In this document: in pieces, positions 1-64,000 of the stretch
How the letters are laid out: each line of letters starts with the position of its first letter
Numbering within the stretch: position 1 is the first letter of the stretch
Assembly: GCA_026989145.1 (NCBI GenBank)
Contig: JALSJU010000009.1
Span: 1 to 64,000 of the forward strand
Length of the DNA: 64,000 nt
Origin: Thiotrichaceae bacterium
Lineage (GTDB): Bacteria; Pseudomonadota; Gammaproteobacteria; Thiotrichales; Thiotrichaceae
Direction: 5' to 3'
The notes under the pieces: generated by a model
The model's input: only the letters and a program-made list of their open reading frames with translations
Database searches by the model: none
What the model was told of the DNA's origin: nothing
Position numbers and translations under genes: made by a program

Positions 1-225
1 TAAGGTAAAAATAGAGAAGAACTAGCGATTGATTTGATGTTTTTTTAACATCCAACTCAATTATCAGAATAAATTGGAAAATGAGATCTCATGCAAAGGT
101 CTCAGTTATAGTTATATTTATATTAGAACCTAGCATGTTTGCATGAGATGTGAACATGCTTGAGTATTATTTCACCCACGACTCGTCGTGATACACCTAT
201 ATAATATATATTTACGGATATAAAA

Positions 226-2178
226 ATGAAAAAGTTCACAAAACACCTCTCAATTAGCCTAACAGCGGCCATATTAAGCGCTTGTGGCGGAACATCAGTT
301 AATCCTTCTAACAATGAAGGGAATACACCACACCCTGAATTTAACAGTAAGAATATAACCCAAACGCCAAGTTACTCCCCTAGTGGTGATATTACTAAAA
401 ATAAACCAAGCTTCTCATGGCTTGCAGTCGCTGGTGCTACTAAATATCAATTCGGTCATGAAGGTACAGAGGATGGTTCGAATTGGCGTGACTATACTGT
501 CACATCAACCGAAGCAGGCTGCCCTAATACGGGTGATACATGCGAATATACGCCAAGTGACTATACAATACCTTTTAACGAAAAAAAGGTCTGGTGGATT
601 CACGCCTTTACCTCTGGTTCATGGAAAGGATGGTCTCGCCCAATTGTATTTACAGTGAAAGACGGAGGCCCTATTTCTACCCCCAATGCTCCTACACCAT
701 TAATGCCAACAGGATTGATCAACACGGTAGCACCTGAATTTACTTGGAAACCTATTAATGGTGCAACAAATTACACACTGGGTTTTGAAAGTCCTAATCT
801 TGCTAATAGCTGGAAAATGCAGAATATCACGGCTGTAGAAGCAAACTGCCAAACTGGTAGTAAGTGTGCTTATACGATAACTGATCCTAATTTTGTCGCA
901 GGCAAAGGATTTACTTGGTGGCTCAAGTCTAAGGTAAATGGTCAGTGGAGTCCTTGGAGTTCTGCTGCTGACTTTAGCTTTGGTCAAACTCAAACAGAAA
1001 AGCCTTTTAAATTTAAAGTAAAAGGATATGTAACTTATACTTCTGGTAATGCAAGTCACCCCCGCCCTATACCCCATATTCATGACAAGTTTGTGATAAA
1101 AACTGATCCTGTCTATAGTTATAATTATAATGTTGACTGTAATGATGATGGTGTGCTGGAAGGAGAAAATATAACGGGTAGTTTTACCTGCCCAGCCCCC
1201 ACATCAGAAGAGAAGACTATAAGTATTTCAGGCTTTTTTCCTCACTTTTATGGTAATCGCACAGAATATTTGACAGAAGTGACACAGTGGGGCACCCAAA
1301 AATGGCTCTCAATGAAGGATTCATTCAGTGAAGCAAGGGATAATTTTCTTACTGCAACTGATATACCAGACTTAAGTCGAGTAAGCAGCATGAGAAACTT
1401 GTTCAAATATGTCAGTGTCAACAACAATACAATATCAATGTGGGACGTGAGTCATGTAAGTGATATGAGAGGCCTATTTGATGGCGCTGGTACGAACGTT
1501 GACATTAGTAGCTGGAATGTAAGTAATGTTACTAGAATGGACAGTATGTTCGCTTACAATGAAACTTTTAACCAAGACATAGGCAACTGGGATGTAAGCA
1601 AGGTCACAGATATGAGCACTATGTTCGTAGGTGCGCATGCTTTTAATCAAAATTTAAATAATTGGAATGTTAGTAATGTAACCGACATGCGCCAGATGTT
1701 TCATCATGCACTAAACTTTAACCAGCCACTATCTAATTGGGACACTGGTAACGTCACTGATATGGGCGCTATGTTCGGAGGCACAAAATTTAATCAAGAT
1801 ATTAGTAACTGGAATGTAAGCAATGTAAAAGAGTTTGTCAGCATGTTCCAGGGTTCGGCATTTAATCAAAGTATTAGTAATTGGGATGTATCGCAAGCAA
1901 CCCGAATGAGCTTTATGTTTGACAATACACCATTTAATCAAGATATAAGTACATGGGATGTGAGCAATGTCACTGATATGCAGGTTATGTTTAGTCATAA
2001 CAATGCTTTTTCCACAAATAACTACAGCCGCTTGCTAACAACATGGATCGGCTTAGATTTACAACGAAACGTTAGATTTGATGCGCCGCTAGCAAAGTAC
2101 AGTGCCTCAGCTGCTAGCGCTAGAAAACGCTTGATTGATAACTTTGGTTGGACAATCAAAGATGCAGGGCAACTATAA
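226..2178 (+). CDS. Surface lipoprotein: lipobox signal peptide, two FnIII-like duplicated domains, and C-terminal BspA/DUF285-type repeats
   Basis: N-terminus MKKFTKHLSISLTAAILSACGG (lipobox). About 8 C-terminal repeats of ~25 aa of the form (I/L)SNW(D/N)VSNVTDM..MF....FNQD. Confidence 0.85.
   Translation: MKKFTKHLSISLTAAILSACGGTSVNPSNNEGNTPHPEFNSKNITQTPSYSPSGDITKNKPSFSWLAVAGATKYQFGHEGTEDGSNWRDYTVTSTEAGCPNTGDTCEYTPSDYTIPFNEKKVWWIHAFTSGSWKGWSRPIVFTVKDGGPISTPNAPTPLMPTGLINTVAPEFTWKPINGATNYTLGFESPNLANSWKMQNITAVEANCQTGSKCAYTITDPNFVAGKGFTWWLKSKVNGQWSPWSSAADFSFGQTQTEKPFKFKVKGYVTYTSGNASHPRPIPHIHDKFVIKTDPVYSYNYNVDCNDDGVLEGENITGSFTCPAPTSEEKTISISGFFPHFYGNRTEYLTEVTQWGTQKWLSMKDSFSEARDNFLTATDIPDLSRVSSMRNLFKYVSVNNNTISMWDVSHVSDMRGLFDGAGTNVDISSWNVSNVTRMDSMFAYNETFNQDIGNWDVSKVTDMSTMFVGAHAFNQNLNNWNVSNVTDMRQMFHHALNFNQPLSNWDTGNVTDMGAMFGGTKFNQDISNWNVSNVKEFVSMFQGSAFNQSISNWDVSQATRMSFMFDNTPFNQDISTWDVSNVTDMQVMFSHNNAFSTNNYSRLLTTWIGLDLQRNVRFDAPLAKYSASAASARKRLIDNFGWTIKDAGQL
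1432..2019 (+). repeat. Tandem ~72-75 bp coding repeats (DUF285/BspA-like, ~8 units)
   Basis: Translated repeats such as ISSWNVSNVTRMDSMFAYNETFNQD / IGNWDVSKVTDMSTMFVGAHAFNQN / LNNWNVSNVTDMRQMFHHALNFNQP. Confidence 0.85.
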
Positions 2179-2265
2179 GTATTTATTATTATGAGTGACT
2201 TTTAAAAAACTGATTAAATTGATTATAATTTAACACAGAAAAACATATCACTATTTTTTAAGAAA

Positions 2266-2299
2266 AACGGCGTAATAGTTACTATTCTATTGCGCCGTT
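2266..2299 (+). terminator. Hairpin terminator-like structure downstream of the DUF285 lipoprotein
   Basis: Stem aacggcgtaatag / ctattgcgccgtt (13 bp, one wobble/mismatch) with 8-nt loop. No long T-run follows. Confidence 0.5.
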
Positions 2300-2377
2300 C
2301 TTCGTTTAAATATTGATGGATTTTGCAAACTATAAATAGCTGGACTTGATCATGTTTTTCTTAAGGAGGTCTCTCAT

Positions 2378-2557
2378 TGTCTATAACAGTACAGTTATAG
2401 TTTTCAGTCTTTCTTTCACGCATTAACGTTCCTTATCTGACACCTTAAAAACAAACCTCTTCACAGTACTGGGGACTTAACTAATTTTAAGTTTTTAATA
2501 CACAGTGATTTTCTATTGATCAATAAAACATCTGTCTAAGTAGTGCAGTTATAGACA
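2378..2557. repeat. Possible small palindromic element with ~15-bp imperfect terminal inverted repeats
   Basis: Left tgtctataacagtac and right gtgcagttatagaca (reverse complement tgtctataactgcac), flanking ~150 bp of non-coding sequence upstream of hflD. Confidence 0.35.
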
Positions 2558-2612
2558 CTATGCGTACCTTATGTGATGATTAGAGCCTAAGATAAAATCA
2601 TTAGGTTTAAAC

Positions 2613-3251
2613 GTGGAATCCAATACTCAAAATAGAACTATTGCACTGGCAGCACTTTTCCAATGTGTAACTGGCGTTAACCAAATTGCGAATACAGGCA
2701 ATGTAGATTCAGACCTGTATAAAACCTGTTTAGCGAGTATTTTAAAAGATAACCCCAAAGATGCCGAAGATTTATATGGCTCATTAGCTGATTTAAAAAC
2801 CGGCCTAAAAACCATGATGTTTCAACTTGGCTCAGGACAAATGACGCCCGATGGAAAGCCTAAAGAGTTAGAATCTACACGTTATGCCTTAGGCTTAATT
2901 CATCTTGAAAACAAATTAAAGAATAATAATGCCATTTTCGAACAACTCATAAACGGTATTAAAGCGACTCAAGAAAAGCTTGAGCATTTTGACATTGAGC
3001 ATGAAAATATTACCGCATCTTTAGCAGAACTTTACGCTAATACCATCAGCAATATTGGCCCTAAGATTATGATTCAAGGGGACCAGAGGCACCTCGCAAA
3101 CCCTAAAAATGCGGCCAAAATTAGAGCATTATTACTTGCGGGTATCCGTGCTGCGCTTTTATGGCGACAAGCAGGTGGCAATCGCTGGAAACTTCTCATA
3201 GAGCGAGGAAAGTTACAACGCCAAGCCGATGCTTTTTTACTGCAACTTTGA
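2613..3251 (+). CDS. hflD: HflD family high-frequency lysogenization protein homolog (GTG start)
   Basis: N-terminal pattern RTIALAALFQCVTGVNQIANTG and LGSGQMTPDGKPKELESTRYALGLIHLENKL typical of HflD. Confidence 0.85.
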   Translation: MESNTQNRTIALAALFQCVTGVNQIANTGNVDSDLYKTCLASILKDNPKDAEDLYGSLADLKTGLKTMMFQLGSGQMTPDGKPKELESTRYALGLIHLENKLKNNNAIFEQLINGIKATQEKLEHFDIEHENITASLAELYANTISNIGPKIMIQGDQRHLANPKNAAKIRALLLAGIRAALLWRQAGGNRWKLLIERGKLQRQADAFLLQL

Positions 3252-3262
3252 CCCCTTCAACG

Positions 3263-3517
3263 ATGAGCGATACTAAAAGTATCTACACGCCCGACCCTGA
3301 AGAACTCATTAAGCTAGCAAACTACCGTATGCCTTTTGGCAAACACAAAGGTACATTACTGATTGATTTACCCGAGCGTTATGTAGTCTGGTTTCATGGT
3401 GTCGGCTTGCCTAAAGGCGAGTTAGGTGAATTATTGGGGATTGTTTATACGATTAAAGTAAATGGCTTAGAGTTTTTGTTTAAGCCATTACGAGACTTGC
3501 AGATAAAAGACCTCTAA
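3263..3517 (+). CDS. DUF3820 family protein
   Basis: In-frame ATG at 3263; MPFGKHKGTLLIDLPERYVVWF...GELGELL motif. The upstream part of ORF 3161-3517 overlaps hflD and is probably not translated. Confidence 0.8.
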   Translation: MSDTKSIYTPDPEELIKLANYRMPFGKHKGTLLIDLPERYVVWFHGVGLPKGELGELLGIVYTIKVNGLEFLFKPLRDLQIKDL

Positions 3518-3757
3518 CTAATTTAACCAACGAATTAATTGTTCGTCATTCACCCATTGATAGCTTTCATTGGCACTACCGCAGCCACCACAACTACTGC
3601 CGCAAGTAGCTCCACGTTCTTGCACCTTACCTTTGTTTATCCAATATTCCACAGCAAGTTTGGCGGCTTCTTTACTTATATCAAAATGATGAGCGACATC
3701 ATCCAATGATGAGTCTCCGCGTTTTTTTATATAATTACGAATTTCGCCCAATTTCAT
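3518..3757 (-). CDS. feoC: FeoC-like transcriptional regulator/ferrous iron transport accessory protein
   Basis: Short winged-helix protein with Cys-rich segment CGSSCGGCG, directly downstream of feoB. Confidence 0.85.
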   Translation of the reverse strand: MKLGEIRNYIKKRGDSSLDDVAHHFDISKEAAKLAVEYWINKGKVQERGATCGSSCGGCGSANESYQWVNDEQLIRWLN

Positions 3758-6159
3758 GGCGAGTCTCCAAAACTTAAAATAGGTTTATTATCAAATGATT
3801 GTTTATTACCAACTACTTTAAAAATATAAAGCGTGATAGCGAGCACCAAAAGCAAAAAAATAATCCATAAAAATGATTGCAACGGATGCCTACTAAACGT
3901 AGCTGCTTGATAAAAAATAACAGCAGTCGCATAAGCTAAACCGGTGCTCCAGCTCACTCCTAATAAAGTCCAACCCTTTCCTGTTTCACGATACATGGCA
4001 CCTGTTGCGGCAACACAAGGAAAATATAACAAAATAAACAAAAGATAGGCAAAAGCGCCAATTTTGCCATCAAAACGTTTATGCATGGCACCGAAGGTAG
4101 AAATATCAACCGCCTGTGATTCTGCGGCTTTAGCCTGAGAATCAATGTCATCAACGACTGAAAAACCTAACGGGTCAAGTAAGCTATCAGCAACATCAAC
4201 TAGATTAGTTGGAATTGTTATTAGTGCATCACTTAGACTTGCGAATAAATTAAAAGGCTTTTTCTGGTCAACGACCGCGTCACCTGTTGGCTTATCAATT
4301 CTTGAATAAAGCGCATCTAAAGTACCCACAACGACTTCTTTTGCCAAAAGACCGGTGATAATTCCGACCGTTGCAGGCCAGTTATCCTGCTCAATTCCCA
4401 TCGGATTAAAGATTGGGGTAACCGCACGTGCTGTGGCACTTAACACAGATTTTTCTGAATTATCATTGCCAAAACTAAAGTCTGTACCCAGTGAATTTGC
4501 AACATTAATTAGTGCAACCACGATGATAATAATTTTTCCTGCACCTTGTATAAAGCCTTTCAATTTACGCCATGTATTTTTAAAAATACTACTTATACTA
4601 GGGATTTGGTAATTAGGAAGCTCCATAAAAAAGTCTTCTGCTTTACCTTTTAACAGTGTTTTACGTAGTATTAACCCTGTCAAAATAGCAAATAAAATGC
4701 CAATCAAATACAAGAGGAAAACAATATTTTGGCCACCAACAGGAAAGAAAGCTGCCGCAAATAAAGCATAAACGGCAAGGCGCGCACCACATGACATAAA
4801 CGGTGACATTAAAACAGTGATAATGCGCTCGCGTTTATTATCTAAGGTTCGTGTTGCCATAATCCCTGGTACATTACAGCCAAAGCCTACAATCAATGGT
4901 ACGAAGGCTTTTCCCGAAATTCCTAGCTTGCGCATGAAATGATCCATCACAAAAGCAGCACGCGCCATATAACCCGATTCTTCTAAAAAGGTTAAAAATA
5001 GAAACAACGCACCAATAATAGGAATAAACGTCGCTACCACTTGAATGCCAGCACCCACGCCGTTAGCTAGTAACGTTACTAGCCACTGTGGCGCACCCCA
5101 ACCGTTGAGTAGTGAACCAATTCCATCAACGAATAAGGCTTGCGCACTCTGATCAAAAAAGTCGATAAAAGCACCGCCGATATTGATACTAAATGTAAAT
5201 AGTAAATACATCATAGCGAGGAATATAGGTACGCCCAACCAGTTACTTAAAACGAAGTTATCAATTTTATCTGAGCGAGTACGGCTTACTTTCCCTTGTT
5301 CTTTTACAACTTTTTTGGCTAACTCGGTGGATTTCTCAAAACGAACTTCCGCCAGTAAAAAATCTAACTCCTCGGATGTTTGTTGTTCAACATTTACTAT
5401 CTGTGCTTGCGCCTCAGCAATTTCATTTTTTTGTAGACTAATTAACGCTTCTACACGCGTCTGTTTAAGTTCTTGCTGGAGTTTACTTAGCGCCTGCTCA
5501 ACAGTTTCATTATACGTTAGCGGTAACGCTTCAAAGTTTTCAAGCGAATCAACCGTATTAATAATTTGACGTTGTAATTGAGTGGCACTTTTTGAGTTAT
5601 CTTTGAGCGACAGTGGAATAACAGGGCAATTTAACTGTTGTGATAGAAGATCAGTATTAATTTTCATGCCGCGTTTTTTAGCTACATCAATCATGTTTAA
5701 ATAAACAATGGTTGGCACACCTAACTCACGTAATTGCAAAGTGAGATATAAGCCACGCTCAATGGTACTGGCATCTAAAATATTAATAAAAATATTATCA
5801 GGACATTCGAGACAATACTTTCTGGCAATGTATTCATCGGTTGACGTGGATGAATAATCTAATGAATATGTACCAGGCAGGTCTGTTACATGAACCCTTT
5901 TCTGGTCGTAAGTGAAGAAACCTTGTTTCTTAGCAACCGTAACCCCTGGCCAATTACCGGTACTTTGATGCGAACCTGTTAGTTTATTAAATAGTGTTGT
6001 TTTCCCAGCATTTGGGTTACCCACAAGGGCTATTTTTAATTGCTCCTTTTCACCATTAGTATCCACAATTGGGCATTCTTGACGGCTATCACCAGTAGCA
6101 CAACATGCTTTAGCCACGATTATGCCCCTCATCTGCAACAACAAGAATATTGTTAGCAA
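3754..6159 (-). CDS. feoB: Ferrous iron transport protein B (likely start at GTG 6117 or ATG 6132)
   Basis: G1 motif GNPNAGKTTLFN, DLPGTYSL, and Fe2+ transporter core with Gate motifs (GFGCNVPGIMATRTL). Confidence 0.97.
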   Translation of the reverse strand: MLTIFLLLQMRGIIVAKACCATGDSRQECPIVDTNGEKEQLKIALVGNPNAGKTTLFNKLTGSHQSTGNWPGVTVAKKQGFFTYDQKRVHVTDLPGTYSLDYSSTSTDEYIARKYCLECPDNIFINILDASTIERGLYLTLQLRELGVPTIVYLNMIDVAKKRGMKINTDLLSQQLNCPVIPLSLKDNSKSATQLQRQIINTVDSLENFEALPLTYNETVEQALSKLQQELKQTRVEALISLQKNEIAEAQAQIVNVEQQTSEELDFLLAEVRFEKSTELAKKVVKEQGKVSRTRSDKIDNFVLSNWLGVPIFLAMMYLLFTFSINIGGAFIDFFDQSAQALFVDGIGSLLNGWGAPQWLVTLLANGVGAGIQVVATFIPIIGALFLFLTFLEESGYMARAAFVMDHFMRKLGISGKAFVPLIVGFGCNVPGIMATRTLDNKRERIITVLMSPFMSCGARLAVYALFAAAFFPVGGQNIVFLLYLIGILFAILTGLILRKTLLKGKAEDFFMELPNYQIPSISSIFKNTWRKLKGFIQGAGKIIIIVVALINVANSLGTDFSFGNDNSEKSVLSATARAVTPIFNPMGIEQDNWPATVGIITGLLAKEVVVGTLDALYSRIDKPTGDAVVDQKKPFNLFASLSDALITIPTNLVDVADSLLDPLGFSVVDDIDSQAKAAESQAVDISTFGAMHKRFDGKIGAFAYLLFILLYFPCVAATGAMYRETGKGWTLLGVSWSTGLAYATAVIFYQAATFSRHPLQSFLWIIFLLLVLAITLYIFKVVGNKQSFDNKPILSFGDSP

Positions 6160-6370
6160 TTGAACGCCCTAAACTAATACGAATATTATTATTGGCTAAC
6201 ACAACATCCCCACTTCGATTGCGTAGGACTTCAAGTGTCGAACCAACCCCTATACCCAAACCCAAAAGTTTCACTTGGGTTTGGGTATCTGATTGGATAT
6301 TTTTCACATGAACTACAGCAGACTCAATTTGAGAGGCTAAAGGGCTAACATTTAACATGGGTTTGCTCAT
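6110..6370 (-). CDS. feoA: Ferrous iron transport protein A (FeoA domain)
   Basis: Small SH3-like FeoA protein upstream of feoB: VKLLGLGIGVGSTLEVLRNRSGDVVL. Confidence 0.92.
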   Translation of the reverse strand: MSKPMLNVSPLASQIESAVVHVKNIQSDTQTQVKLLGLGIGVGSTLEVLRNRSGDVVLANNNIRISLGRSIANNILVVADEGHNRG

Positions 6371-6415
6371 TTCTAAAAAATGTCATAATTTAAGTATAAA
6401 GACAAAAACCCTAAA

Positions 6416-6434
6416 TGCAAATGATTATCGTTTG
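6416..6434. promoter_or_regulatory. Putative Fur box upstream of feoABC
   Basis: gcaaatgattatcgtttgt matches 13/19 of Fur consensus GATAATGATTATCATTATC; located just upstream of feoA. Confidence 0.5.
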
Positions 6435-6504
6435 TGAAAGATAATTTATATCATAAAAGGTCGTATATTCCGGTTAAATGAGTTTTGACAAAATTTTCCT
6501 TAAA

Positions 6505-6555
6505 GGAACTGAACAACTTAGTTCATTTCTGCAAGTTTACAAGACATCAAAGCTA
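6505..6555. repeat. Degenerate half-copy related to intergenic element family A
   Basis: ggaactgaacaacttagttcatttctgcaagtttacaagacatcaa resembles family A terminus gctctgaacaacctagttggattctgcgaatttacaaggcatcaa. Confidence 0.5.
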
Positions 6556-6666
6556 TGAATTCCTGTTACAAGTATGCAGCAAGCCTAAAAGAGAACACAA
6601 AACACAGGTTGTAAATTTAACTAAGACGCCGCCAACTAATAAGAGGCTAAGGCTCTGAGGCAGAAT

Positions 6667-7554
6667 CTATGGGGTTTGATCAAGGATTTCCTTAATAGGA
6701 ATAACTTTATCAAAACCCGCTATCTTAAATCCTTCGCCTACCCACGCATGCCCATAAATAATTTCCCAACTGGCGGGGTATAAACCATCTGGCGTTATAA
6801 ATTTCTGGTACGCTTGTTCAAAGGCTTTTAATTTATTCTTGCCCATTAAGCCTTTGCTTCGTCCACTATGTGTATTTGAAGCGCCAATATTTTTAATATC
6901 TTTCATTAATTGATGAACAGAGCTATACGTCATGGTAATGACTTCCATATCTGTCACAGGATTAATAAACCCTGCTTGTAATAAAGCATCCCCTATCTCA
7001 TGCATATCAGCAAATTTTGAAGTATGTGGCTGTTTATCAACAGATGCCCAACTCTCACGCATTTCTTTAAGTGTGTCAGGGCCAAAGGTACTAAATAACA
7101 ATAAACCGTTTGGTGCTAAGGCAGCATGGAAGCCACTAAAGGTTTTACTTAAGTCATTACTCCATTGCAACATTAAGTTAGATACTATGAAGTCGATGCT
7201 TTCATTCTGAAGTGGCAACTGCTCTGCATCTGCACAAAGCGCTAACATTTTATTCTTTTTAATGTTGAGCCACGTTGTCCAATTCGGCTGATTGTGGTTG
7301 GGCTTCGTAGTTTGATGCAACATATTCAGAGATATATCTAAAGCTATAATTTCTGCTTTTGGAAAGCGCTTTTGTAGGTCATGGGTAATAAACCCTGTAC
7401 CACAGCCTATATCTAAGGCTCTTGCAGGTTGATGTTTAATGTAGTCTAAACGCTCACTAAGCCGAGTCGCAACTTCACGCTGTAACACAGCAGCTGCATC
7501 ATAAGTTTTAGCAGCACGTTCAAAATGTTGACGGGTATTTTTTTTGTCTAGCAT
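6667..7554 (-). CDS. bioC: Malonyl-ACP O-methyltransferase BioC
   Basis: SAM-methyltransferase motif ALDIGCGTGFIT; N-term KKNTRQHFERAAKTYDAAAVLQREV; adjacent bioH. Confidence 0.93.
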   Translation of the reverse strand: MLDKKNTRQHFERAAKTYDAAAVLQREVATRLSERLDYIKHQPARALDIGCGTGFITHDLQKRFPKAEIIALDISLNMLHQTTKPNHNQPNWTTWLNIKKNKMLALCADAEQLPLQNESIDFIVSNLMLQWSNDLSKTFSGFHAALAPNGLLLFSTFGPDTLKEMRESWASVDKQPHTSKFADMHEIGDALLQAGFINPVTDMEVITMTYSSVHQLMKDIKNIGASNTHSGRSKGLMGKNKLKAFEQAYQKFITPDGLYPASWEIIYGHAWVGEGFKIAGFDKVIPIKEILDQTP

Positions 7555-8339
7555 TTGGCAGATGACTCTAGCTTTTTCATAAATTGTTTAAAGCTAGCCA
7601 TAAACTCATTTGGATGTGTCATAAAAGGGGCGTGACCGGTATTATCAAGGAGTGTGATTTGAGCATCTGGGTAAATTAATTTCAAATCATTTATAACACT
7701 TTTCGGAATTAAACGATCACATTCCGCCATTATCCAGTGTTGCGGCACTGTGTGTTTAACGTGACGGAAATCAGCGGTGCTTAAAATAGTTAATCCCGTT
7801 GTTAAAGCCTTATTACTAGCGGGAGTATTAATAACATTTCTTATCAAATCTCGCTGTAGCTGTTTGGTTTTTTTAATACCTAAAAATTGCAACGCTATAA
7901 AACGTTTAATTGTTGCTTCAGGATCTGTTTGCACGTTTTTTGAAAAGTAATCAAGTTGCTCCCTACCCATTGCAAACGGCCAGTTTTCTGCCTGTGAAAA
8001 ACGTGGTGAAGTAGTGATTAAATTTAGTGACAATATTTTATTAGGTATCTGTTGCGCTAAAGCTTGCACGACCAAACCACCTAGTGACCAACCCATTAAG
8101 TGACTTTTAGTCTTAATTAAAGGCAACATTAACGTAACGACTTGCTGTAAAGAAGTTGCCGTCACGGATTTATTTATACCATGTCCTGGTAAATCAACCC
8201 AAGTCACTAGATAGTCTGTTTCGAGTTCAGTCTTTACGGCCTCCCAAACAGAAGAGTTCATCGCCCAGCCATGAAAAGCAATAAGTGGCTCGCCGTGAAC
8301 GTTTCCTTGAGTAACTGTTTTTAATAATGACTCTTTCAT
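7548..8339 (-). CDS. bioH: Pimeloyl-ACP methyl ester carboxylesterase BioH (alpha/beta hydrolase)
   Basis: FHGWAMNSSVW, nucleophile elbow GWSLGG, catalytic GHAPF; overlaps bioC. Confidence 0.92.
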   Translation of the reverse strand: MKESLLKTVTQGNVHGEPLIAFHGWAMNSSVWEAVKTELETDYLVTWVDLPGHGINKSVTATSLQQVVTLMLPLIKTKSHLMGWSLGGLVVQALAQQIPNKILSLNLITTSPRFSQAENWPFAMGREQLDYFSKNVQTDPEATIKRFIALQFLGIKKTKQLQRDLIRNVINTPASNKALTTGLTILSTADFRHVKHTVPQHWIMAECDRLIPKSVINDLKLIYPDAQITLLDNTGHAPFMTHPNEFMASFKQFMKKLESSAKC

Positions 8340-8388
8340 GGGTTATTTGTTAAACTAGGCAACATTATAAAAAATCGACGTTGCTATC

Positions 8389-9000
8389 ATGCCCTACTTT
8401 TTAGTTATTCTCGCCTATTTTATTGGCTCTATTTCAGCTGCCATTATCGCCTGTAGAATCATGGGAAAGGTTGACCCACGAACAGTAGGTTCTCATAACC
8501 CTGGAGCAACCAATGTTTTACGTCATGCCGGGAAAAAGGCCGCTATTTTCACCTTACTAGGTGACTTACTTAAGGGCCTCATTCCTGTGGCTATTGGGCA
8601 TGCACTCGGACTTGATTGGGGTTGGTTAGGCATGATTGGAACCGCTGCATTTTTAGGGCATCTTTACCCTGTGTTTTATGGTTTTAAAGGTGGCAAGGGG
8701 GTTGCTACAGCGCTAGGCGTTTATCTTGGCTTGCAGCCAATTATTGGCTTAGTCATTTTAATAACATGGCTGATAAGCGCACTTTTAATTAATATATCCT
8801 CGTTATCAGCATTGATTGCCACACTACTTGCGCCATTTTATTTTTATTGGGTCACAAAATCGTCGCCACTATTGCTCATTTTACTTTTAATGACCGTATT
8901 CATTTACTGGAGGCACCGCAGTAATATCGCTGAAATTCTAGCTGGCACAGAGGATAAAATTGTCGAGAAAGATGGCAAGGTAACCGAAGGTAAAAGCTAG
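8389..9000 (+). CDS. plsY: Glycerol-3-phosphate acyltransferase PlsY
   Basis: YFIGSISAAIIACRI, GSHNPGATNVLRHAGKKAA, FKGGKGVATALG. Confidence 0.96.
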   Translation: MPYFLVILAYFIGSISAAIIACRIMGKVDPRTVGSHNPGATNVLRHAGKKAAIFTLLGDLLKGLIPVAIGHALGLDWGWLGMIGTAAFLGHLYPVFYGFKGGKGVATALGVYLGLQPIIGLVILITWLISALLINISSLSALIATLLAPFYFYWVTKSSPLLLILLLMTVFIYWRHRSNIAEILAGTEDKIVEKDGKVTEGKS

Positions 9001-9161
9001 GAGCCTATCCGAGAACTAGAAACCTACTGCAAGTCCCACAATCATCATAATTTGAGCTTACCAAAATCGTTAAATAGCGGTGCTATTTGCCTCTTTAGAT
9101 AAACACAACTTATGATAATTCTGTGGTTTTCGCTACGGCTTTGTTCTCGGACAGAGGCTCC
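9000..9161. repeat. Palindromic intergenic element (family D), ~160 bp imperfect inverted repeat
   Basis: Left ggagcctatccgagaac... and right ...gttctcggacagaggctcc (reverse complement ggagcctctgtccgagaac). Internal arms are also partially complementary (atcatcataatttg / acttatgataattct; aaatagc / gctattt). Confidence 0.7.
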
Positions 9162-9292
9162 TGATACATTACCCAATTAACGCATCTATAATATTCATTC
9201 GATAAAGACTATGGTACGTTTAAACTTGTTTTTTATCCAACAATGGGACAAACGACTCCGCCAAAGTAAACGTCGAATAATATGATCTAATT

Positions 9293-9321
9293 AAAATGGA
9301 GACGTTATGCTCCATTTTTTT
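9293..9321 (+). terminator. Intrinsic terminator-like hairpin upstream of recG
   Basis: aaaatggag-acgttatg-ctccattttttta: 9-bp stem followed by T-run. Confidence 0.6.
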
Positions 9322-9339
9322 ATTTATAAACGCTATTTA

Positions 9340-11466
9340 ATGGTATGGTTAGAAAACCCTAAAAGAATACAAATAGCGAACATTATTACCTTGTCTAACC
9401 TCCTACTAAAACCAATAACCACCCTTAAAGGTGTCGGCCCTAAAATGGCCGAAAACCTCAGCAAGATTGGCATTGAAAAAGTCCAAGATATGCTATTCCA
9501 TTTACCCTTACGGTACCAAGACCGTACTCAAGTCTACCCCATAGGAAATACTCAACACGCGCAAGAAGTTGTCATCGAAGGTGAAGTTGAACATGCGGAA
9601 ATTGTCTTTCGTCGTCGGCGTATGATGATTGTTACCATATCCGATAGTACTGGCATGATCACACTGCGCTTTTTCCACTTTGCTAATGTTCAAAAAGAAG
9701 CTTTGAGTCGTGGAACAAAGGTGCGTTGCTTTGGTGAGGTTCGAATCGGTACCAGTACGCGTGAAATGGTACACCCTGAATATAAAATACTCAGCGAGGG
9801 TAAGACTATTGAGTTAAGCGATGTACTTACTCCAATTTATCCAACTACCAAAGGTTTACAGCAACGCAGCCTACTTCGATTAGTAGGTGAGGCTCTGAAC
9901 GAACTTGAAACACTCGAAGATTTAATTCCCCCCAGTATTCACCAAAGCCGTCAATTATCTAGCCTACCGCATGCATTGCATACCTTACACAAACCCACCG
10001 CGGATTTATCGGTTAGCCAATTATTACAACGCGATCACCCAGCACAGCAACGCTTAATTTTTGAAGAATTATTAGCCCATCAACTCAGCTTGCGAAAACT
10101 GCGAGAACAACAAAAGCAGGTTCAGGGCATCCCTTTAGCACCTAAGCATAGCTTCTTTGATCAGCTTAAACAGTCACTCCCGTTTGACTTGACGAATGCA
10201 CAAAATAAAGTCATCGCAGAAATTAAAGCCGATTTAATGCAAGTATGGCCGATGAGCCGATTGGTGCAAGGGGATGTGGGCTCAGGTAAAACACTGGTTG
10301 CAGCTGCTGCTGCTTTAAGTGCAATAGAAGCGGGCTACCAAGTTGCATTGATGGCACCAACGGAGATATTAGCCGAGCAACATTTCAAAAGTTTTACTGA
10401 ATGGCTCACGCCTTTAAATCTCACCGTTACCCTAGTTTCTGGCAAACAAAAAGTAGCCGAGAAACGTGAGTCCCGTGAGGCTTTACTCGAAGGTCATACT
10501 CATCTTGCTGTTGGAACACATGCCCTATTTCAAAACGATGTTCACTTTCAACGTTTAGGTTTAATTATTATTGATGAGCAGCATCGTTTCGGTGTTCATC
10601 AGCGGCTTTCATTGCGTGAAAAAGGCAAACAAGCTAACTTCTATCCACATCAACTGGTAATGACAGCCACCCCAATCCCACGCACCCTCGCCATGACAAC
10701 CTATGCAGACATGGATTACTCTGTCATTGACGAACTTCCACCCGGTCGAACTCCGATTAAAACAGTGGTGATTAATAACACCAGACGTGATCAAGTAGTT
10801 GAGCGAATCGAGAAAATTTGTGTTGATGAACAGGCTCAGGTGTATTGGGTATGTACCTTGATTGAAGAATCTGAAGCACTGCAATGTCAAAATGCGGAAG
10901 AAACGTGGGAGCTCTTAAAAGAAGCCTTACCACAACTCAATATCGGTTTAATACACGGGCGTATGAAATCCGATGAAAAAGAAGCCATCATGACAGATTT
11001 TAAGTCAGGAAAAACACACCTTTTAGTTGCGACTACCGTAATTGAAGTAGGTGTGGATGTACCTAATGCAACCTTAATGATAATCGAAAATGCAGAACGA
11101 CTAGGCTTGGCCCAACTACATCAACTTCGTGGACGGGTGGGACGAGGCAGCAAAGCCAGTAGTTGTGTATTGATGTACCAAAGCCCACTTTCACAAAATG
11201 GAAAACGCCGTTTAGAAGCTCTTCGAAACAGCAACGATGGTTTTGAAATCGCTAAAATAGACCTAGAGATTCGTGGGCCGGGTGAAGTTTTTGGCACCCG
11301 CCAAACGGGTGAGCTGCAATTTAGAATTGCCAACCTTATGGAAGATCAACACCTGCTACCGGATATACAAGTAGTGGCAGAAGAAGTATTAAGCAACCAC
11401 CCCGAAAAGGTAGAGCCACTGATAGATCGTTGGATAAAACATGCTGAAGAGTATGCAAGTGTGTAG
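9340..11466 (+). CDS. recG: ATP-dependent DNA helicase RecG
   Basis: Wedge domain LKGVGPKMAENLSKIGI, Walker A QGDVGSGKT, DEQH, RGRVGRG. ORF extends to 9307, but that start lies inside the terminator-like hairpin. Confidence 0.95.
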   Translation: MVWLENPKRIQIANIITLSNLLLKPITTLKGVGPKMAENLSKIGIEKVQDMLFHLPLRYQDRTQVYPIGNTQHAQEVVIEGEVEHAEIVFRRRRMMIVTISDSTGMITLRFFHFANVQKEALSRGTKVRCFGEVRIGTSTREMVHPEYKILSEGKTIELSDVLTPIYPTTKGLQQRSLLRLVGEALNELETLEDLIPPSIHQSRQLSSLPHALHTLHKPTADLSVSQLLQRDHPAQQRLIFEELLAHQLSLRKLREQQKQVQGIPLAPKHSFFDQLKQSLPFDLTNAQNKVIAEIKADLMQVWPMSRLVQGDVGSGKTLVAAAAALSAIEAGYQVALMAPTEILAEQHFKSFTEWLTPLNLTVTLVSGKQKVAEKRESREALLEGHTHLAVGTHALFQNDVHFQRLGLIIIDEQHRFGVHQRLSLREKGKQANFYPHQLVMTATPIPRTLAMTTYADMDYSVIDELPPGRTPIKTVVINNTRRDQVVERIEKICVDEQAQVYWVCTLIEESEALQCQNAEETWELLKEALPQLNIGLIHGRMKSDEKEAIMTDFKSGKTHLLVATTVIEVGVDVPNATLMIIENAERLGLAQLHQLRGRVGRGSKASSCVLMYQSPLSQNGKRRLEALRNSNDGFEIAKIDLEIRGPGEVFGTRQTGELQFRIANLMEDQHLLPDIQVVAEEVLSNHPEKVEPLIDRWIKHAEEYASV

Positions 11467-11476
11467 ATGAAAACAA

Positions 11477-11866
11477 CTATTCTGGACGGCTATCTGACAT
11501 TAAAATATCGAGGTCTTTTTGAGCTTGTTGCGGGTTTTTTATATCCTTAGGTTCTAGCATTTCACAACCGTCTTTTATCATCTCGGTAATGCTAACGGGA
11601 TAAATAATGCAATCGTCAGGTCGATCGAGATAAATATCGCAAGTCACATACTTTCGCTTTGATTCATCACCAGAAACTACTGTTAGCCACGGACAAAGCT
11701 CAGGGTTCTTTCCCGTTTTCGGGTCTACCCATATTTTTCCATTATCAATATATTGAGCAATATCGGCTCGAAACACTTCCCAGTATTCAATTTCGTTTTG
11801 AGAAGCAGAAAGACTATTTGCACCGTATTTTGTGCAACATTTTCCGCAAGAGTTGCATGCTTTCAT
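11477..11866 (-). CDS. YkgJ-family cysteine cluster protein (zinc/iron-chelating)
   Basis: CNSCGKCCTKYG N-terminal CxxCxxCC motif, plus CPWL and CDIYLDRPDDC. Confidence 0.8.
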   Translation of the reverse strand: MKACNSCGKCCTKYGANSLSASQNEIEYWEVFRADIAQYIDNGKIWVDPKTGKNPELCPWLTVVSGDESKRKYVTCDIYLDRPDDCIIYPVSITEMIKDGCEMLEPKDIKNPQQAQKDLDILMSDSRPE

Positions 11867-11914
11867 TGTAAAGTACTACGTCAGAAATATTTAAGGAATA
11901 CTCTTGTAGACCTT

Positions 11915-12367
11915 TTATTTTTGCTCTTTTCTTAAATTTGAGCCAACCTTATCCAATACACCATTAACAAATTTATGTGCTTGGTCGGCACCAAATTTTT
12001 TGGTCAAATTGACTGACTCATTAATAATGACTTTATAAGGTACTTCAGGATGATTTTTTAACTCGCAAGTAGACATCCGTAACACCGCACGTTCAATTTG
12101 ATCTAAATGAGCGGCTTTTCTGTCTATGTATGGGTTAATCAAGGCATCAATTTCAGAGGTTTTTTCAATAACGCACTTAACCAAGGCTTGACAGAAAGCC
12201 ATATCAGCCTTCAGCATATCTTTTGACAAAGCGCTATCTTCTTGTAAACCTTGATATATTTCCTGATAGGTATTATCGGTCATCTGCCACTGGTAAATAG
12301 CGATTAAAGCCAATTTTCGCGCAACACGATGTTGAGATATATACTGTTTTTTCGGATCAACTGCCAT
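11915..12367 (-). CDS. nusB: Transcription antitermination factor NusB
   Basis: ARKLALIAIYQWQMT; VLRMSTCELKNHPEVPYKVIINESVNLTKKFGADQAHKFVNGVLDKV. Confidence 0.95.
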   Translation of the reverse strand: MAVDPKKQYISQHRVARKLALIAIYQWQMTDNTYQEIYQGLQEDSALSKDMLKADMAFCQALVKCVIEKTSEIDALINPYIDRKAAHLDQIERAVLRMSTCELKNHPEVPYKVIINESVNLTKKFGADQAHKFVNGVLDKVGSNLRKEQK

Positions 12368-12438
12368 TTTTTACAACCGCTTATTTACAACCACACTTTC
12401 TGGTTAGATTCTCTTATTAGTAGAGAAATTTACTTAAT

Positions 12439-12915
12439 TTACTTATTAAACTTAGCTAATAATGAAACCATCTCAATAGCAGTAACAGCCGCTTCTGCAC
12501 CTTTATTGCCTGCTTTTGTACCAGCGCGTTCAATCGCTTGTTCAATCGAGTCAGTGGTTAAAATGCCGTTAATGATAGGCATTCCTGTATCTAGGGCAAT
12601 ACTCGCCAAACCTTTAGCGGATGCATCGGCAACAATATCAAAATGTGGTGTACTGCCACGAATTACTGCTCCGAGGGCAATCACAGATTCATATTTACCA
12701 CTGTTTGCCATCGCTTGTACCATGACTGGTAATTCAAATGCACCTGGCACACGAACGATTTCAATTGATTTATCATTCACGCCATGCCGCTGAAGGGCAT
12801 CAACCGCCCCATCTAAAAGACTTTCAACGATAAATGAATTAAAGCGTGCAACAGCAATGCCAAACCTTGCTTTACCTGCATTAAAATCACCTGAGAGTTC
12901 TATAATATTACTCAT
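12439..12915 (-). CDS. ribH: 6,7-dimethyl-8-ribityllumazine synthase
   Basis: [50 protein letters not shown]. Confidence 0.97.
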
Positions 12916-12936
12916 TATACTTAATCCTATTTATGC

Positions 12937-14082
12937 TTATTTTCTTACGTATTCTGTAATTTCTAAATCAAACCCTGCTAAACCATGTAGTTTTACAGGG
13001 GCACTCATTACCTTCATTTTACTGACGCCGACATCACTTAAAATTTGCGCGCCAATACCAAATGTCTTCAGATTGGTGGGCGCATCATTATCAGACGGTT
13101 GCTGCTCATGATTTGCGTCCAGCTCTTTTAAACGATCTAAAGTATTAGCCTGTTGATTACCACGCAATATAACGATCACTCCCTCATTGGCTTCATCCAT
13201 TGTTTTCATTACATCACGTAGGGGCCAGCCACAGCCTTCTTCATTTAAAGACAAAATATCGCAGAGAGTATCTTCAAGGTGAACTCGAACTAAAGTGGGT
13301 GTATTAGGCTTAACCTCACCTTTGACTAGCGCAAGGTGAGTTGAGTTTGCTGGATTTATTGAAGAGTCTGAATAAGCGATAACGTTAAACTCGCCAAACT
13401 CGGTATTCATCAATACCTCATGTTCACGTTGAATGGTTTTTTCATTTTTAACGCGGTAACGTATTAGGTCTTCAATTGTTCCTATTTTTAAATCATGCTG
13501 TTCAGCAATTTTAAATAAATCATCGCGACGAGCCATTGTGCCATCTTCATTTAAAATTTCTACAATTGCTGCAGCAGGTTCAAAGCCCGCTAACCGTGCT
13601 AAATCACAGCCTGCTTCGGTATGCCCTGCACGAGTTAAAACACCACCTGGTTGCGCCATTAAGGGGAAAATATGCCCTGGTTGTACAATACTACTTTTAT
13701 CCGCATCGGGGGCAACCGCTGCTCGTATGGTTAAGGAGCGATCATAAGCAGAAATACCCGTTGTAACACCCGATGACGCTTCTATAGACACAGTAAAATT
13801 TGTTGCGAGTTCTTCCTGATTGTCTTTTTCTGACACCATTAAGGGTAATGCTAACTGCTTACAGCGCTCAACAGTAATCGGCATGCAGACTAAACCACGA
13901 CCGTGGGTAGCCATAAAGTTAATATCTTCAGGGCGCACCTTGGAAGCAGCCATTAAGAAATCACCCTCATTTTCACGATCTTCATCGTCCACAATGATAA
14001 CCATCTTGCCTTGAGCAATATCTTCGATAATTTCTTCTATGCTATTAAATTTCATTGTTTTCCTAAATATTTGAATACACAA
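12937..14082 (-). CDS. ribBA: Bifunctional 3,4-dihydroxy-2-butanone-4-phosphate synthase / GTP cyclohydrolase II-like protein
   Basis: N-term MVIIVDDEDRENEGDFLMAA (RibB); C-terminal RibA-like domain appears degenerate. Confidence 0.93.
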   Translation of the reverse strand: MCIQIFRKTMKFNSIEEIIEDIAQGKMVIIVDDEDRENEGDFLMAASKVRPEDINFMATHGRGLVCMPITVERCKQLALPLMVSEKDNQEELATNFTVSIEASSGVTTGISAYDRSLTIRAAVAPDADKSSIVQPGHIFPLMAQPGGVLTRAGHTEAGCDLARLAGFEPAAAIVEILNEDGTMARRDDLFKIAEQHDLKIGTIEDLIRYRVKNEKTIQREHEVLMNTEFGEFNVIAYSDSSINPANSTHLALVKGEVKPNTPTLVRVHLEDTLCDILSLNEEGCGWPLRDVMKTMDEANEGVIVILRGNQQANTLDRLKELDANHEQQPSDNDAPTNLKTFGIGAQILSDVGVSKMKVMSAPVKLHGLAGFDLEITEYVRK

Positions 14083-14088
14083 TAAATA

Positions 14089-14760
14089 TTATTTCGTGAA
14101 GCCATTTTCTGCTAAAAACGACTCTGTAATATTGTTGGCAGCAATTTCTGACCCAGCTAATGCCTCGCCTTGCAGGAGTCTTTCAAGGTATCGAGCGATT
14201 AAATCAACTTCTAAATTAACCTTAGTACCAGCCTGGTAACTATCCATAATTGTTTCTTTCAAAGTGTGCGGAACAATATTAATTTCAAAGGACGCGCTAC
14301 TAAGATTGATTTTATTAACCGTTAAACTAACGCCATCAATTGTGATCGAACCTTTTTCCGCTATATACTTAGCAATACCACTCGGTGCATTAATCACAAA
14401 ACGTTCTGACCTTCCATCATTATGGCGTGACTCAACTGTGCCCAATCCATCCACATGACCACTTACCATATGGCCACCTAGTCTTGTTTGCAGTGTTAAA
14501 GCTTTTTCAAGATTCACTCTAGAACCTTTACTTAAACCACCCAGCGATGTCAGTGACAATGTTTCTATTGATACATCCGCAGTAAAACTTTGATCCGATA
14601 GCGCTATAGCGGTTAAACAAACACCATTAACAGCGATACTATCGCCAAGCTCAACATCACACATAACCAACTTGCCGGTATTTACGACAAGCGCAATATC
14701 CCCACCTTTGGGCTGTAGCTCCGTGATACTACCAATGGATTGAATGATACCTGTGAACAT
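14089..14760 (-). CDS. ribE: Riboflavin synthase alpha subunit
   Basis: MFTGIIQSIGSI..., SIAVNGVCLTAIAL, GGHMVSGHVDG, SITIDGVSLTVN. Confidence 0.96.
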   Translation of the reverse strand: MFTGIIQSIGSITELQPKGGDIALVVNTGKLVMCDVELGDSIAVNGVCLTAIALSDQSFTADVSIETLSLTSLGGLSKGSRVNLEKALTLQTRLGGHMVSGHVDGLGTVESRHNDGRSERFVINAPSGIAKYIAEKGSITIDGVSLTVNKINLSSASFEINIVPHTLKETIMDSYQAGTKVNLEVDLIARYLERLLQGEALAGSEIAANNITESFLAENGFTK

Positions 14761-14927
14761 TTAGCGTAGATTGTTGTGTAGTTGGGGCGCATTATCCCCT
14801 AGCTTAGCCTTTTGTGAAAGTGCTTTAACAATCTTTGAGGAAAACAAGATTAAATCTGATAAACTCGAACGGTCATATTTCTAGCATCATGGCATCTAAA
14901 AGCTTTTAATGTACACCTGTTCCATAA

Positions 14928-15187
14928 GGAATCTCTGAACAACCTAGCTGAGTTCTGGCAACGCCAAGTTTTCAAGTTCGAGACATTGATTTTAAGCATA
15001 GTTATTCTATGATTCAAATCAATAACGAAGAAGTTGGAAACTTGGCTAAGCCCCGTAGGGCGAGCTTATAAGGCATCAATTCCGTTGTTGTTATTTTTTG
15101 TGAAGGGGATAACCATTCTCAAAAAATACGCCTAGGACTTGACGCCTTGTAAGCTCGCAGAATTCAACTAGGTTATTCAGAGATTCC
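14928..15187 (+). mobile_element. MITE-like intergenic element family A, copy 1 (260 bp)
   Basis: TIRs ggaatctctgaacaacctagctgagttctg / reverse complement of cagaattcaactaggttattcagagattcc. Near-identical to 40739-40998. Flanked by ATAA on both sides. Confidence 0.85.
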
Positions 15188-15224
15188 ATAAAGTAACTAC
15201 GACCGGATGCTGATGAGAAACGTG

Positions 15225-16235
15225 TTAGAAGTTATTAGCCCGATCAATTTTCCCGGCCTTACACGTAGAGCCGGCACGTAACGCATCTTTTAATAGGTCA
15301 GCCAAATTATCTGAAGCTACTTCACCATTAAGGTTGATCCATAGCTCTGCTACACGTCCCTTACGATCACAACGCATATCAACTTTTTGACCTGTGCCTT
15401 CACCAAAAGCTTTGTCAAAGTGTTTGCGGACTTGTTTTAAAGTCACGTGTTTACCTACACCTTTGTTAAACAACTTGCCAACAATTGATTGGTTCACTTG
15501 CTTGGTTAATCCGATAGCATCTGAGTAGTAAGTATCCGCATCGGTACCGTAACAGGTACCGTGTTTTATCCATTCATGCCGTTGTAGATTAGATACTACC
15601 GCTGGCATAACAAAAGCTAACTCGGTTGCTGTTTTTTGGCTTAGCTCAACAGGTTCTAATAAGTGCCAGCGTTTATTACGGTCTATACCTTTGTCTGTTC
15701 GGCTAACACCACAATAAGTTTTGTTTCTGGGTTGAGGCCACAATCCATGTAATGACCAATGGCTTGCATCGTAACGGTTGGTTGTTTGAGTACGACATTC
15801 TTTTTTATTAGCGTGTGTTTCACAAAAGCTAGGTTGCCAAGTTAATGCTAATAAGTTTTTGGTGTGTTTTTTTGATTTCTTTACAGTCTTTTTCTTTGAT
15901 AAAGGTTTTGAAAGTACCGTTGCCCCAACCTCGCAGCTGCTTAGCACCTCACCACAGCTTGCTTTAACCCATCGCGAAGAACGCTTTAAACTTTTTATTT
16001 TAATTCGGACCGCTGAGTTTCTCTTACTGCTCTCAATAATAGGATAGAGTTTACCTTTTTCGAGATGTGCTTTACCTGGGTTGGTTTTTTTGCGATAAGA
16101 TTGATAAGCCTCGCAAAGCTGAGTAGCTTTTAAACAACCACTTGAACTATTCTTTGCAGATACACTGATTGGGGTAAATATTACACCAAGTGTCAAACTT
16201 AGCGTTGTAACTGCGACTAATGATTGTTTAAACAA
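15225..16235 (-). CDS. Secreted ribonuclease T2 family protein with N-terminal basic extension
   Basis: Signal peptide; CAS I-like HWSLHGLWPQ and CAS II-like HEWIKHGTC. Confidence 0.9.
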   Translation of the reverse strand: MFKQSLVAVTTLSLTLGVIFTPISVSAKNSSSGCLKATQLCEAYQSYRKKTNPGKAHLEKGKLYPIIESSKRNSAVRIKIKSLKRSSRWVKASCGEVLSSCEVGATVLSKPLSKKKTVKKSKKHTKNLLALTWQPSFCETHANKKECRTQTTNRYDASHWSLHGLWPQPRNKTYCGVSRTDKGIDRNKRWHLLEPVELSQKTATELAFVMPAVVSNLQRHEWIKHGTCYGTDADTYYSDAIGLTKQVNQSIVGKLFNKGVGKHVTLKQVRKHFDKAFGEGTGQKVDMRCDRKGRVAELWINLNGEVASDNLADLLKDALRAGSTCKAGKIDRANNF

Positions 16236-16343
16236 GGTGTAAGCCCTAAAAGGTTAATAGAAACTGATGTACGATTTGAGTATCGATAAAGTTATTTTAT
16301 GTGATTTTGATAAAAATGCAATCATCTATTCTTATAGTGCAGT

Positions 16344-16637
16344 TTACTGCAATTTATTGGTTAATGTGAGAAACATCGGGTCGTTTGGGCTGGCGTATTC
16401 AGAATCAATGTAAAACCATTTAACCGCTGACCGCAACATTGGGCGTTGCCGACGACTTAATTCAATAAATTCTGCTTGTTTTAGTGTCGCCACAATACTT
16501 AGCACAGCCTCACGCGATGCAGCAGCGCATTCTGAGCCACCCCGTGGAAATGCAATATCGGCATAATGATGTAATATTATCCCAAGCATTGCAGCGGCAC
16601 CTTCAGAGCCATCAAAATTAAAGGTACGCTTCCTCAC
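16344..16637 (-). CDS. Hypothetical protein, translationally coupled to trhO (TAGTG overlap)
   Basis: 97 aa ORF with GTG start overlapping the trhO stop codon. Confidence 0.6.
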   Translation of the reverse strand: MRKRTFNFDGSEGAAAMLGIILHHYADIAFPRGGSECAAASREAVLSIVATLKQAEFIELSRRQRPMLRSAVKWFYIDSEYASPNDPMFLTLTNKLQ

Positions 16638-17614
16638 TATTTTTGAGCCTGTGCGACTTTAAATTGCTTTTTTTGTTTACGATGTTTACGAGCAAACTTA
16701 CTCACATCACCACCAATATGCTCCTCACCCCGCTGTTTTGCGAGTTCTATCTGTTTTTGGCGCTCAATATAACGCTGTTTTTGAACCTCGTCAGTTACAT
16801 CATGGCAGTGATGACAGCTAACGCCATGAGTAAAGTGGTGATGTTCTTTATCCGCGTCAGTAATGGGCATTCGGCATGCATGACATTGGTCGTACTGCCC
16901 TTTTTCAAGCTGGTGATTGACCGATACCCGATTATCAAAGACAAAGCATTCACCTTCCCACATTGATTCTTCTTCGGGGACTTCTTCTAAGTATTTGAGC
17001 ACACCACCTTCGAGGTGATAGACCTCTTCAAAGCCCTGAGTTTTCAGGTAGGCAGTCGACTTTTCACAACGGATTCCGCCAGTACAAAACATAGCTACTT
17101 TTTTATGTTTATTGACATCAAGGTTATCTTTAACATATTGTGGAAACTCCCTAAACGTAGTGGTATCTGGGTTTATAGCATCTTTAAAAGTGCCTATAGC
17201 CACTTCATAATCATTGCGAGTATCTACCAATAAAACGTCAGGATCAGAAATCAAAGCATTCCAATCTTTAGGTTTAACATAAGTGCCTACAATCTCTTTA
17301 GGGTCGATTGAGTCAACCCCCATGGTAACAATTTCTTTTTTTAATTTTACCCGGGTACGATAGAACGGCAGTTGATCATCATATGATTCTTTAGTATCAA
17401 GCGGTGCAAGTCGTGAATCACGCCTTAACCATGCAAGTACCGCATCAACGCCTTCTCGCGTACCAGAAATGGTACCATTAATTCCTTCTAAGGCAAGTAA
17501 TAACGTTCCTCGCACACCATTGTCTTCCATAACTTTATGCAGAGGGTCACGTAAAGACTCAAAATCTTTAAGGACTACAAAGTGATACAAGGCACAAACA
17601 ACAAACTTCGACAT
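16637..17614 (-). CDS. trhO: tRNA uridine(34) hydroxylase (rhodanese-related, YceA family)
   Basis: [41 protein letters not shown]. Confidence 0.95.
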
Positions 17615-17698
17615 GACTCAACCATACAAAAATTAAAATGATGCATTATACGCGCAAAACTTTCGCTGTAAAACTGACTCAAATCATTAACCGGCAAC

Positions 17699-18076
17699 TC
17701 AATTTAAATCAGTGGCAAATTTTTTTAATAACTCTAAAGGCACAATTTCCAAGGCACGTTGATGGGTTCTTGATAGAAAAACACGAGGTGCGGCATTCTC
17801 TTCATATGCTTCCAGCCAGCGAGCTGCGCATAAGCACCAACCGTCTCCTGCTTTTAATCCTTCGAACCCGAACTGTGGTTGCGGGGTGGATAAATCGTTC
17901 CCTTTAGACTTAGAATAATCTAGAAACGCTTTACTGGCTTGAATACACACTGTGTGTGAGCCATAGTCTTCTTCGCAGGTATTACAATGACTATCTCGAA
18001 AAAAACCTGTTACTGGATTATCCCCACACAACTCTAGTGGCTCGCCGAGTACGTTAATGGATTCATCTTTTGTCAT
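17699..18076 (-). CDS. DUF2237 family protein
   Basis: NVLGEPLELCGDNPVTGFFRDSHCNTCEEDYGSHTVCIQ...GLKAGDGWCLCAARWLEA. Confidence 0.88.
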   Translation of the reverse strand: MTKDESINVLGEPLELCGDNPVTGFFRDSHCNTCEEDYGSHTVCIQASKAFLDYSKSKGNDLSTPQPQFGFEGLKAGDGWCLCAARWLEAYEENAAPRVFLSRTHQRALEIVPLELLKKFATDLN

Positions 18077-18524
18077 TTTTTTCCTTTTTATTGTTTTCGC
18101 GGCGCTGCTTAAAAAAGTCTTTCAAAATTTGACCGCATTCGTTTTGCATCACACCACCGTGAATATTTACCTGATGATTATGATAAGTCTGTGAAAATAA
18201 ATCAATTGCGCTACCCGCTGTACCAGTACGAGGGTCAGGCGCGCCAAACACTACCGTTTGCACCCGAGCATGAATAATAGCGCCCGCACACATAGTACAA
18301 GGTTCTAGCGTCACGTAAAGCGTCGTATTGGGAATTCGATAGTTTTTAAGTGTTTCGCCAGCAGCTCGAATTGCCATGATTTCAGCATGTGCCGTGGCAT
18401 CATGCTGGTCAATCGGTTGATTCCAGCCCTCAGCAATCAGTTGATCATTTTTTACAATAACTGCACCAACGGGTACTTCACCCTCATCACGCGAACGTTG
18501 AGCGAGCGCTAGCGCGTGAGCCAT
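18063..18524 (-). CDS. tadA: tRNA adenosine(34) deaminase
   Basis: HAEIMAIR, TLEPCTMCAGAIIHAR. Confidence 0.95.
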   Translation of the reverse strand: MAHALALAQRSRDEGEVPVGAVIVKNDQLIAEGWNQPIDQHDATAHAEIMAIRAAGETLKNYRIPNTTLYVTLEPCTMCAGAIIHARVQTVVFGAPDPRTGTAGSAIDLFSQTYHNHQVNIHGGVMQNECGQILKDFFKQRRENNKKEKNDKR

Positions 18525-18576
18525 CCATTTGTCATGTATGGCTTCTAAGTCAGTCCCACTAATAGTGCTAACCCCG

Positions 18577-19086
18577 TTAAATTTTATTGAGTATCTCTAG
18601 AATAGAAATCAGTGAGATTTTATCTAGTTGATCTTGTGGCAAACCTTTAATTTGAGTGTTTAATGTCTCTATTTTAGTTTGTAATTCATTATCAACAACG
18701 CCAATATCTAAAAAATCTTCTACTGTAGGAGCATTTCCTTTGTCTTTTGCATATTCTTGTACTTTTTTAATGGCTTTATTGTACTTATCAATCAATATTT
18801 GTAACTCTGCTTTACTATTAACCGTATCAAAATCTTTTTGGCTGATTAGTTTAAGAATACTTTCTTTATTAACTTCATTAACATTAATAATTCCAGCTTC
18901 TTTAAACAAAGTCAGCGGCGGTACTTTTCCATCATTATATTTTACATAGTTAGCTATTCGCCATACAGCACGCTCCTCATCAGTGAGACCTGGAACAGTA
19001 TCAATGACCGCATTTCCGAACTCTTCCTTGCCGCCACAAGCGGTAAGTAAAGATAATAATGTGAATATAAGGAGTAACTTATTCAT
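18577..19086 (-). CDS. Hypothetical lipoprotein
   Basis: MNKLLLIFTLLSLLTACGGKEE lipobox; no family recognised. Confidence 0.7.
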   Translation of the reverse strand: MNKLLLIFTLLSLLTACGGKEEFGNAVIDTVPGLTDEERAVWRIANYVKYNDGKVPPLTLFKEAGIINVNEVNKESILKLISQKDFDTVNSKAELQILIDKYNKAIKKVQEYAKDKGNAPTVEDFLDIGVVDNELQTKIETLNTQIKGLPQDQLDKISLISILEILNKI

Positions 19087-19181
19087 AATGAAACCTATCT
19101 AGGTTATTGAAAGTATTAATAGTATTCTATAGCAGGGTAAAGAAAAGTACAAACCCCTCCTGTTTTAGTCAACTAAAAACG

Positions 19182-19210
19182 AAATAAGGTTAAATAAGGT
19201 TAAATAAGGG
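19182..19210. repeat. Short tandem repeat, 10-bp unit aaataaggtt x ~3
   Basis: aaataaggtt aaataaggtt aaataaggg downstream of guaA. Confidence 0.8.
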
Positions 19211-19226
19211 TTTAACGTGATCTGAA

Positions 19227-20807
19227 CTATTCCCATTCAATTGTAGCTGGCGGCTTACCCGAAATATCATAGGTTACCCGTGAGACATTGCTAATCTCAT
19301 TAATAATTCGGTTAGACACCAAGCTTAAAAAATCATACGGCAAGTGCGCCCAACGTGCGGTCATGAAGTCAATTGTTTCAACAGCACGTAAGGCGATAAC
19401 ATAGTCATAACGACGACCATCGCCCGTTACACCCACCGATTTAATCGGTAAAAATACGGCAAAGGCTTGTGAGGTTTTATTATAAAGGTCGTATTTATAC
19501 AATTCTTCAATAAAAATATTATCCGCCAGGCGTAAAATATCGGCAAATTCTTTTTTAACCTCACCAAGTATTCTTACGCCTAATCCAGGGCCTGGAAATG
19601 GGTGACGATGTACCATTTCTGCAGGAAGCCCCAGCTCAATACCAATGGTGCGAACCTCGTCTTTAAACAATTCGCGTAATGGCTCAACCAGCCCTAGTTT
19701 CATATCTTTCGGTAAACCACCGACATTATGGTGCGACTTAATTAAGTGCGCCTTGCCGGTTTTGCTTCCCGCTGATTCAATCACATCAGGATAAATTGTG
19801 CCCTGTGCTAACCACTTTGCATTACTGAGTTTATTCGATTCTTCTTCAAAGATTTCAACAAACAAGTTACCAATGATTTTACGCTTTTCTTCAGGATCTG
19901 CTTTACCTTTTAATGCATCAAGATAACGCGCTTCCGCATCCACACGAATGACCTTTACACCCATATGCTCGGCAAACATTGTCATCACTTGATCACCTTC
20001 GTTAAGACGTAACAAACCGGTATCCACAAACACACAAGTAAGTTGCTTACCAATGGCTTTATGTAGCATCGCCGCTACCACTGATGAATCAACCCCCCCT
20101 GATAAGCCTAAAATAACCTCATCAGAACCCACTTGCGCTTGTATATTATTAATACTATCTTCAATAATATTTTGTGGGTTCCATAAGTTTTCACAGCCAC
20201 AAATCTCTCTGCTAAAGCGCTCAAGAATACGACCACCCTGCTTTGTGTGTGTCACTTCGGGGTGAAACTGGATGCCATAAAATTGCTTTTCTTCATTGGC
20301 TATACCTGCTATCGGAGCATTTTCGGTACTAGCCATTAACTTGAATGTATCCGGAATTTTAACAACATGATCACCGTGCGACATCCAAACATCCAATAAG
20401 CCATGACCCTCTGCATTGACTTCATCTTCAATATCTTTAAATAAAGCCGTATGTCCGCGCGCCCTTACCTGTGCATAACCGTATTCCTGATGATCAGCTG
20501 TTTCAACTTTACCACCAAAGTGCATTGCCATCGTTTGCATGCCGTAACAAATACCCAAAACAGGCACGCCTAAATCGTAAACGGCTGCTGGTGCAATGGG
20601 AGGGTTATCTGCGATGGTAGATTCTGGCCCGCCAGATAAAATAACCCCTTTGGCTTTAAAATCAATAACATCTTGATCACTCACATCCCACGGGTAAATC
20701 TCACAATAAACCCCTACTTCGCGAATACGGCGAGCTATAAGCTGCGTATACTGCGCACCAAAGTCTAGAATCAAGATGCGGTCATTATGGATGTTTGATG
20801 GGCTCAT
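19227..20807 (-). CDS. guaA: GMP synthase (glutamine-hydrolysing)
   Basis: [39 protein letters not shown]-term KPPATIEWE. Confidence 0.98.
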
Positions 20808-20858
20808 TCGATGCTTTCCAGAGTTACTATAAATGTGTTTCTTTATTTACTACTGATT

Positions 20859-21022
20859 ACCTGAATCAGTGACTTCACTACGACACAATACGCAAGCTAT
20901 TGATTCATCGCGGGTTTAAAAAACACCCGCTCAACCTAATGGCGAAGCTAAGATTTTTCAAAACCCCGTGCTAAACCAATATCTTACGCCCTGCTATCCG
21001 CATTAAAGTCACGGATTCAGGT
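20859..21022. repeat. Palindromic intergenic element family C, copy 1 (164 bp)
   Basis: TIRs acctgaatcagtgactt / reverse complement of aaagtcacggattcaggt; shares most of its length with 48306-48430. Confidence 0.8.
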
Positions 21023-21032
21023 GATTAAATTG

Positions 21033-22157
21033 TTATGCGTGTTTGATGACTAATTGGTTGGTTTTTCCTACCATTAACTCTATCGTCATCCATAAACGTT
21101 TAAATACGGTATCTTGTCGATACGGTAAATTATGTTTTTTGCAAATTTCTTTTACTAAAGGCTGCATTTCTTGGTAATGATTCAAGGGTATGGATGGAAA
21201 TAAGTGGTGTTCTATTTGATAGTTCAACCAACCGTGCATGAAGTCAACTTGGTCAGAGCCTGTATTATAATTTACCGTGCCAATAATTTGACGTAAGTAA
21301 AACTCGCCACGGCCTTTCGTTGGCTGTTCAAACCGGTAAATATCCTCTGCCGCATGATTTGGGATAATCACAAAAAACGAATGTAAATTAGCAAAAAACT
21401 CTGCCAGCAGTGAAGCCATGAACACATTTAAAACAGCATCAGTGCCTAACGGTAAAAATAGTAAAGGCATTAATACAAAACGAAAACCTACATATGGCAG
21501 GATGCAACTTAGCCATAGTCGTTTACCATCTTCTGCAAACGGGCTCCAAGCACCTGCTCGCAAGAAGGTATCATACTCAGGCTCACCACGTTTTTTTCTT
21601 TCATAATTAGCCAACATCTTTAATGTTTGCGGGGCGTAGTAAGCAATTTTCCAAATCCCTGCAAAACCAATAACGATGACATAACGTACCCACATAGGAA
21701 AACTGGATTCACGCAGCCATTGTAAATTTAGCTCAATATTGTCCGGGTCTGCTTCCTCACCTAAATTATAATGATGTTTTTTATTGTGCTCATAATCCCA
21801 TGCAGCAGGATCAATCCAATCCAACCAATCAATAACTCGCCGCCAACCTTTTGCAAAACCTTTGCGCGTATAACGTTCCGGTATATTTGGGACTTTGTCA
21901 TAAGCACCATGCATAACAGGATGCGCAACATTGGCCCAGCGACTAATATTACCTAAGCTAATTAAGAAAGCGCCAAGAATATTCAGTGGAAAAATCCAAG
22001 CAACCGAATAACCTAGCAGCGCTGAAAACCGTCCCCACCATTCAACTTTTTTGAGGTGATTTAAATCTTCTTGGGTTGGTTTACCAATTTTTTCTTTGAT
22101 TAAATCAATATCTTTTGCCAATGCTTTTTGATCGACTTGTGCATAGTTTATTTGCAT
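21033..22157 (-). CDS. Membrane fatty acid desaturase
   Basis: Histidine clusters HNKKHHYN and QIEHHLFP; multiple TM segments. Confidence 0.92.
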   Translation of the reverse strand: MQINYAQVDQKALAKDIDLIKEKIGKPTQEDLNHLKKVEWWGRFSALLGYSVAWIFPLNILGAFLISLGNISRWANVAHPVMHGAYDKVPNIPERYTRKGFAKGWRRVIDWLDWIDPAAWDYEHNKKHHYNLGEEADPDNIELNLQWLRESSFPMWVRYVIVIGFAGIWKIAYYAPQTLKMLANYERKKRGEPEYDTFLRAGAWSPFAEDGKRLWLSCILPYVGFRFVLMPLLFLPLGTDAVLNVFMASLLAEFFANLHSFFVIIPNHAAEDIYRFEQPTKGRGEFYLRQIIGTVNYNTGSDQVDFMHGWLNYQIEHHLFPSIPLNHYQEMQPLVKEICKKHNLPYRQDTVFKRLWMTIELMVGKTNQLVIKHA

Positions 22158-22243
22158 AAAACCCCAAACTGTAACTTTATTAAAGTATCGACAAGCTATA
22201 GCAATACTTTCTTTTATGAAATGTGATCTATCAAAAATGATAG

Positions 22244-23728
<1,485 letters not shown>

Positions 23729-23936
23729 TTATTGGGAGCAGTAGCATAAGCGTTTTTAGTTAAAAAATCTTAACAATATTTAGTTTCATGTGCTAAATAT
23801 TAGAATAAGCTTAAATTAGCCGATTATTATAGAGATTGACCTTTAGAAGGTAAACTGGTATCAATAGAAATGTAGTCAATAATTTAAAGAAAACTACTTT
23901 TACATTTGAAATATCCATTTAACTCCGGAGGAATGA

Positions 23937-24230
23937 ATGAGAATTAAACTTGCAATAGCAACCATCGCACTTTCATTAACAGCATTATCAGCACCCGCTA
24001 TGGCCGGTGGTTCAGCAGATGCAATTAAAGCCGCTAAAGATGCGCAAAAAGAAGCTAAGTCAATTGGCTTTGAATGGCGTGACATGGGTAAAATGATTAA
24101 GAAGGCCGAAGAACTTGCAAAAGACGGCAAAGAAAAGAAGGCAATTAAACTAGCCAACAAAGTTGCAGAACAGTTAGATCTTATTAAAAAACAAGCAGAG
24201 CTTGCTAAAACAGCAGGCCCTACTTTCTAA
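23937..24230 (+). CDS. Small periplasmic protein resembling SoxXA-binding protein (SoxK-like)
   Basis: Signal peptide ending APAMA; AIKAAKDAQKEAKSIGFEWRDMGKMIKKAEELAKDGKEKKAIKLANK pattern; strong SD ggagg. Confidence 0.65.
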   Translation: MRIKLAIATIALSLTALSAPAMAGGSADAIKAAKDAQKEAKSIGFEWRDMGKMIKKAEELAKDGKEKKAIKLANKVAEQLDLIKKQAELAKTAGPTF

Positions 24231-24241
24231 ATTACTAGAAA

Positions 24242-24287
24242 CAGGTATAGAAAAGCCCGCTATTTTCAGCGGGTTTTTTTATACCTG
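24242..24287 (+). terminator. Rho-independent terminator
   Basis: caggtatagaaaagcccgctattttcagcgggtttttttatacctg. Confidence 0.85.
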
Positions 24288-24308
24288 AAATATTTATAGC
24301 CTAGAATT

Positions 24309-24653
24309 TTACCCAACACACCAGGCGGTAGGTCTTCTCATACCTGCTAGCTGTACACCTTGTTGCATATACCCATTAGGAAAAAGTTTAAACAAATATT
24401 TCTTAGCTTCTTTTTTATCATAGCCTTTTTGGACTAAAAATTTAGTTGTATCGCGTACATCGGGCGTAATTTGATGCTCAGCATGAAACTCACGTATAAA
24501 CTCTAGAATGGGAAAATGCTCGTCTCTTACCTCCATACCTTTCCATTCACTAGCTAATTTAAAAACCATCTCTCTATTCCAATCTTCAGGGTTCTGTAAG
24601 TAGCCATCCTTACAACGCTCAACACCAAGGTCTTGCAATATTCTCATGCTCAT
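24309..24653 (-). CDS. TusE/DsrC/DsvC family sulfur relay protein
   Basis: GYLQNPEDWNREMVFKLASEW...FPNGYMQQGVQLAGMRRPTAWCVG; one C-terminal Cys. Confidence 0.88.
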   Translation of the reverse strand: MSMRILQDLGVERCKDGYLQNPEDWNREMVFKLASEWKGMEVRDEHFPILEFIREFHAEHQITPDVRDTTKFLVQKGYDKKEAKKYLFKLFPNGYMQQGVQLAGMRRPTAWCVG

Positions 24654-24793
24654 ATACTACTCTCCTTTAATTTATATATGTTTTCATGATATATGATTGA
24701 TTTACTTGAGAATACTAGACTTTAGGGGTAGACAAAATAGTGCAAATAAAATACAAGTTGCATCATGGTTGTGCACATTGCATGCGGTGCGCA

Positions 24794-24813
24794 TAAGGAA
24801 ACCCTCATTAAGT
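24794..24813. repeat. Half-copy of palindromic element family B
   Basis: taaggaaaccctcattaagt matches ttaaggaaaccctgattaagt at 44719/44777. Confidence 0.5.
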
Positions 24814-24901
24814 GCCGCTTTTTTGAGTTGCACAATTTCCGTGCAAGATGCGAAAGGAAAGGTTAAAATCCTTCTAACACATAAATTAAAAAGGGATTTT
24901 T

Positions 24902-26596
24902 ATGTTTTTGAACAGAACAACACGGATGTTGATTCAGCTCACAGTTACTTCAGCTTTGCTCGCTATGACGACAATAAAATCAACAGCACAAGCAGCGCCA
25001 GGACACCGTTTAGGCTACAACACAAGTGGCTTACATCACCTAGGGTCATCTAACCCTTTTATTGATATTTTTAAAATTTCTCGAGGCTGGATAACATCGT
25101 GTGAATTTGATTGGCAGCGTAACCGCCCGATTGACCCTGGTTGTACCCGCAAAAAATCTTTTAACACCAAAGAAACCGAGCTAGTTTCTGTTGATGCCAA
25201 TGGCTGGCCTACCCGTTTGCCAGCACGTGGAGAAAGGCCTATTTTCACTTCAATTAACGCCATTTGGGATATGCCAGCCAACTTTCCTGTTGGCAGACAC
25301 TTTGTAACCTATCAAGGTGATGGTGATATAAGCGTACACGGTGATGTGGAGATTATTCGTCAAATCCCTGGTCGTATTGACTTTAACTTAAAATCTGCCA
25401 AACGAAAGCTTCGTTTACATATTACACGTATAAACCCACGTAATCATATTCGTAATATTAAAGTAATTCCACAGAAATACGCAAAGACTTATACCCATCA
25501 AACCTTTAATCAAGAATACTTACAAACTGCCAGACCATTTAACTCAATACGTTTTATGCCTTGGCAAAATACTAAACTAACCCAGCTTGCACATTGGAAA
25601 GATAGAGCAACACCGCAGACAGCATTTTATAATCATAATGCTGGCATGCCTGTTGAAACAATGATTGACCTTGCTAATGCTACACAAACTGCACCATGGT
25701 TTTCAATGCCACACAAAGCAACGGACAGCTTTATGCAGAATTTTGCTCAAACAGTTAAACGGCGTTTAAACCCACGTCAGAAAGTGTATGTTGAATACTC
25801 GAATGAAGTGTGGAACTCAATGTACCCAGCAACACATTATGCATCCCAACAAGGTTTAAAATTGTGGCCACGGGGTAAGCTAGATATTAAAAACCCAGGA
25901 ACACGACGTTTATTTTTAGCATTAAATTACAATGCAAAACGGAGTAAAGAAATGTGCCGGATTTTCAAACAAAATCTTGGAAATCGAGCAGTTTGTGTGG
26001 TGTCAGCCTATGGTTCAGCTCCAAAAATGGGTGAAGAGTTAATGAATTGCCCACTAGTTGGTGGCAACTGTTACAAGTCATTTGATGCATATGCAGTAGC
26101 TCCCTATTTTGGTGATTACATTGCACGCATTGAAAATCGTCCTCTAGTTAAGCGTTGGGCCAACCAAGGCAATGCAGGTATCAATCAACTCTTTAGAGAA
26201 ATATTAAACGGTGGTTTAGCAAAAGATAACTATCAAGGTGGTGCCATTGAAAATGCGATAGAAGATAGAGTTAAAAAGAATGTAGCGCTAGCAAGAAAGT
26301 ATAAGCTTAAGTTATTAGGTTATGAGGGAGGGCAGCATTTATTACGCGTTGATCGCCCTCATGTGATCCATGACCCAAAAGTCTACAGTCTATTTGCAAA
26401 AGCAAACCGTAGCCCGCAAATGGGAAGTGCTTATAGTAAATACTTGCGTGCATGGAATCGTGCGGGTGGTGATATGCTGATGCACTTTAATGGCATTGCT
26501 GCGATTGATGATCGCAATATCTTTCCGATGCTTGAAAAAGCAGGTACGCGCTCCCCTAAATACAATGCGATGATCAATTATATTCGTGGCAAATAG
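24902..26596 (+). CDS. Secreted glycoside-hydrolase-like / putative carbohydrate-active protein
   Basis: Signal peptide; VEYSNEVWNSMYPATHYA (NEVW motif of GH-like TIM barrels), LLGYEGGQHL (possible second catalytic Glu). Confidence 0.65.
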   Translation: MFLNRTTRMLIQLTVTSALLAMTTIKSTAQAAPGHRLGYNTSGLHHLGSSNPFIDIFKISRGWITSCEFDWQRNRPIDPGCTRKKSFNTKETELVSVDANGWPTRLPARGERPIFTSINAIWDMPANFPVGRHFVTYQGDGDISVHGDVEIIRQIPGRIDFNLKSAKRKLRLHITRINPRNHIRNIKVIPQKYAKTYTHQTFNQEYLQTARPFNSIRFMPWQNTKLTQLAHWKDRATPQTAFYNHNAGMPVETMIDLANATQTAPWFSMPHKATDSFMQNFAQTVKRRLNPRQKVYVEYSNEVWNSMYPATHYASQQGLKLWPRGKLDIKNPGTRRLFLALNYNAKRSKEMCRIFKQNLGNRAVCVVSAYGSAPKMGEELMNCPLVGGNCYKSFDAYAVAPYFGDYIARIENRPLVKRWANQGNAGINQLFREILNGGLAKDNYQGGAIENAIEDRVKKNVALARKYKLKLLGYEGGQHLLRVDRPHVIHDPKVYSLFAKANRSPQMGSAYSKYLRAWNRAGGDMLMHFNGIAAIDDRNIFPMLEKAGTRSPKYNAMINYIRGK

Positions 26597-26630
26597 CTTG
26601 CACTACAATAATTTTTATAACGAATAAACG

Positions 26631-27461
26631 ATGATAACTTTCGGTGACGAGTGTCCAATCGGGGTATTCGACTCAGGTCTTGGAGGGCTTTCTGTTTTAA
26701 AAGAAATTCATCATCTGCTGCCTCATGAAAATCTTATCTATGTTGGTGACTCGGTACATGCGCCTTATGGTGATAAAAGTGCAAAATATGTTCAGCAACG
26801 ATCACAGCAGATTACTGAATTTTTATTAAATCAAGGCGCTAAGGCAATAGTTATTGCTTGTAATACCGCTACAGCCGAAGCTGCGGAGATATTACGGACT
26901 AATGTTGATGTTCCAGTTATTGGTTTAGAGCCTGCTATTAAACCAGCGAGCCAGCTGAGCAAAAATGGGGTTATCGGAGTACTTGCCACACAAAGAACCA
27001 TTAATAGTGAAAGACTACTTGGTTTAACAGAGCGCTACGCCCAGGATAAAAAAGTCCTTGCTCAAGCTTGTCCCGGTTTAGTTGAACAGGTTGAAGCTTA
27101 TGAGTTAAACAGTGATAAAACGATCTCTTTATTAAAGAAATATATTTTACCTTTACTTGATCAAGGGGTTGACGCTTTAATTTTAGGTTGTACCCATTAC
27201 CCTTTCTTATTACCAGAAATTCGTCACATTATTGGAAGTGATATTGAGGTCTTAGAAACAGGAATTCCCGTTGCACGACAATTACAAAGAATTCTTAAAG
27301 ATCATCAACTAGAGCGATATTGCTTCAATGTAGAAGGGGGGGCTACTTGCAAAGCAACATTAAGTATTTACAATAGTAGCAATAAGAAGCAAGCTCATCT
27401 GACCATGAAAAAGCTCTGGAAAGACCCTATCTCTATAAAAGTATTACCTGAGCTAAATTAG
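26631..27461 (+). CDS. murI: Glutamate racemase
   Basis: IGVFDSGLGGLSVLKEI, VIACNTATAEA, LILGCTHYPFL. Confidence 0.97.
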   Translation: MITFGDECPIGVFDSGLGGLSVLKEIHHLLPHENLIYVGDSVHAPYGDKSAKYVQQRSQQITEFLLNQGAKAIVIACNTATAEAAEILRTNVDVPVIGLEPAIKPASQLSKNGVIGVLATQRTINSERLLGLTERYAQDKKVLAQACPGLVEQVEAYELNSDKTISLLKKYILPLLDQGVDALILGCTHYPFLLPEIRHIIGSDIEVLETGIPVARQLQRILKDHQLERYCFNVEGGATCKATLSIYNSSNKKQAHLTMKKLWKDPISIKVLPELN

Positions 27462-27462
27462 C

Positions 27463-27993
27463 ATGACTGATAATTCACACCAACTTGATAATATTAACCC
27501 GCATACCGGTGAACCGTATAGCGAACGACCCAATAAAACAAAAATAAAACGTGAGATGAAGGCATTACATGACTTAGGCCGCCAATTAGTTGAAATGCCA
27601 AACAGTAAATTTGAAAAAATCAGCCTCTCAGAAAGAATGATAGAAGCTGTCTTATTAGCGAAGCGCTTAAAAAAAGCCGCCTTGCAAAGACAGTTACGCT
27701 TTATTGCTAGTATTATGACAGAAGAAGATACCAGCACTATTTTAGCTGAAATAAAAATGCTCTCATTACCTCAAGAGCGGGAGTTAGAGGTGTTTCATCA
27801 GCTAGAAGAATGGCGCGATAAACTTATTGCGGGGGATAATGACTTAATGAATGAGTTGGTTAATCAATTTGATGATGCTGATCGTCAGCACCTGAGGCAA
27901 CTGGTTCGTAATGCAAATAAAGAATTACAAAATAATAAGCCTCCCAAAGCATCTCGTTTATTGTTTAAATACTTAAAAGGCTTACAAAGCTGA
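27463..27993 (+). CDS. darP: Ribosome biogenesis factor YjgA/DarP
   Basis: RPNKTKIKREMKALHDLGRQLVEM, LRFIASIM, RQHLRQLVRNANKE. Confidence 0.92.
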   Translation: MTDNSHQLDNINPHTGEPYSERPNKTKIKREMKALHDLGRQLVEMPNSKFEKISLSERMIEAVLLAKRLKKAALQRQLRFIASIMTEEDTSTILAEIKMLSLPQERELEVFHQLEEWRDKLIAGDNDLMNELVNQFDDADRQHLRQLVRNANKELQNNKPPKASRLLFKYLKGLQS

Positions 27994-28137
27994 TTCATTT
28001 CTCTACCCAGCTTAACTTTATACTCAGAGTTTCCTTAAGAATTTGTTAAAATTAGTCTTTTTACACAACGGGTGGTATGATTTCCGCCTATTTTTTAACC
28101 TAATTACCCCAATTTATTTATTATAGAACTACTTTAG

Positions 28138-30363
28138 ATGATGAAAAACTCAATGAAAAAAACACCACATATAGTAATATTACATGCTTCTCTATTTAGT
28201 CTATTACTACTCCTTTTAGGGGGATGTCTAGGTAAGCCACCAATGACAGAGGATGTTGCAAAAGCAGGAAATAGTGTTCCGTCTCTAAGCACTCAAATTT
28301 CTAGTGGCACTTCTAAATCCGATGAAACGGATAACATGTCGCAAACAAATCTTAGTACACTAGAGCTTTCACCGCGTCATAATTTTGAACTTTCGCTTAT
28401 CAATAAAATGTTAAAGCGGTTTCACTATAAAAAGTTTAATCTTGATGACAGTTTTTCTGAAAAAATATTAACACAATACTTAAAACAACTAGATCCGAGT
28501 AAGGTCTACTTCACTCAAGCTGATATTAACGGCTTCAACCAATATAAAGATAAGTTCGATGACTATATTGATCGTGGAAACACCGATGTCGCTGTGGGTA
28601 TCTTTAAAATTTATCAGCTGCGCGTAAAAGAGCGCTCAGAGTATGCAACCCAGCACATAGCCAAAAAACTCGATTTAACAAAAAATGAAAATTATAATAT
28701 TGATCGTAAAGATGCTACATGGGCGAGTGATGTCCAAGCATTGGATGCGTTATGGGAAAAACGCATAAAAAATGACTATATTAATCAAATTTTAGCAGAT
28801 AAAACTCACGAAGAAACTTTAAAAAGCCTCAAAAAACGTTATCTAAATATGGCTAAACGCACTGCTCAGATCAAACCCAATGAACTATTTCAAACCATTG
28901 CAAATTCATATGCAACTGCAATTGAGCCACATACCTCATACCTATCGCCACGCTCATCAGAACAATTTGATATTCAAATGAGCCTTTCTTTAAGCGGAAT
29001 CGGCGCGGTACTTCGTACTGATGATGAACATACAAAAATCATTAGCGTAGTGCCTGGTGGACCCGCAGATCTGAGCGGAAAAATTGCTGCTGGTGATCGT
29101 ATTATTGGTGTTGGTCAAGATAGCAAGGAAAATGTAAAGGACATCGTAGGCTGGCGTTTAAGTGATGTTGTTAATATTATTCGAGGCAAGAAAGGTTCAA
29201 CGGTAGTACTTTCTGTGTTACCTCATGAGACTGGTTTAAGCGGTAAGCCAGAAATTGTAACCATTGTAAGAGATAAAATTAAACTTGAGCATCAAGCTGC
29301 AAGTAAACACATTATAAATATCGGTACTGATAAAATCGGAGTGATTACGCTACCCTCATTCTATATTGATTTTAAAGCTCGCAGCCGTGGCGATAAAGAG
29401 TATGCTGGCACGACGCGTGATGTTAAAAAACTCCTGATAGAACTTAAAAAAGAAGGTATTAATAATCTAATTATAGATCTTCGAGGAAATGGTGGTGGCT
29501 CTCTTAGTGAGGTTGTTTCACTCACAGATTTATTTATTGATCGCGGCCCTGTGGTTCAAATAAAGGACAGTAGTGGCAGGACTGATATCTTAAAAGATAA
29601 TGACTCAGGCTTTATTTATGATGGCCCTATGGCAGTAATGATTGATAAAGGCAGTGCTTCTGCCTCCGAAATATTTGCAGGAGCGATGCAAGATTATAAA
29701 CGGGCGGTTATAATCGGTGAAACTACCTTTGGTAAAGGTACTGTGCAGACTGTACTTCCATTAAATTCATACACGCGAAAATCATTTGATAAACCTTTAG
29801 GGGAAATTAAAATCACTACCGCACAATTCTTTAGAATTAATGGCGATAGTACGCAGCATAAAGGCGTTGTTCCTGATATTTCTTGGAATCTACCTAAAAT
29901 CGAAGGTGATTTTGGAGAGCGTGCCTATAAGAACGCGCTACCATGGAGGCATATCGATGAGGCACAACATCGAAAATTCAATAGCGCGATCCCTGAAACA
30001 GCTATTAAACAAGCAGAAAAAAATTCCGTCCAACGAAGGAATCAAACACCAAAATACGTTTCTACTTTTAACCGCCTGAAATTACTAGTCAATGCGGGAA
30101 ATGAGAAAGTCTTGTCTCTAAACCTTGCGAAACGCCAGGAAAAGCGTAGCGCTTTTAATAAGAAACTTTTAGAGCTGGAGAACCAACTTCAAGTTGCAAA
30201 TGGTAAGTCCTCATATAAAACGATGAAAGAGCTCAGAGATGCGCAAGAAAAAAAGAATGATGATATATTTACAAAAAAGAAGGATGTTGATGTTTTTCTT
30301 TATGAGGCAGCAAATATTTTACATGACTTAATGACTGGAAAAACTTTGTCAGCATCAAAATAA
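28138..30363 (+). CDS. prc: Carboxy-terminal (tail-specific) processing protease, lipoprotein form
   Basis: PDZ and S41 domains: LIIDLRGNGGGSLSEV, DKGSASASEIFAGAMQDYKRAVIIGETTFGKGTVQ; DUF3340-type C-terminus. Confidence 0.95.
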   Translation: MMKNSMKKTPHIVILHASLFSLLLLLLGGCLGKPPMTEDVAKAGNSVPSLSTQISSGTSKSDETDNMSQTNLSTLELSPRHNFELSLINKMLKRFHYKKFNLDDSFSEKILTQYLKQLDPSKVYFTQADINGFNQYKDKFDDYIDRGNTDVAVGIFKIYQLRVKERSEYATQHIAKKLDLTKNENYNIDRKDATWASDVQALDALWEKRIKNDYINQILADKTHEETLKSLKKRYLNMAKRTAQIKPNELFQTIANSYATAIEPHTSYLSPRSSEQFDIQMSLSLSGIGAVLRTDDEHTKIISVVPGGPADLSGKIAAGDRIIGVGQDSKENVKDIVGWRLSDVVNIIRGKKGSTVVLSVLPHETGLSGKPEIVTIVRDKIKLEHQAASKHIINIGTDKIGVITLPSFYIDFKARSRGDKEYAGTTRDVKKLLIELKKEGINNLIIDLRGNGGGSLSEVVSLTDLFIDRGPVVQIKDSSGRTDILKDNDSGFIYDGPMAVMIDKGSASASEIFAGAMQDYKRAVIIGETTFGKGTVQTVLPLNSYTRKSFDKPLGEIKITTAQFFRINGDSTQHKGVVPDISWNLPKIEGDFGERAYKNALPWRHIDEAQHRKFNSAIPETAIKQAEKNSVQRRNQTPKYVSTFNRLKLLVNAGNEKVLSLNLAKRQEKRSAFNKKLLELENQLQVANGKSSYKTMKELRDAQEKKNDDIFTKKKDVDVFLYEAANILHDLMTGKTLSASK

Positions 30364-30435
30364 ATAGAGCTACGTAGAATGACAACACGAATGAAACCAA
30401 GAGCAATTAAAGTCACAAGGTAAACTCACATTATT

Positions 30436-30825
30436 ATGAACTTAAACCTTTCTATTAAAGCACTTTTAAGTGGTGCATTATTTATAATAATTGCATCCTT
30501 GTTAATGAAGATAGTTTATATTTTCTTATATCCTTATATTAGTCAGTTTCATGATGCAGTTCGCTATATTATTGCAATCCCTGTTTTTTTTGCCATTATT
30601 TTTATAGGTGGTTATATAACTGCAGGCATTGCTAGACGTAAAACGTTACTTCATAGTTTTCTTGCTGGGCTTCTTACTGTGTTTGTAATGCTGGTAGTAG
30701 CCTTGCAATCAAGCGAGGGGATAACCCTCATGAATTATGCTGTCTATGCTGCAATTGTTATAATTGCCTCTGCAGGTGGTTACTATTGGAAGCAAAGAGC
30801 GATTAGTGCATCCAGTCGATCCTAA
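30436..30825 (+). CDS. Hypothetical integral membrane protein (~4 TM)
   Basis: Four hydrophobic segments; no recognised family. Confidence 0.65.
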   Translation: MNLNLSIKALLSGALFIIIASLLMKIVYIFLYPYISQFHDAVRYIIAIPVFFAIIFIGGYITAGIARRKTLLHSFLAGLLTVFVMLVVALQSSEGITLMNYAVYAAIVIIASAGGYYWKQRAISASSRS

Positions 30826-30862
30826 TCGTGCGGAAGTAAGTGCTTTGTGCACATCCCTTGAT

Positions 30863-31438
30863 TTATTTAGAAGAAGGTTTGACCTTTTCTATACCTTTCC
30901 ATTTATATTTAGAAGTTGAAGGCTTAGGTTTTTTTTCATGACTATTAATGAGTTTTGTCTTTTTTTTATCTGAAGCTGTTACAGCTCTGTATTTAAATTG
31001 TAACCCTTGTAAGAAGTTTCTTAGTATTTGATCTTTGCATTCACGGTAGTGCTTATGTCCTTGCTTCCTGAAAAAGGCACTTAACTCGTGTTTACTAAGT
31101 TTAAAGTTTGCTAAGGCTAATATTTCTATCACATCCTCGGCACGTAAATTTAACGCTATTTTCAACTTTGTAAAAATGAGGTTATTACTTAGTGATTTTT
31201 CAGGCGCGCGCTCTTTTCCCTCTTGCTTGCCACGCTTAGCATCAATAAAATTATTAAGAAAAATAGCCAACTGAAAATCATTACACTTTTTTTGTGAAGG
31301 GTCATCATCTTTTTTTAGCCAATCACTTATTTCCGCACGCGTCACTTTAGTGTCTGACGAGCTTGCTAAGCGCATCATATCTGAGTCACTTAACTCAAAG
31401 GTATAGCGCAGTCTACGAAGTACATCATTATTGATCAT
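30863..31438 (-). CDS. DUF1456 (YehS) family protein
   Basis: MINNDVLRRLRYTFELSDSDMMRLASSSDTKVTRAEISDWLKKDDDP; in-frame ATG at 31438 (ORF extends to 31504). Confidence 0.88.
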   Translation of the reverse strand: MINNDVLRRLRYTFELSDSDMMRLASSSDTKVTRAEISDWLKKDDDPSQKKCNDFQLAIFLNNFIDAKRGKQEGKERAPEKSLSNNLIFTKLKIALNLRAEDVIEILALANFKLSKHELSAFFRKQGHKHYRECKDQILRNFLQGLQFKYRAVTASDKKKTKLINSHEKKPKPSTSKYKWKGIEKVKPSSK

Positions 31439-31504
31439 TAAATATTTCCTGTTGTAAAAACCGTAACAAATAAGTAAATAAACAGTGTACGCTAATTTCA
31501 ACAT

Positions 31505-31541
31505 AAAAAAATACCCGTGTCTTTCGATACGAGTATTTTTT
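31505..31541 (-). terminator. Terminator-like hairpin downstream of fusA, potentially bidirectional
   Basis: aaaaaatacccgtgtctttcgatacgagtattttttt, A-run/T-run on both sides. Confidence 0.75.
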
Positions 31542-31559
31542 TATTCAACAAATAGTTGA

Positions 31560-33653
31560 TTATTTCTTTTTAGCTTCTTCGCGCTCTTTAACTTCTTTTA
31601 TGACTTCTTCCGCTACATTCTTAGGACAAGGCATATAGTGTGAGAATTCCATAGAGAATTGCCCACGACCAGAAGTCATTGTGCGCAAATCACCGATGTA
31701 GCCAAACATTTCAGCCAGTGGTGCGTCAATTTTAATGCGTACTCCTGTTGGACCTGATTCTTGTGATTTAATCATGCCACGACGACGATTCATATCACCA
31801 ATAACATCACCAACGTGATCTTCTGGTGTAAACACATCAACCTTCATAATTGGTTCAATTAACTGAGCACCTGCTTTCGGCATAGTCTGGCGGAAAGCCC
31901 CTTTTGCAGCTAGTTCAAATGCCATTGCTGATGAATCGACTGCATGGTAAGCACCATCAAGCAAGGTAACTTTAACATCAAGAACAGGGAAGCCTGCAAG
32001 CACACCATTATCCATCATCTGGCCAAATGCTTTCTCTACAGCGGGCCAGTATTCTCGAGGTACGTTACCACCGGTAACTTTTGATTCAAATTCATATCCT
32101 TCACCCGGCTCATTAGGCTCCATGATGTAATCAATTTTACCAAACTGACCAGAGCCACCTGATTGCTTTTTGTGTGTGTAGCTATCTTCTATGCGAGATG
32201 TGATTGTTTCACGGTAGGCAACCTGTGGTTTACCCACTTCAACATCAACACCGTGTGTACGCTTTAAAATATCAATTTTAATATCTAGGTGTAATTCCCC
32301 CATTCCACGAAGAATAGTTTCACCACTATCTTCATCTGTTTCAACACGAAACGAAGGATCTTCAGCAACCATTTTACCAATGGCAACACCCATTTTCTCA
32401 GAACCGCCTTTATCTTTTGGTGATACGGCAATCGAGATTACTGGATCAGGGAATACCATCGGTTCAAGGATAGCAGGGCTTTTTGGGTCACATAAGGTAT
32501 GGCCTGTTTGAACATTTTTCATACCCAAAATTGCAACAATGTCTCCCGCTTGTGCGCCATCTAGCTCAATACGATCGTCTGCTGACATCTCAACTATACG
32601 ACCTATACGCTCGGTCTTGCCTGTGGCTGAGTTGAGAACTGTCATGCCTTTCTCAAGCTTGCCTGAATAGACACGAATAAAGGTCAGAGCCCCGTAGCGA
32701 TCATCCATAATCTTAAAGGCTAAAGCTCGCAAAGGCTTTTCTGGATCAACAATCGCAAATTCACCCGTTTCATTGCCTTCTTCATCTGTCTCTGCCTGAG
32801 GGTCAACTTCCATAGGGTTTGGCAAATAATCAATGACTGCATCAAGAATTAACTGAATGCCTTTATTTTTAAAGGCTGATCCTGTGTATGTCGGAAAAAA
32901 AGTTAGCTCACGTGTACCTTTGCGGATACAAGCTTTAATGGTATCCATGTCAGGCTCATTGCCTTCAAGGTATTGCTCCATTGCATCATCATCAACTTCA
33001 ACGGCTGTTTCGATAAGCTTTTCACGCCACTCTTCGACTTGATCAACCATATCAGCAGGTACATCTTGAATTTCGTAAGCTAAAGGATCATCGGAACCAT
33101 CCCATACCCACGCCTTGCGTGTTAGCAAATCAACAACACCAGTAAATTTATCTTCAGTGCCTATCGGTAAAACCATTACTAATGGATTGGCACCTAAAAC
33201 ATCTTCAACTTGCTTTACTACACGATAAAAATCAGCACCTACACGGTCTAATTTATTAACAAAGATTATGCGAGCAACTTCAGATTCGTTGGCATATCGC
33301 CAGTTAGTTTCTGATTGTGGTTCAACACCACCTGATGCACAGAAAACACCAACGCCGCCATCAAGTACTTTCAGTGAGCGATAAACCTCCACTGTGAAGT
33401 CAACGTGACCTGGTGTATCAATAATATTCATGCGGTGATCTTTCCAGAAAGCACTAACCGCTGCTGACTGGATAGTAATACCACGTTCCGCTTCTTGCTC
33501 CATAAAATCGGTTGTAGCTTCACCATCGTGAACCTCACCTATTTTATGAATTTTACCAGTAAGGCTTAGGATACGCTCCGTTGTGGTTGTTTTACCTGCA
33601 TCTACGTGTGCGAAAATGCCAATATTACGATACTTCTCTAGGTCTTCTGCCAT
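31560..33653 (-). CDS. fusA2: Elongation factor G, EF-G2-like paralogue (stand-alone)
   Basis: [27 protein letters not shown]; not in an rpsL-rpsG-fusA-tuf context. Confidence 0.9.
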
Positions 33654-33872
33654 GACTATACTCTTGCTTTATGCTTGTTGTTGAATACCAAAGTACGCGT
33701 TCAAACAACGTATTTTGGCTAATTTAAAAACGCGTAATTATATAGTAGTTTGCTTATAAAGGTACAACTATTCTATTTTAAATCTGAGTATTTTTATTCG
33801 GCTATTTCGATCTGGGTTTACAAGGTCTATAATCCCTGTGCTTAAAACTTAAATATCCTATCTGGAAGCCTC

Positions 33873-35357
33873 ATGAAATTTACCTTAAATTCAAACAATA
33901 ACCCTGTAACTGATACACAAGACTGTATCATTATTTCTGTTTTTTCAGATAAGAAAAAAACAAAGCTCAGCGATGCTGGTATCCAAATCGATAAAGCGAG
34001 TAACGGACAAATCAACGCAATACTAGAAAAAGGTGATTTTAAAGCTGACATTGCGGACTCATTAATGCTTTACGATATTACTGGTGTAACCGCCTCTCGC
34101 ATACTGTTAATTGGTTGTGGCAAACAAGAGGAGTACTCAGCGAAAATAGTTAATCAAGCTTCGCAAGCGGCTTGCAAAGTAATACAAAACTCATCTATTG
34201 AGAGCGTCAATAGTTACTTAACCGAAAACACGCAAAAAGAACAACAATATACGGCTGTTACCCAAACGGTGATAGCTTTTGCAGATAGCCTATATCAACT
34301 CCAAGATTATAAAAGCAACAAAAAAGACAACCCTACTCTGAAAGAAATTTATATTCATGGAAGACAAGAACACCTTACCGCGTTGAATAACGGTGTTGCG
34401 ATATCAAAAGGAATGAATCTCACCCGTAACTTAGCCAATCACCCCGGTAATGTATGTACGCCATCTTATATTGCAGATATTGCAAGTAAGCTAGCCAAAG
34501 ACTATAAAAACGTTGATATCGAAACACTCGAAGAAGCGGATATGGAAAAATTGGGTATGGGCTCTTTCCTTTCGGTAAGTAAAGGTAGCGATGAGCCGGG
34601 AAAGATGATTGTCTTACAATACTTTGGAGCCAAAGATAAAAATAAACAACCAATAGCATTAGTCGGTAAAGGTGTAACCTTTGATACCGGTGGAATTTCA
34701 TTAAAGCCAGGTGCTAATATGGATGAAATGAAATTTGATATGGGCGGTGCTGCAGGCATGTTAGGTACACTTAAAGCATGTGCTGAAATGCAATTAGAAA
34801 TCAATCTCGTTGTAGTTTTAGCGGCTGCAGAAAACATGCCAAGCGCCAGAGCATCTAAACCTGGTGATATCGTGACATCCATGAAAGGAATCACCATTGA
34901 GGTTTTAAATACCGATGCAGAAGGTCGTTTAGTGTTATGTGATGCACTTACCTATGTCGGCAAATATAATCCCTCTATTGTTATTGACGCGGCCACTTTA
35001 ACCGGTGCTTGCATCATAGCATTAGGTCATCATATTAGTGCGGTACTTTCTAATAATGATCAGCTTGCTAATGATTTAATGGATGCAGGTAATACAATCA
35101 ATGATCGCGCATGGCGTTTACCGATGGGTGATGAATACAAAAAACAACTCAAAAGCTCATTTGCGGATTTAGGTAATATTGGTGGGCGTGCCGCTGGGAC
35201 AATCACAGCAGCCTGCTTCTTGGGTGAATTTACTAAAGATTATAAATGGGCGCATCTTGATATTGCAGGTACCGCATGGACAGACAAGGATGCAACGGGT
35301 CGCCCCGTCCCATTGCTTTCACAATTTTTGATAAATCAAGCTAATCAAACAAACTAG
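33873..35357 (+). CDS. pepA: Leucyl aminopeptidase (M17)
   Basis: GKGVTFDTGGISLKPG, NTDAEGRLVL; followed by holC. Confidence 0.96.
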   Translation: MKFTLNSNNNPVTDTQDCIIISVFSDKKKTKLSDAGIQIDKASNGQINAILEKGDFKADIADSLMLYDITGVTASRILLIGCGKQEEYSAKIVNQASQAACKVIQNSSIESVNSYLTENTQKEQQYTAVTQTVIAFADSLYQLQDYKSNKKDNPTLKEIYIHGRQEHLTALNNGVAISKGMNLTRNLANHPGNVCTPSYIADIASKLAKDYKNVDIETLEEADMEKLGMGSFLSVSKGSDEPGKMIVLQYFGAKDKNKQPIALVGKGVTFDTGGISLKPGANMDEMKFDMGGAAGMLGTLKACAEMQLEINLVVVLAAAENMPSARASKPGDIVTSMKGITIEVLNTDAEGRLVLCDALTYVGKYNPSIVIDAATLTGACIIALGHHISAVLSNNDQLANDLMDAGNTINDRAWRLPMGDEYKKQLKSSFADLGNIGGRAAGTITAACFLGEFTKDYKWAHLDIAGTAWTDKDATGRPVPLLSQFLINQANQTN

Positions 35358-35383
35358 GCAAGCCTGTCTTGTAAAAGCGTATT

Positions 35384-35839
35384 GTGACTCATATTAATTT
35401 TTATGTTTCAAAAGAAGAAGGCTTACAAAATAGGCTTGCAATAGCTTATCGCCTGACGAACCTTGCCTTAAAAAAAAACTTAGCCGTACATATTCACACC
35501 GATAGCGAGAGTACTAGTAAACTCATTGATGATAAGCTTTGGATAGCTGATAAAACCAGTTTTATCCCGCATATCATTGTAAGCGCGGATCTACAACATA
35601 ATGAGTCACCTGACAATCACACCAAGTTTATCGAAAAAATAACTATTTCACATGATTTTGAACCGATGAGTAATTGCGACTACTTAATTAATATCTCTAA
35701 TCATCATCCTGATTTTTTCTCACGTTTTTCCAAGGTGGCTGAAATCATTGATACGAACGAGAAGATACTAGTCGCTGGTCGTAAACGTTATGCTTTTTAT
35801 CGCGACCGTGGTTATACTTTAGAATACCACCAACTCTGA
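35384..35839 (+). CDS. holC: DNA polymerase III subunit chi
   Basis: Position downstream of pepA; MTHINFYV...RLAIAYRLTNLALKKNLAVHIHTDSE; C-term YAFYRDRGYTLEYHQL. Confidence 0.9.
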   Translation: MTHINFYVSKEEGLQNRLAIAYRLTNLALKKNLAVHIHTDSESTSKLIDDKLWIADKTSFIPHIIVSADLQHNESPDNHTKFIEKITISHDFEPMSNCDYLINISNHHPDFFSRFSKVAEIIDTNEKILVAGRKRYAFYRDRGYTLEYHQL

Positions 35840-35846
35840 GCCTTAA

Positions 35847-36059
35847 ATGATGCCTGATAAGCACAATACCATTCCATTAGTAACTACCCTCGTTGCAGCA
35901 GGAGACCCTAGCATGAAGGCCTCCGCACAATTGAATAATGAACTCCCTTCTCATTTAGATGATCTTAATCAACGCATTGATGATATAGAAACGGCAATTG
36001 GGCAAGATAGTACAGGGCCTGTAGGAAGAGCGCATGCAATACGCGCTGAAGATAACTAA
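35847..36059 (+). CDS. Small hypothetical protein
   Basis: 70 aa ORF directly after holC: MPDKHNTIPLVTTLVAAGDPSMKAS.... Confidence 0.6.
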   Translation: MMPDKHNTIPLVTTLVAAGDPSMKASAQLNNELPSHLDDLNQRIDDIETAIGQDSTGPVGRAHAIRAEDN

Positions 36060-36093
36060 CGCTTAAACTATTTATTTTTGATATACTAAATTT

Positions 36094-37206
36094 ATGAAAA
36101 CCCCCGCTTTACATCAAGCTATTCGTCTCTATAAATACCCGAGCGAGATGGAATGGCTGACCTTCCCTGAATCTGAATTACCCGATGGTGTCACTGATTT
36201 ACTGCGCTTATGTGCGTCTGGGAAAAAGTTAAATGAGTTTTCGGCACGGATGAAAATTAAAGAGTTGTTACTTAAAAAGGTAATGATGCACTTCATTGAA
36301 GAGGTATTACTCACAACAACAAATCCACCCCATAAATATCTTGGTCTGAACCACAATAATAATACGGCTGAAAGAAAGCTTAATTATCAGTTATTGATGA
36401 AAATTTATCACCCAGATAAAAACCCTTCCGAAGATGCTGCTGATAAAGCCAGTAAAATAACTAATGCTTATCAAACTTTAAATAAACAAGCATTAAAGCT
36501 TACTTCACAACAACGCTCACGGGATACGACCGACCCTCGAACACCACCAAATAGTTTTTACAAAGCAACGTTGCAAGCTGAAAAGTCGTTATCACAAACA
36601 AAAAATACATTTTACGTCATGGCATCGTTAGCATTGGTCTCATTATTATCACTCACCGCTTACTTTATTCAAACAACCAAACCAGAGCTTATCGTACAAA
36701 ATAATAACCCTACACTGCCAGCGATTAACGCGAAGCCGCAGTCATTACAAAATGAATTTCTGCACGAAAAATCAAGTGAAAAGGCTCAACAAAATCAAGC
36801 CCAGCCTTTACTGGCTAGCACCACATACATATACGATTTAGAACCGCACCTAGAAAAATTATTGCACCAACTTGAAGAGTCTTACGAGCTAGGAAAAGTT
36901 GAAAATATCGAACCCATTCTATCTAACACCCCTGATATTAGCGGGCAATCTGCCGAGCAAATTACCGCGAAACTAACTTCACTCTTTGAAATTACCCAAG
37001 AAAGAAAAATGTTACTTTATGATTTTTCATGGAAAAAAGTTGCTAATACTATTCAAGGTGAAGGAAAATTCTTATCTCGATATCAATTTACTAATGAAAA
37101 CCAGTGGCTCACCCGTGAAGGCATCGCTGTTATACATGTGAAGAATAAAAATAACTTGCTAAAAATCATTAGCTTAGAGCTAAATAATAGTACTGTAGAG
37201 CAATAA
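36094..37206 (+). CDS. Membrane-anchored J-domain protein
   Basis: Partial J domain LLMKIYHPDKNPSEDAADKASKITNAYQTLNKQ (HPD); one TM segment (NTFYVMASLALVSLLSLTAYFIQ). Confidence 0.8.
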   Translation: MKTPALHQAIRLYKYPSEMEWLTFPESELPDGVTDLLRLCASGKKLNEFSARMKIKELLLKKVMMHFIEEVLLTTTNPPHKYLGLNHNNNTAERKLNYQLLMKIYHPDKNPSEDAADKASKITNAYQTLNKQALKLTSQQRSRDTTDPRTPPNSFYKATLQAEKSLSQTKNTFYVMASLALVSLLSLTAYFIQTTKPELIVQNNNPTLPAINAKPQSLQNEFLHEKSSEKAQQNQAQPLLASTTYIYDLEPHLEKLLHQLEESYELGKVENIEPILSNTPDISGQSAEQITAKLTSLFEITQERKMLLYDFSWKKVANTIQGEGKFLSRYQFTNENQWLTREGIAVIHVKNKNNLLKIISLELNNSTVEQ

Positions 37207-37247
37207 ATGTATGATGACGTAGTCAAGCCCAAGAAAATTACAGCTCT

Positions 37248-37739
37248 GTGAAGGTTTTAAGTGTTAGCGACTTCCCTTTTAAATCATTGCAACAACTGTT
37301 CCAGCAATATCAGCTTCAATTAGTTTTAAAATCATTTAATGAGGATATTCCTGGTAGTTACTGGGGTGAATCTGAAGCTGGGCTCATAACAGATAAATTA
37401 TACATCCGCCCCGACACCCCTATTCACTCCTTATTTCATGAAGCTTGCCATTTCATCTGCATGGATGATCAACGAAGGAAAACGCTAAATACTGATGCAG
37501 CAGGTGATTATGACGAAGAAAACGCAGTGTGTTTTTTACAAATAATATTAGCTGATAATCTTCTAGATTTTGGTAAAAAACGCATGATGCAAGATATGGA
37601 TAGTTGGGGTTACACCTTCCGCTTAGGTTCAGCAGAAAAATGGTTTATGGAAGATGCTGAGGACGCTTTCAATTGGTTAATACAACATGACATTGTAGAT
37701 ACAAAGAAAATACCTACCTTTAAATTACGAATAAATTAA
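37248..37739 (+). CDS. Conserved hypothetical protein, possible metalloprotease-like (HEACH motif)
   Basis: GTG start; TPIHSLFHEACHFICMDDQRR (HExxH) with DYDEENAVCFLQ downstream. Confidence 0.7.
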   Translation: MKVLSVSDFPFKSLQQLFQQYQLQLVLKSFNEDIPGSYWGESEAGLITDKLYIRPDTPIHSLFHEACHFICMDDQRRKTLNTDAAGDYDEENAVCFLQIILADNLLDFGKKRMMQDMDSWGYTFRLGSAEKWFMEDAEDAFNWLIQHDIVDTKKIPTFKLRIN

Positions 37740-38152
37740 AGCCAGCCACGCTTTTGCGCAAGCTTAGAATACCAAACTAAAATACTTGAGACTATGAATG
37801 GCATACCAGCCATCATGCTTAACTGAGGGACTTCAAAACCATTAGTTACTGCGGCTACTTGGAGAACATGCACCACCACTACAATCGTTCCTAAAAGAGA
37901 TAACAGTAAAAAGTAAAAAGATATAGACTTTTTAAAAAGCAATAAAAGTGAACCAAGGAAAACCGAGACAGCAAAACCTGCGGTTGCCCAGTCTGGCCTA
38001 TTTTCAATTACAGAGCGCTGTAAATCGGGAAATGATGCAACAAATTCAGGATTCATTATTTGCATTAAATAATTCATTACACCCAAAGCGCTCCAAAGAA
38101 CACCTAATAGCGTAATTAACCAAAAACTCCAATGTACTTTTAATTTTATCAT
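37736..38152 (-). CDS. Hypothetical membrane protein
   Basis: Four hydrophobic segments. Confidence 0.7.
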   Translation of the reverse strand: MIKLKVHWSFWLITLLGVLWSALGVMNYLMQIMNPEFVASFPDLQRSVIENRPDWATAGFAVSVFLGSLLLLFKKSISFYFLLLSLLGTIVVVVHVLQVAAVTNGFEVPQLSMMAGMPFIVSSILVWYSKLAQKRGWL

Positions 38153-38171
38153 ACGTTTCCTGTTTTAATAT

Positions 38172-39071
38172 TTAATCATTGCTGTGTAAAGCATCATTTA
38201 GACCACCCCATAAAGAGCCGTCAGTTACAATCGCCTCTACTGCACCTGTTTGGCTATGACGCCTAAACAATAACCCCGACTGGCCTGATAGTTCACGTGC
38301 GGAAACAATACTACCATCAGGCATTTTAACCTTGGTCCCTGCGGTTAAATACAAACCTGACTCAATAATACAGTTATCGCCCAATGAAATACCCAAACCA
38401 GCATTGGCACCAAGCAGATTCTTTTCTCCCATTGAAATAACCTGAGTTCCTCCCCCTGAAAGCGTACCCATAATTGAAGCACCACCTCCAATATCTGAGC
38501 CATCGCCCACGACCACACCTGCACTGATACGCCCTTCAACCATAGAAGAACCTAAAGTGCCGGCATTAAAGTTACAAAAACCTTCATGCATGATAGTTGT
38601 ACCTGAAGATAAATGTGCACCTAAGCGAACTCGATCTGCATTCGCGATACGTACACCTTCGGGGATTACATAGTCAGTCATGCGAGGAAATTTATCGATA
38701 CAAGTGACATTAAATTGATGCTCATCCGTAGCAATTAAGGCACGTAAATTTTCAACTTGAGTAGGTAGTACAGGGCCAGCAGAGGTCCATGCAACGTTTG
38801 CCAGCAAACCAAAGACACCATCTAGATTAATTTCGTTCGGTTGTACCGCACATTCTGATAACAAATGTAAACGTAAGTAGGCATCTTCAACCGATTTAGG
38901 AGCGTCATCAATGGAAGTAATTTCAACCTCAACAAAATCACTTTTAATTATCCCTACTTTTTGTGCCAAGCAATTACGCGCAATTTGTTTATTTGAACGT
39001 GGGAACCACACATCTAAGGTCGTTCCTGATTGTGAATCAATGTAGCGGTGTCCAGTGCGTTTAATGGTCAT
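38172..39071 (-). CDS. dapD: 2,3,4,5-tetrahydropyridine-2,6-dicarboxylate N-succinyltransferase
   Basis: Left-handed beta-helix hexapeptides; VRIANADRVRLGAHLSSGTTIMHEGFCNFNAGTLGSSMVEGRISAGVVVGDGSDIGGGASIMGTLSGGG. Confidence 0.93.
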   Translation of the reverse strand: MTIKRTGHRYIDSQSGTTLDVWFPRSNKQIARNCLAQKVGIIKSDFVEVEITSIDDAPKSVEDAYLRLHLLSECAVQPNEINLDGVFGLLANVAWTSAGPVLPTQVENLRALIATDEHQFNVTCIDKFPRMTDYVIPEGVRIANADRVRLGAHLSSGTTIMHEGFCNFNAGTLGSSMVEGRISAGVVVGDGSDIGGGASIMGTLSGGGTQVISMGEKNLLGANAGLGISLGDNCIIESGLYLTAGTKVKMPDGSIVSARELSGQSGLLFRRHSQTGAVEAIVTDGSLWGGLNDALHSND

Positions 39072-39210
39072 GAGTCATCCTGAATGTTTAAATAAGAGGG
39101 GAGTATACTGTGTTTTTAAAGGTAATATGAGATGAATTCTAAGGATTTAAAGACTCAAATGGATTAGAATTAATGAATCATATAAACCCATTTATAGTAA
39201 AGGATATAGC

Positions 39211-39525
39211 ATGTTTGAAACCAATGAATATTTTGATGGCAAAGTTAAATCTATCGCATTTGAATCAACGTTACCATCTTCGGAAAATTCATCAACAAAA
39301 ACAACAAAGCCAGCCACAGTTGGCGTAATGGCAGTAGGGAATTATGTGTTTAATACAGCAGATAAAGAAAAAATGATCGTAGTCTCCGGTGCTATGCGGG
39401 TTAAGTTTTCAGATTCTGATGATATTACAACTTTCCAAGAAGGAGATTCTTTTGAGGTTGATGCAAACAGCTCTTTTGATGTCAGTATTCAACAAGAAAC
39501 TGCCTACCTTTGTATTTATGGATAA
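39211..39525 (+). CDS. ppnP: Pyrimidine/purine nucleoside phosphorylase (cupin)
   Basis: TVGVMAVGNYVFNTADKEKMIVVSGAMRVKF, EGDSFEVDANSSFDV. Confidence 0.93.
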   Translation: MFETNEYFDGKVKSIAFESTLPSSENSSTKTTKPATVGVMAVGNYVFNTADKEKMIVVSGAMRVKFSDSDDITTFQEGDSFEVDANSSFDVSIQQETAYLCIYG

Positions 39526-39531
39526 TCAGTC

Positions 39532-40737
39532 ATGACAATAACTCTAGGTACGCCGCTTTCGCCAACCGCCACTAAAGTTTTATTCTGTGGGGGTGGCGAG
39601 CTTGGTAAAGAAGTTGTTATCGAATTACAACGTTATGGCGTTGAAGTGATTGTAGTTGATAGATACCCCGATTCACCTGCGATGCAAGTAGCTCACCGAA
39701 GTCATTGTGTTTCCATGACTGACGGCGTGGCATTACGAACAGTGATTGAATTAGAAAAACCGGATTATATAGTTCCTGAGATTGAAGCAATTGCGACCGA
39801 CACTTTAGTAGAGCTTGAGAACGAAGGCTTTAATGTCATCCCCACTGCTAATGCCGCAAAGTTGACCATGAATCGCGAAGGTATTCGTCGCCTTGTGGCA
39901 GAAAAGCTGGGCATTAAAACATCCCCTTACCAGTTTGCTGAAACCCGTGAAGCATTTGATGCAGCTATAAAAGAAGTGGGCATCCCTTGCGTAATTAAAC
40001 CTATAATGAGTTCATCAGGTAAAGGCCAAAGTACTATTCAATCTGAATCTGATATTGATACGGCTTGGGATCACGCACAACAAGGTGGGCGTACAGGGGC
40101 TGGGAAAGTAATCATCGAAGGTTTTATTGATTTTGATTATGAAATAACCTTACTCACAGTTCGACACCTTAACAGTAGTAATAATAAAGAAGTTGAAACA
40201 AGCTTTTGTGAGCCCATCGGGCATCTACAAGTCAATGGGGACTATAGGCAATCATGGCAACCACAAAATATGTCTAGTAGCGCTTTACAAAAATCACGTG
40301 ATATTGCGACAATGGTTACTAAAGCCTTAGGTGGACGTGGGATTTTTGGCGTAGAACTTTTTATAAAAGGGGATGATGTTATCTTTAGTGAAGTCTCCCC
40401 TCGTCCGCATGACACTGGAATGGTTACGATGATTTCACAAGACCTTTCTCAATTCGCGCTTCATGCACGAGCTATATTAGGACTACCTATCCCAAACATT
40501 TATTTTCACGGGCCATCAGCCAGTAGTGTTCTTTTGGTAAAAGGAAAATCCACGCAGCTTAGCTTTCAAAATATTGATAAAGCCCTCCAACAAGAAAACA
40601 CCCAAGTACGCTTATTTGGAAAACCAGAAGTTGCTGGTGAGCGCCGTATGGGTGTTGTTCTTGCTCGTGGCGAGACAACCAAAATAGCTATTAATAAAGC
40701 TATTCAGAGTTCAAAATCTGTAACAGCGGTATTATAA
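39532..40737 (+). CDS. purT: Formate-dependent phosphoribosylglycinamide formyltransferase
   Basis: ATP-grasp; [43 protein letters not shown]. Confidence 0.96.
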
Positions 40738-40738
40738 A

Positions 40739-40998
40739 GGAGTCTCTGAATAACCTAGCTGAGTTCTGGCAACGCCAAGTTTTCAAGTTCGAGGCATTGA
40801 TTTTAAGCATAGTTATTCTATGGTTTAAATCAATAACGAAGAAGTTGGAAACTTGGCTAAGCCCTGTAGGGCGAGCTTACAAGGCATCAATTCCGTTGTT
40901 GTTATTTTTTGCGAAGGGAGCGACCATTCTCAAAAAATACGCCTAGGACTTGATACCTTGTAAACTAGCAGAACCCAACTAGGTTATTCAGAGCTTCC
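40739..40998 (+). mobile_element. MITE-like intergenic element family A, copy 2 (260 bp)
   Basis: Near-identical in length and sequence to 14928-15187. Flanked by TAAA on both sides (left copy overlaps the purT TAA stop). Confidence 0.85.
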
Positions 40999-41188
40999 TA
41001 AAGAAAAGCCTTTGTCAATAAAAAAGCGCAGAGTAAATATTGTCATTATGAGACCTTTTCATTTGTCAGTGGTGTAAGAAAAGTTGAGTGAAAGTTAAAT
41101 CATTTTGCTTATCATTCGACTCGTTCGAAGGTCTCACTATTATTTATTTTTCAGCGTCCTTCCTCATCGTTAAGACCTGAAATCTGAA

Positions 41189-43555
41189 TTAATCGTTATT
41201 AGCCAAACGGTTCCATGTATCTATCACTGTATCAGGGTTTAATGAGACACTATCAATACCCTCTTCCATAAGCCATTTTGCTAAATCGTGATGATCTGAT
41301 GGCCCTTGTCCGCAGATACCGACATATTTGCCCTGCTCTTTACAGGCTATTATTGCCATTTTAATCATCGCTTTTACGGCGGGGTTACGTTCATCAAAAC
41401 CTTCTGCCACTAGGCCAGAATCGCGGTCTAAGCCTAAGGTTAATTGAGTCATATCATTAGAGCCGATTGAAAACCCATCAAAGTATTCTAAAAACTCAGT
41501 GGCGAGTACTGCATTGGATGGCAGCTCACACATCATGATATGGCGGAGGCCTTGTTCAGCACGTGCTAGCCCATTTTGTGCCAATAAATCAGTGACAGCT
41601 TTGGCTTCCTCAAGGGTTCTTACAAATGGAATCATCACCTCAATATTATCAAAGCCCATTTCTTCACGAACAAACTTGATCGCTTCACACTCCATTTCAA
41701 AACAAGAACGGAAGCTTTCATCAATATAACGCGCTGCACCTCGAAAACCGATCATGGGGTTTTCTTCATGCGGTTCATAGTTTGGCCCTGCAATTAAATT
41801 AGCGTATTCATTGGATTTAAAGTCAGACATGCGCAAGATGACGGGCTTAGGGTAAAATGCGGCTGCTAGAGTTGAAACACCTTCGGAAATCTTTTTAATG
41901 AAAAAATCTCTTGGACTATCATAAGCTTGAGTGCGTTCTTTAATAATATCTTGGAGTTCTTCAGATTGCTCCTCCAGCGCTAACAACGCTCGTGGATGAA
42001 TTGCTATCATATTGTTAATGATAAATTCCATACGCGCTAAACCGACGCCTTTATTGGGTAATTGGCAAAAATCAAAAGCACGGTCTGGGCTACCGACATT
42101 CATCATGACTTTCAAATCAAGTTTTGGCATTGTGTCGATTTGTGTTTTGTTAACGTTAAAATCTAAAATTCCTTTATAGGCGTAACCCGTGTCACCTTCG
42201 GCGCAAGATACGGTAATAGGTGTGTTATCTGTAATAGTCTCGGTAGCATCACCACAGCCGACAACGGCAGGCACGCCTAACTCACGGGCAATAATGGCTG
42301 CATGACAGGTTCGTCCTCCTCGGTTAGTAACGATGGCAGAAGCACGTTTCATAATTGGCTCCCAATCGGGGTCAGTCATATCGGTTACTAACACATCACC
42401 CGGTAGGATCTTATCCATGTCATCTAGGCTTAGAATGATTTTTGCGGTACCAGCTCCGATACGTGAGCCAATAGAGCGCCCTTCAGCTATGACCTTGCCT
42501 TTCTGTTTCATCTCAAAGCGCTCAATCACGTTTCCAGATTGACTTTGTACCGTTTCGGGCCGGGCTTGTACAATGTATAAACCGCCATCGTTACCATCTA
42601 ATGCCCACTCAATATCCATTGGGCGTTGGTAATGTTTTTCAATAATAAGCGCTTGTCGCCCCAGTTCCTCTACTTGTGCATCGTTGATACAATATTTAAG
42701 TTGTTGGTCTTTTTCCACATCTACGATGGTGACAGGCTCATCACCAGCATTATCGTAAATCATTTTAATTAATTTACTGCCACGAGTACGGCTTAAAACA
42801 GCGGGTTTACCATCTGCCAAATTGCCTTTATGGGCATAAAACTCATCAGGATTTACAGCACCCTGTACTACCATTTCCCCCAAGCCGTAACTACCGGTAA
42901 TAAATACGACTTTATCAAAGCCTGATTCGGTATCTAGGGTAAACATCACACCACTGGCGGCAATATCAGAGCGCACCATTTTTTGTATGCCAGCTGACAA
43001 TGCCACACCTTCATGGGCAAAGTTTTGGTGTACACGGTATGAAATGGCACGGTCGGTAAACAGTGAGGCAAAAACCTTGCGAATCGCCATTTTAATATCA
43101 TCAATGCCTGCTACATTTAAAAAAGTTTCTTGCTGACCTGCGAATGAGGCATCCGGCAAATCTTCTGCAGTGGCGGAGGAGCGTACTGCCCAGGTAACAT
43201 CAGTTCCGTAATTTTTTTCGAGTTCGATATAGGCTAAATTAATATCCGTTTCGAGTTGCTCTTGAAGCGGTACTTGCATAATCCATTCACGGATTTTCTT
43301 GCCTGTTTTAGCTAATGCATCTAAATCATCCGCATCAAGTTCATCGAGTAAGCTATTAATCCTTTTACCCAAGTCTTCATGTTCAAGAAAACCTCGGTAA
43401 GCATCTGCTGTGGTTGCAAAACCACCTGGAACATTAACACCTAAATTAGTTAGATTTTGTATCATCTCACCTAGAGAGGCATTTTTACCCCCTACTTTGT
43501 CGATATCATTAATGCCTAACTCATTGAGCCAGATAATATTGCGGGTACTTTTCAT
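41189..43555 (-). CDS. ppsA: Phosphoenolpyruvate synthase
   Basis: GGKNASLGEMI, VRSSATAEDLPDASFAGQQETFLN, GGRTCHAAIIARELG. Confidence 0.97.
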   Translation of the reverse strand: MKSTRNIIWLNELGINDIDKVGGKNASLGEMIQNLTNLGVNVPGGFATTADAYRGFLEHEDLGKRINSLLDELDADDLDALAKTGKKIREWIMQVPLQEQLETDINLAYIELEKNYGTDVTWAVRSSATAEDLPDASFAGQQETFLNVAGIDDIKMAIRKVFASLFTDRAISYRVHQNFAHEGVALSAGIQKMVRSDIAASGVMFTLDTESGFDKVVFITGSYGLGEMVVQGAVNPDEFYAHKGNLADGKPAVLSRTRGSKLIKMIYDNAGDEPVTIVDVEKDQQLKYCINDAQVEELGRQALIIEKHYQRPMDIEWALDGNDGGLYIVQARPETVQSQSGNVIERFEMKQKGKVIAEGRSIGSRIGAGTAKIILSLDDMDKILPGDVLVTDMTDPDWEPIMKRASAIVTNRGGRTCHAAIIARELGVPAVVGCGDATETITDNTPITVSCAEGDTGYAYKGILDFNVNKTQIDTMPKLDLKVMMNVGSPDRAFDFCQLPNKGVGLARMEFIINNMIAIHPRALLALEEQSEELQDIIKERTQAYDSPRDFFIKKISEGVSTLAAAFYPKPVILRMSDFKSNEYANLIAGPNYEPHEENPMIGFRGAARYIDESFRSCFEMECEAIKFVREEMGFDNIEVMIPFVRTLEEAKAVTDLLAQNGLARAEQGLRHIMMCELPSNAVLATEFLEYFDGFSIGSNDMTQLTLGLDRDSGLVAEGFDERNPAVKAMIKMAIIACKEQGKYVGICGQGPSDHHDLAKWLMEEGIDSVSLNPDTVIDTWNRLANND

Positions 43556-43661
43556 TCGCAGTTTTTCCTTATTTAATTTACTTTATGTAACTAGGATAGA
43601 ATCCTAGGATTAAGATGACTAAGAATTAAATTAAAAAATTTGAAAAGGATTATCTTTACGA

Positions 43662-44531
43662 TCATTTTTTACGTTCCCAGCTGTGCAAGGTTTTTTTTAG
43701 GTTTCCGGTTTTGTGCAATTTGCGCACAATCTGTGCAGCAAGTTCTTCTATAGACTGGCTAGTTACATCCATAGGGTTTAAGTGATATTTAGTATATAAA
43801 TCTTGCACTTTCTTGATCTCATCTTTACACGTTTCTAAAGCAGCGTATTGACTATTTGGCATGCGTTTTTCACGAATTTGGTGAAGTCGCTTTGCTTTAA
43901 TCTTAGTTGCAAAAATTTTGTCTCGACTCTCAAGTAAAACAGCAGGTAATTCGTTACGCTCAAAATCATCTTCTGTAATCGGGTAATTAGCCGCTCTGAT
44001 ACCGAACTTAAGCGCTAAGTACAGCGAGGTTGGTGTTTTCCCCGAGCGTGAAAGGCCGACAATAATGACATCAGCCTCACCTATTGTTTTTAGCACCATC
44101 GCATCATCGTGTTTTAACGTAAAATTTAAAGCATCAATACGTGAATCATAGACTTTTTCATTGACTAAACCATGACTTAAACCTGATTCAAAAACAGGAG
44201 TGGCTTTTAAATCATTACCAATTTTATCTAAAAAACTATCAAAGACTTCGTAATAGTGACAGTTTGCAAGCTGTAACAAGTGGTTTACTTTTTCCTCAGG
44301 CATAGTTGCAAATACTAGTGGACGAAAGTTTTCTGATTGAGCTATTTGATTAATTTCACCCACCAGTTTATTTACCTTTTCTACACTGTCTACAAAAGGT
44401 CTTTGAATATAGGTAAAGTCGATTTGTGGGAATTGCGATAATAAGCTCATACCTAATGTTTCAGCTGTTATGCCGGTACTTTCCGAAATAAAAAATACGG
44501 TACGCTTTGGGGTATTTTTAACCTCTGTCAT
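43662..44531 (-). CDS. ppsR: PEP synthase regulatory kinase/phosphorylase (DUF299, PSRP)
   Basis: VFFISESTGITAETLGMSLLSQFP, VGLSRSGKTPTSLYLA. Confidence 0.95.
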   Translation of the reverse strand: MTEVKNTPKRTVFFISESTGITAETLGMSLLSQFPQIDFTYIQRPFVDSVEKVNKLVGEINQIAQSENFRPLVFATMPEEKVNHLLQLANCHYYEVFDSFLDKIGNDLKATPVFESGLSHGLVNEKVYDSRIDALNFTLKHDDAMVLKTIGEADVIIVGLSRSGKTPTSLYLALKFGIRAANYPITEDDFERNELPAVLLESRDKIFATKIKAKRLHQIREKRMPNSQYAALETCKDEIKKVQDLYTKYHLNPMDVTSQSIEELAAQIVRKLHKTGNLKKTLHSWERKK

Positions 44532-44718
44532 AACGTTTGCTTTATAAAGTTGTTAGTTAATTTGACTATAGTTGCTATTTTTAACTTTGCTGGTTTTTTC
44601 CACAAAAATACTCATTTTAATTGATAGACGGCATTTTTCTTGGAAAATGTAAGGGTTTTTGTTACTCAAATTTATGCTTTAATAAGGTCTTATAAATTAC
44701 AATTAATCTAAGAGGCCT

Positions 44719-44777
44719 TTAAGGAAAACCTGATTAAGTCCCATTAATTTTATGGGACTTAATCAGGGTTTCCTTAA
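44719..44777. repeat. Near-perfect palindrome, element family B copy 1, between ppsR and ppnN
   Basis: 26-bp arms ttaaggaaaacctgattaagtcccat / atgggacttaatcagggtttccttaa (one mismatch), 7-nt loop. TTAA at both outer edges. Confidence 0.85.
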
Positions 44778-44891
44778 CGACACAGATGACGAGTAAATAT
44801 GTCTGAAATTCCACTGCTTTTGTTGGAGTTTCACCCAATATATCTTTCGCAACTGACCCGTTCAAAGAACCTCCTATAGGGTATAAAAACA

Positions 44892-46265
44892 ATGACTAAG
44901 GCTTTAATAGACGCACGTATCACTCCTACCGTACATCTTAATGTATTGTCACAGCAGGAGGTGAGCAAACTACTTGATACCAGTAGTAGGGGGCTCTATA
45001 GATTATTTCGTCAGTGTGCGTTGGCAGTATTAAGTCACGGTGATTACACCGATGATGCTAAAGAGTTACTAGCACGCCATGCCGCTTTTGATATTAAAAT
45101 TATTCAACAAGATCGTGGCATTAAGCTGGAAGTGACTGGCGCGCCCGCTGATGCTTTTGTTGATGGAGAAATGATTCGTGGTATTAACGAGCACTTATAC
45201 TCGGTGCTACGTGATATTATCTACTCAAACGATGCCATTATTGAAAACCCTGCCTTTGATTTAAATAATAGCGAAGGTGTGACCAATGCAGTGTTTCATA
45301 TTATGCGCAACTCAGGCACCTTACATTATGGGAAAAAACCCCGTTTGGTGGTTTGCTGGGGTGGTCATTCAATCTCACGTGTCGAATACGATTACACCAA
45401 AGAAGTCGGTTATCAGCTTGGGCTTCGTAAACAAAATATTTGTACTGGTTGTGGACCCGGCGCTATGAAAGGCCCCATGAAAGGCGCAACCTTTGGTCAT
45501 GCTAAACAACGGATTAAAGATGGTCAATACTTGGGAATGACAGAACCAGGAATTATTGCTGCAGAATCACCCAACCCCATTGTTAATGATTTGGTCATCA
45601 TGCCCGATATTGAAAAACGCCTTGAGGCTTTTGTGCGTATTGGTCACGGTATTATTGTTTTCCCTGGTGGTGCTGGAACGACGGAGGAAATTCTGTATAT
45701 TCTCGGTATTTTGCTGCATCCTAAAAATGCGTATGTACCCTTCCCGCTTATTTTTACAGCCCCTGAAAGTTCACGTGAATACTTTGAACAAATAGATGAT
45801 TTTATTGGTGCAACGCTTGGCAAAGATGCGCAAAAGCGGTATGAAATTATTATTGATGACCCTGAAAAGGTTGCTATCAAAATGAAACAAGGGATTAAGA
45901 AAGTACGTGATTTCAGACGTGAACATAGTGATGCCTATTACTTTAACTGGTTGCTCAAGATAGATGAAGAGTTCCAACAGCCGTTTGAGCCTAGTCATCA
46001 AAATATGTCAAATTTAGAGCTTCATAAAGACTTACCCAAGCACATTCTTGCCGCAAATTTACGCCGTGCATTCTCAGGAATCGTATCGGGCAACGTAAAG
46101 GATGATGGTATTCGCGCGATTGAAAAACACGGGCTTTTTGAAATTACAGGCGATCCCGATATTATGGCGCGTATGGATACATTGTTAAAATCATTTGTAG
46201 AACAAAGCCGCATGAAATTGCCTAGCGATATTGCTTATAAGCCTTGTTATAAGATAGTGACTTAA
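44892..46265 (+). CDS. ppnN: Pyrimidine/purine-nucleotide 5'-monophosphate nucleosidase (YgdH/PpnN)
   Basis: LOG-family GCGPGAMKGPMKGATFGHAKQR, VFPGGAGTTEEILYILG. Confidence 0.94.
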   Translation: MTKALIDARITPTVHLNVLSQQEVSKLLDTSSRGLYRLFRQCALAVLSHGDYTDDAKELLARHAAFDIKIIQQDRGIKLEVTGAPADAFVDGEMIRGINEHLYSVLRDIIYSNDAIIENPAFDLNNSEGVTNAVFHIMRNSGTLHYGKKPRLVVCWGGHSISRVEYDYTKEVGYQLGLRKQNICTGCGPGAMKGPMKGATFGHAKQRIKDGQYLGMTEPGIIAAESPNPIVNDLVIMPDIEKRLEAFVRIGHGIIVFPGGAGTTEEILYILGILLHPKNAYVPFPLIFTAPESSREYFEQIDDFIGATLGKDAQKRYEIIIDDPEKVAIKMKQGIKKVRDFRREHSDAYYFNWLLKIDEEFQQPFEPSHQNMSNLELHKDLPKHILAANLRRAFSGIVSGNVKDDGIRAIEKHGLFEITGDPDIMARMDTLLKSFVEQSRMKLPSDIAYKPCYKIVT

Positions 46266-46291
46266 ATTACGTTCACCAAAGCTTACTTTTT

Positions 46292-46930
46292 TTATAAGTT
46301 CTGCCAAGATTTGTGTTTCTTAATTAAGCCTAAAGCATCTGTTAATAAAGTTTTCCCCGGTTCGGTATGAAACCAGGTTGATAGACCAGAGGGATGTGGT
46401 AACGGTATGCAATCTACCTGTAGGTGTGGTGTATCAATCACAAATTGTTTACCTACGACTTCATCGAGTTTTTTTGCTTGTAAGTATTGCGAAATAGCTA
46501 GCTTGCCAATAGGAATAATTAGCTTAGGTTGAAGTAGCTGGTACTCCTTTTCTAACCACTCTTTACAATTAGCTATTTCAATTTTATTAGGGATACGATC
46601 ACCACTGCTTTTTTTATTTTTACCTGGGAAACAACGACATACAGCAGACATGTAAACTTGACTTCGAACGCCCTCCTCATCAACGCCAATCGATTCAAAC
46701 CATTTGAATAAGGTTTTACCCGCTGTCCAACCAAAAGGCTTTTTGATTTTACCCTCATGAATTCCTGGTGCTTGACCAATCAGCATAATGGATGCATTAA
46801 CGGCTGTGCCAGTAATGACAGGTTGAATCATCTGAGAACATTTAGTACAGGCTTGTAATTGAGTTTGGTGCTTAATAATTTTATCGAGTATCATAATTAT
46901 AAATGTAATATTCCCACTTACTAAAAGCAA
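46292..46930 (-). CDS. Uracil-DNA glycosylase superfamily protein
   Basis: CTKCSQMI, IGQAPGIHEGKIKKPFGWTAGKTLFKW, IPLPHPSG. Confidence 0.85.
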   Translation of the reverse strand: MLLVSGNITFIIMILDKIIKHQTQLQACTKCSQMIQPVITGTAVNASIMLIGQAPGIHEGKIKKPFGWTAGKTLFKWFESIGVDEEGVRSQVYMSAVCRCFPGKNKKSSGDRIPNKIEIANCKEWLEKEYQLLQPKLIIPIGKLAISQYLQAKKLDEVVGKQFVIDTPHLQVDCIPLPHPSGLSTWFHTEPGKTLLTDALGLIKKHKSWQNL

Positions 46931-47108
46931 GCAAGCTATTACCCAATCCCAAGATAGAAACGCGAATGAGAGAGCAAAACTTTGTTTTCATAGGATATTA
47001 TCGAAAAATAATCATTTCATCCGTAGATTAATCGAGTATTTTTGGGATGTTCTATGGAATCAAAGGCTTGTGCTATCATCGTGTTTTCTATCTGGGGATT
47101 AAGGTATT

Positions 47109-48074
47109 ATGAAAAATACACAGAAACATTCGCAATACTTAGATCATGGTATCTTTCTTATTGATGCAGAATATGGCGACTCAGGAGTGGCCGCTATTTA
47201 TCTACTTGAGCAAGATGGTGAGATAGCGATAATCGAAACTGGAACTAACCTTAGTATCCCCTATGTTGAGCAAGCACTTTTAGAAACGGGCTTATCGTTT
47301 AATCAAGTACGCTATATTATTCCAACCCATGTTCACCTTGATCATGCTGGGGGAGCAGGTGAATTAATGCAGCTTTGCAATAATGCTAAACTCATTTGTC
47401 ATCCCTTTGGAGCGCGCCATTTAATTGACCCAAGCAAGCTAGAAGCAGGCACTATAGCCGTTTATGGTGAGGATAAGTTCCGCCAACTGTATGGTACTAT
47501 TCGTCCCATTGATGCAGATCGAGTGATCGAAGCACCGGATAATTTTTCAATTGATTTAAACGGTAGAAACCTGAGGTTTATAGATACACCAGGGCATGCA
47601 CGTCATCATTTTTGTGTTTATGATGAACTGAGCCAAGGTATTTTTGCAGGAGACACATTTGGGGTTTCATACCCGCAAATTACAACCAAACAAGGTCGCT
47701 TTATATTCGCAACTACAACACCGGTACAATTTGATCCCAATGCGTTGTTAAACAGTATTAGTAAGTTGATGTCTTTATCGCCACAACAGATGTACCTTAC
47801 ACATTATGGTACGATTACACCTAGCCCTGAAATTGTTGAGCAACTTAAACAGAGTATTATTGTCTTTAAAAGGATAGCGCTAGAGGCTGAACACACAAAC
47901 AACAACCGCACCGAAGCAATCCAAAATAATATTCAACAATTTTTACTTAAAAAGTTATTTGAAATGGGGTGCGAACAATCAGCCAAATTTTGTTCTGAAC
48001 AAATAAAAATGGATACGCTACTGAATGCACAGGGTTTAGATGTTTGGTTAAAGCGAAATAAAATAAATAGATAA
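47109..48074 (+). CDS. MBL-fold metallo-hydrolase
   Basis: IPTHVHLDHAGGAGELM, DTPGHARHHFCVYDE, GIFAGDTFG. Confidence 0.92.
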   Translation: MKNTQKHSQYLDHGIFLIDAEYGDSGVAAIYLLEQDGEIAIIETGTNLSIPYVEQALLETGLSFNQVRYIIPTHVHLDHAGGAGELMQLCNNAKLICHPFGARHLIDPSKLEAGTIAVYGEDKFRQLYGTIRPIDADRVIEAPDNFSIDLNGRNLRFIDTPGHARHHFCVYDELSQGIFAGDTFGVSYPQITTKQGRFIFATTTPVQFDPNALLNSISKLMSLSPQQMYLTHYGTITPSPEIVEQLKQSIIVFKRIALEAEHTNNNRTEAIQNNIQQFLLKKLFEMGCEQSAKFCSEQIKMDTLLNAQGLDVWLKRNKINR

Positions 48075-48086
48075 TAGGGGAAATAA

Positions 48087-48293
48087 ATGATCAAACATTT
48101 GATACTAGTTACGGTATTAGCGATAACACTTTCTGGCTGCTCAAGTCTAAAACAAGTTTTAGCTACAGCGGGCAGCTTCGCAGGGGCTGCCTACGCAAGA
48201 GATAAAGGCGAAAATGTTTACTTAGGCTCAATAGCCGGTGGATTAATCGGTAATTTGGCAGGTCAAATGATTTCTCAATCTCGACCCTATTAG
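48087..48293 (+). CDS. Small lipoprotein with glycine-rich hydrophobic segment (paralogue 1)
   Basis: MIKHLILVTVLAITLSGCSSL lipobox; GSIAGGLIGNLAGQM. Confidence 0.75.
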   Translation: MIKHLILVTVLAITLSGCSSLKQVLATAGSFAGAAYARDKGENVYLGSIAGGLIGNLAGQMISQSRPY

Positions 48294-48305
48294 GGAAAGA
48301 CTGGT

Positions 48306-48430
48306 AACTGAATCAGTGACTTCACTACGGCACAGTACGCAAGCTATTGATTCATCACGGGTTTAAAAAACCCCATGCTAAACCAATAACTTACACCCTA
48401 TTATCCCCACTGAAGTCACGGATTCAGGTT
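48306..48430. repeat. Palindromic intergenic element family C, copy 2 (~125 bp)
   Basis: aactgaatcagtgacttcactacggcacagtacgcaagctattgattcatcacgggtttaaaaaacc...gctaaaccaataacttac...gaagtcacggattcaggtt; lacks ~40 bp present in copy 1. Confidence 0.8.
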
Positions 48431-48447
48431 AATTTTAGGGAATAAAA

Positions 48448-48678
48448 ATGAAACTCTTTCAAATAAGAAAATTAATTTCATTCACAATAATTGCTCTCGC
48501 ATTGACAGGGTGTTCAAATAGAAAAGAAGGGATGACAACTTTAGGCTCTTTGAGCGGGGTGATTATTGCTGCTTCTACAGGGAAAAATATATTGGTTGGT
48601 TCGGTAACTGGAGGGCTTGTTGGCAATATAGCTGGGCAAGTAACAACGCAGGCCATGGTTTCAAAGAGGAAGTTATAA
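48448..48678 (+). CDS. Small lipoprotein with glycine-rich hydrophobic segment (paralogue 2)
   Basis: MKLFQIRKLISFTIIALALTGCSN lipobox; GSVTGGLVGNIAGQV, similar to the upstream paralogue. Confidence 0.75.
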   Translation: MKLFQIRKLISFTIIALALTGCSNRKEGMTTLGSLSGVIIAASTGKNILVGSVTGGLVGNIAGQVTTQAMVSKRKL

Positions 48679-50079
48679 AAAGCGCTGTTGCAAATAATTA
48701 AATACACTTAATAAACCCATTGCTTCCCCACCTTTTGGTCGCCCTGCTCTAGCACGATTATTCCAAGCCATAACATCTATATGCGCCCACTCAATGTCTT
48801 GATCGACAAATTCATTTAAGTATAAGGCGGCTGTAATTGCACCGCCGTAACCTTCTGCTGAACAGTTGGTAATATCCGCAACCGGGCTATCGAGCTGGTA
48901 GCGATAAGAATGGTGTAGAGGCAGTGGCCAGAGTGTTTCACCGGTATTATCTGAGGCTTGCTGAATATCTCTTGCGAGTGTCCTTGAGTTGCTAAAGAGT
49001 GCTGGTATCTCAGTGCCTACTGCAACGCGGGCTGCTCCTGTTAAGGTTGCAAAATCAATAATTAATGATGATGATGTTTCACACGCTAAGCTTAAAGCAT
49101 CACATAACACTAAACGCCCTTCTGCATCGGTATTATCAATTTCTACCGTTTTATGTGCGCGTGTATCAATAATATCCCCAGGTCTAAAAGCATCACCTGA
49201 AATGGCATTGTCGGCAGCAGCTATCAATACTTGTAGACGTAGGGGTAAGTCAAAGCACATAATAAGGTGTGCAAGGCCTAAAACATGTGCTGCCCCACCC
49301 ATGTCTTTTTTCATATTACGCATGAACTTGGATGGCTTTAAGTCAAGCCCACCGGTGTCAAAGCATACGCCTTTACCAACTAGAGTAAGTAAAGGTAGTT
49401 CTTCATTCTGTTCTTTTGATGTCCATTCTAATTTGATTAGTCTTGGTGGATGCTCACTGGCGCGACCAACAGCATGTATGGCAGGAAAATTCTCAGTTAG
49501 TAGTTCATCACCGACAAATTCACTAAACTGTGCTTGATGTTGCTGCGCTAATTCTTTAACGACCTCTGAAAGTTCCTCCGGCATCATGTGATTGGCGGGC
49601 GTATTGACCATATCACGTACGAGAGTAAAGGCATCTACAAAGGCTTGAACTTGTGCTAACTGATCACTAGCTAGTTTTAATAAAGGTGTGTTTTTCGGCT
49701 CTAAAAAATCTTTCTTAAAGAAATCAAAACGATAGGCGCCTAAGCCCCAGCCAATGGCTGCTTGAATTTGTTCGTTTTCTGACCAGTTCGATTCAATATG
49801 ATACTCACCCTCAGGTAATGAGGTTGCTAAGGATGACATTGACCAGATTCTGGCACTATCTGGATTATCTGGTGATGCATGCTCAATACCACAAAGAATT
49901 CGATCAATCTTCCCGTCCTGATTGGGTATTATACAAAACGATGAAGGCTTGGCTTCAAAAGAAGACTGAGCGACCCAGTTTCTTAAGAAGTCTGATTGTT
50001 CGTTTAAGTAAATTTCCAGTTCATTTTTTACCACAGGAACGAGTGGAATGCTGTTACTACATTCTGTAATAAAACTCAT
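48673..50079 (-). CDS. M17 leucyl aminopeptidase family protein (second, diverged paralogue)
   Basis: VGKGVCFDTGGLDLKPS, NTDAEGRLVLCDAL. Confidence 0.93.
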   Translation of the reverse strand: MSFITECSNSIPLVPVVKNELEIYLNEQSDFLRNWVAQSSFEAKPSSFCIIPNQDGKIDRILCGIEHASPDNPDSARIWSMSSLATSLPEGEYHIESNWSENEQIQAAIGWGLGAYRFDFFKKDFLEPKNTPLLKLASDQLAQVQAFVDAFTLVRDMVNTPANHMMPEELSEVVKELAQQHQAQFSEFVGDELLTENFPAIHAVGRASEHPPRLIKLEWTSKEQNEELPLLTLVGKGVCFDTGGLDLKPSKFMRNMKKDMGGAAHVLGLAHLIMCFDLPLRLQVLIAAADNAISGDAFRPGDIIDTRAHKTVEIDNTDAEGRLVLCDALSLACETSSSLIIDFATLTGAARVAVGTEIPALFSNSRTLARDIQQASDNTGETLWPLPLHHSYRYQLDSPVADITNCSAEGYGGAITAALYLNEFVDQDIEWAHIDVMAWNNRARAGRPKGGEAMGLLSVFNYLQQRFL

Positions 50080-50678
50080 TATTTATACTCAACTAAACAG
50101 GCCCACTGGCCTGTTTCATCATGGTGAATTTGTAGTTTTGAAAGACTGCCGTATGCAACTGGAAGGCTAAATAACTTTTCATTTGGCATGCCAAGAATAT
50201 GCATAAGGATGATTCGAATGACCCCTGCATGTGAAATTAGCAAAATACGTTGCCCCTGATTCTCTTCAATAAGGTTTTTAAATGCCGCTAAAATACGCCC
50301 TTGAAATAAATGATAATCTTCACCATCTGGAGGAGTAATAGTCGTTGGTGAAAGGCTCCATTGATGCAAAAGTTCTGCATCGCTCTTTAAAATTTCATTC
50401 GGTGGAAGTCCATCCCAAAGACCATAATCTATCTCTTTTAATTGGTCATTGATATCTAACTCAATGTCATCTTCTGATGCAATTAACTCCGCAAACTCAC
50501 TGCAACATTGTAACGGCGATGAAATAACAATATCCCAATCACTTTTACCGTCTAAGGTACTAACCATTTGTTGCCAGCCAGCATCAGTTAACGGGTCATC
50601 TGTTACACCACGATAAACTTCTCGACCTTCTACCTCGCCATGGCGAAGTAAATCGATCGTCGTTATTGACGTTTTCAT
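50079..50678 (-). CDS. Histidine phosphatase family protein
   Basis: LLRHGEVEGREVYRG (RHG), LISHAGVIRIIL. Confidence 0.9.
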   Translation of the reverse strand: MKTSITTIDLLRHGEVEGREVYRGVTDDPLTDAGWQQMVSTLDGKSDWDIVISSPLQCCSEFAELIASEDDIELDINDQLKEIDYGLWDGLPPNEILKSDAELLHQWSLSPTTITPPDGEDYHLFQGRILAAFKNLIEENQGQRILLISHAGVIRIILMHILGMPNEKLFSLPVAYGSLSKLQIHHDETGQWACLVEYK

Positions 50679-50718
50679 TTATTATTTATGTCCTTTTGAA
50701 GCCAATTAACTGAATACT

Positions 50719-51195
50719 TCAAATATATTTAACGTCAATGATTTCATATTCACGAATACCCGCAGGAGCGTTAACGGTGGCAACATCGCCCTCTTCTTTA
50801 CCTATCATTGCACGTGCTATAGGAGACGATACTGCAATTTTGTTAAGCTTAATATCCGCTTCAATATCACCGACAATTTGGTAAGTGACTGTTTCTTCCG
50901 TATCTAAATCTTCTAGTTCAACAGTGGCACCGAAAACCACACGGCCTTCAACATTTAATGAGCTCACATCAATTAGCTGTGCGGTGGAAAGTACAGACTC
51001 TAGTTCTTGAATCCGACCTTCGCAAAAACTCTGTTGCTCTCGAGCAGCGTGGTATTCAGCATTTTCTTTTAGGTCACCGTGTTCTCTTGCGGTAGCAATA
51101 GCCTGAACAATTTCAGGACGAGTGACCGTTTTTAACTCATTTAACTCTGCTTTTAAGATTTCAGCGCCTTTTTGTGTGACGGGTGCTCGATCCAT
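50719..51195 (-). CDS. greA: Transcription elongation factor GreA
   Basis: [45 protein letters not shown]. Confidence 0.97.
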
Positions 51196-51229
51196 AATAT
51201 TTTTCCTTTTTTTAATCTGTTTTTTTTAT

Positions 51230-54200
51230 TTAGCCAATATCTTGTAATTTATAGACAACTTCATCTTCATTATGCATTAAAGCCTGACATAATGCCCAAG
51301 CTCCAGTAATTGTCGTCGTGTAAGCGACTTTACCGCGTAACGCGACCCGACGAATTTCCGATGAATCTTCAATTGCGCTTTTACCTTCGGTGGTATTGAC
51401 AATAAAATCAACTTGGCTATTTTTAAGTAAATCAACAATATGTGGCCGGCCTTCACGGACTTTATTAACTACCTCACAATTAAAACCAGCTGACTCTAAT
51501 GTGCGTGCAGTACCACGTGTTGCTATCAAGGTGAATTTTAGGTTTGTTAGTAGTTTAGCTACATCGATTACCGCTTTTCTATCGGCCTCTCGTACGCTGA
51601 TAAACGCGGTACCACCAATTTTAGGAAAATCAACACTCGCACCTTGTTGTGATTTTCCATATGCCTCGGCAAAGGTTTTGCCAACACCCATAACTTCACC
51701 CGTCGATTTCATCTCGGGGCCTAAAATTGGATCAACTGCAGGAAATTTAATAAACGGGAATACCGCTTCTTTGACAAAGAACAGCTCGGGAATTATTTCT
51801 TTTGTCATCCCCTGCTCTTTTAATGACTGTCCCGCCATACATCTAGCAGCAACCTTTGCTAATTGTCGACCTGTGGCTTTTGATACATAGGGTACAGTTC
51901 GTGATGCTCGTGGATTAACTTCTAGTACATAGATAGTTTGCTTACCCGCATCATCCGTTTGAATTGCAAATTGCACATTCATCAAGCCAATCACATTTAA
52001 CGCTAATGCCATCGCTCGTGTTTGCTCACGCATATCATCTTGGATTTCGGTACTTAAAGAGTATGGTGGTAATGAACAGGCTGAATCACCAGAATGTACA
52101 CCGGCCTGTTCGATATGCTGCATAATACCGCCAATTAAAACATCAGTACCATCACAAATTGCATCCACGTCAACTTCTATCGCATCATCTAAAAAACGAT
52201 CAAGTAAAACAGGGGAATCATTAGATACTTTAACGGCATCACGCATATAGACACGCAAGTCTTCTTCGCTATGAACGATTTCCATTGCTCGCCCACCAAG
52301 AACATAAGAGGGACGTACAACTAAGGGGTAACCAACTTCTTCGGCTAAACGAACACCTTCTTCAATATTTCTCGCGGTACGGTTTGGCGGTTGTTTTAAA
52401 CCCAGTTTTTCTATAAGTTGCTGGAAACGTTCACGATCTTCAGCTAAGTCAATCGCATCAGGGCTAGTACCGATAATCGGCGCACCTGCAGCTTCCAGTT
52501 CATCGGCGAGTTTAAGCGGTGTTTGTCCGCCATATTGAACTATAAGCCCTTTGGGTTTTTCTATATCGACAATATCTAACACATTTTCTAAAGTCAGTGG
52601 TTCAAAATATAATCTATCAGAGGTGTCGTAATCAGTAGATACCGTTTCAGGGTTGCAGTTAACCATGATGGTTTCATAACCATCATCACGTAACGAAAGC
52701 GCAGCATGAACACAGCAGTAGTCAAACTCAATCCCTTGCCCGACTCGGTTTGGACCTCCACCGAGAATAATTATTTTATCTTTATCACTAGGATTTGATT
52801 CGCATTCTTCATCGTAGCTGGAATACATGTAGGCAGTATCTGTTGAAAACTCTGCTGCACAGGTATCAACACGTTTATAGACTGGTGTTACACCTAAATC
52901 ATGACGATGTTTACGAATGACCTTTTCTTTTGTGTCTAACAATCTTGCTAAACGTCGATCAGAAAAGCCTTTGCGTTTCAAATCAAACATTTCATCTTTT
53001 GATAAGCTGTTAGGTAAGCTACCCTTAAGCTTATTTTCCATGAGAATTAATTCTTCAATTTGGCTAAGGAACCAGGGGTCAATTGCGGTTAAATCGAATA
53101 AGTCTTGTTGCGACATACCAAAGCGGAAACCATCTGCTACATATAAGATACGCTCTGGTCCGACTTCGGTTAGCTCTTGACGTAGAATATCTTTGGCATT
53201 ATCGGTGTTTAAATCAACCCGTTCATCCAAACCATCAATATCAATCTCTAGCCCGCGTAACGCCTTTTGGAAAGACTCTTGAAAGGTGCGACCCATTGCC
53301 ATGACTTCACCAACAGATTTCATCTGCGTAGTTAGACGAGCGTCTGCTTGAGGGAATTTTTCAAAGGTGAAGCGTGGAATTTTAGTAACCACGTAGTCTA
53401 TTGATGGCTCAAAAGATGCAGGTGTTGCACCACCTGTTATGTCGTTTTGTAGTTCATCTAACGTATATCCTATTGCCAATTTTGCTGCAATTTTTGCAAT
53501 CGGAAAACCAGTGGCTTTTGATGCTAAAGCTGATGAGCGAGATACACGCGGATTCATTTCAATAATGACCATGCGCCCATCTTTCGGATTTATTGAGAAC
53601 TGGACATTGGAGCCTCCCGTTTCGACGCCAATTTTTCTCAATACTGCTAAGGAGGCATTACGAAGAATTTGATATTCTTTATCGGTGAGTGTCTGCGCGG
53701 GAGCAACAGTAATTGAGTCTCCAGTATGAATCCCCATTGGGTCAAGGTTTTCAATCGCACAGATGATGATACAGTTATCAGCTTGATCACGTACCACTTC
53801 CATCTCATACTCTTTCCAGCCTAATAGAGATTCTTCAAGGAGTACTTCGGTAGTTGGTGAGAAATCTAAGCCTCGTGCAACGATTTCCTCAAACTCATCC
53901 ATATTGTAAGCAATACCGCCACCAGAGCCCCCCATCGTGAACGATGGACGACAAATAGTAGGAAAGCCTAAACCTTTTTGTACTTGGCGTGCTTCTTCCA
54001 TACTGTGAGCAACGCCTGAACGTGCTGAACTTAGGCCGATTTCTTCCATAGCCACGCGAAACTTTTCACGGTCTTCGGCCATGTCAATAGCTTCTTTTTT
54101 AGCACCTATCATTTCGATGCCATATTTTTCTAAAACACCTTCACGATCAAGGTCAAGCGCACAATTGAGCGCTGTTTGCCCACCCATTGTAGGAAGTAAA

Positions 54201-54454
54201 ACATCAGGACGTTCTTTTTCAATAATAGTTGCAACAGTCTGCCAACGTATTGGCTCAATATAGGTTGCATCTGCCATTTCTGGGTCTGTCATGATGGTGG
54301 CAGGATTGGAGTTAACAAGAATTACTCGATAACCTTCCTCACGCAATGCTTTACAAGCTTGCGCCCCCGAATAATCAAACTCACAGGCTTGACCAATCAC
54401 AATCGGTCCAGCGCCAATTATCAAAATACTTTTTATATCGGTACGTTTAGGCAT
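51230..54454 (-). CDS. carB: Carbamoyl-phosphate synthase large subunit
   Basis: [41 protein letters not shown]; full length 1074 aa. Confidence 0.99.
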
Positions 54455-55626
54455 TATTTTGTCTCCAGACTAGTAGACTTCACGGGCGAGTATAAAGACA
54501 TGAGCTCAATAAAATCATCAAATATAGGAGCAATATCATGTGGGCCGGGACTAGCTTCAGGATGACCTTGAAAGCCATAGGCAGGTACATCAGTGCGCTT
54601 AATGCCTTGTAAACTATTATCAAATAGAGACTTATGAGTTAATATTAAATTATCAGGCAAAGTGTTTTCATCAACAGAAAAGCCATGGTTTTGGCTGGTA
54701 ATCATGACGCGCTTTGTATTTAAATCTTGTACAGGGTGGTTTGCCCCGTGATGGCCAAATTTCATTTTTAAGGTTGATGCACCACTGGCTAAGGCTAATA
54801 ATTGATGTCCAAGACATATACCAAAAATAGGTACTTTTTTATCCAAGACCTCTTGTATTGCTTGAATCGCATAATCACAAGGCTCTGGGTCACCCGGACC
54901 GTTGGATAAAAAGACCCCATCAGGGTTCATTTTTAATACATCGGATGCCGGCGTTTGCGCAGGCACAACCGTAACGCGACAGCCGCGGTCTACCATCATT
55001 CGTAGGATATTTTTCTTTATTCCAAAATCATAGGCAACGACATGAAACTTTGTGTCTTCGGGGGTTAAACTCGCATGCTCGTCGGTAATTAAATCCCAAG
55101 TATGTTCCTTCCATGTATATGCTTTTTTTGTGCTTACTACTTTGGCTAAATCCATGCCTTTTAAACCAGGAAATCTCATCAAATCGTTTTTAGCCAATTC
55201 TATGGTTGAGTTTTCAACTATGCCTGCAAAGATACAACCACGTTGAGCCCCTTTTTCACGTAAAATTCTTGTTAATCGGCGGGTATCAATATCGGAAATG
55301 GCTACCACTTTCTTCCTATTTAAATAGTCCGATAAAGATTCTTCTGAACGCCAGTTACTTAATAAACTAGGAACATCTTTAACGACAAGGCCTGCGGCAA
55401 AAATAGAATCTGATTCTTCATCATTTTGATTTATTCCAGTACTACCAATATGGGGGTATGTTAAAGTGATAATTTGTTGGGCGTAAGAAGGGTCAGTGAG
55501 AATTTCTTGATAACCCGTCAGTGATGTATTAAAAACAACTTCGCCAACACTGATGCCTTTATATCCAATAGATTGGCCATAGAAGATGCTGCCATCTTCA
55601 AGAACTAAGATTGCGCTGTTTTTCAA
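54454..55626 (-). CDS. carA: Carbamoyl-phosphate synthase small subunit
   Basis: [37 protein letters not shown]. Confidence 0.98.
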
Positions 55627-55784
55627 GCTAAAACTCCCTTATAACTTTGAAAACCATTATGGTAATGGCTGGGGGGTCAAAAGTATTCTTACACACACAA
55701 ACAATGATCTAAACTATTTTCTAGTTAACAATCATTTATGAATACTAATCACTGGTAATTCCGAAATGGTTTAATGTTAAGTGT

Positions 55785-55866
55785 TTAAGGAAACCCTAAT
55801 AAGATCCATTATTTTAGCGTGCCATATCTGCCGCTATCTTTTAATCGACTTAATCAGGGTTTCCTT
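55785..55866. repeat. Element family B, copy 2 (~80 bp inverted repeat)
   Basis: ttaaggaaaccctaataag ... cttaatcagggtttccttgaa. Confidence 0.7.
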
Positions 55867-55870
55867 GAAA

Positions 55871-56157
55871 GAAGCTCTGAACAACCTAGTTGGATTCTGC
55901 GAATTTACAAGGCATCAAGCCCTAGGCGCATTTTTTGAAATCGATACGCCAGTGACATGCTGCAACAACCTCCGCAAAAAATTACAATTACGGAATAGAT
56001 GTCTTTAAGCTCGCTACCTATTATCTTGCACGGCTTAGTCAGGTTTCAAACGTCTTCGTTATTGATTTTAACCATAGATAATGACTATGCTTAAAAACAA
56101 TGCCTTGAACTTGAAAACTTGGCGTTGCCAGAATCAGCTAGGTTATTCAGAGGTTCC
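55871..56157 (-). mobile_element. MITE-like intergenic element family A, copy 3 (inverted, ~287 bp)
   Basis: gaagctctgaacaacctagttggattctgcgaatttacaaggcatcaa...gcatagt-like/cgttattgatttt...cttgaaaacttggcgttgccagaatcagctaggttattcagaggttcc; reverse complement matches copies 1 and 2. Confidence 0.8.
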
Positions 56158-56250
56158 CAAAGCTAGATTAAAAACCATTTTTACTGAACGAGTGTATTCT
56201 ACTCGAAAAAAGAAGCGAGTGTCTATCAAGGAAACAGGGATTATTAACTT

Positions 56251-56865
56251 TTAATGATTTAAATTTTGTATTTGCTTTTCAAGTTCCTTTAAAAGCTTGT
56301 CTCTCTTTTTTGGAAGTACTTTATTTGCCCTGAGTGTATCTTTTAATTTATTGTCTAACTTCTCTAAAACAACGTCTAAAGCTTGTGATTCTTCTTTTAA
56401 AGTGATTAGTTTTGTATTTAAGGCTTGGTTTGCAGAATCAACTTGAGTAACTTTATGTTTAAAACTTGCTAAATTTGCTTGGCTAGTTCTTAGAAAAAGG
56501 TCTTTTTCAATTTCTGCCATTAAGTTATCTGAAATTTCAAACAAAGTATTTTCTGAAGTTTTTTTGGCGTCTAACGTAATTGCTAAATTCTTTGCTAAAA
56601 CAGTTTGTTGAAGATTATTACTGCTAACAGTATCTGGCATAGTTAAGGTTTTTATTACTGTTTTATCTTTTTGTTGAGTGTTTAGACGAGTGGATTGCTT
56701 GTTTTTAGTTTTAGAAAACATCTCACCCACAGAATTAGGTACGTATTGTGATAATTCTGTCGAAGAATCTTTTGAAAAAAGACCTAATGCAAAAGCAAGC
56801 ACACCTAATAAAACCATCAGAGAAATTAGTAAAATTTTATTCATGTTTATTCCATTTATCAACAA
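56251..56865 (-). CDS. Hypothetical membrane-anchored coiled-coil protein
   Basis: N-terminal TM (KILLISLMVLLGVLAFALGLF); Lys/Leu/Gln-rich C-terminus. Confidence 0.7.
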   Translation of the reverse strand: MLINGINMNKILLISLMVLLGVLAFALGLFSKDSSTELSQYVPNSVGEMFSKTKNKQSTRLNTQQKDKTVIKTLTMPDTVSSNNLQQTVLAKNLAITLDAKKTSENTLFEISDNLMAEIEKDLFLRTSQANLASFKHKVTQVDSANQALNTKLITLKEESQALDVVLEKLDNKLKDTLRANKVLPKKRDKLLKELEKQIQNLNH

Positions 56866-56877
56866 GCGTTAAATTGC

Positions 56878-57333
56878 TTATTTCCTAAAAACAGCTTCCC
56901 ACCAACGACGCCTATTCTTTGTTTGTTTTGCTTGATTTGATAATTCTTCTGGCATCATCTTGGTAAATATCCAAGAAGGAAGTGGCCCTTGAGTTGCAAT
57001 ACTGCAAGATGTGCCTAAATTATTAGGATCAAATACTTTAATTAATCGTGGTTCTTTGAAGCTATCAGTGTAAACAACACCACAGTATTCTTCGTCATGC
57101 TCCCGACGAAGTAGCTTATTTAACTCATCAACGTAGGTATTTACACTTCCCCCAATTGTTTTGTGAGTTGGTAATGCCTCGCCTACCGCATAAATATACC
57201 AGCCCTGATTACTGTCACTTTTTACGACTTGCCATAATTCTTCTAATTGGCTCCATCGAAGAACACCATAGAACTTTCCATTAAAAGCGGTCAAAAAATC
57301 ACTATTTTGGTAATTAAGGCTGTTATTTATCAT
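56878..57333 (-). CDS. Conserved hypothetical protein
   Basis: 151 aa ORF: KFYGVLRWSQLEELWQVVKSDSNQGWYIYAVGEALP; compact gene context. Confidence 0.75.
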   Translation of the reverse strand: MINNSLNYQNSDFLTAFNGKFYGVLRWSQLEELWQVVKSDSNQGWYIYAVGEALPTHKTIGGSVNTYVDELNKLLRREHDEEYCGVVYTDSFKEPRLIKVFDPNNLGTSCSIATQGPLPSWIFTKMMPEELSNQAKQTKNRRRWWEAVFRK

Positions 57334-57712
57334 ATTCTATTATTTCCAATGTATTACCATCTGGATCTCGACAAAACAACGCAGTACGACCCGATTGGCT
57401 TTTTGTGTAGATGGTTTCTGATTTTTTTAACTTATCTTCTATACGAGCTAAGTCTTCCGTGATAAAAGCCGTATGTCTATCGCGCCCACCATGAATAGGG
57501 CGATGAATAGAGTCAGGGTTATCTATTTGTAATAAATGAATTTGCTGTTGGTCATTAATATCCAACCAAGCTCCATTAAATTTCATATCTGGTCGGGCTA
57601 AGTTAACTTTCAAGCCTAACACCTTACAATAAAAAACCAACGACTTGTCTAGGTCAGAGACAATCATACTAACGTGATGGATTGCTTTAAAAGTAGCCAT
57701 GGCTTTACTCAA
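57323..57712 (-). CDS. VOC family (glyoxalase/bleomycin resistance-like) protein
   Basis: IHHVSMIVSDLDKSLVFYCKVLGLKV, FCRDPDGNTLEIIEYD. Confidence 0.9.
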   Translation of the reverse strand: MSKAMATFKAIHHVSMIVSDLDKSLVFYCKVLGLKVNLARPDMKFNGAWLDINDQQQIHLLQIDNPDSIHRPIHGGRDRHTAFITEDLARIEDKLKKSETIYTKSQSGRTALFCRDPDGNTLEIIEYDK

Positions 57713-58457
57713 ATAAGTATTTAATTAGTCCAGCAGATGATACAACAATGAGTGAGACACCTAAATAGCGGTGAAACGTTGTACTCTCTGTTTGCAAGAG
57801 GTAATCGTGTGCCTTCAAACCAATAAAATGGCCAATCGCTACAAAAGGCAATAATGCCAAGCTAAATTGCCATTGAAGCTCAACATCGTAAACAACAAAG
57901 GCTGCCATCTTAAACGTAACAAGAATAATCCATAATACAAAAAGTGTTTCACGTAATTGAATTCGGCTAACTTTTTTAGCGACCACTGCGGCAATAAGTG
58001 GTGCCCCAATTAATGAGGTGCCGCTCACATACCCTCCTAAAATCAATAAAAGCGTATCAACCCGTTTTGAATTACTGTTAATTTTATAATCTAAAACCCA
58101 AGTAACCCCATAAAATAGAGTAATGAAAAATACAGCTATCACGACCCACATACTAGGAAAACTAAATAAACCGATGAGTCCCGCTATTTTAGGGATGATA
58201 ATAACGGCCATAACACTAGAAACAACTGACCAGTTAATATTTTTTATGCGGCTTGCTAGTGTTATTGAAGTGAAGAATAACAAGTGAGTACCAATAATTG
58301 GCAAGAAAATTAGCGGCTTATCATCAACCAATAATAACAATGGCAAGCCAAGAGCAGCGCCGCCAAAACCAATGCCGGAGCGTACAAAACCAGTCCAAAT
58401 AAAAATCAACGTGATAGCAATGAGTTGACCAGTTGAGAAAGGGTTTAAAAAATTCAT
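57705..58457 (-). CDS. TSUP family (TauE/SafE) transporter
   Basis: GFVRSGIGFGGAALGLPLLLL; multiple TM segments; GGYVSGTSLIGAPLI. Confidence 0.88.
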   Translation of the reverse strand: MNFLNPFSTGQLIAITLIFIWTGFVRSGIGFGGAALGLPLLLLVDDKPLIFLPIIGTHLLFFTSITLASRIKNINWSVVSSVMAVIIIPKIAGLIGLFSFPSMWVVIAVFFITLFYGVTWVLDYKINSNSKRVDTLLLILGGYVSGTSLIGAPLIAAVVAKKVSRIQLRETLFVLWIILVTFKMAAFVVYDVELQWQFSLALLPFVAIGHFIGLKAHDYLLQTESTTFHRYLGVSLIVVSSAGLIKYLFE

Positions 58458-58575
58458 TGAGTTATAACTTCTTAAATCTAAAGGTTAACTTGATCTCTGT
58501 TGATTTGCTACCATTATAGGTAAAAATGAGGCTTTGCCTGATCCTTGGGGTGAGTAATAAATCTAAAATTATTTA

Positions 58576-59124
58576 TTGTCGAGTCGTGCAAAATTTCAAG
58601 ATAATGTTCAAACACAGAATATGAAATCTATAATTCAAACTTATACAAAACAAGCCATTGCAATAAATATTTTGTTATTAGTAGCGCTAGCAAGTCTTAT
58701 TATTGGTCTTACTGCGCCTTTATTAACACTAGAAAAAATGTATTTTTTTGAAAATACCGTTTCTTTACTTTCTACTATTAGACAGCTATTTGCAGAGGGA
58801 GAGTGGTTCCTTTTTATTATCGTTGGTCTTTTTAGTCTCTGCGTACCGCTTCTAAAAATCACCAGTTTATTACTTATTCTAAATGTAAATTACGTTAAAG
58901 GATCCTTCCTCGATAGAGCCTTATATATCATAGAAATAATTGGAAAATGGTCCATGTTAGATGTTTTTGTAGTTGCGTTATTGCTCGTCTCAGTAAAGCT
59001 TGGTGCTTTAGCAAAGGTTGAAGTTCACTACGGTCTTTATGCTTTTGCTTTGTCTGTTCTACTCACTATTGGACTCAGCTATTGGATTAATCATCTTTCA
59101 AAAGTTCGTCATCGAGTGATTTAA
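58576..59124 (+). CDS. Paraquat-inducible protein A (PqiA) family membrane protein (start likely ATG at 58621)
   Basis: SLLSTIRQLFAEGEWFLFIIVGLFSLCVPLLKI, GKWSMLDVFVVALLLVSVKLG. Confidence 0.88.
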   Translation: MSSRAKFQDNVQTQNMKSIIQTYTKQAIAINILLLVALASLIIGLTAPLLTLEKMYFFENTVSLLSTIRQLFAEGEWFLFIIVGLFSLCVPLLKITSLLLILNVNYVKGSFLDRALYIIEIIGKWSMLDVFVVALLLVSVKLGALAKVEVHYGLYAFALSVLLTIGLSYWINHLSKVRHRVI

Positions 59125-59190
59125 GGAACATCTGAACTCTGGCAACGCCAAGTTTCAAGTTTGAGGCATTGATTTTAAGCATAGTCATTC
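59125..59190 (+). repeat. Truncated/internally deleted copy of element family A
   Basis: ggaacatctgaactctggcaacgccaagtttcaagtttgaggcattgattttaagcatagtcattctgta vs copy 1 ggaatctctgaac...ctggcaacgccaagttttcaagttcgagacattgattttaagcatagttattcta. Confidence 0.8.
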
Positions 59191-59547
59191 TGTATTCGCT
59201 TTTAAGTCATTTGCAAGCAAAGCACTAAATATGGTTATTCAGTGATTACTTAAAGAAAACACTGATTGACTCTCGTAACATTCTGTAAGTCTCAAGAGTA
59301 GTATTGTCTAGCTAGTCATTAAAAGCTCACATGCTTTGATACTGGATATACCTTTTGTCGTATTAGTTATTTTACTGTGGTTTTCTCGTTTTCTGCTAAT
59401 TTTTTAATCATTAGGCTGTCAAAATTGCTTAAATTTACACCAATTGAAGTGGCTCTCTAGGTGTTAAATAGGATTATGATATACACTCAGATTTTTTAAA
59501 TTGAAAGTATAAAGCTACTTTAAAATGAACAGGATCATTTTATTTTC

Positions 59548-61170
59548 ATGAATAAAAGCTCTCAAATCTTATCTATTCTATTTGTTCTAGTGGCTACTAC
59601 CCTGTGGTTTGTTGGTAGTTGGTGGTATTATACCTGTCGCATTAAAAACACCTGCGAGACAAAGCTTACCATTGCAACTCAAGCTAAAAAAAATAAAGAA
59701 ACGATTATTTCTCCCTTAAAGCTTCCCGCTTCAATAGCACTTGATAATGGTGTGTCCTCCTTAAATGTCATCACTGCTAATAATAGTGATACCGATGGCG
59801 ATGGTATTAGTGATAGTAATGAATTAAGACTAAAAACTGACCTTAATAAAAAGGATAGTGACAACGACGGTATCTCTGACGATATAGAAATCGGTCTAAA
59901 TATAAAACAGCCCTTAGATACCGATAACGACGGTATCATTGATGCACTTGATGATGACGATGACAATGATGGTCTTACTACTCAAATTGAGGTTAAAGTC
60001 GGAACAAGCCCACTCCATGAGGATACAGATAATGACGGTATTGATGACCTAAAAGAAATAGGTAGTAATGCCCTTAAACCGCTGGACACGGATAACGATG
60101 GGATAATTAATGCTTTAGACAGTGACGACGATGCAGATGGGATAAAAACTGAGACTGAACTATTACTAGGAATCAACCCGCTACTAGCTGATAGTGATAG
60201 TGATGGAATAAGTGACCTGGACGAAATTGGAAAGCTTATCGAAAAACCACTTGATACAGATAAGGATGGCATAATCGATGCGCTGGACACAGAAGAGAAC
60301 TTAGATAAAGATGGAGATGGCTTAACTGACTTACTTGAGAAAAAACTTAATAGCGACCCAAATAATGTTGATTCAGATGATGATGGTATCAATGACAATG
60401 AGGAATTGGGTGATAATGAGAGCAAGCCTCTTGATACGGATAATGATGGCATCATCAATATTCTTGACCCAGATGACGATAATGATAAATTAGATACCCG
60501 ATTTGAATCAGAAATCGGCACCAACCCTCTTTCACCTGATACAGATGGGGATAGCTTAGATGATGCTAAAGAAGTGGCCGGTGGCACTGTTGGTCATCTA
60601 CCGGATACTGATAAAGATGGAAAAATAGACCCCGTAGATTCTGATGATGATAATGATGGTTTTTCCACTTTAGACGAAATAAGAAATGGTAGTAACCCCT
60701 TTGTAAATGAAAAAGATGCAATAAAGAAAACACCAATTACAGCAACGAAAAAAGCGCCAAATAAGAGTGATTTAAATCAGCTCACGTTGAAGCTAATTGG
60801 AGATAACTCAAGTAAACGCTTTAAAAATGCACGTCTAGCAGTATCGAAGAAAACCACATCAATTACGATAGATCTTCTTACACCTGAAACGAATGATTAC
60901 TTAACTCAGATTATAAAATGGTTACAAGAAAATAAACAAAACACGATTAGTCTTATTGGTCACAGCGATAGTTTTAATTCTGCTCAAGAAAACCTTGCTG
61001 ACGGTATTAACCTTGTCATGTCATTACGTGAAATACTCATTCAACAAGGTGCACCATATCAGCAAATAGATGTCGCCTCTCGAGGCTCTGCTGAGCCTTT
61101 AACCGAAAAAAATAGACAAAATGAAAAATCTAGTAATCGTCGTATTGAAATTAGCCCTATAAATTTATAA
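59548..61170 (+). CDS. OmpA-family C-terminal domain protein with thrombospondin type 3 (calcium-binding) repeats
   Basis: Repeated DTDNDGI.D..D.DDDNDG motifs; C-term GHSDSFNSAQENLADGINLVMSLREILIQQG...SRGSAEPLTEKNRQNEKSSNRRIEI. Confidence 0.9.
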   Translation: MNKSSQILSILFVLVATTLWFVGSWWYYTCRIKNTCETKLTIATQAKKNKETIISPLKLPASIALDNGVSSLNVITANNSDTDGDGISDSNELRLKTDLNKKDSDNDGISDDIEIGLNIKQPLDTDNDGIIDALDDDDDNDGLTTQIEVKVGTSPLHEDTDNDGIDDLKEIGSNALKPLDTDNDGIINALDSDDDADGIKTETELLLGINPLLADSDSDGISDLDEIGKLIEKPLDTDKDGIIDALDTEENLDKDGDGLTDLLEKKLNSDPNNVDSDDDGINDNEELGDNESKPLDTDNDGIINILDPDDDNDKLDTRFESEIGTNPLSPDTDGDSLDDAKEVAGGTVGHLPDTDKDGKIDPVDSDDDNDGFSTLDEIRNGSNPFVNEKDAIKKTPITATKKAPNKSDLNQLTLKLIGDNSSKRFKNARLAVSKKTTSITIDLLTPETNDYLTQIIKWLQENKQNTISLIGHSDSFNSAQENLADGINLVMSLREILIQQGAPYQQIDVASRGSAEPLTEKNRQNEKSSNRRIEISPINL

Positions 61171-61203
61171 TTCAAAACGATATGAAACACCAAGGAAAAC
61201 AAC

Positions 61204-62388
61204 ATGTTTGAAAATGCTGTCACACAAACTTATAACCAACAAGATGCAAGCATGGAAATACTTGTCATGCTTGCAGGGAGTTTTTTATTAGGTTCCTTAT
61301 TAGGCTGGCTCATAAATAGCTTTAAGGCTAGAAGTAGCGATATGGGCACTTCTAAGAAGAGTAATGATGGTTTGATTACGACGACAGATGCAGGAACACT
61401 TTCCAATATTACCGAAAAAACTGAATTATCAGAACCTCTAATTGGAAATACGGCAAGCAAACCCCGTGCAGTGATACCCGCCTCACCTGTACATTCAAAT
61501 TTTTCAACACCGCGTATTGATGATTTAACTAAAATTGATGGCATTACATCTAAGATACAAGAGCAGTTAAAGAAAAATGGTATATGTTCCTTTACCGACT
61601 TGCGAGATGCAAACAATGAAAGTCTAAATCTTTCCTCACTGCTGAATATTGACTCTAAGATTGTTGATACTTGGCCTCATCAAGCAAGTCTTGCAGCAAA
61701 AGGTGATTGGAAAAAATTAACAGAGTATCAAGACTTTACACGTAGAAATAGAAAGGCACACAATTCAGCTACCTTAAAAGAAAATACACTGAACGCCAAT
61801 AAAGATGATTTAAAAAAAATTGATGGTATTGGTCCAATAATAGAAGAAATACTTAATAAGCAAGGAATTTATACCTTTAAGGCATTACGAGAAACTGATC
61901 GAGATACTCTCAAAAGTTACTTAAGCAATGCTGATAAACGATTTGCAGCACATGAAACAGAATCATGGCCGCATCAAGCAGGAATGGCAGAAAAAGGTCA
62001 ATGGGAGGAATTAAAAATATACCAAGAATTTATTGATGAAGAAGATAAACTGGAGGAAGAATCATCAATAGTTTCTTTAACCACTAAACGTGCTTCAGTT
62101 AACTCACCATTTGGCAATGTAACGAATATCACGAAAGGTGATGATCTAAAAAAGATTGAAGGTATTGGCCCTAGCATTGAGGCATTACTACAACAGAACG
62201 GGTTAACAAGTTATCAATTGCTTAAGGATGCCAAAATTGAAATGTTAGTTAATATTCTACAAAATGCAGGCCCTCAATTTCGGATGCATGATCCTAAAAG
62301 TTGGCCTAAACAGGCCCAGTTAGCATTTAATGGAGAATGGAGTAAACTGACTGATTTTCAAGACTCACTCTTAAAAACGAATAAATAG
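61204..62388 (+). CDS. Membrane-anchored protein with three helix-hairpin-helix (H3TH-like, COG3743-type) repeats
   Basis: N-term TM; repeats DDLTKIDGITSKIQEQLKKNGICSF, DDLKKIDGIGPIIEEILNKQGIYTF, DDLKKIEGIGPSIEALLQQNGLTSY, each followed by SWPxQAxxAxxGxWxxLxxYQxF-like tails. Confidence 0.8.
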   Translation: MFENAVTQTYNQQDASMEILVMLAGSFLLGSLLGWLINSFKARSSDMGTSKKSNDGLITTTDAGTLSNITEKTELSEPLIGNTASKPRAVIPASPVHSNFSTPRIDDLTKIDGITSKIQEQLKKNGICSFTDLRDANNESLNLSSLLNIDSKIVDTWPHQASLAAKGDWKKLTEYQDFTRRNRKAHNSATLKENTLNANKDDLKKIDGIGPIIEEILNKQGIYTFKALRETDRDTLKSYLSNADKRFAAHETESWPHQAGMAEKGQWEELKIYQEFIDEEDKLEEESSIVSLTTKRASVNSPFGNVTNITKGDDLKKIEGIGPSIEALLQQNGLTSYQLLKDAKIEMLVNILQNAGPQFRMHDPKSWPKQAQLAFNGEWSKLTDFQDSLLKTNK

Positions 62389-62575
62389 TTACTTTTGCAA
62401 TTTGAGGATCTGGGCTTTTGAAACTAAAATTGCTTTGACGCATTTCTACTAAGGTCATTTTAAATATGTCTGTAACTTCACAGAAGTACTTTCAAAAAAT
62501 CTCACAAATACCGTGATACAGAGCTTTATCGTTTAGTTCTTGCCGAAAAACAACAAAATACGTTATCATCAAGCT

Positions 62576-62626
62576 ATGAATATTCTGTTTAAAAACATCG
62601 TTTGGCTTTGGTTGCTCTGGATATAG
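62576..62626 (+). CDS. trpL: Putative trp leader peptide MNILFKNIVWLWLLWI
   Basis: 16-codon ORF with 3 Trp codons within 6 residues, ~70 nt upstream of trpE; followed by a short hairpin gccttttgaaaaaaaggc. Confidence 0.5.
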   Translation: MNILFKNIVWLWLLWI

Positions 62627-62695
62627 CGCCTTTTGAAAAAAAGGCAGTAATTCGTTGTACTTCAAAGACCATTCGTTTTAAACAGGTTATAAATC

Positions 62696-64000
62696 ATGAA
62701 TAACACCGTTTCAGCTTCACCTAACAAACAACAATTTGAAGAATACCTTGCTCAAGGTTACCAACGCATCCCTTTAGTTCGCGAAGTTCTTGCTGACTTA
62801 GATACTCCACTTAGCACTTACTTGAAACTTGCCAATGGCCCTTACTCTTATCTGTTTGAGTCAATCCAAGGAGGCGAAAAATGGGGTCGCTACTCAATCA
62901 TTGGTTTACCAGCTCGAACTATTATTAAGGTTAATGGTAATGATATTGAGATTTCCACTGACTATAAAGTGGTTTCTACTGAAACAGTAGATAACCCTCT
63001 TGAGTGGATAGAAAACTATAAATCGGCAATAAAAGTACCTGAAATTGAAGGCATGCCACGTTTCAATGGTGGACTAGTCGGTTATTTTGGTTATGAGACT
63101 ATTCGCTACATTGAGCCAAAGCTAGCAGGAGGTAGCGCAGAAGATAAGAGCGACCCTTTACAAACGCCTGATATTTTATTGATGCTTTCAGAAGAAGTTA
63201 TCGTTTTTGACACCCTTAACGGCATTCTTTCTATTATTGTTCACGCGGGCGAAGGCGAATTCGAACATGCACAGGAAAGATTGGATTACCTCACTAAGCG
63301 GCTACGCGAACCCTTGACATTATACCAACCTGCTAAGACCTCAAAGTTAATTAATGAGGCTGACTTTGTTTCAGGCTTCACTGAAATTGGTTTTAAAGCA
63401 GCCGTTGAAAAAGCACGTGACTACATCAAAGCAGGCGACATCATGCAGGTGGTGTTATCGCAACGTTTAAGCGTCCCCTTTAAAGCACCGCCGTTAGATT
63501 TATATCGTGCGTTACGCTCACTTAATCCTTCGCCTTATATGCATTTTATGAATTTAGATAATTTTCATATTGTCGGCTCATCCCCTGAGATTTTAGTGCG
63601 ATTAGAAGAAGGTGAAATCACCGTTCGCCCGATTGCAGGCACACGTAAACGCGGTCACGATAATGCTAAAGATTTAGCGATGGAAAAAGAGCTGTTAAAT
63701 GACCCTAAAGAGCTTGCCGAACATCTAATGCTGATTGATCTCGGGCGCAATGATGCAGGACGAGTCAGTCAAATTGGCACGGTAAAACTTACCGATAAGA
63801 TGACGATTGAGCGTTATTCTCATGTGATGCACATTGTGTCTAATGTTATTGGTAAACTGCTTCCTGATTTGAGCGCTATTGATGTGTTACGAGCAACCTT
63901 CCCCGCTGGTACAGTAAGTGGAGCGCCTAAGATTCGTGCAATGGAAATTATTGATGAATTAGAGCCTGTCAAACGAGGTGTTTATTCTGGTGCCATCGGC
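62696..64000 (+). CDS. trpE: Anthranilate synthase component I (truncated by window end)
   Basis: MNNTVSASPNKQQFEEYLAQGYQRIPLVREVLADLDTPLSTYLKLANGPYSYLFESIQGGEKWGRYSIIG; later AGDIMQVVLSQRLSVPF, RPIAGTRKRG. Confidence 0.95.
   Translation, partial: MNNTVSASPNKQQFEEYLAQGYQRIPLVREVLADLDTPLSTYLKLANGPYSYLFESIQGGEKWGRYSIIGLPARTIIKVNGNDIEISTDYKVVSTETVDNPLEWIENYKSAIKVPEIEGMPRFNGGLVGYFGYETIRYIEPKLAGGSAEDKSDPLQTPDILLMLSEEVIVFDTLNGILSIIVHAGEGEFEHAQERLDYLTKRLREPLTLYQPAKTSKLINEADFVSGFTEIGFKAAVEKARDYIKAGDIMQVVLSQRLSVPFKAPPLDLYRALRSLNPSPYMHFMNLDNFHIVGSSPEILVRLEEGEITVRPIAGTRKRGHDNAKDLAMEKELLNDPKELAEHLMLIDLGRNDAGRVSQIGTVKLTDKMTIERYSHVMHIVSNVIGKLLPDLSAIDVLRATFPAGTVSGAPKIRAMEIIDELEPVKRGVYSGAIG

Follow-up and report, generated by a model that had tools for sequence, protein, structure and literature searches.

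MITEs are usually regarded as dead IS remnants with a meaningless middle, REP/BIME sequences pair imperfect palindromes in opposite orientation between genes and are marked by a GTAG-type foot and a linked RAYT transposase, and the 4-bp target of the IS5 subgroup is Y-T-A-R. Bacterial MITEs are short and devoid of ORFs, are bounded by TIRs and target-site duplications (TSDs), occur as many dispersed copies served by a transposase in trans, and form stable stem-loops (PMC10969869). Two long near-palindromic MITEs of Coxiella, QMITE1 and QMITE2, fold at -113 to -193 kcal/mol and exist in full and small versions; QMITE1 is associated with 2-4-bp repeats (WW, SS or GAAG) and an IHF site, QMITE2 with 7-9-bp repeats, and QMITE2-like sequence has been reported outside Coxiella too (PMC5896051).

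The 64-kb window considered here, meaning the whole stretch of DNA that was analysed, belongs to a draft Thiotrichaceae assembly of 2.63 Mb in 133 contigs and contains a 260-bp repeat for which no published description was found in the open-access literature. The reading preferred, with a probability of roughly 0.8, is that the repeat represents a family of MITEs that IS5-subgroup transposases mobilise in trans, furnished with a conserved two-hairpin module as its interior. As a MITE the repeat is nothing unusual. What was not expected is that its interior outlasts its ends, and the conserved double-hairpin core is the new part, which had been missed in the preliminary description.

Dispersed copies and their target sites

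The preliminary description presented the unit as a dispersed, TIR-bounded element without a transposase gene, and much of that picture holds (Table 1). Copies 1 and 2 are each 260 bp long and near-identical (93% identity), with the imperfect TIRs ascribed to their ends (GGARNCTCTGAAYAACCTAG), exact 4-bp TSDs as first read (ATAA/ATAA and TAAA/TAAA, respectively) and no internal ORF of 80 aa or more; copy 2 starts one base past the stop codon of a 401-aa ORF (39532-40737). The degenerate half at 6505-6555 was likewise recognized in the sequence. Two further copies needed redrawing. The inverted third copy is present, with 77% identity across the aligned part, but it starts at 55870 rather than 55871 (288 bp in all) and the match between its flanks is lost; the deleted copy, earlier ended at 59190, exists but is larger (125 bp) and has a duplication of its own. 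The suggested BLASTN search of the host genome bore out the dispersal, returning 93 matching stretches at about 40 separate places, copies and fragments counted together. The TIR pattern was found 67 times in a scan of this genome and once with the reversed control, and hence does not recur by chance. One further copy sits between two amino-acid-permease-like ORFs, and no convincing interrupted gene emerged after the flanks of the elements were rejoined. The pairing of copy 3 with G004:C78:23193 as orthologues was rejected because the flanks disagree.

Table 1. Element copies within the window and predicted structural parts of copy 1.
Feature	Coordinates	Strand	Remarks
Copy 1, full-length 260-bp element	14928..15187	+	TSD ATAA at 14924-14927 and 15188-15191
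Copy 2, full-length, 260 bp	40739..40998	+	TSD TAAA at 40735-40738 and 40999-41002
Copy 3, 288 bp, diverged	55870..56157	-	Flanks TGAA/CAAA, match lost
Internally deleted copy, 125 bp	59125..59249	+	TSD TTAA/TTAA
Degenerate half copy	6505..6555		Sequence inspection
Minimal 51-bp element, type II ends GGAAAACCTGATTAAGTCCCAT / GGAAACCCTGATTAAGTCCCAT, TTAA flanks	44723..44773		Same end type as the intact IS5 at L125
Second short element with type II ends, adjoining copy 3	55789..55864		
Left TIR, 5' side of ~30-bp closing stem (P1)	14928..14957	+	
Hairpin A, limits approximate	14963..15046	+	Covariance model R2 match 14957-15052
Small hairpin GCCCCGTAGGGC linking A and B, 12 nt	15049..15060	+	Helix 4
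Hairpin B, related to hairpin A in inverted orientation	15061..15155	+	Covariance model R1 match 15058-15159
Right TIR, 3' side of closing stem	15158..15187	+	

The window holds other repeats as well. A short MITE-like element with ends GAGACCTTTTCA...GAAGGTCTC follows copy 2 directly (41050-41137); full IS5-type elements with GAGACCTTTGCACGA ends exist in a sister genus (L143), and a related end lies at positions 1-103. A second dispersed family, with ends ACCTGAATCAGTGACTTC / ACCTGAATCCGTGAC, is represented at 20858-21022 (about 165 bp) and 48305-48429 (about 125 bp), with more partial matches at about 90 kb of G000:C9 (L342). Within the long ORF 226-2178, four 65-bp direct repeats (1465-1970) are 63-75% identical to a reference copy; this ORF encodes a tandem-repeat protein.

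Genome-wide, 32 distinct TIR pairs delimit elements of 50 to 330 bp, and the TSD is exact at all four positions in 19 of the 32 and at three of the four positions in six. TTAA accounts for 13 of the 19 exact duplications, with two each of ATAA, TAAA and TTTA. Being self-complementary, TTAA alone could belong to the TIR; ATAA, TAAA and TTTA are non-palindromic, so that the TSDs are not explainable as an extension of the TIR. The search for empty sites, also suggested at the outset, succeeded at the plsX-fabH pair, which is split by a 292-bp copy (G000:C28:18231-18522): the gap between the matching stretches is about 410 bp here vs 27 bp in the relative G004 (84-85% identical), where both flanks align, and a comparable insertion is missing in 11 of 11 congeners, all with short gaps. 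A second remnant beside this copy, with ends of a second type (type II, below), is likewise missing in G004. The genomes compared are drafts, and the relatives are 15-30% diverged. At copies 1 and 2 the gene order differs in the relatives, and comparison is therefore one-sided, with the element on neither flank in G004. Given the TSDs, the non-palindromic ones included, and the two-sided plsX-fabH comparison, the 260-bp repeat is a MITE, as had been proposed: a genuine mobile element without genes, whose insertion sites are TTAA-like.

A conserved double-hairpin interior

The 260-nt strand is predicted to fold into a three-way Y composed of the ~30-bp TIR stem, two ~90-nt hairpins and the linker hairpin, with a folding energy of -124.5 kcal/mol (z -13.8) that no shuffle equalled. 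Across 23 copies, drawn from five genomes, 93% of the cells are paired, changes on both sides occur in 45 of 100 pairs, and the cells so changed number 214, whereas shuffles gave 71 and slid controls no more than 47. The models R2 (hairpin A) and R1 (hairpin B) each recognise, on the opposite strand, the hairpin for which the other was built, which identifies A and B as inverted copies of one motif.

That this module covaries and is widely distributed is a matter of observation. Although built from its own bacterial family alone, and with E-values that are rough, R1 matches 33 of the 229 gammaproteobacterial genomes sampled, in 28 genera and with up to at least 16 copies each; many of the matches come in pairs of opposite orientation separated by about 4 nt. 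Among the carriers are Sessilibacter corallicola, Marinobacter sp. SS21 and a Saccharophagus MAG. The core-bearing elements are mostly 255-264 bp long, ranging up to about 300 bp, and their ends vary and are unrelated in sequence: GGAGCCTCTGATTAACCTCA, GGGCACCTCTATTAATAG and CCCGGCAAGGGTTTAC adjoin TTAA, and TACTCTTTCAAGG and TGTACTGCTTCACTC adjoin CTAG, a self-complementary tetranucleotide at which duplication and TIR extension are indistinguishable. The end CTAGTACTCTTTCAAGG has 60 exact copies in one genome, with no pair at IS-like spacing. Folding of 14 core elements whose ends differ gave the same Y, at z -9 to -19.5. In an alignment of 61 hairpins, which leans towards the model because it was fitted to it, 92% of the cells are paired, 34 of 36 pairs show two-sided changes, and covariation is 0.756 vs 0.179. 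The loop and bulge bases, GTT...CTTGnnAAGGGAAnnaCCATTnCC.GCGA...CGCCTTG, form a strand-specific motif that is invariant across about 30 genera. The S. corallicola element at L280 (4140-4394) carries the double-hairpin core within quite different ends (CTGTTCACACTAATTTAACCGCAC), and the L360 element, from another genus, had no match in plasmids or phages.

Since the interior recurs with different ends in many gammaproteobacteria, it seems to be kept for a reason of its own, and it is a conserved module of two ~90-nt inverted hairpins and a tiny linker hairpin rather than left-over transposase DNA. Derivation of the core from IS5 was considered and dropped: neither model matches the 12 IS5-bearing loci, save for one weak match away from the transposase. 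With A and B inverted, the same motif is displayed on both DNA strands, which fits a DNA-acting site better than a one-strand transcript. The core is thus more likely a DNA-level site than an RNA, and with no excess of G-U besides, selection for DNA-level recognition is the preferred reading. The module may serve as a target in DNA form, whether for a protein of the host or of transposition, for instance, or in an extruded or single-stranded state. A bolder version, put forward tentatively and at less than even odds, takes the double hairpin to be a functional module in its own right, conserved among gammaproteobacterial genomes either as a structured DNA site or, with lower likelihood, as an RNA, onto which the ends of different transposons have been grafted repeatedly; each lineage would then mobilise the same core using its own locally available transposase.

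It may instead be argued that the palindromes are by-products, with quasi-palindrome template switching keeping the arms similar and no function in the core. Compensatory changes in near-palindromes can indeed come from template switching at replication without selection, and changes found in a single copy only show no clear shortage in stems, with 50 in 200 paired columns vs 20 in 60 unpaired, so that the structure seems to be maintained in the mobile lineage and not in each resident copy. Moreover, elements of 156-174 bp without one hairpin, and 50-bp elements without both, still have TSDs, and hence insertion does not strictly depend on the hairpins. However, template switching would not preserve internal-loop and apical bases that are invariant across about 30 genera, and element length and hairpin spacing are maintained despite the differing end sequences, which makes this account unlikely.

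More improbable still is a conserved structured RNA gene, repeated by chance, with the Y fold as the active molecule transcribed from each copy. The very stable fold, the strong covariation and the invariant strand-specific motif are all as such a gene would have them; against it stand the insertion seen in the TSDs and at plsX-fabH, and the inverted arrangement of A and B, from which either strand yields one sense and one antisense motif. The non-Watson-Crick cells at well-paired positions on the model strand (A-C 73, G-T 23) and the private changes (G-U 12, A-C 10) also speak against an RNA, there being no G-U excess, as does the want of any Rfam family matching the window, the elements or their relatives in other genera at the gathering score; only weak hits, to microRNA precursors and the like, appeared below the cut-off. 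The motif preserved in internal loops prompts one to ask by what protein or process it is recognised.

Candidate IS5-family mobilisers

The preliminary description had attributed mobilisation to an IS acting in trans from elsewhere in the genome. An IS as the type of mobiliser stands, as IS5-family transposase genes were found inside matching ends elsewhere; its location in the same genome finds no support in the draft of the host, where an IS5-like N-terminal fragment and a single IS4-type transposase were all that turned up. No intact autonomous IS with the type I ends of the family (CTCTGAAYAACCTAG) was found in the host draft genome or the genus, and single TIR matches on C57, C73, C74, C96 and C112 were rejected as autonomous partners for having no transposase between TIRs. 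In a Burkholderiaceae MAG (L186), an end consisting of TTAA and GGAACCTCTGAACAACC is followed about 50 bp inward by the start of an IS5-family transposase ORF, and similar ends occur at L190 and L206; L186 stops at the contig end, and for this reason no autonomous copy was seen complete with type I ends on either side. The intact IS5 at L125, in a sister-genus genome (G032), has ends GGAAGCCCTGATTAAGTC / GGAAATCCTGATTAAGTCC with TTAA on both sides, and its protein and that of L206 match the IS5-family model NF033581 of NCBIfam (E 1e-89 or better). Type II ends of the L125 kind are found on the same core at C37 and C70 of the host genome and in G010 and G007. The type I end beside the IS5 ORF in L186, together with the type II ends matching the L125 IS5, makes an IS5-family element the well-supported candidate for the probable type of mobiliser.

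Plasmid-borne IS5 elements have ends of the GGA..CTCTG form and TTAG/CTAA-type duplications: that of pADP-1 has ends GGAATCTCTGCACGAATC and the duplication TTAG/TTAG, and another has ends GGAAACTCTGCACAAG and flanks CTAA/CTAG. Among the exact TSDs of the 260-bp family, TTAA (13/19) fits YTAR; ATAA, TAAA and TTTA do not strictly. In the proposed mechanism, IS5-subgroup transposases of the IS5 family would bind GGANNCTCTGANYAACC ends in trans, excise the element and insert it at a 4-bp TTAA-like target; the insertion and its site are observed, and the transposase step is suggested by the matching ends and targets. Mobilisation by a non-IS5 enzyme that duplicates TTAA-like tetranucleotides, such as one of the IS1380/piggyBac-like type, would suit the dominance of TTAA among the TSDs and the failure to find an IS5 with type I ends in the host genome, but it is very improbable with IS5 transposase genes lying directly inside the same ends and the type II ends matching an intact IS5.

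Two observations on IS5-type sequences may be added. The intact IS5 of L125 (G032:C154, 70-1330) lies within a short MITE flanked by TTAA on both sides, an instance of nested related elements. Intact ORFs of 130-140 aa that comprise only the N-terminal DUF772 part of an IS5-type transposase are present at L136 (G000:C65), L123 (G004:C76), L134 (G006:C163), and L138 and L148 (G008), and share neighbours: an elongation-factor-P-like gene in G000 and G004, and an ftsY-like gene in G006 and G008. They possibly encode a domesticated DNA-binding protein.

Comparison with described systems

In this family the middle is conserved over a whole bacterial class and the ends are variable, which provides a testable case of some MITE cores being under selection, and the covariance model detects otherwise unrecognisable elements in many genomes. 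With bacterial MITEs the 260-bp element shares its shortness, the absence of an ORF, TIRs, TSDs, dispersed copies, a probable transposase in trans and stable folding; it differs from them in that two inverted conserved hairpins and the TIR stem make up a Y whose pairing covaries across about 30 genera, and in that the same core is found with different ends. QMITE1 and QMITE2 are likewise strongly folding near-palindromes, set apart by their description from an element with 4-bp TTAA-like TSDs. The features in common with the IS5 subgroup (NF033581) are ends of the GGA..CTCTG/CCTGATTAAG kind, the transposase located inside such ends and, for the TTAA sites, 4-bp YTAR-like duplications, whereas the element itself has no transposase and its core, one weak match excepted, was not found in the IS5 loci tested. 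REP/BIME sequences resemble it in being inverted pairs, but the hairpins here are ~90 nt long and are bounded by TIRs and TSDs.
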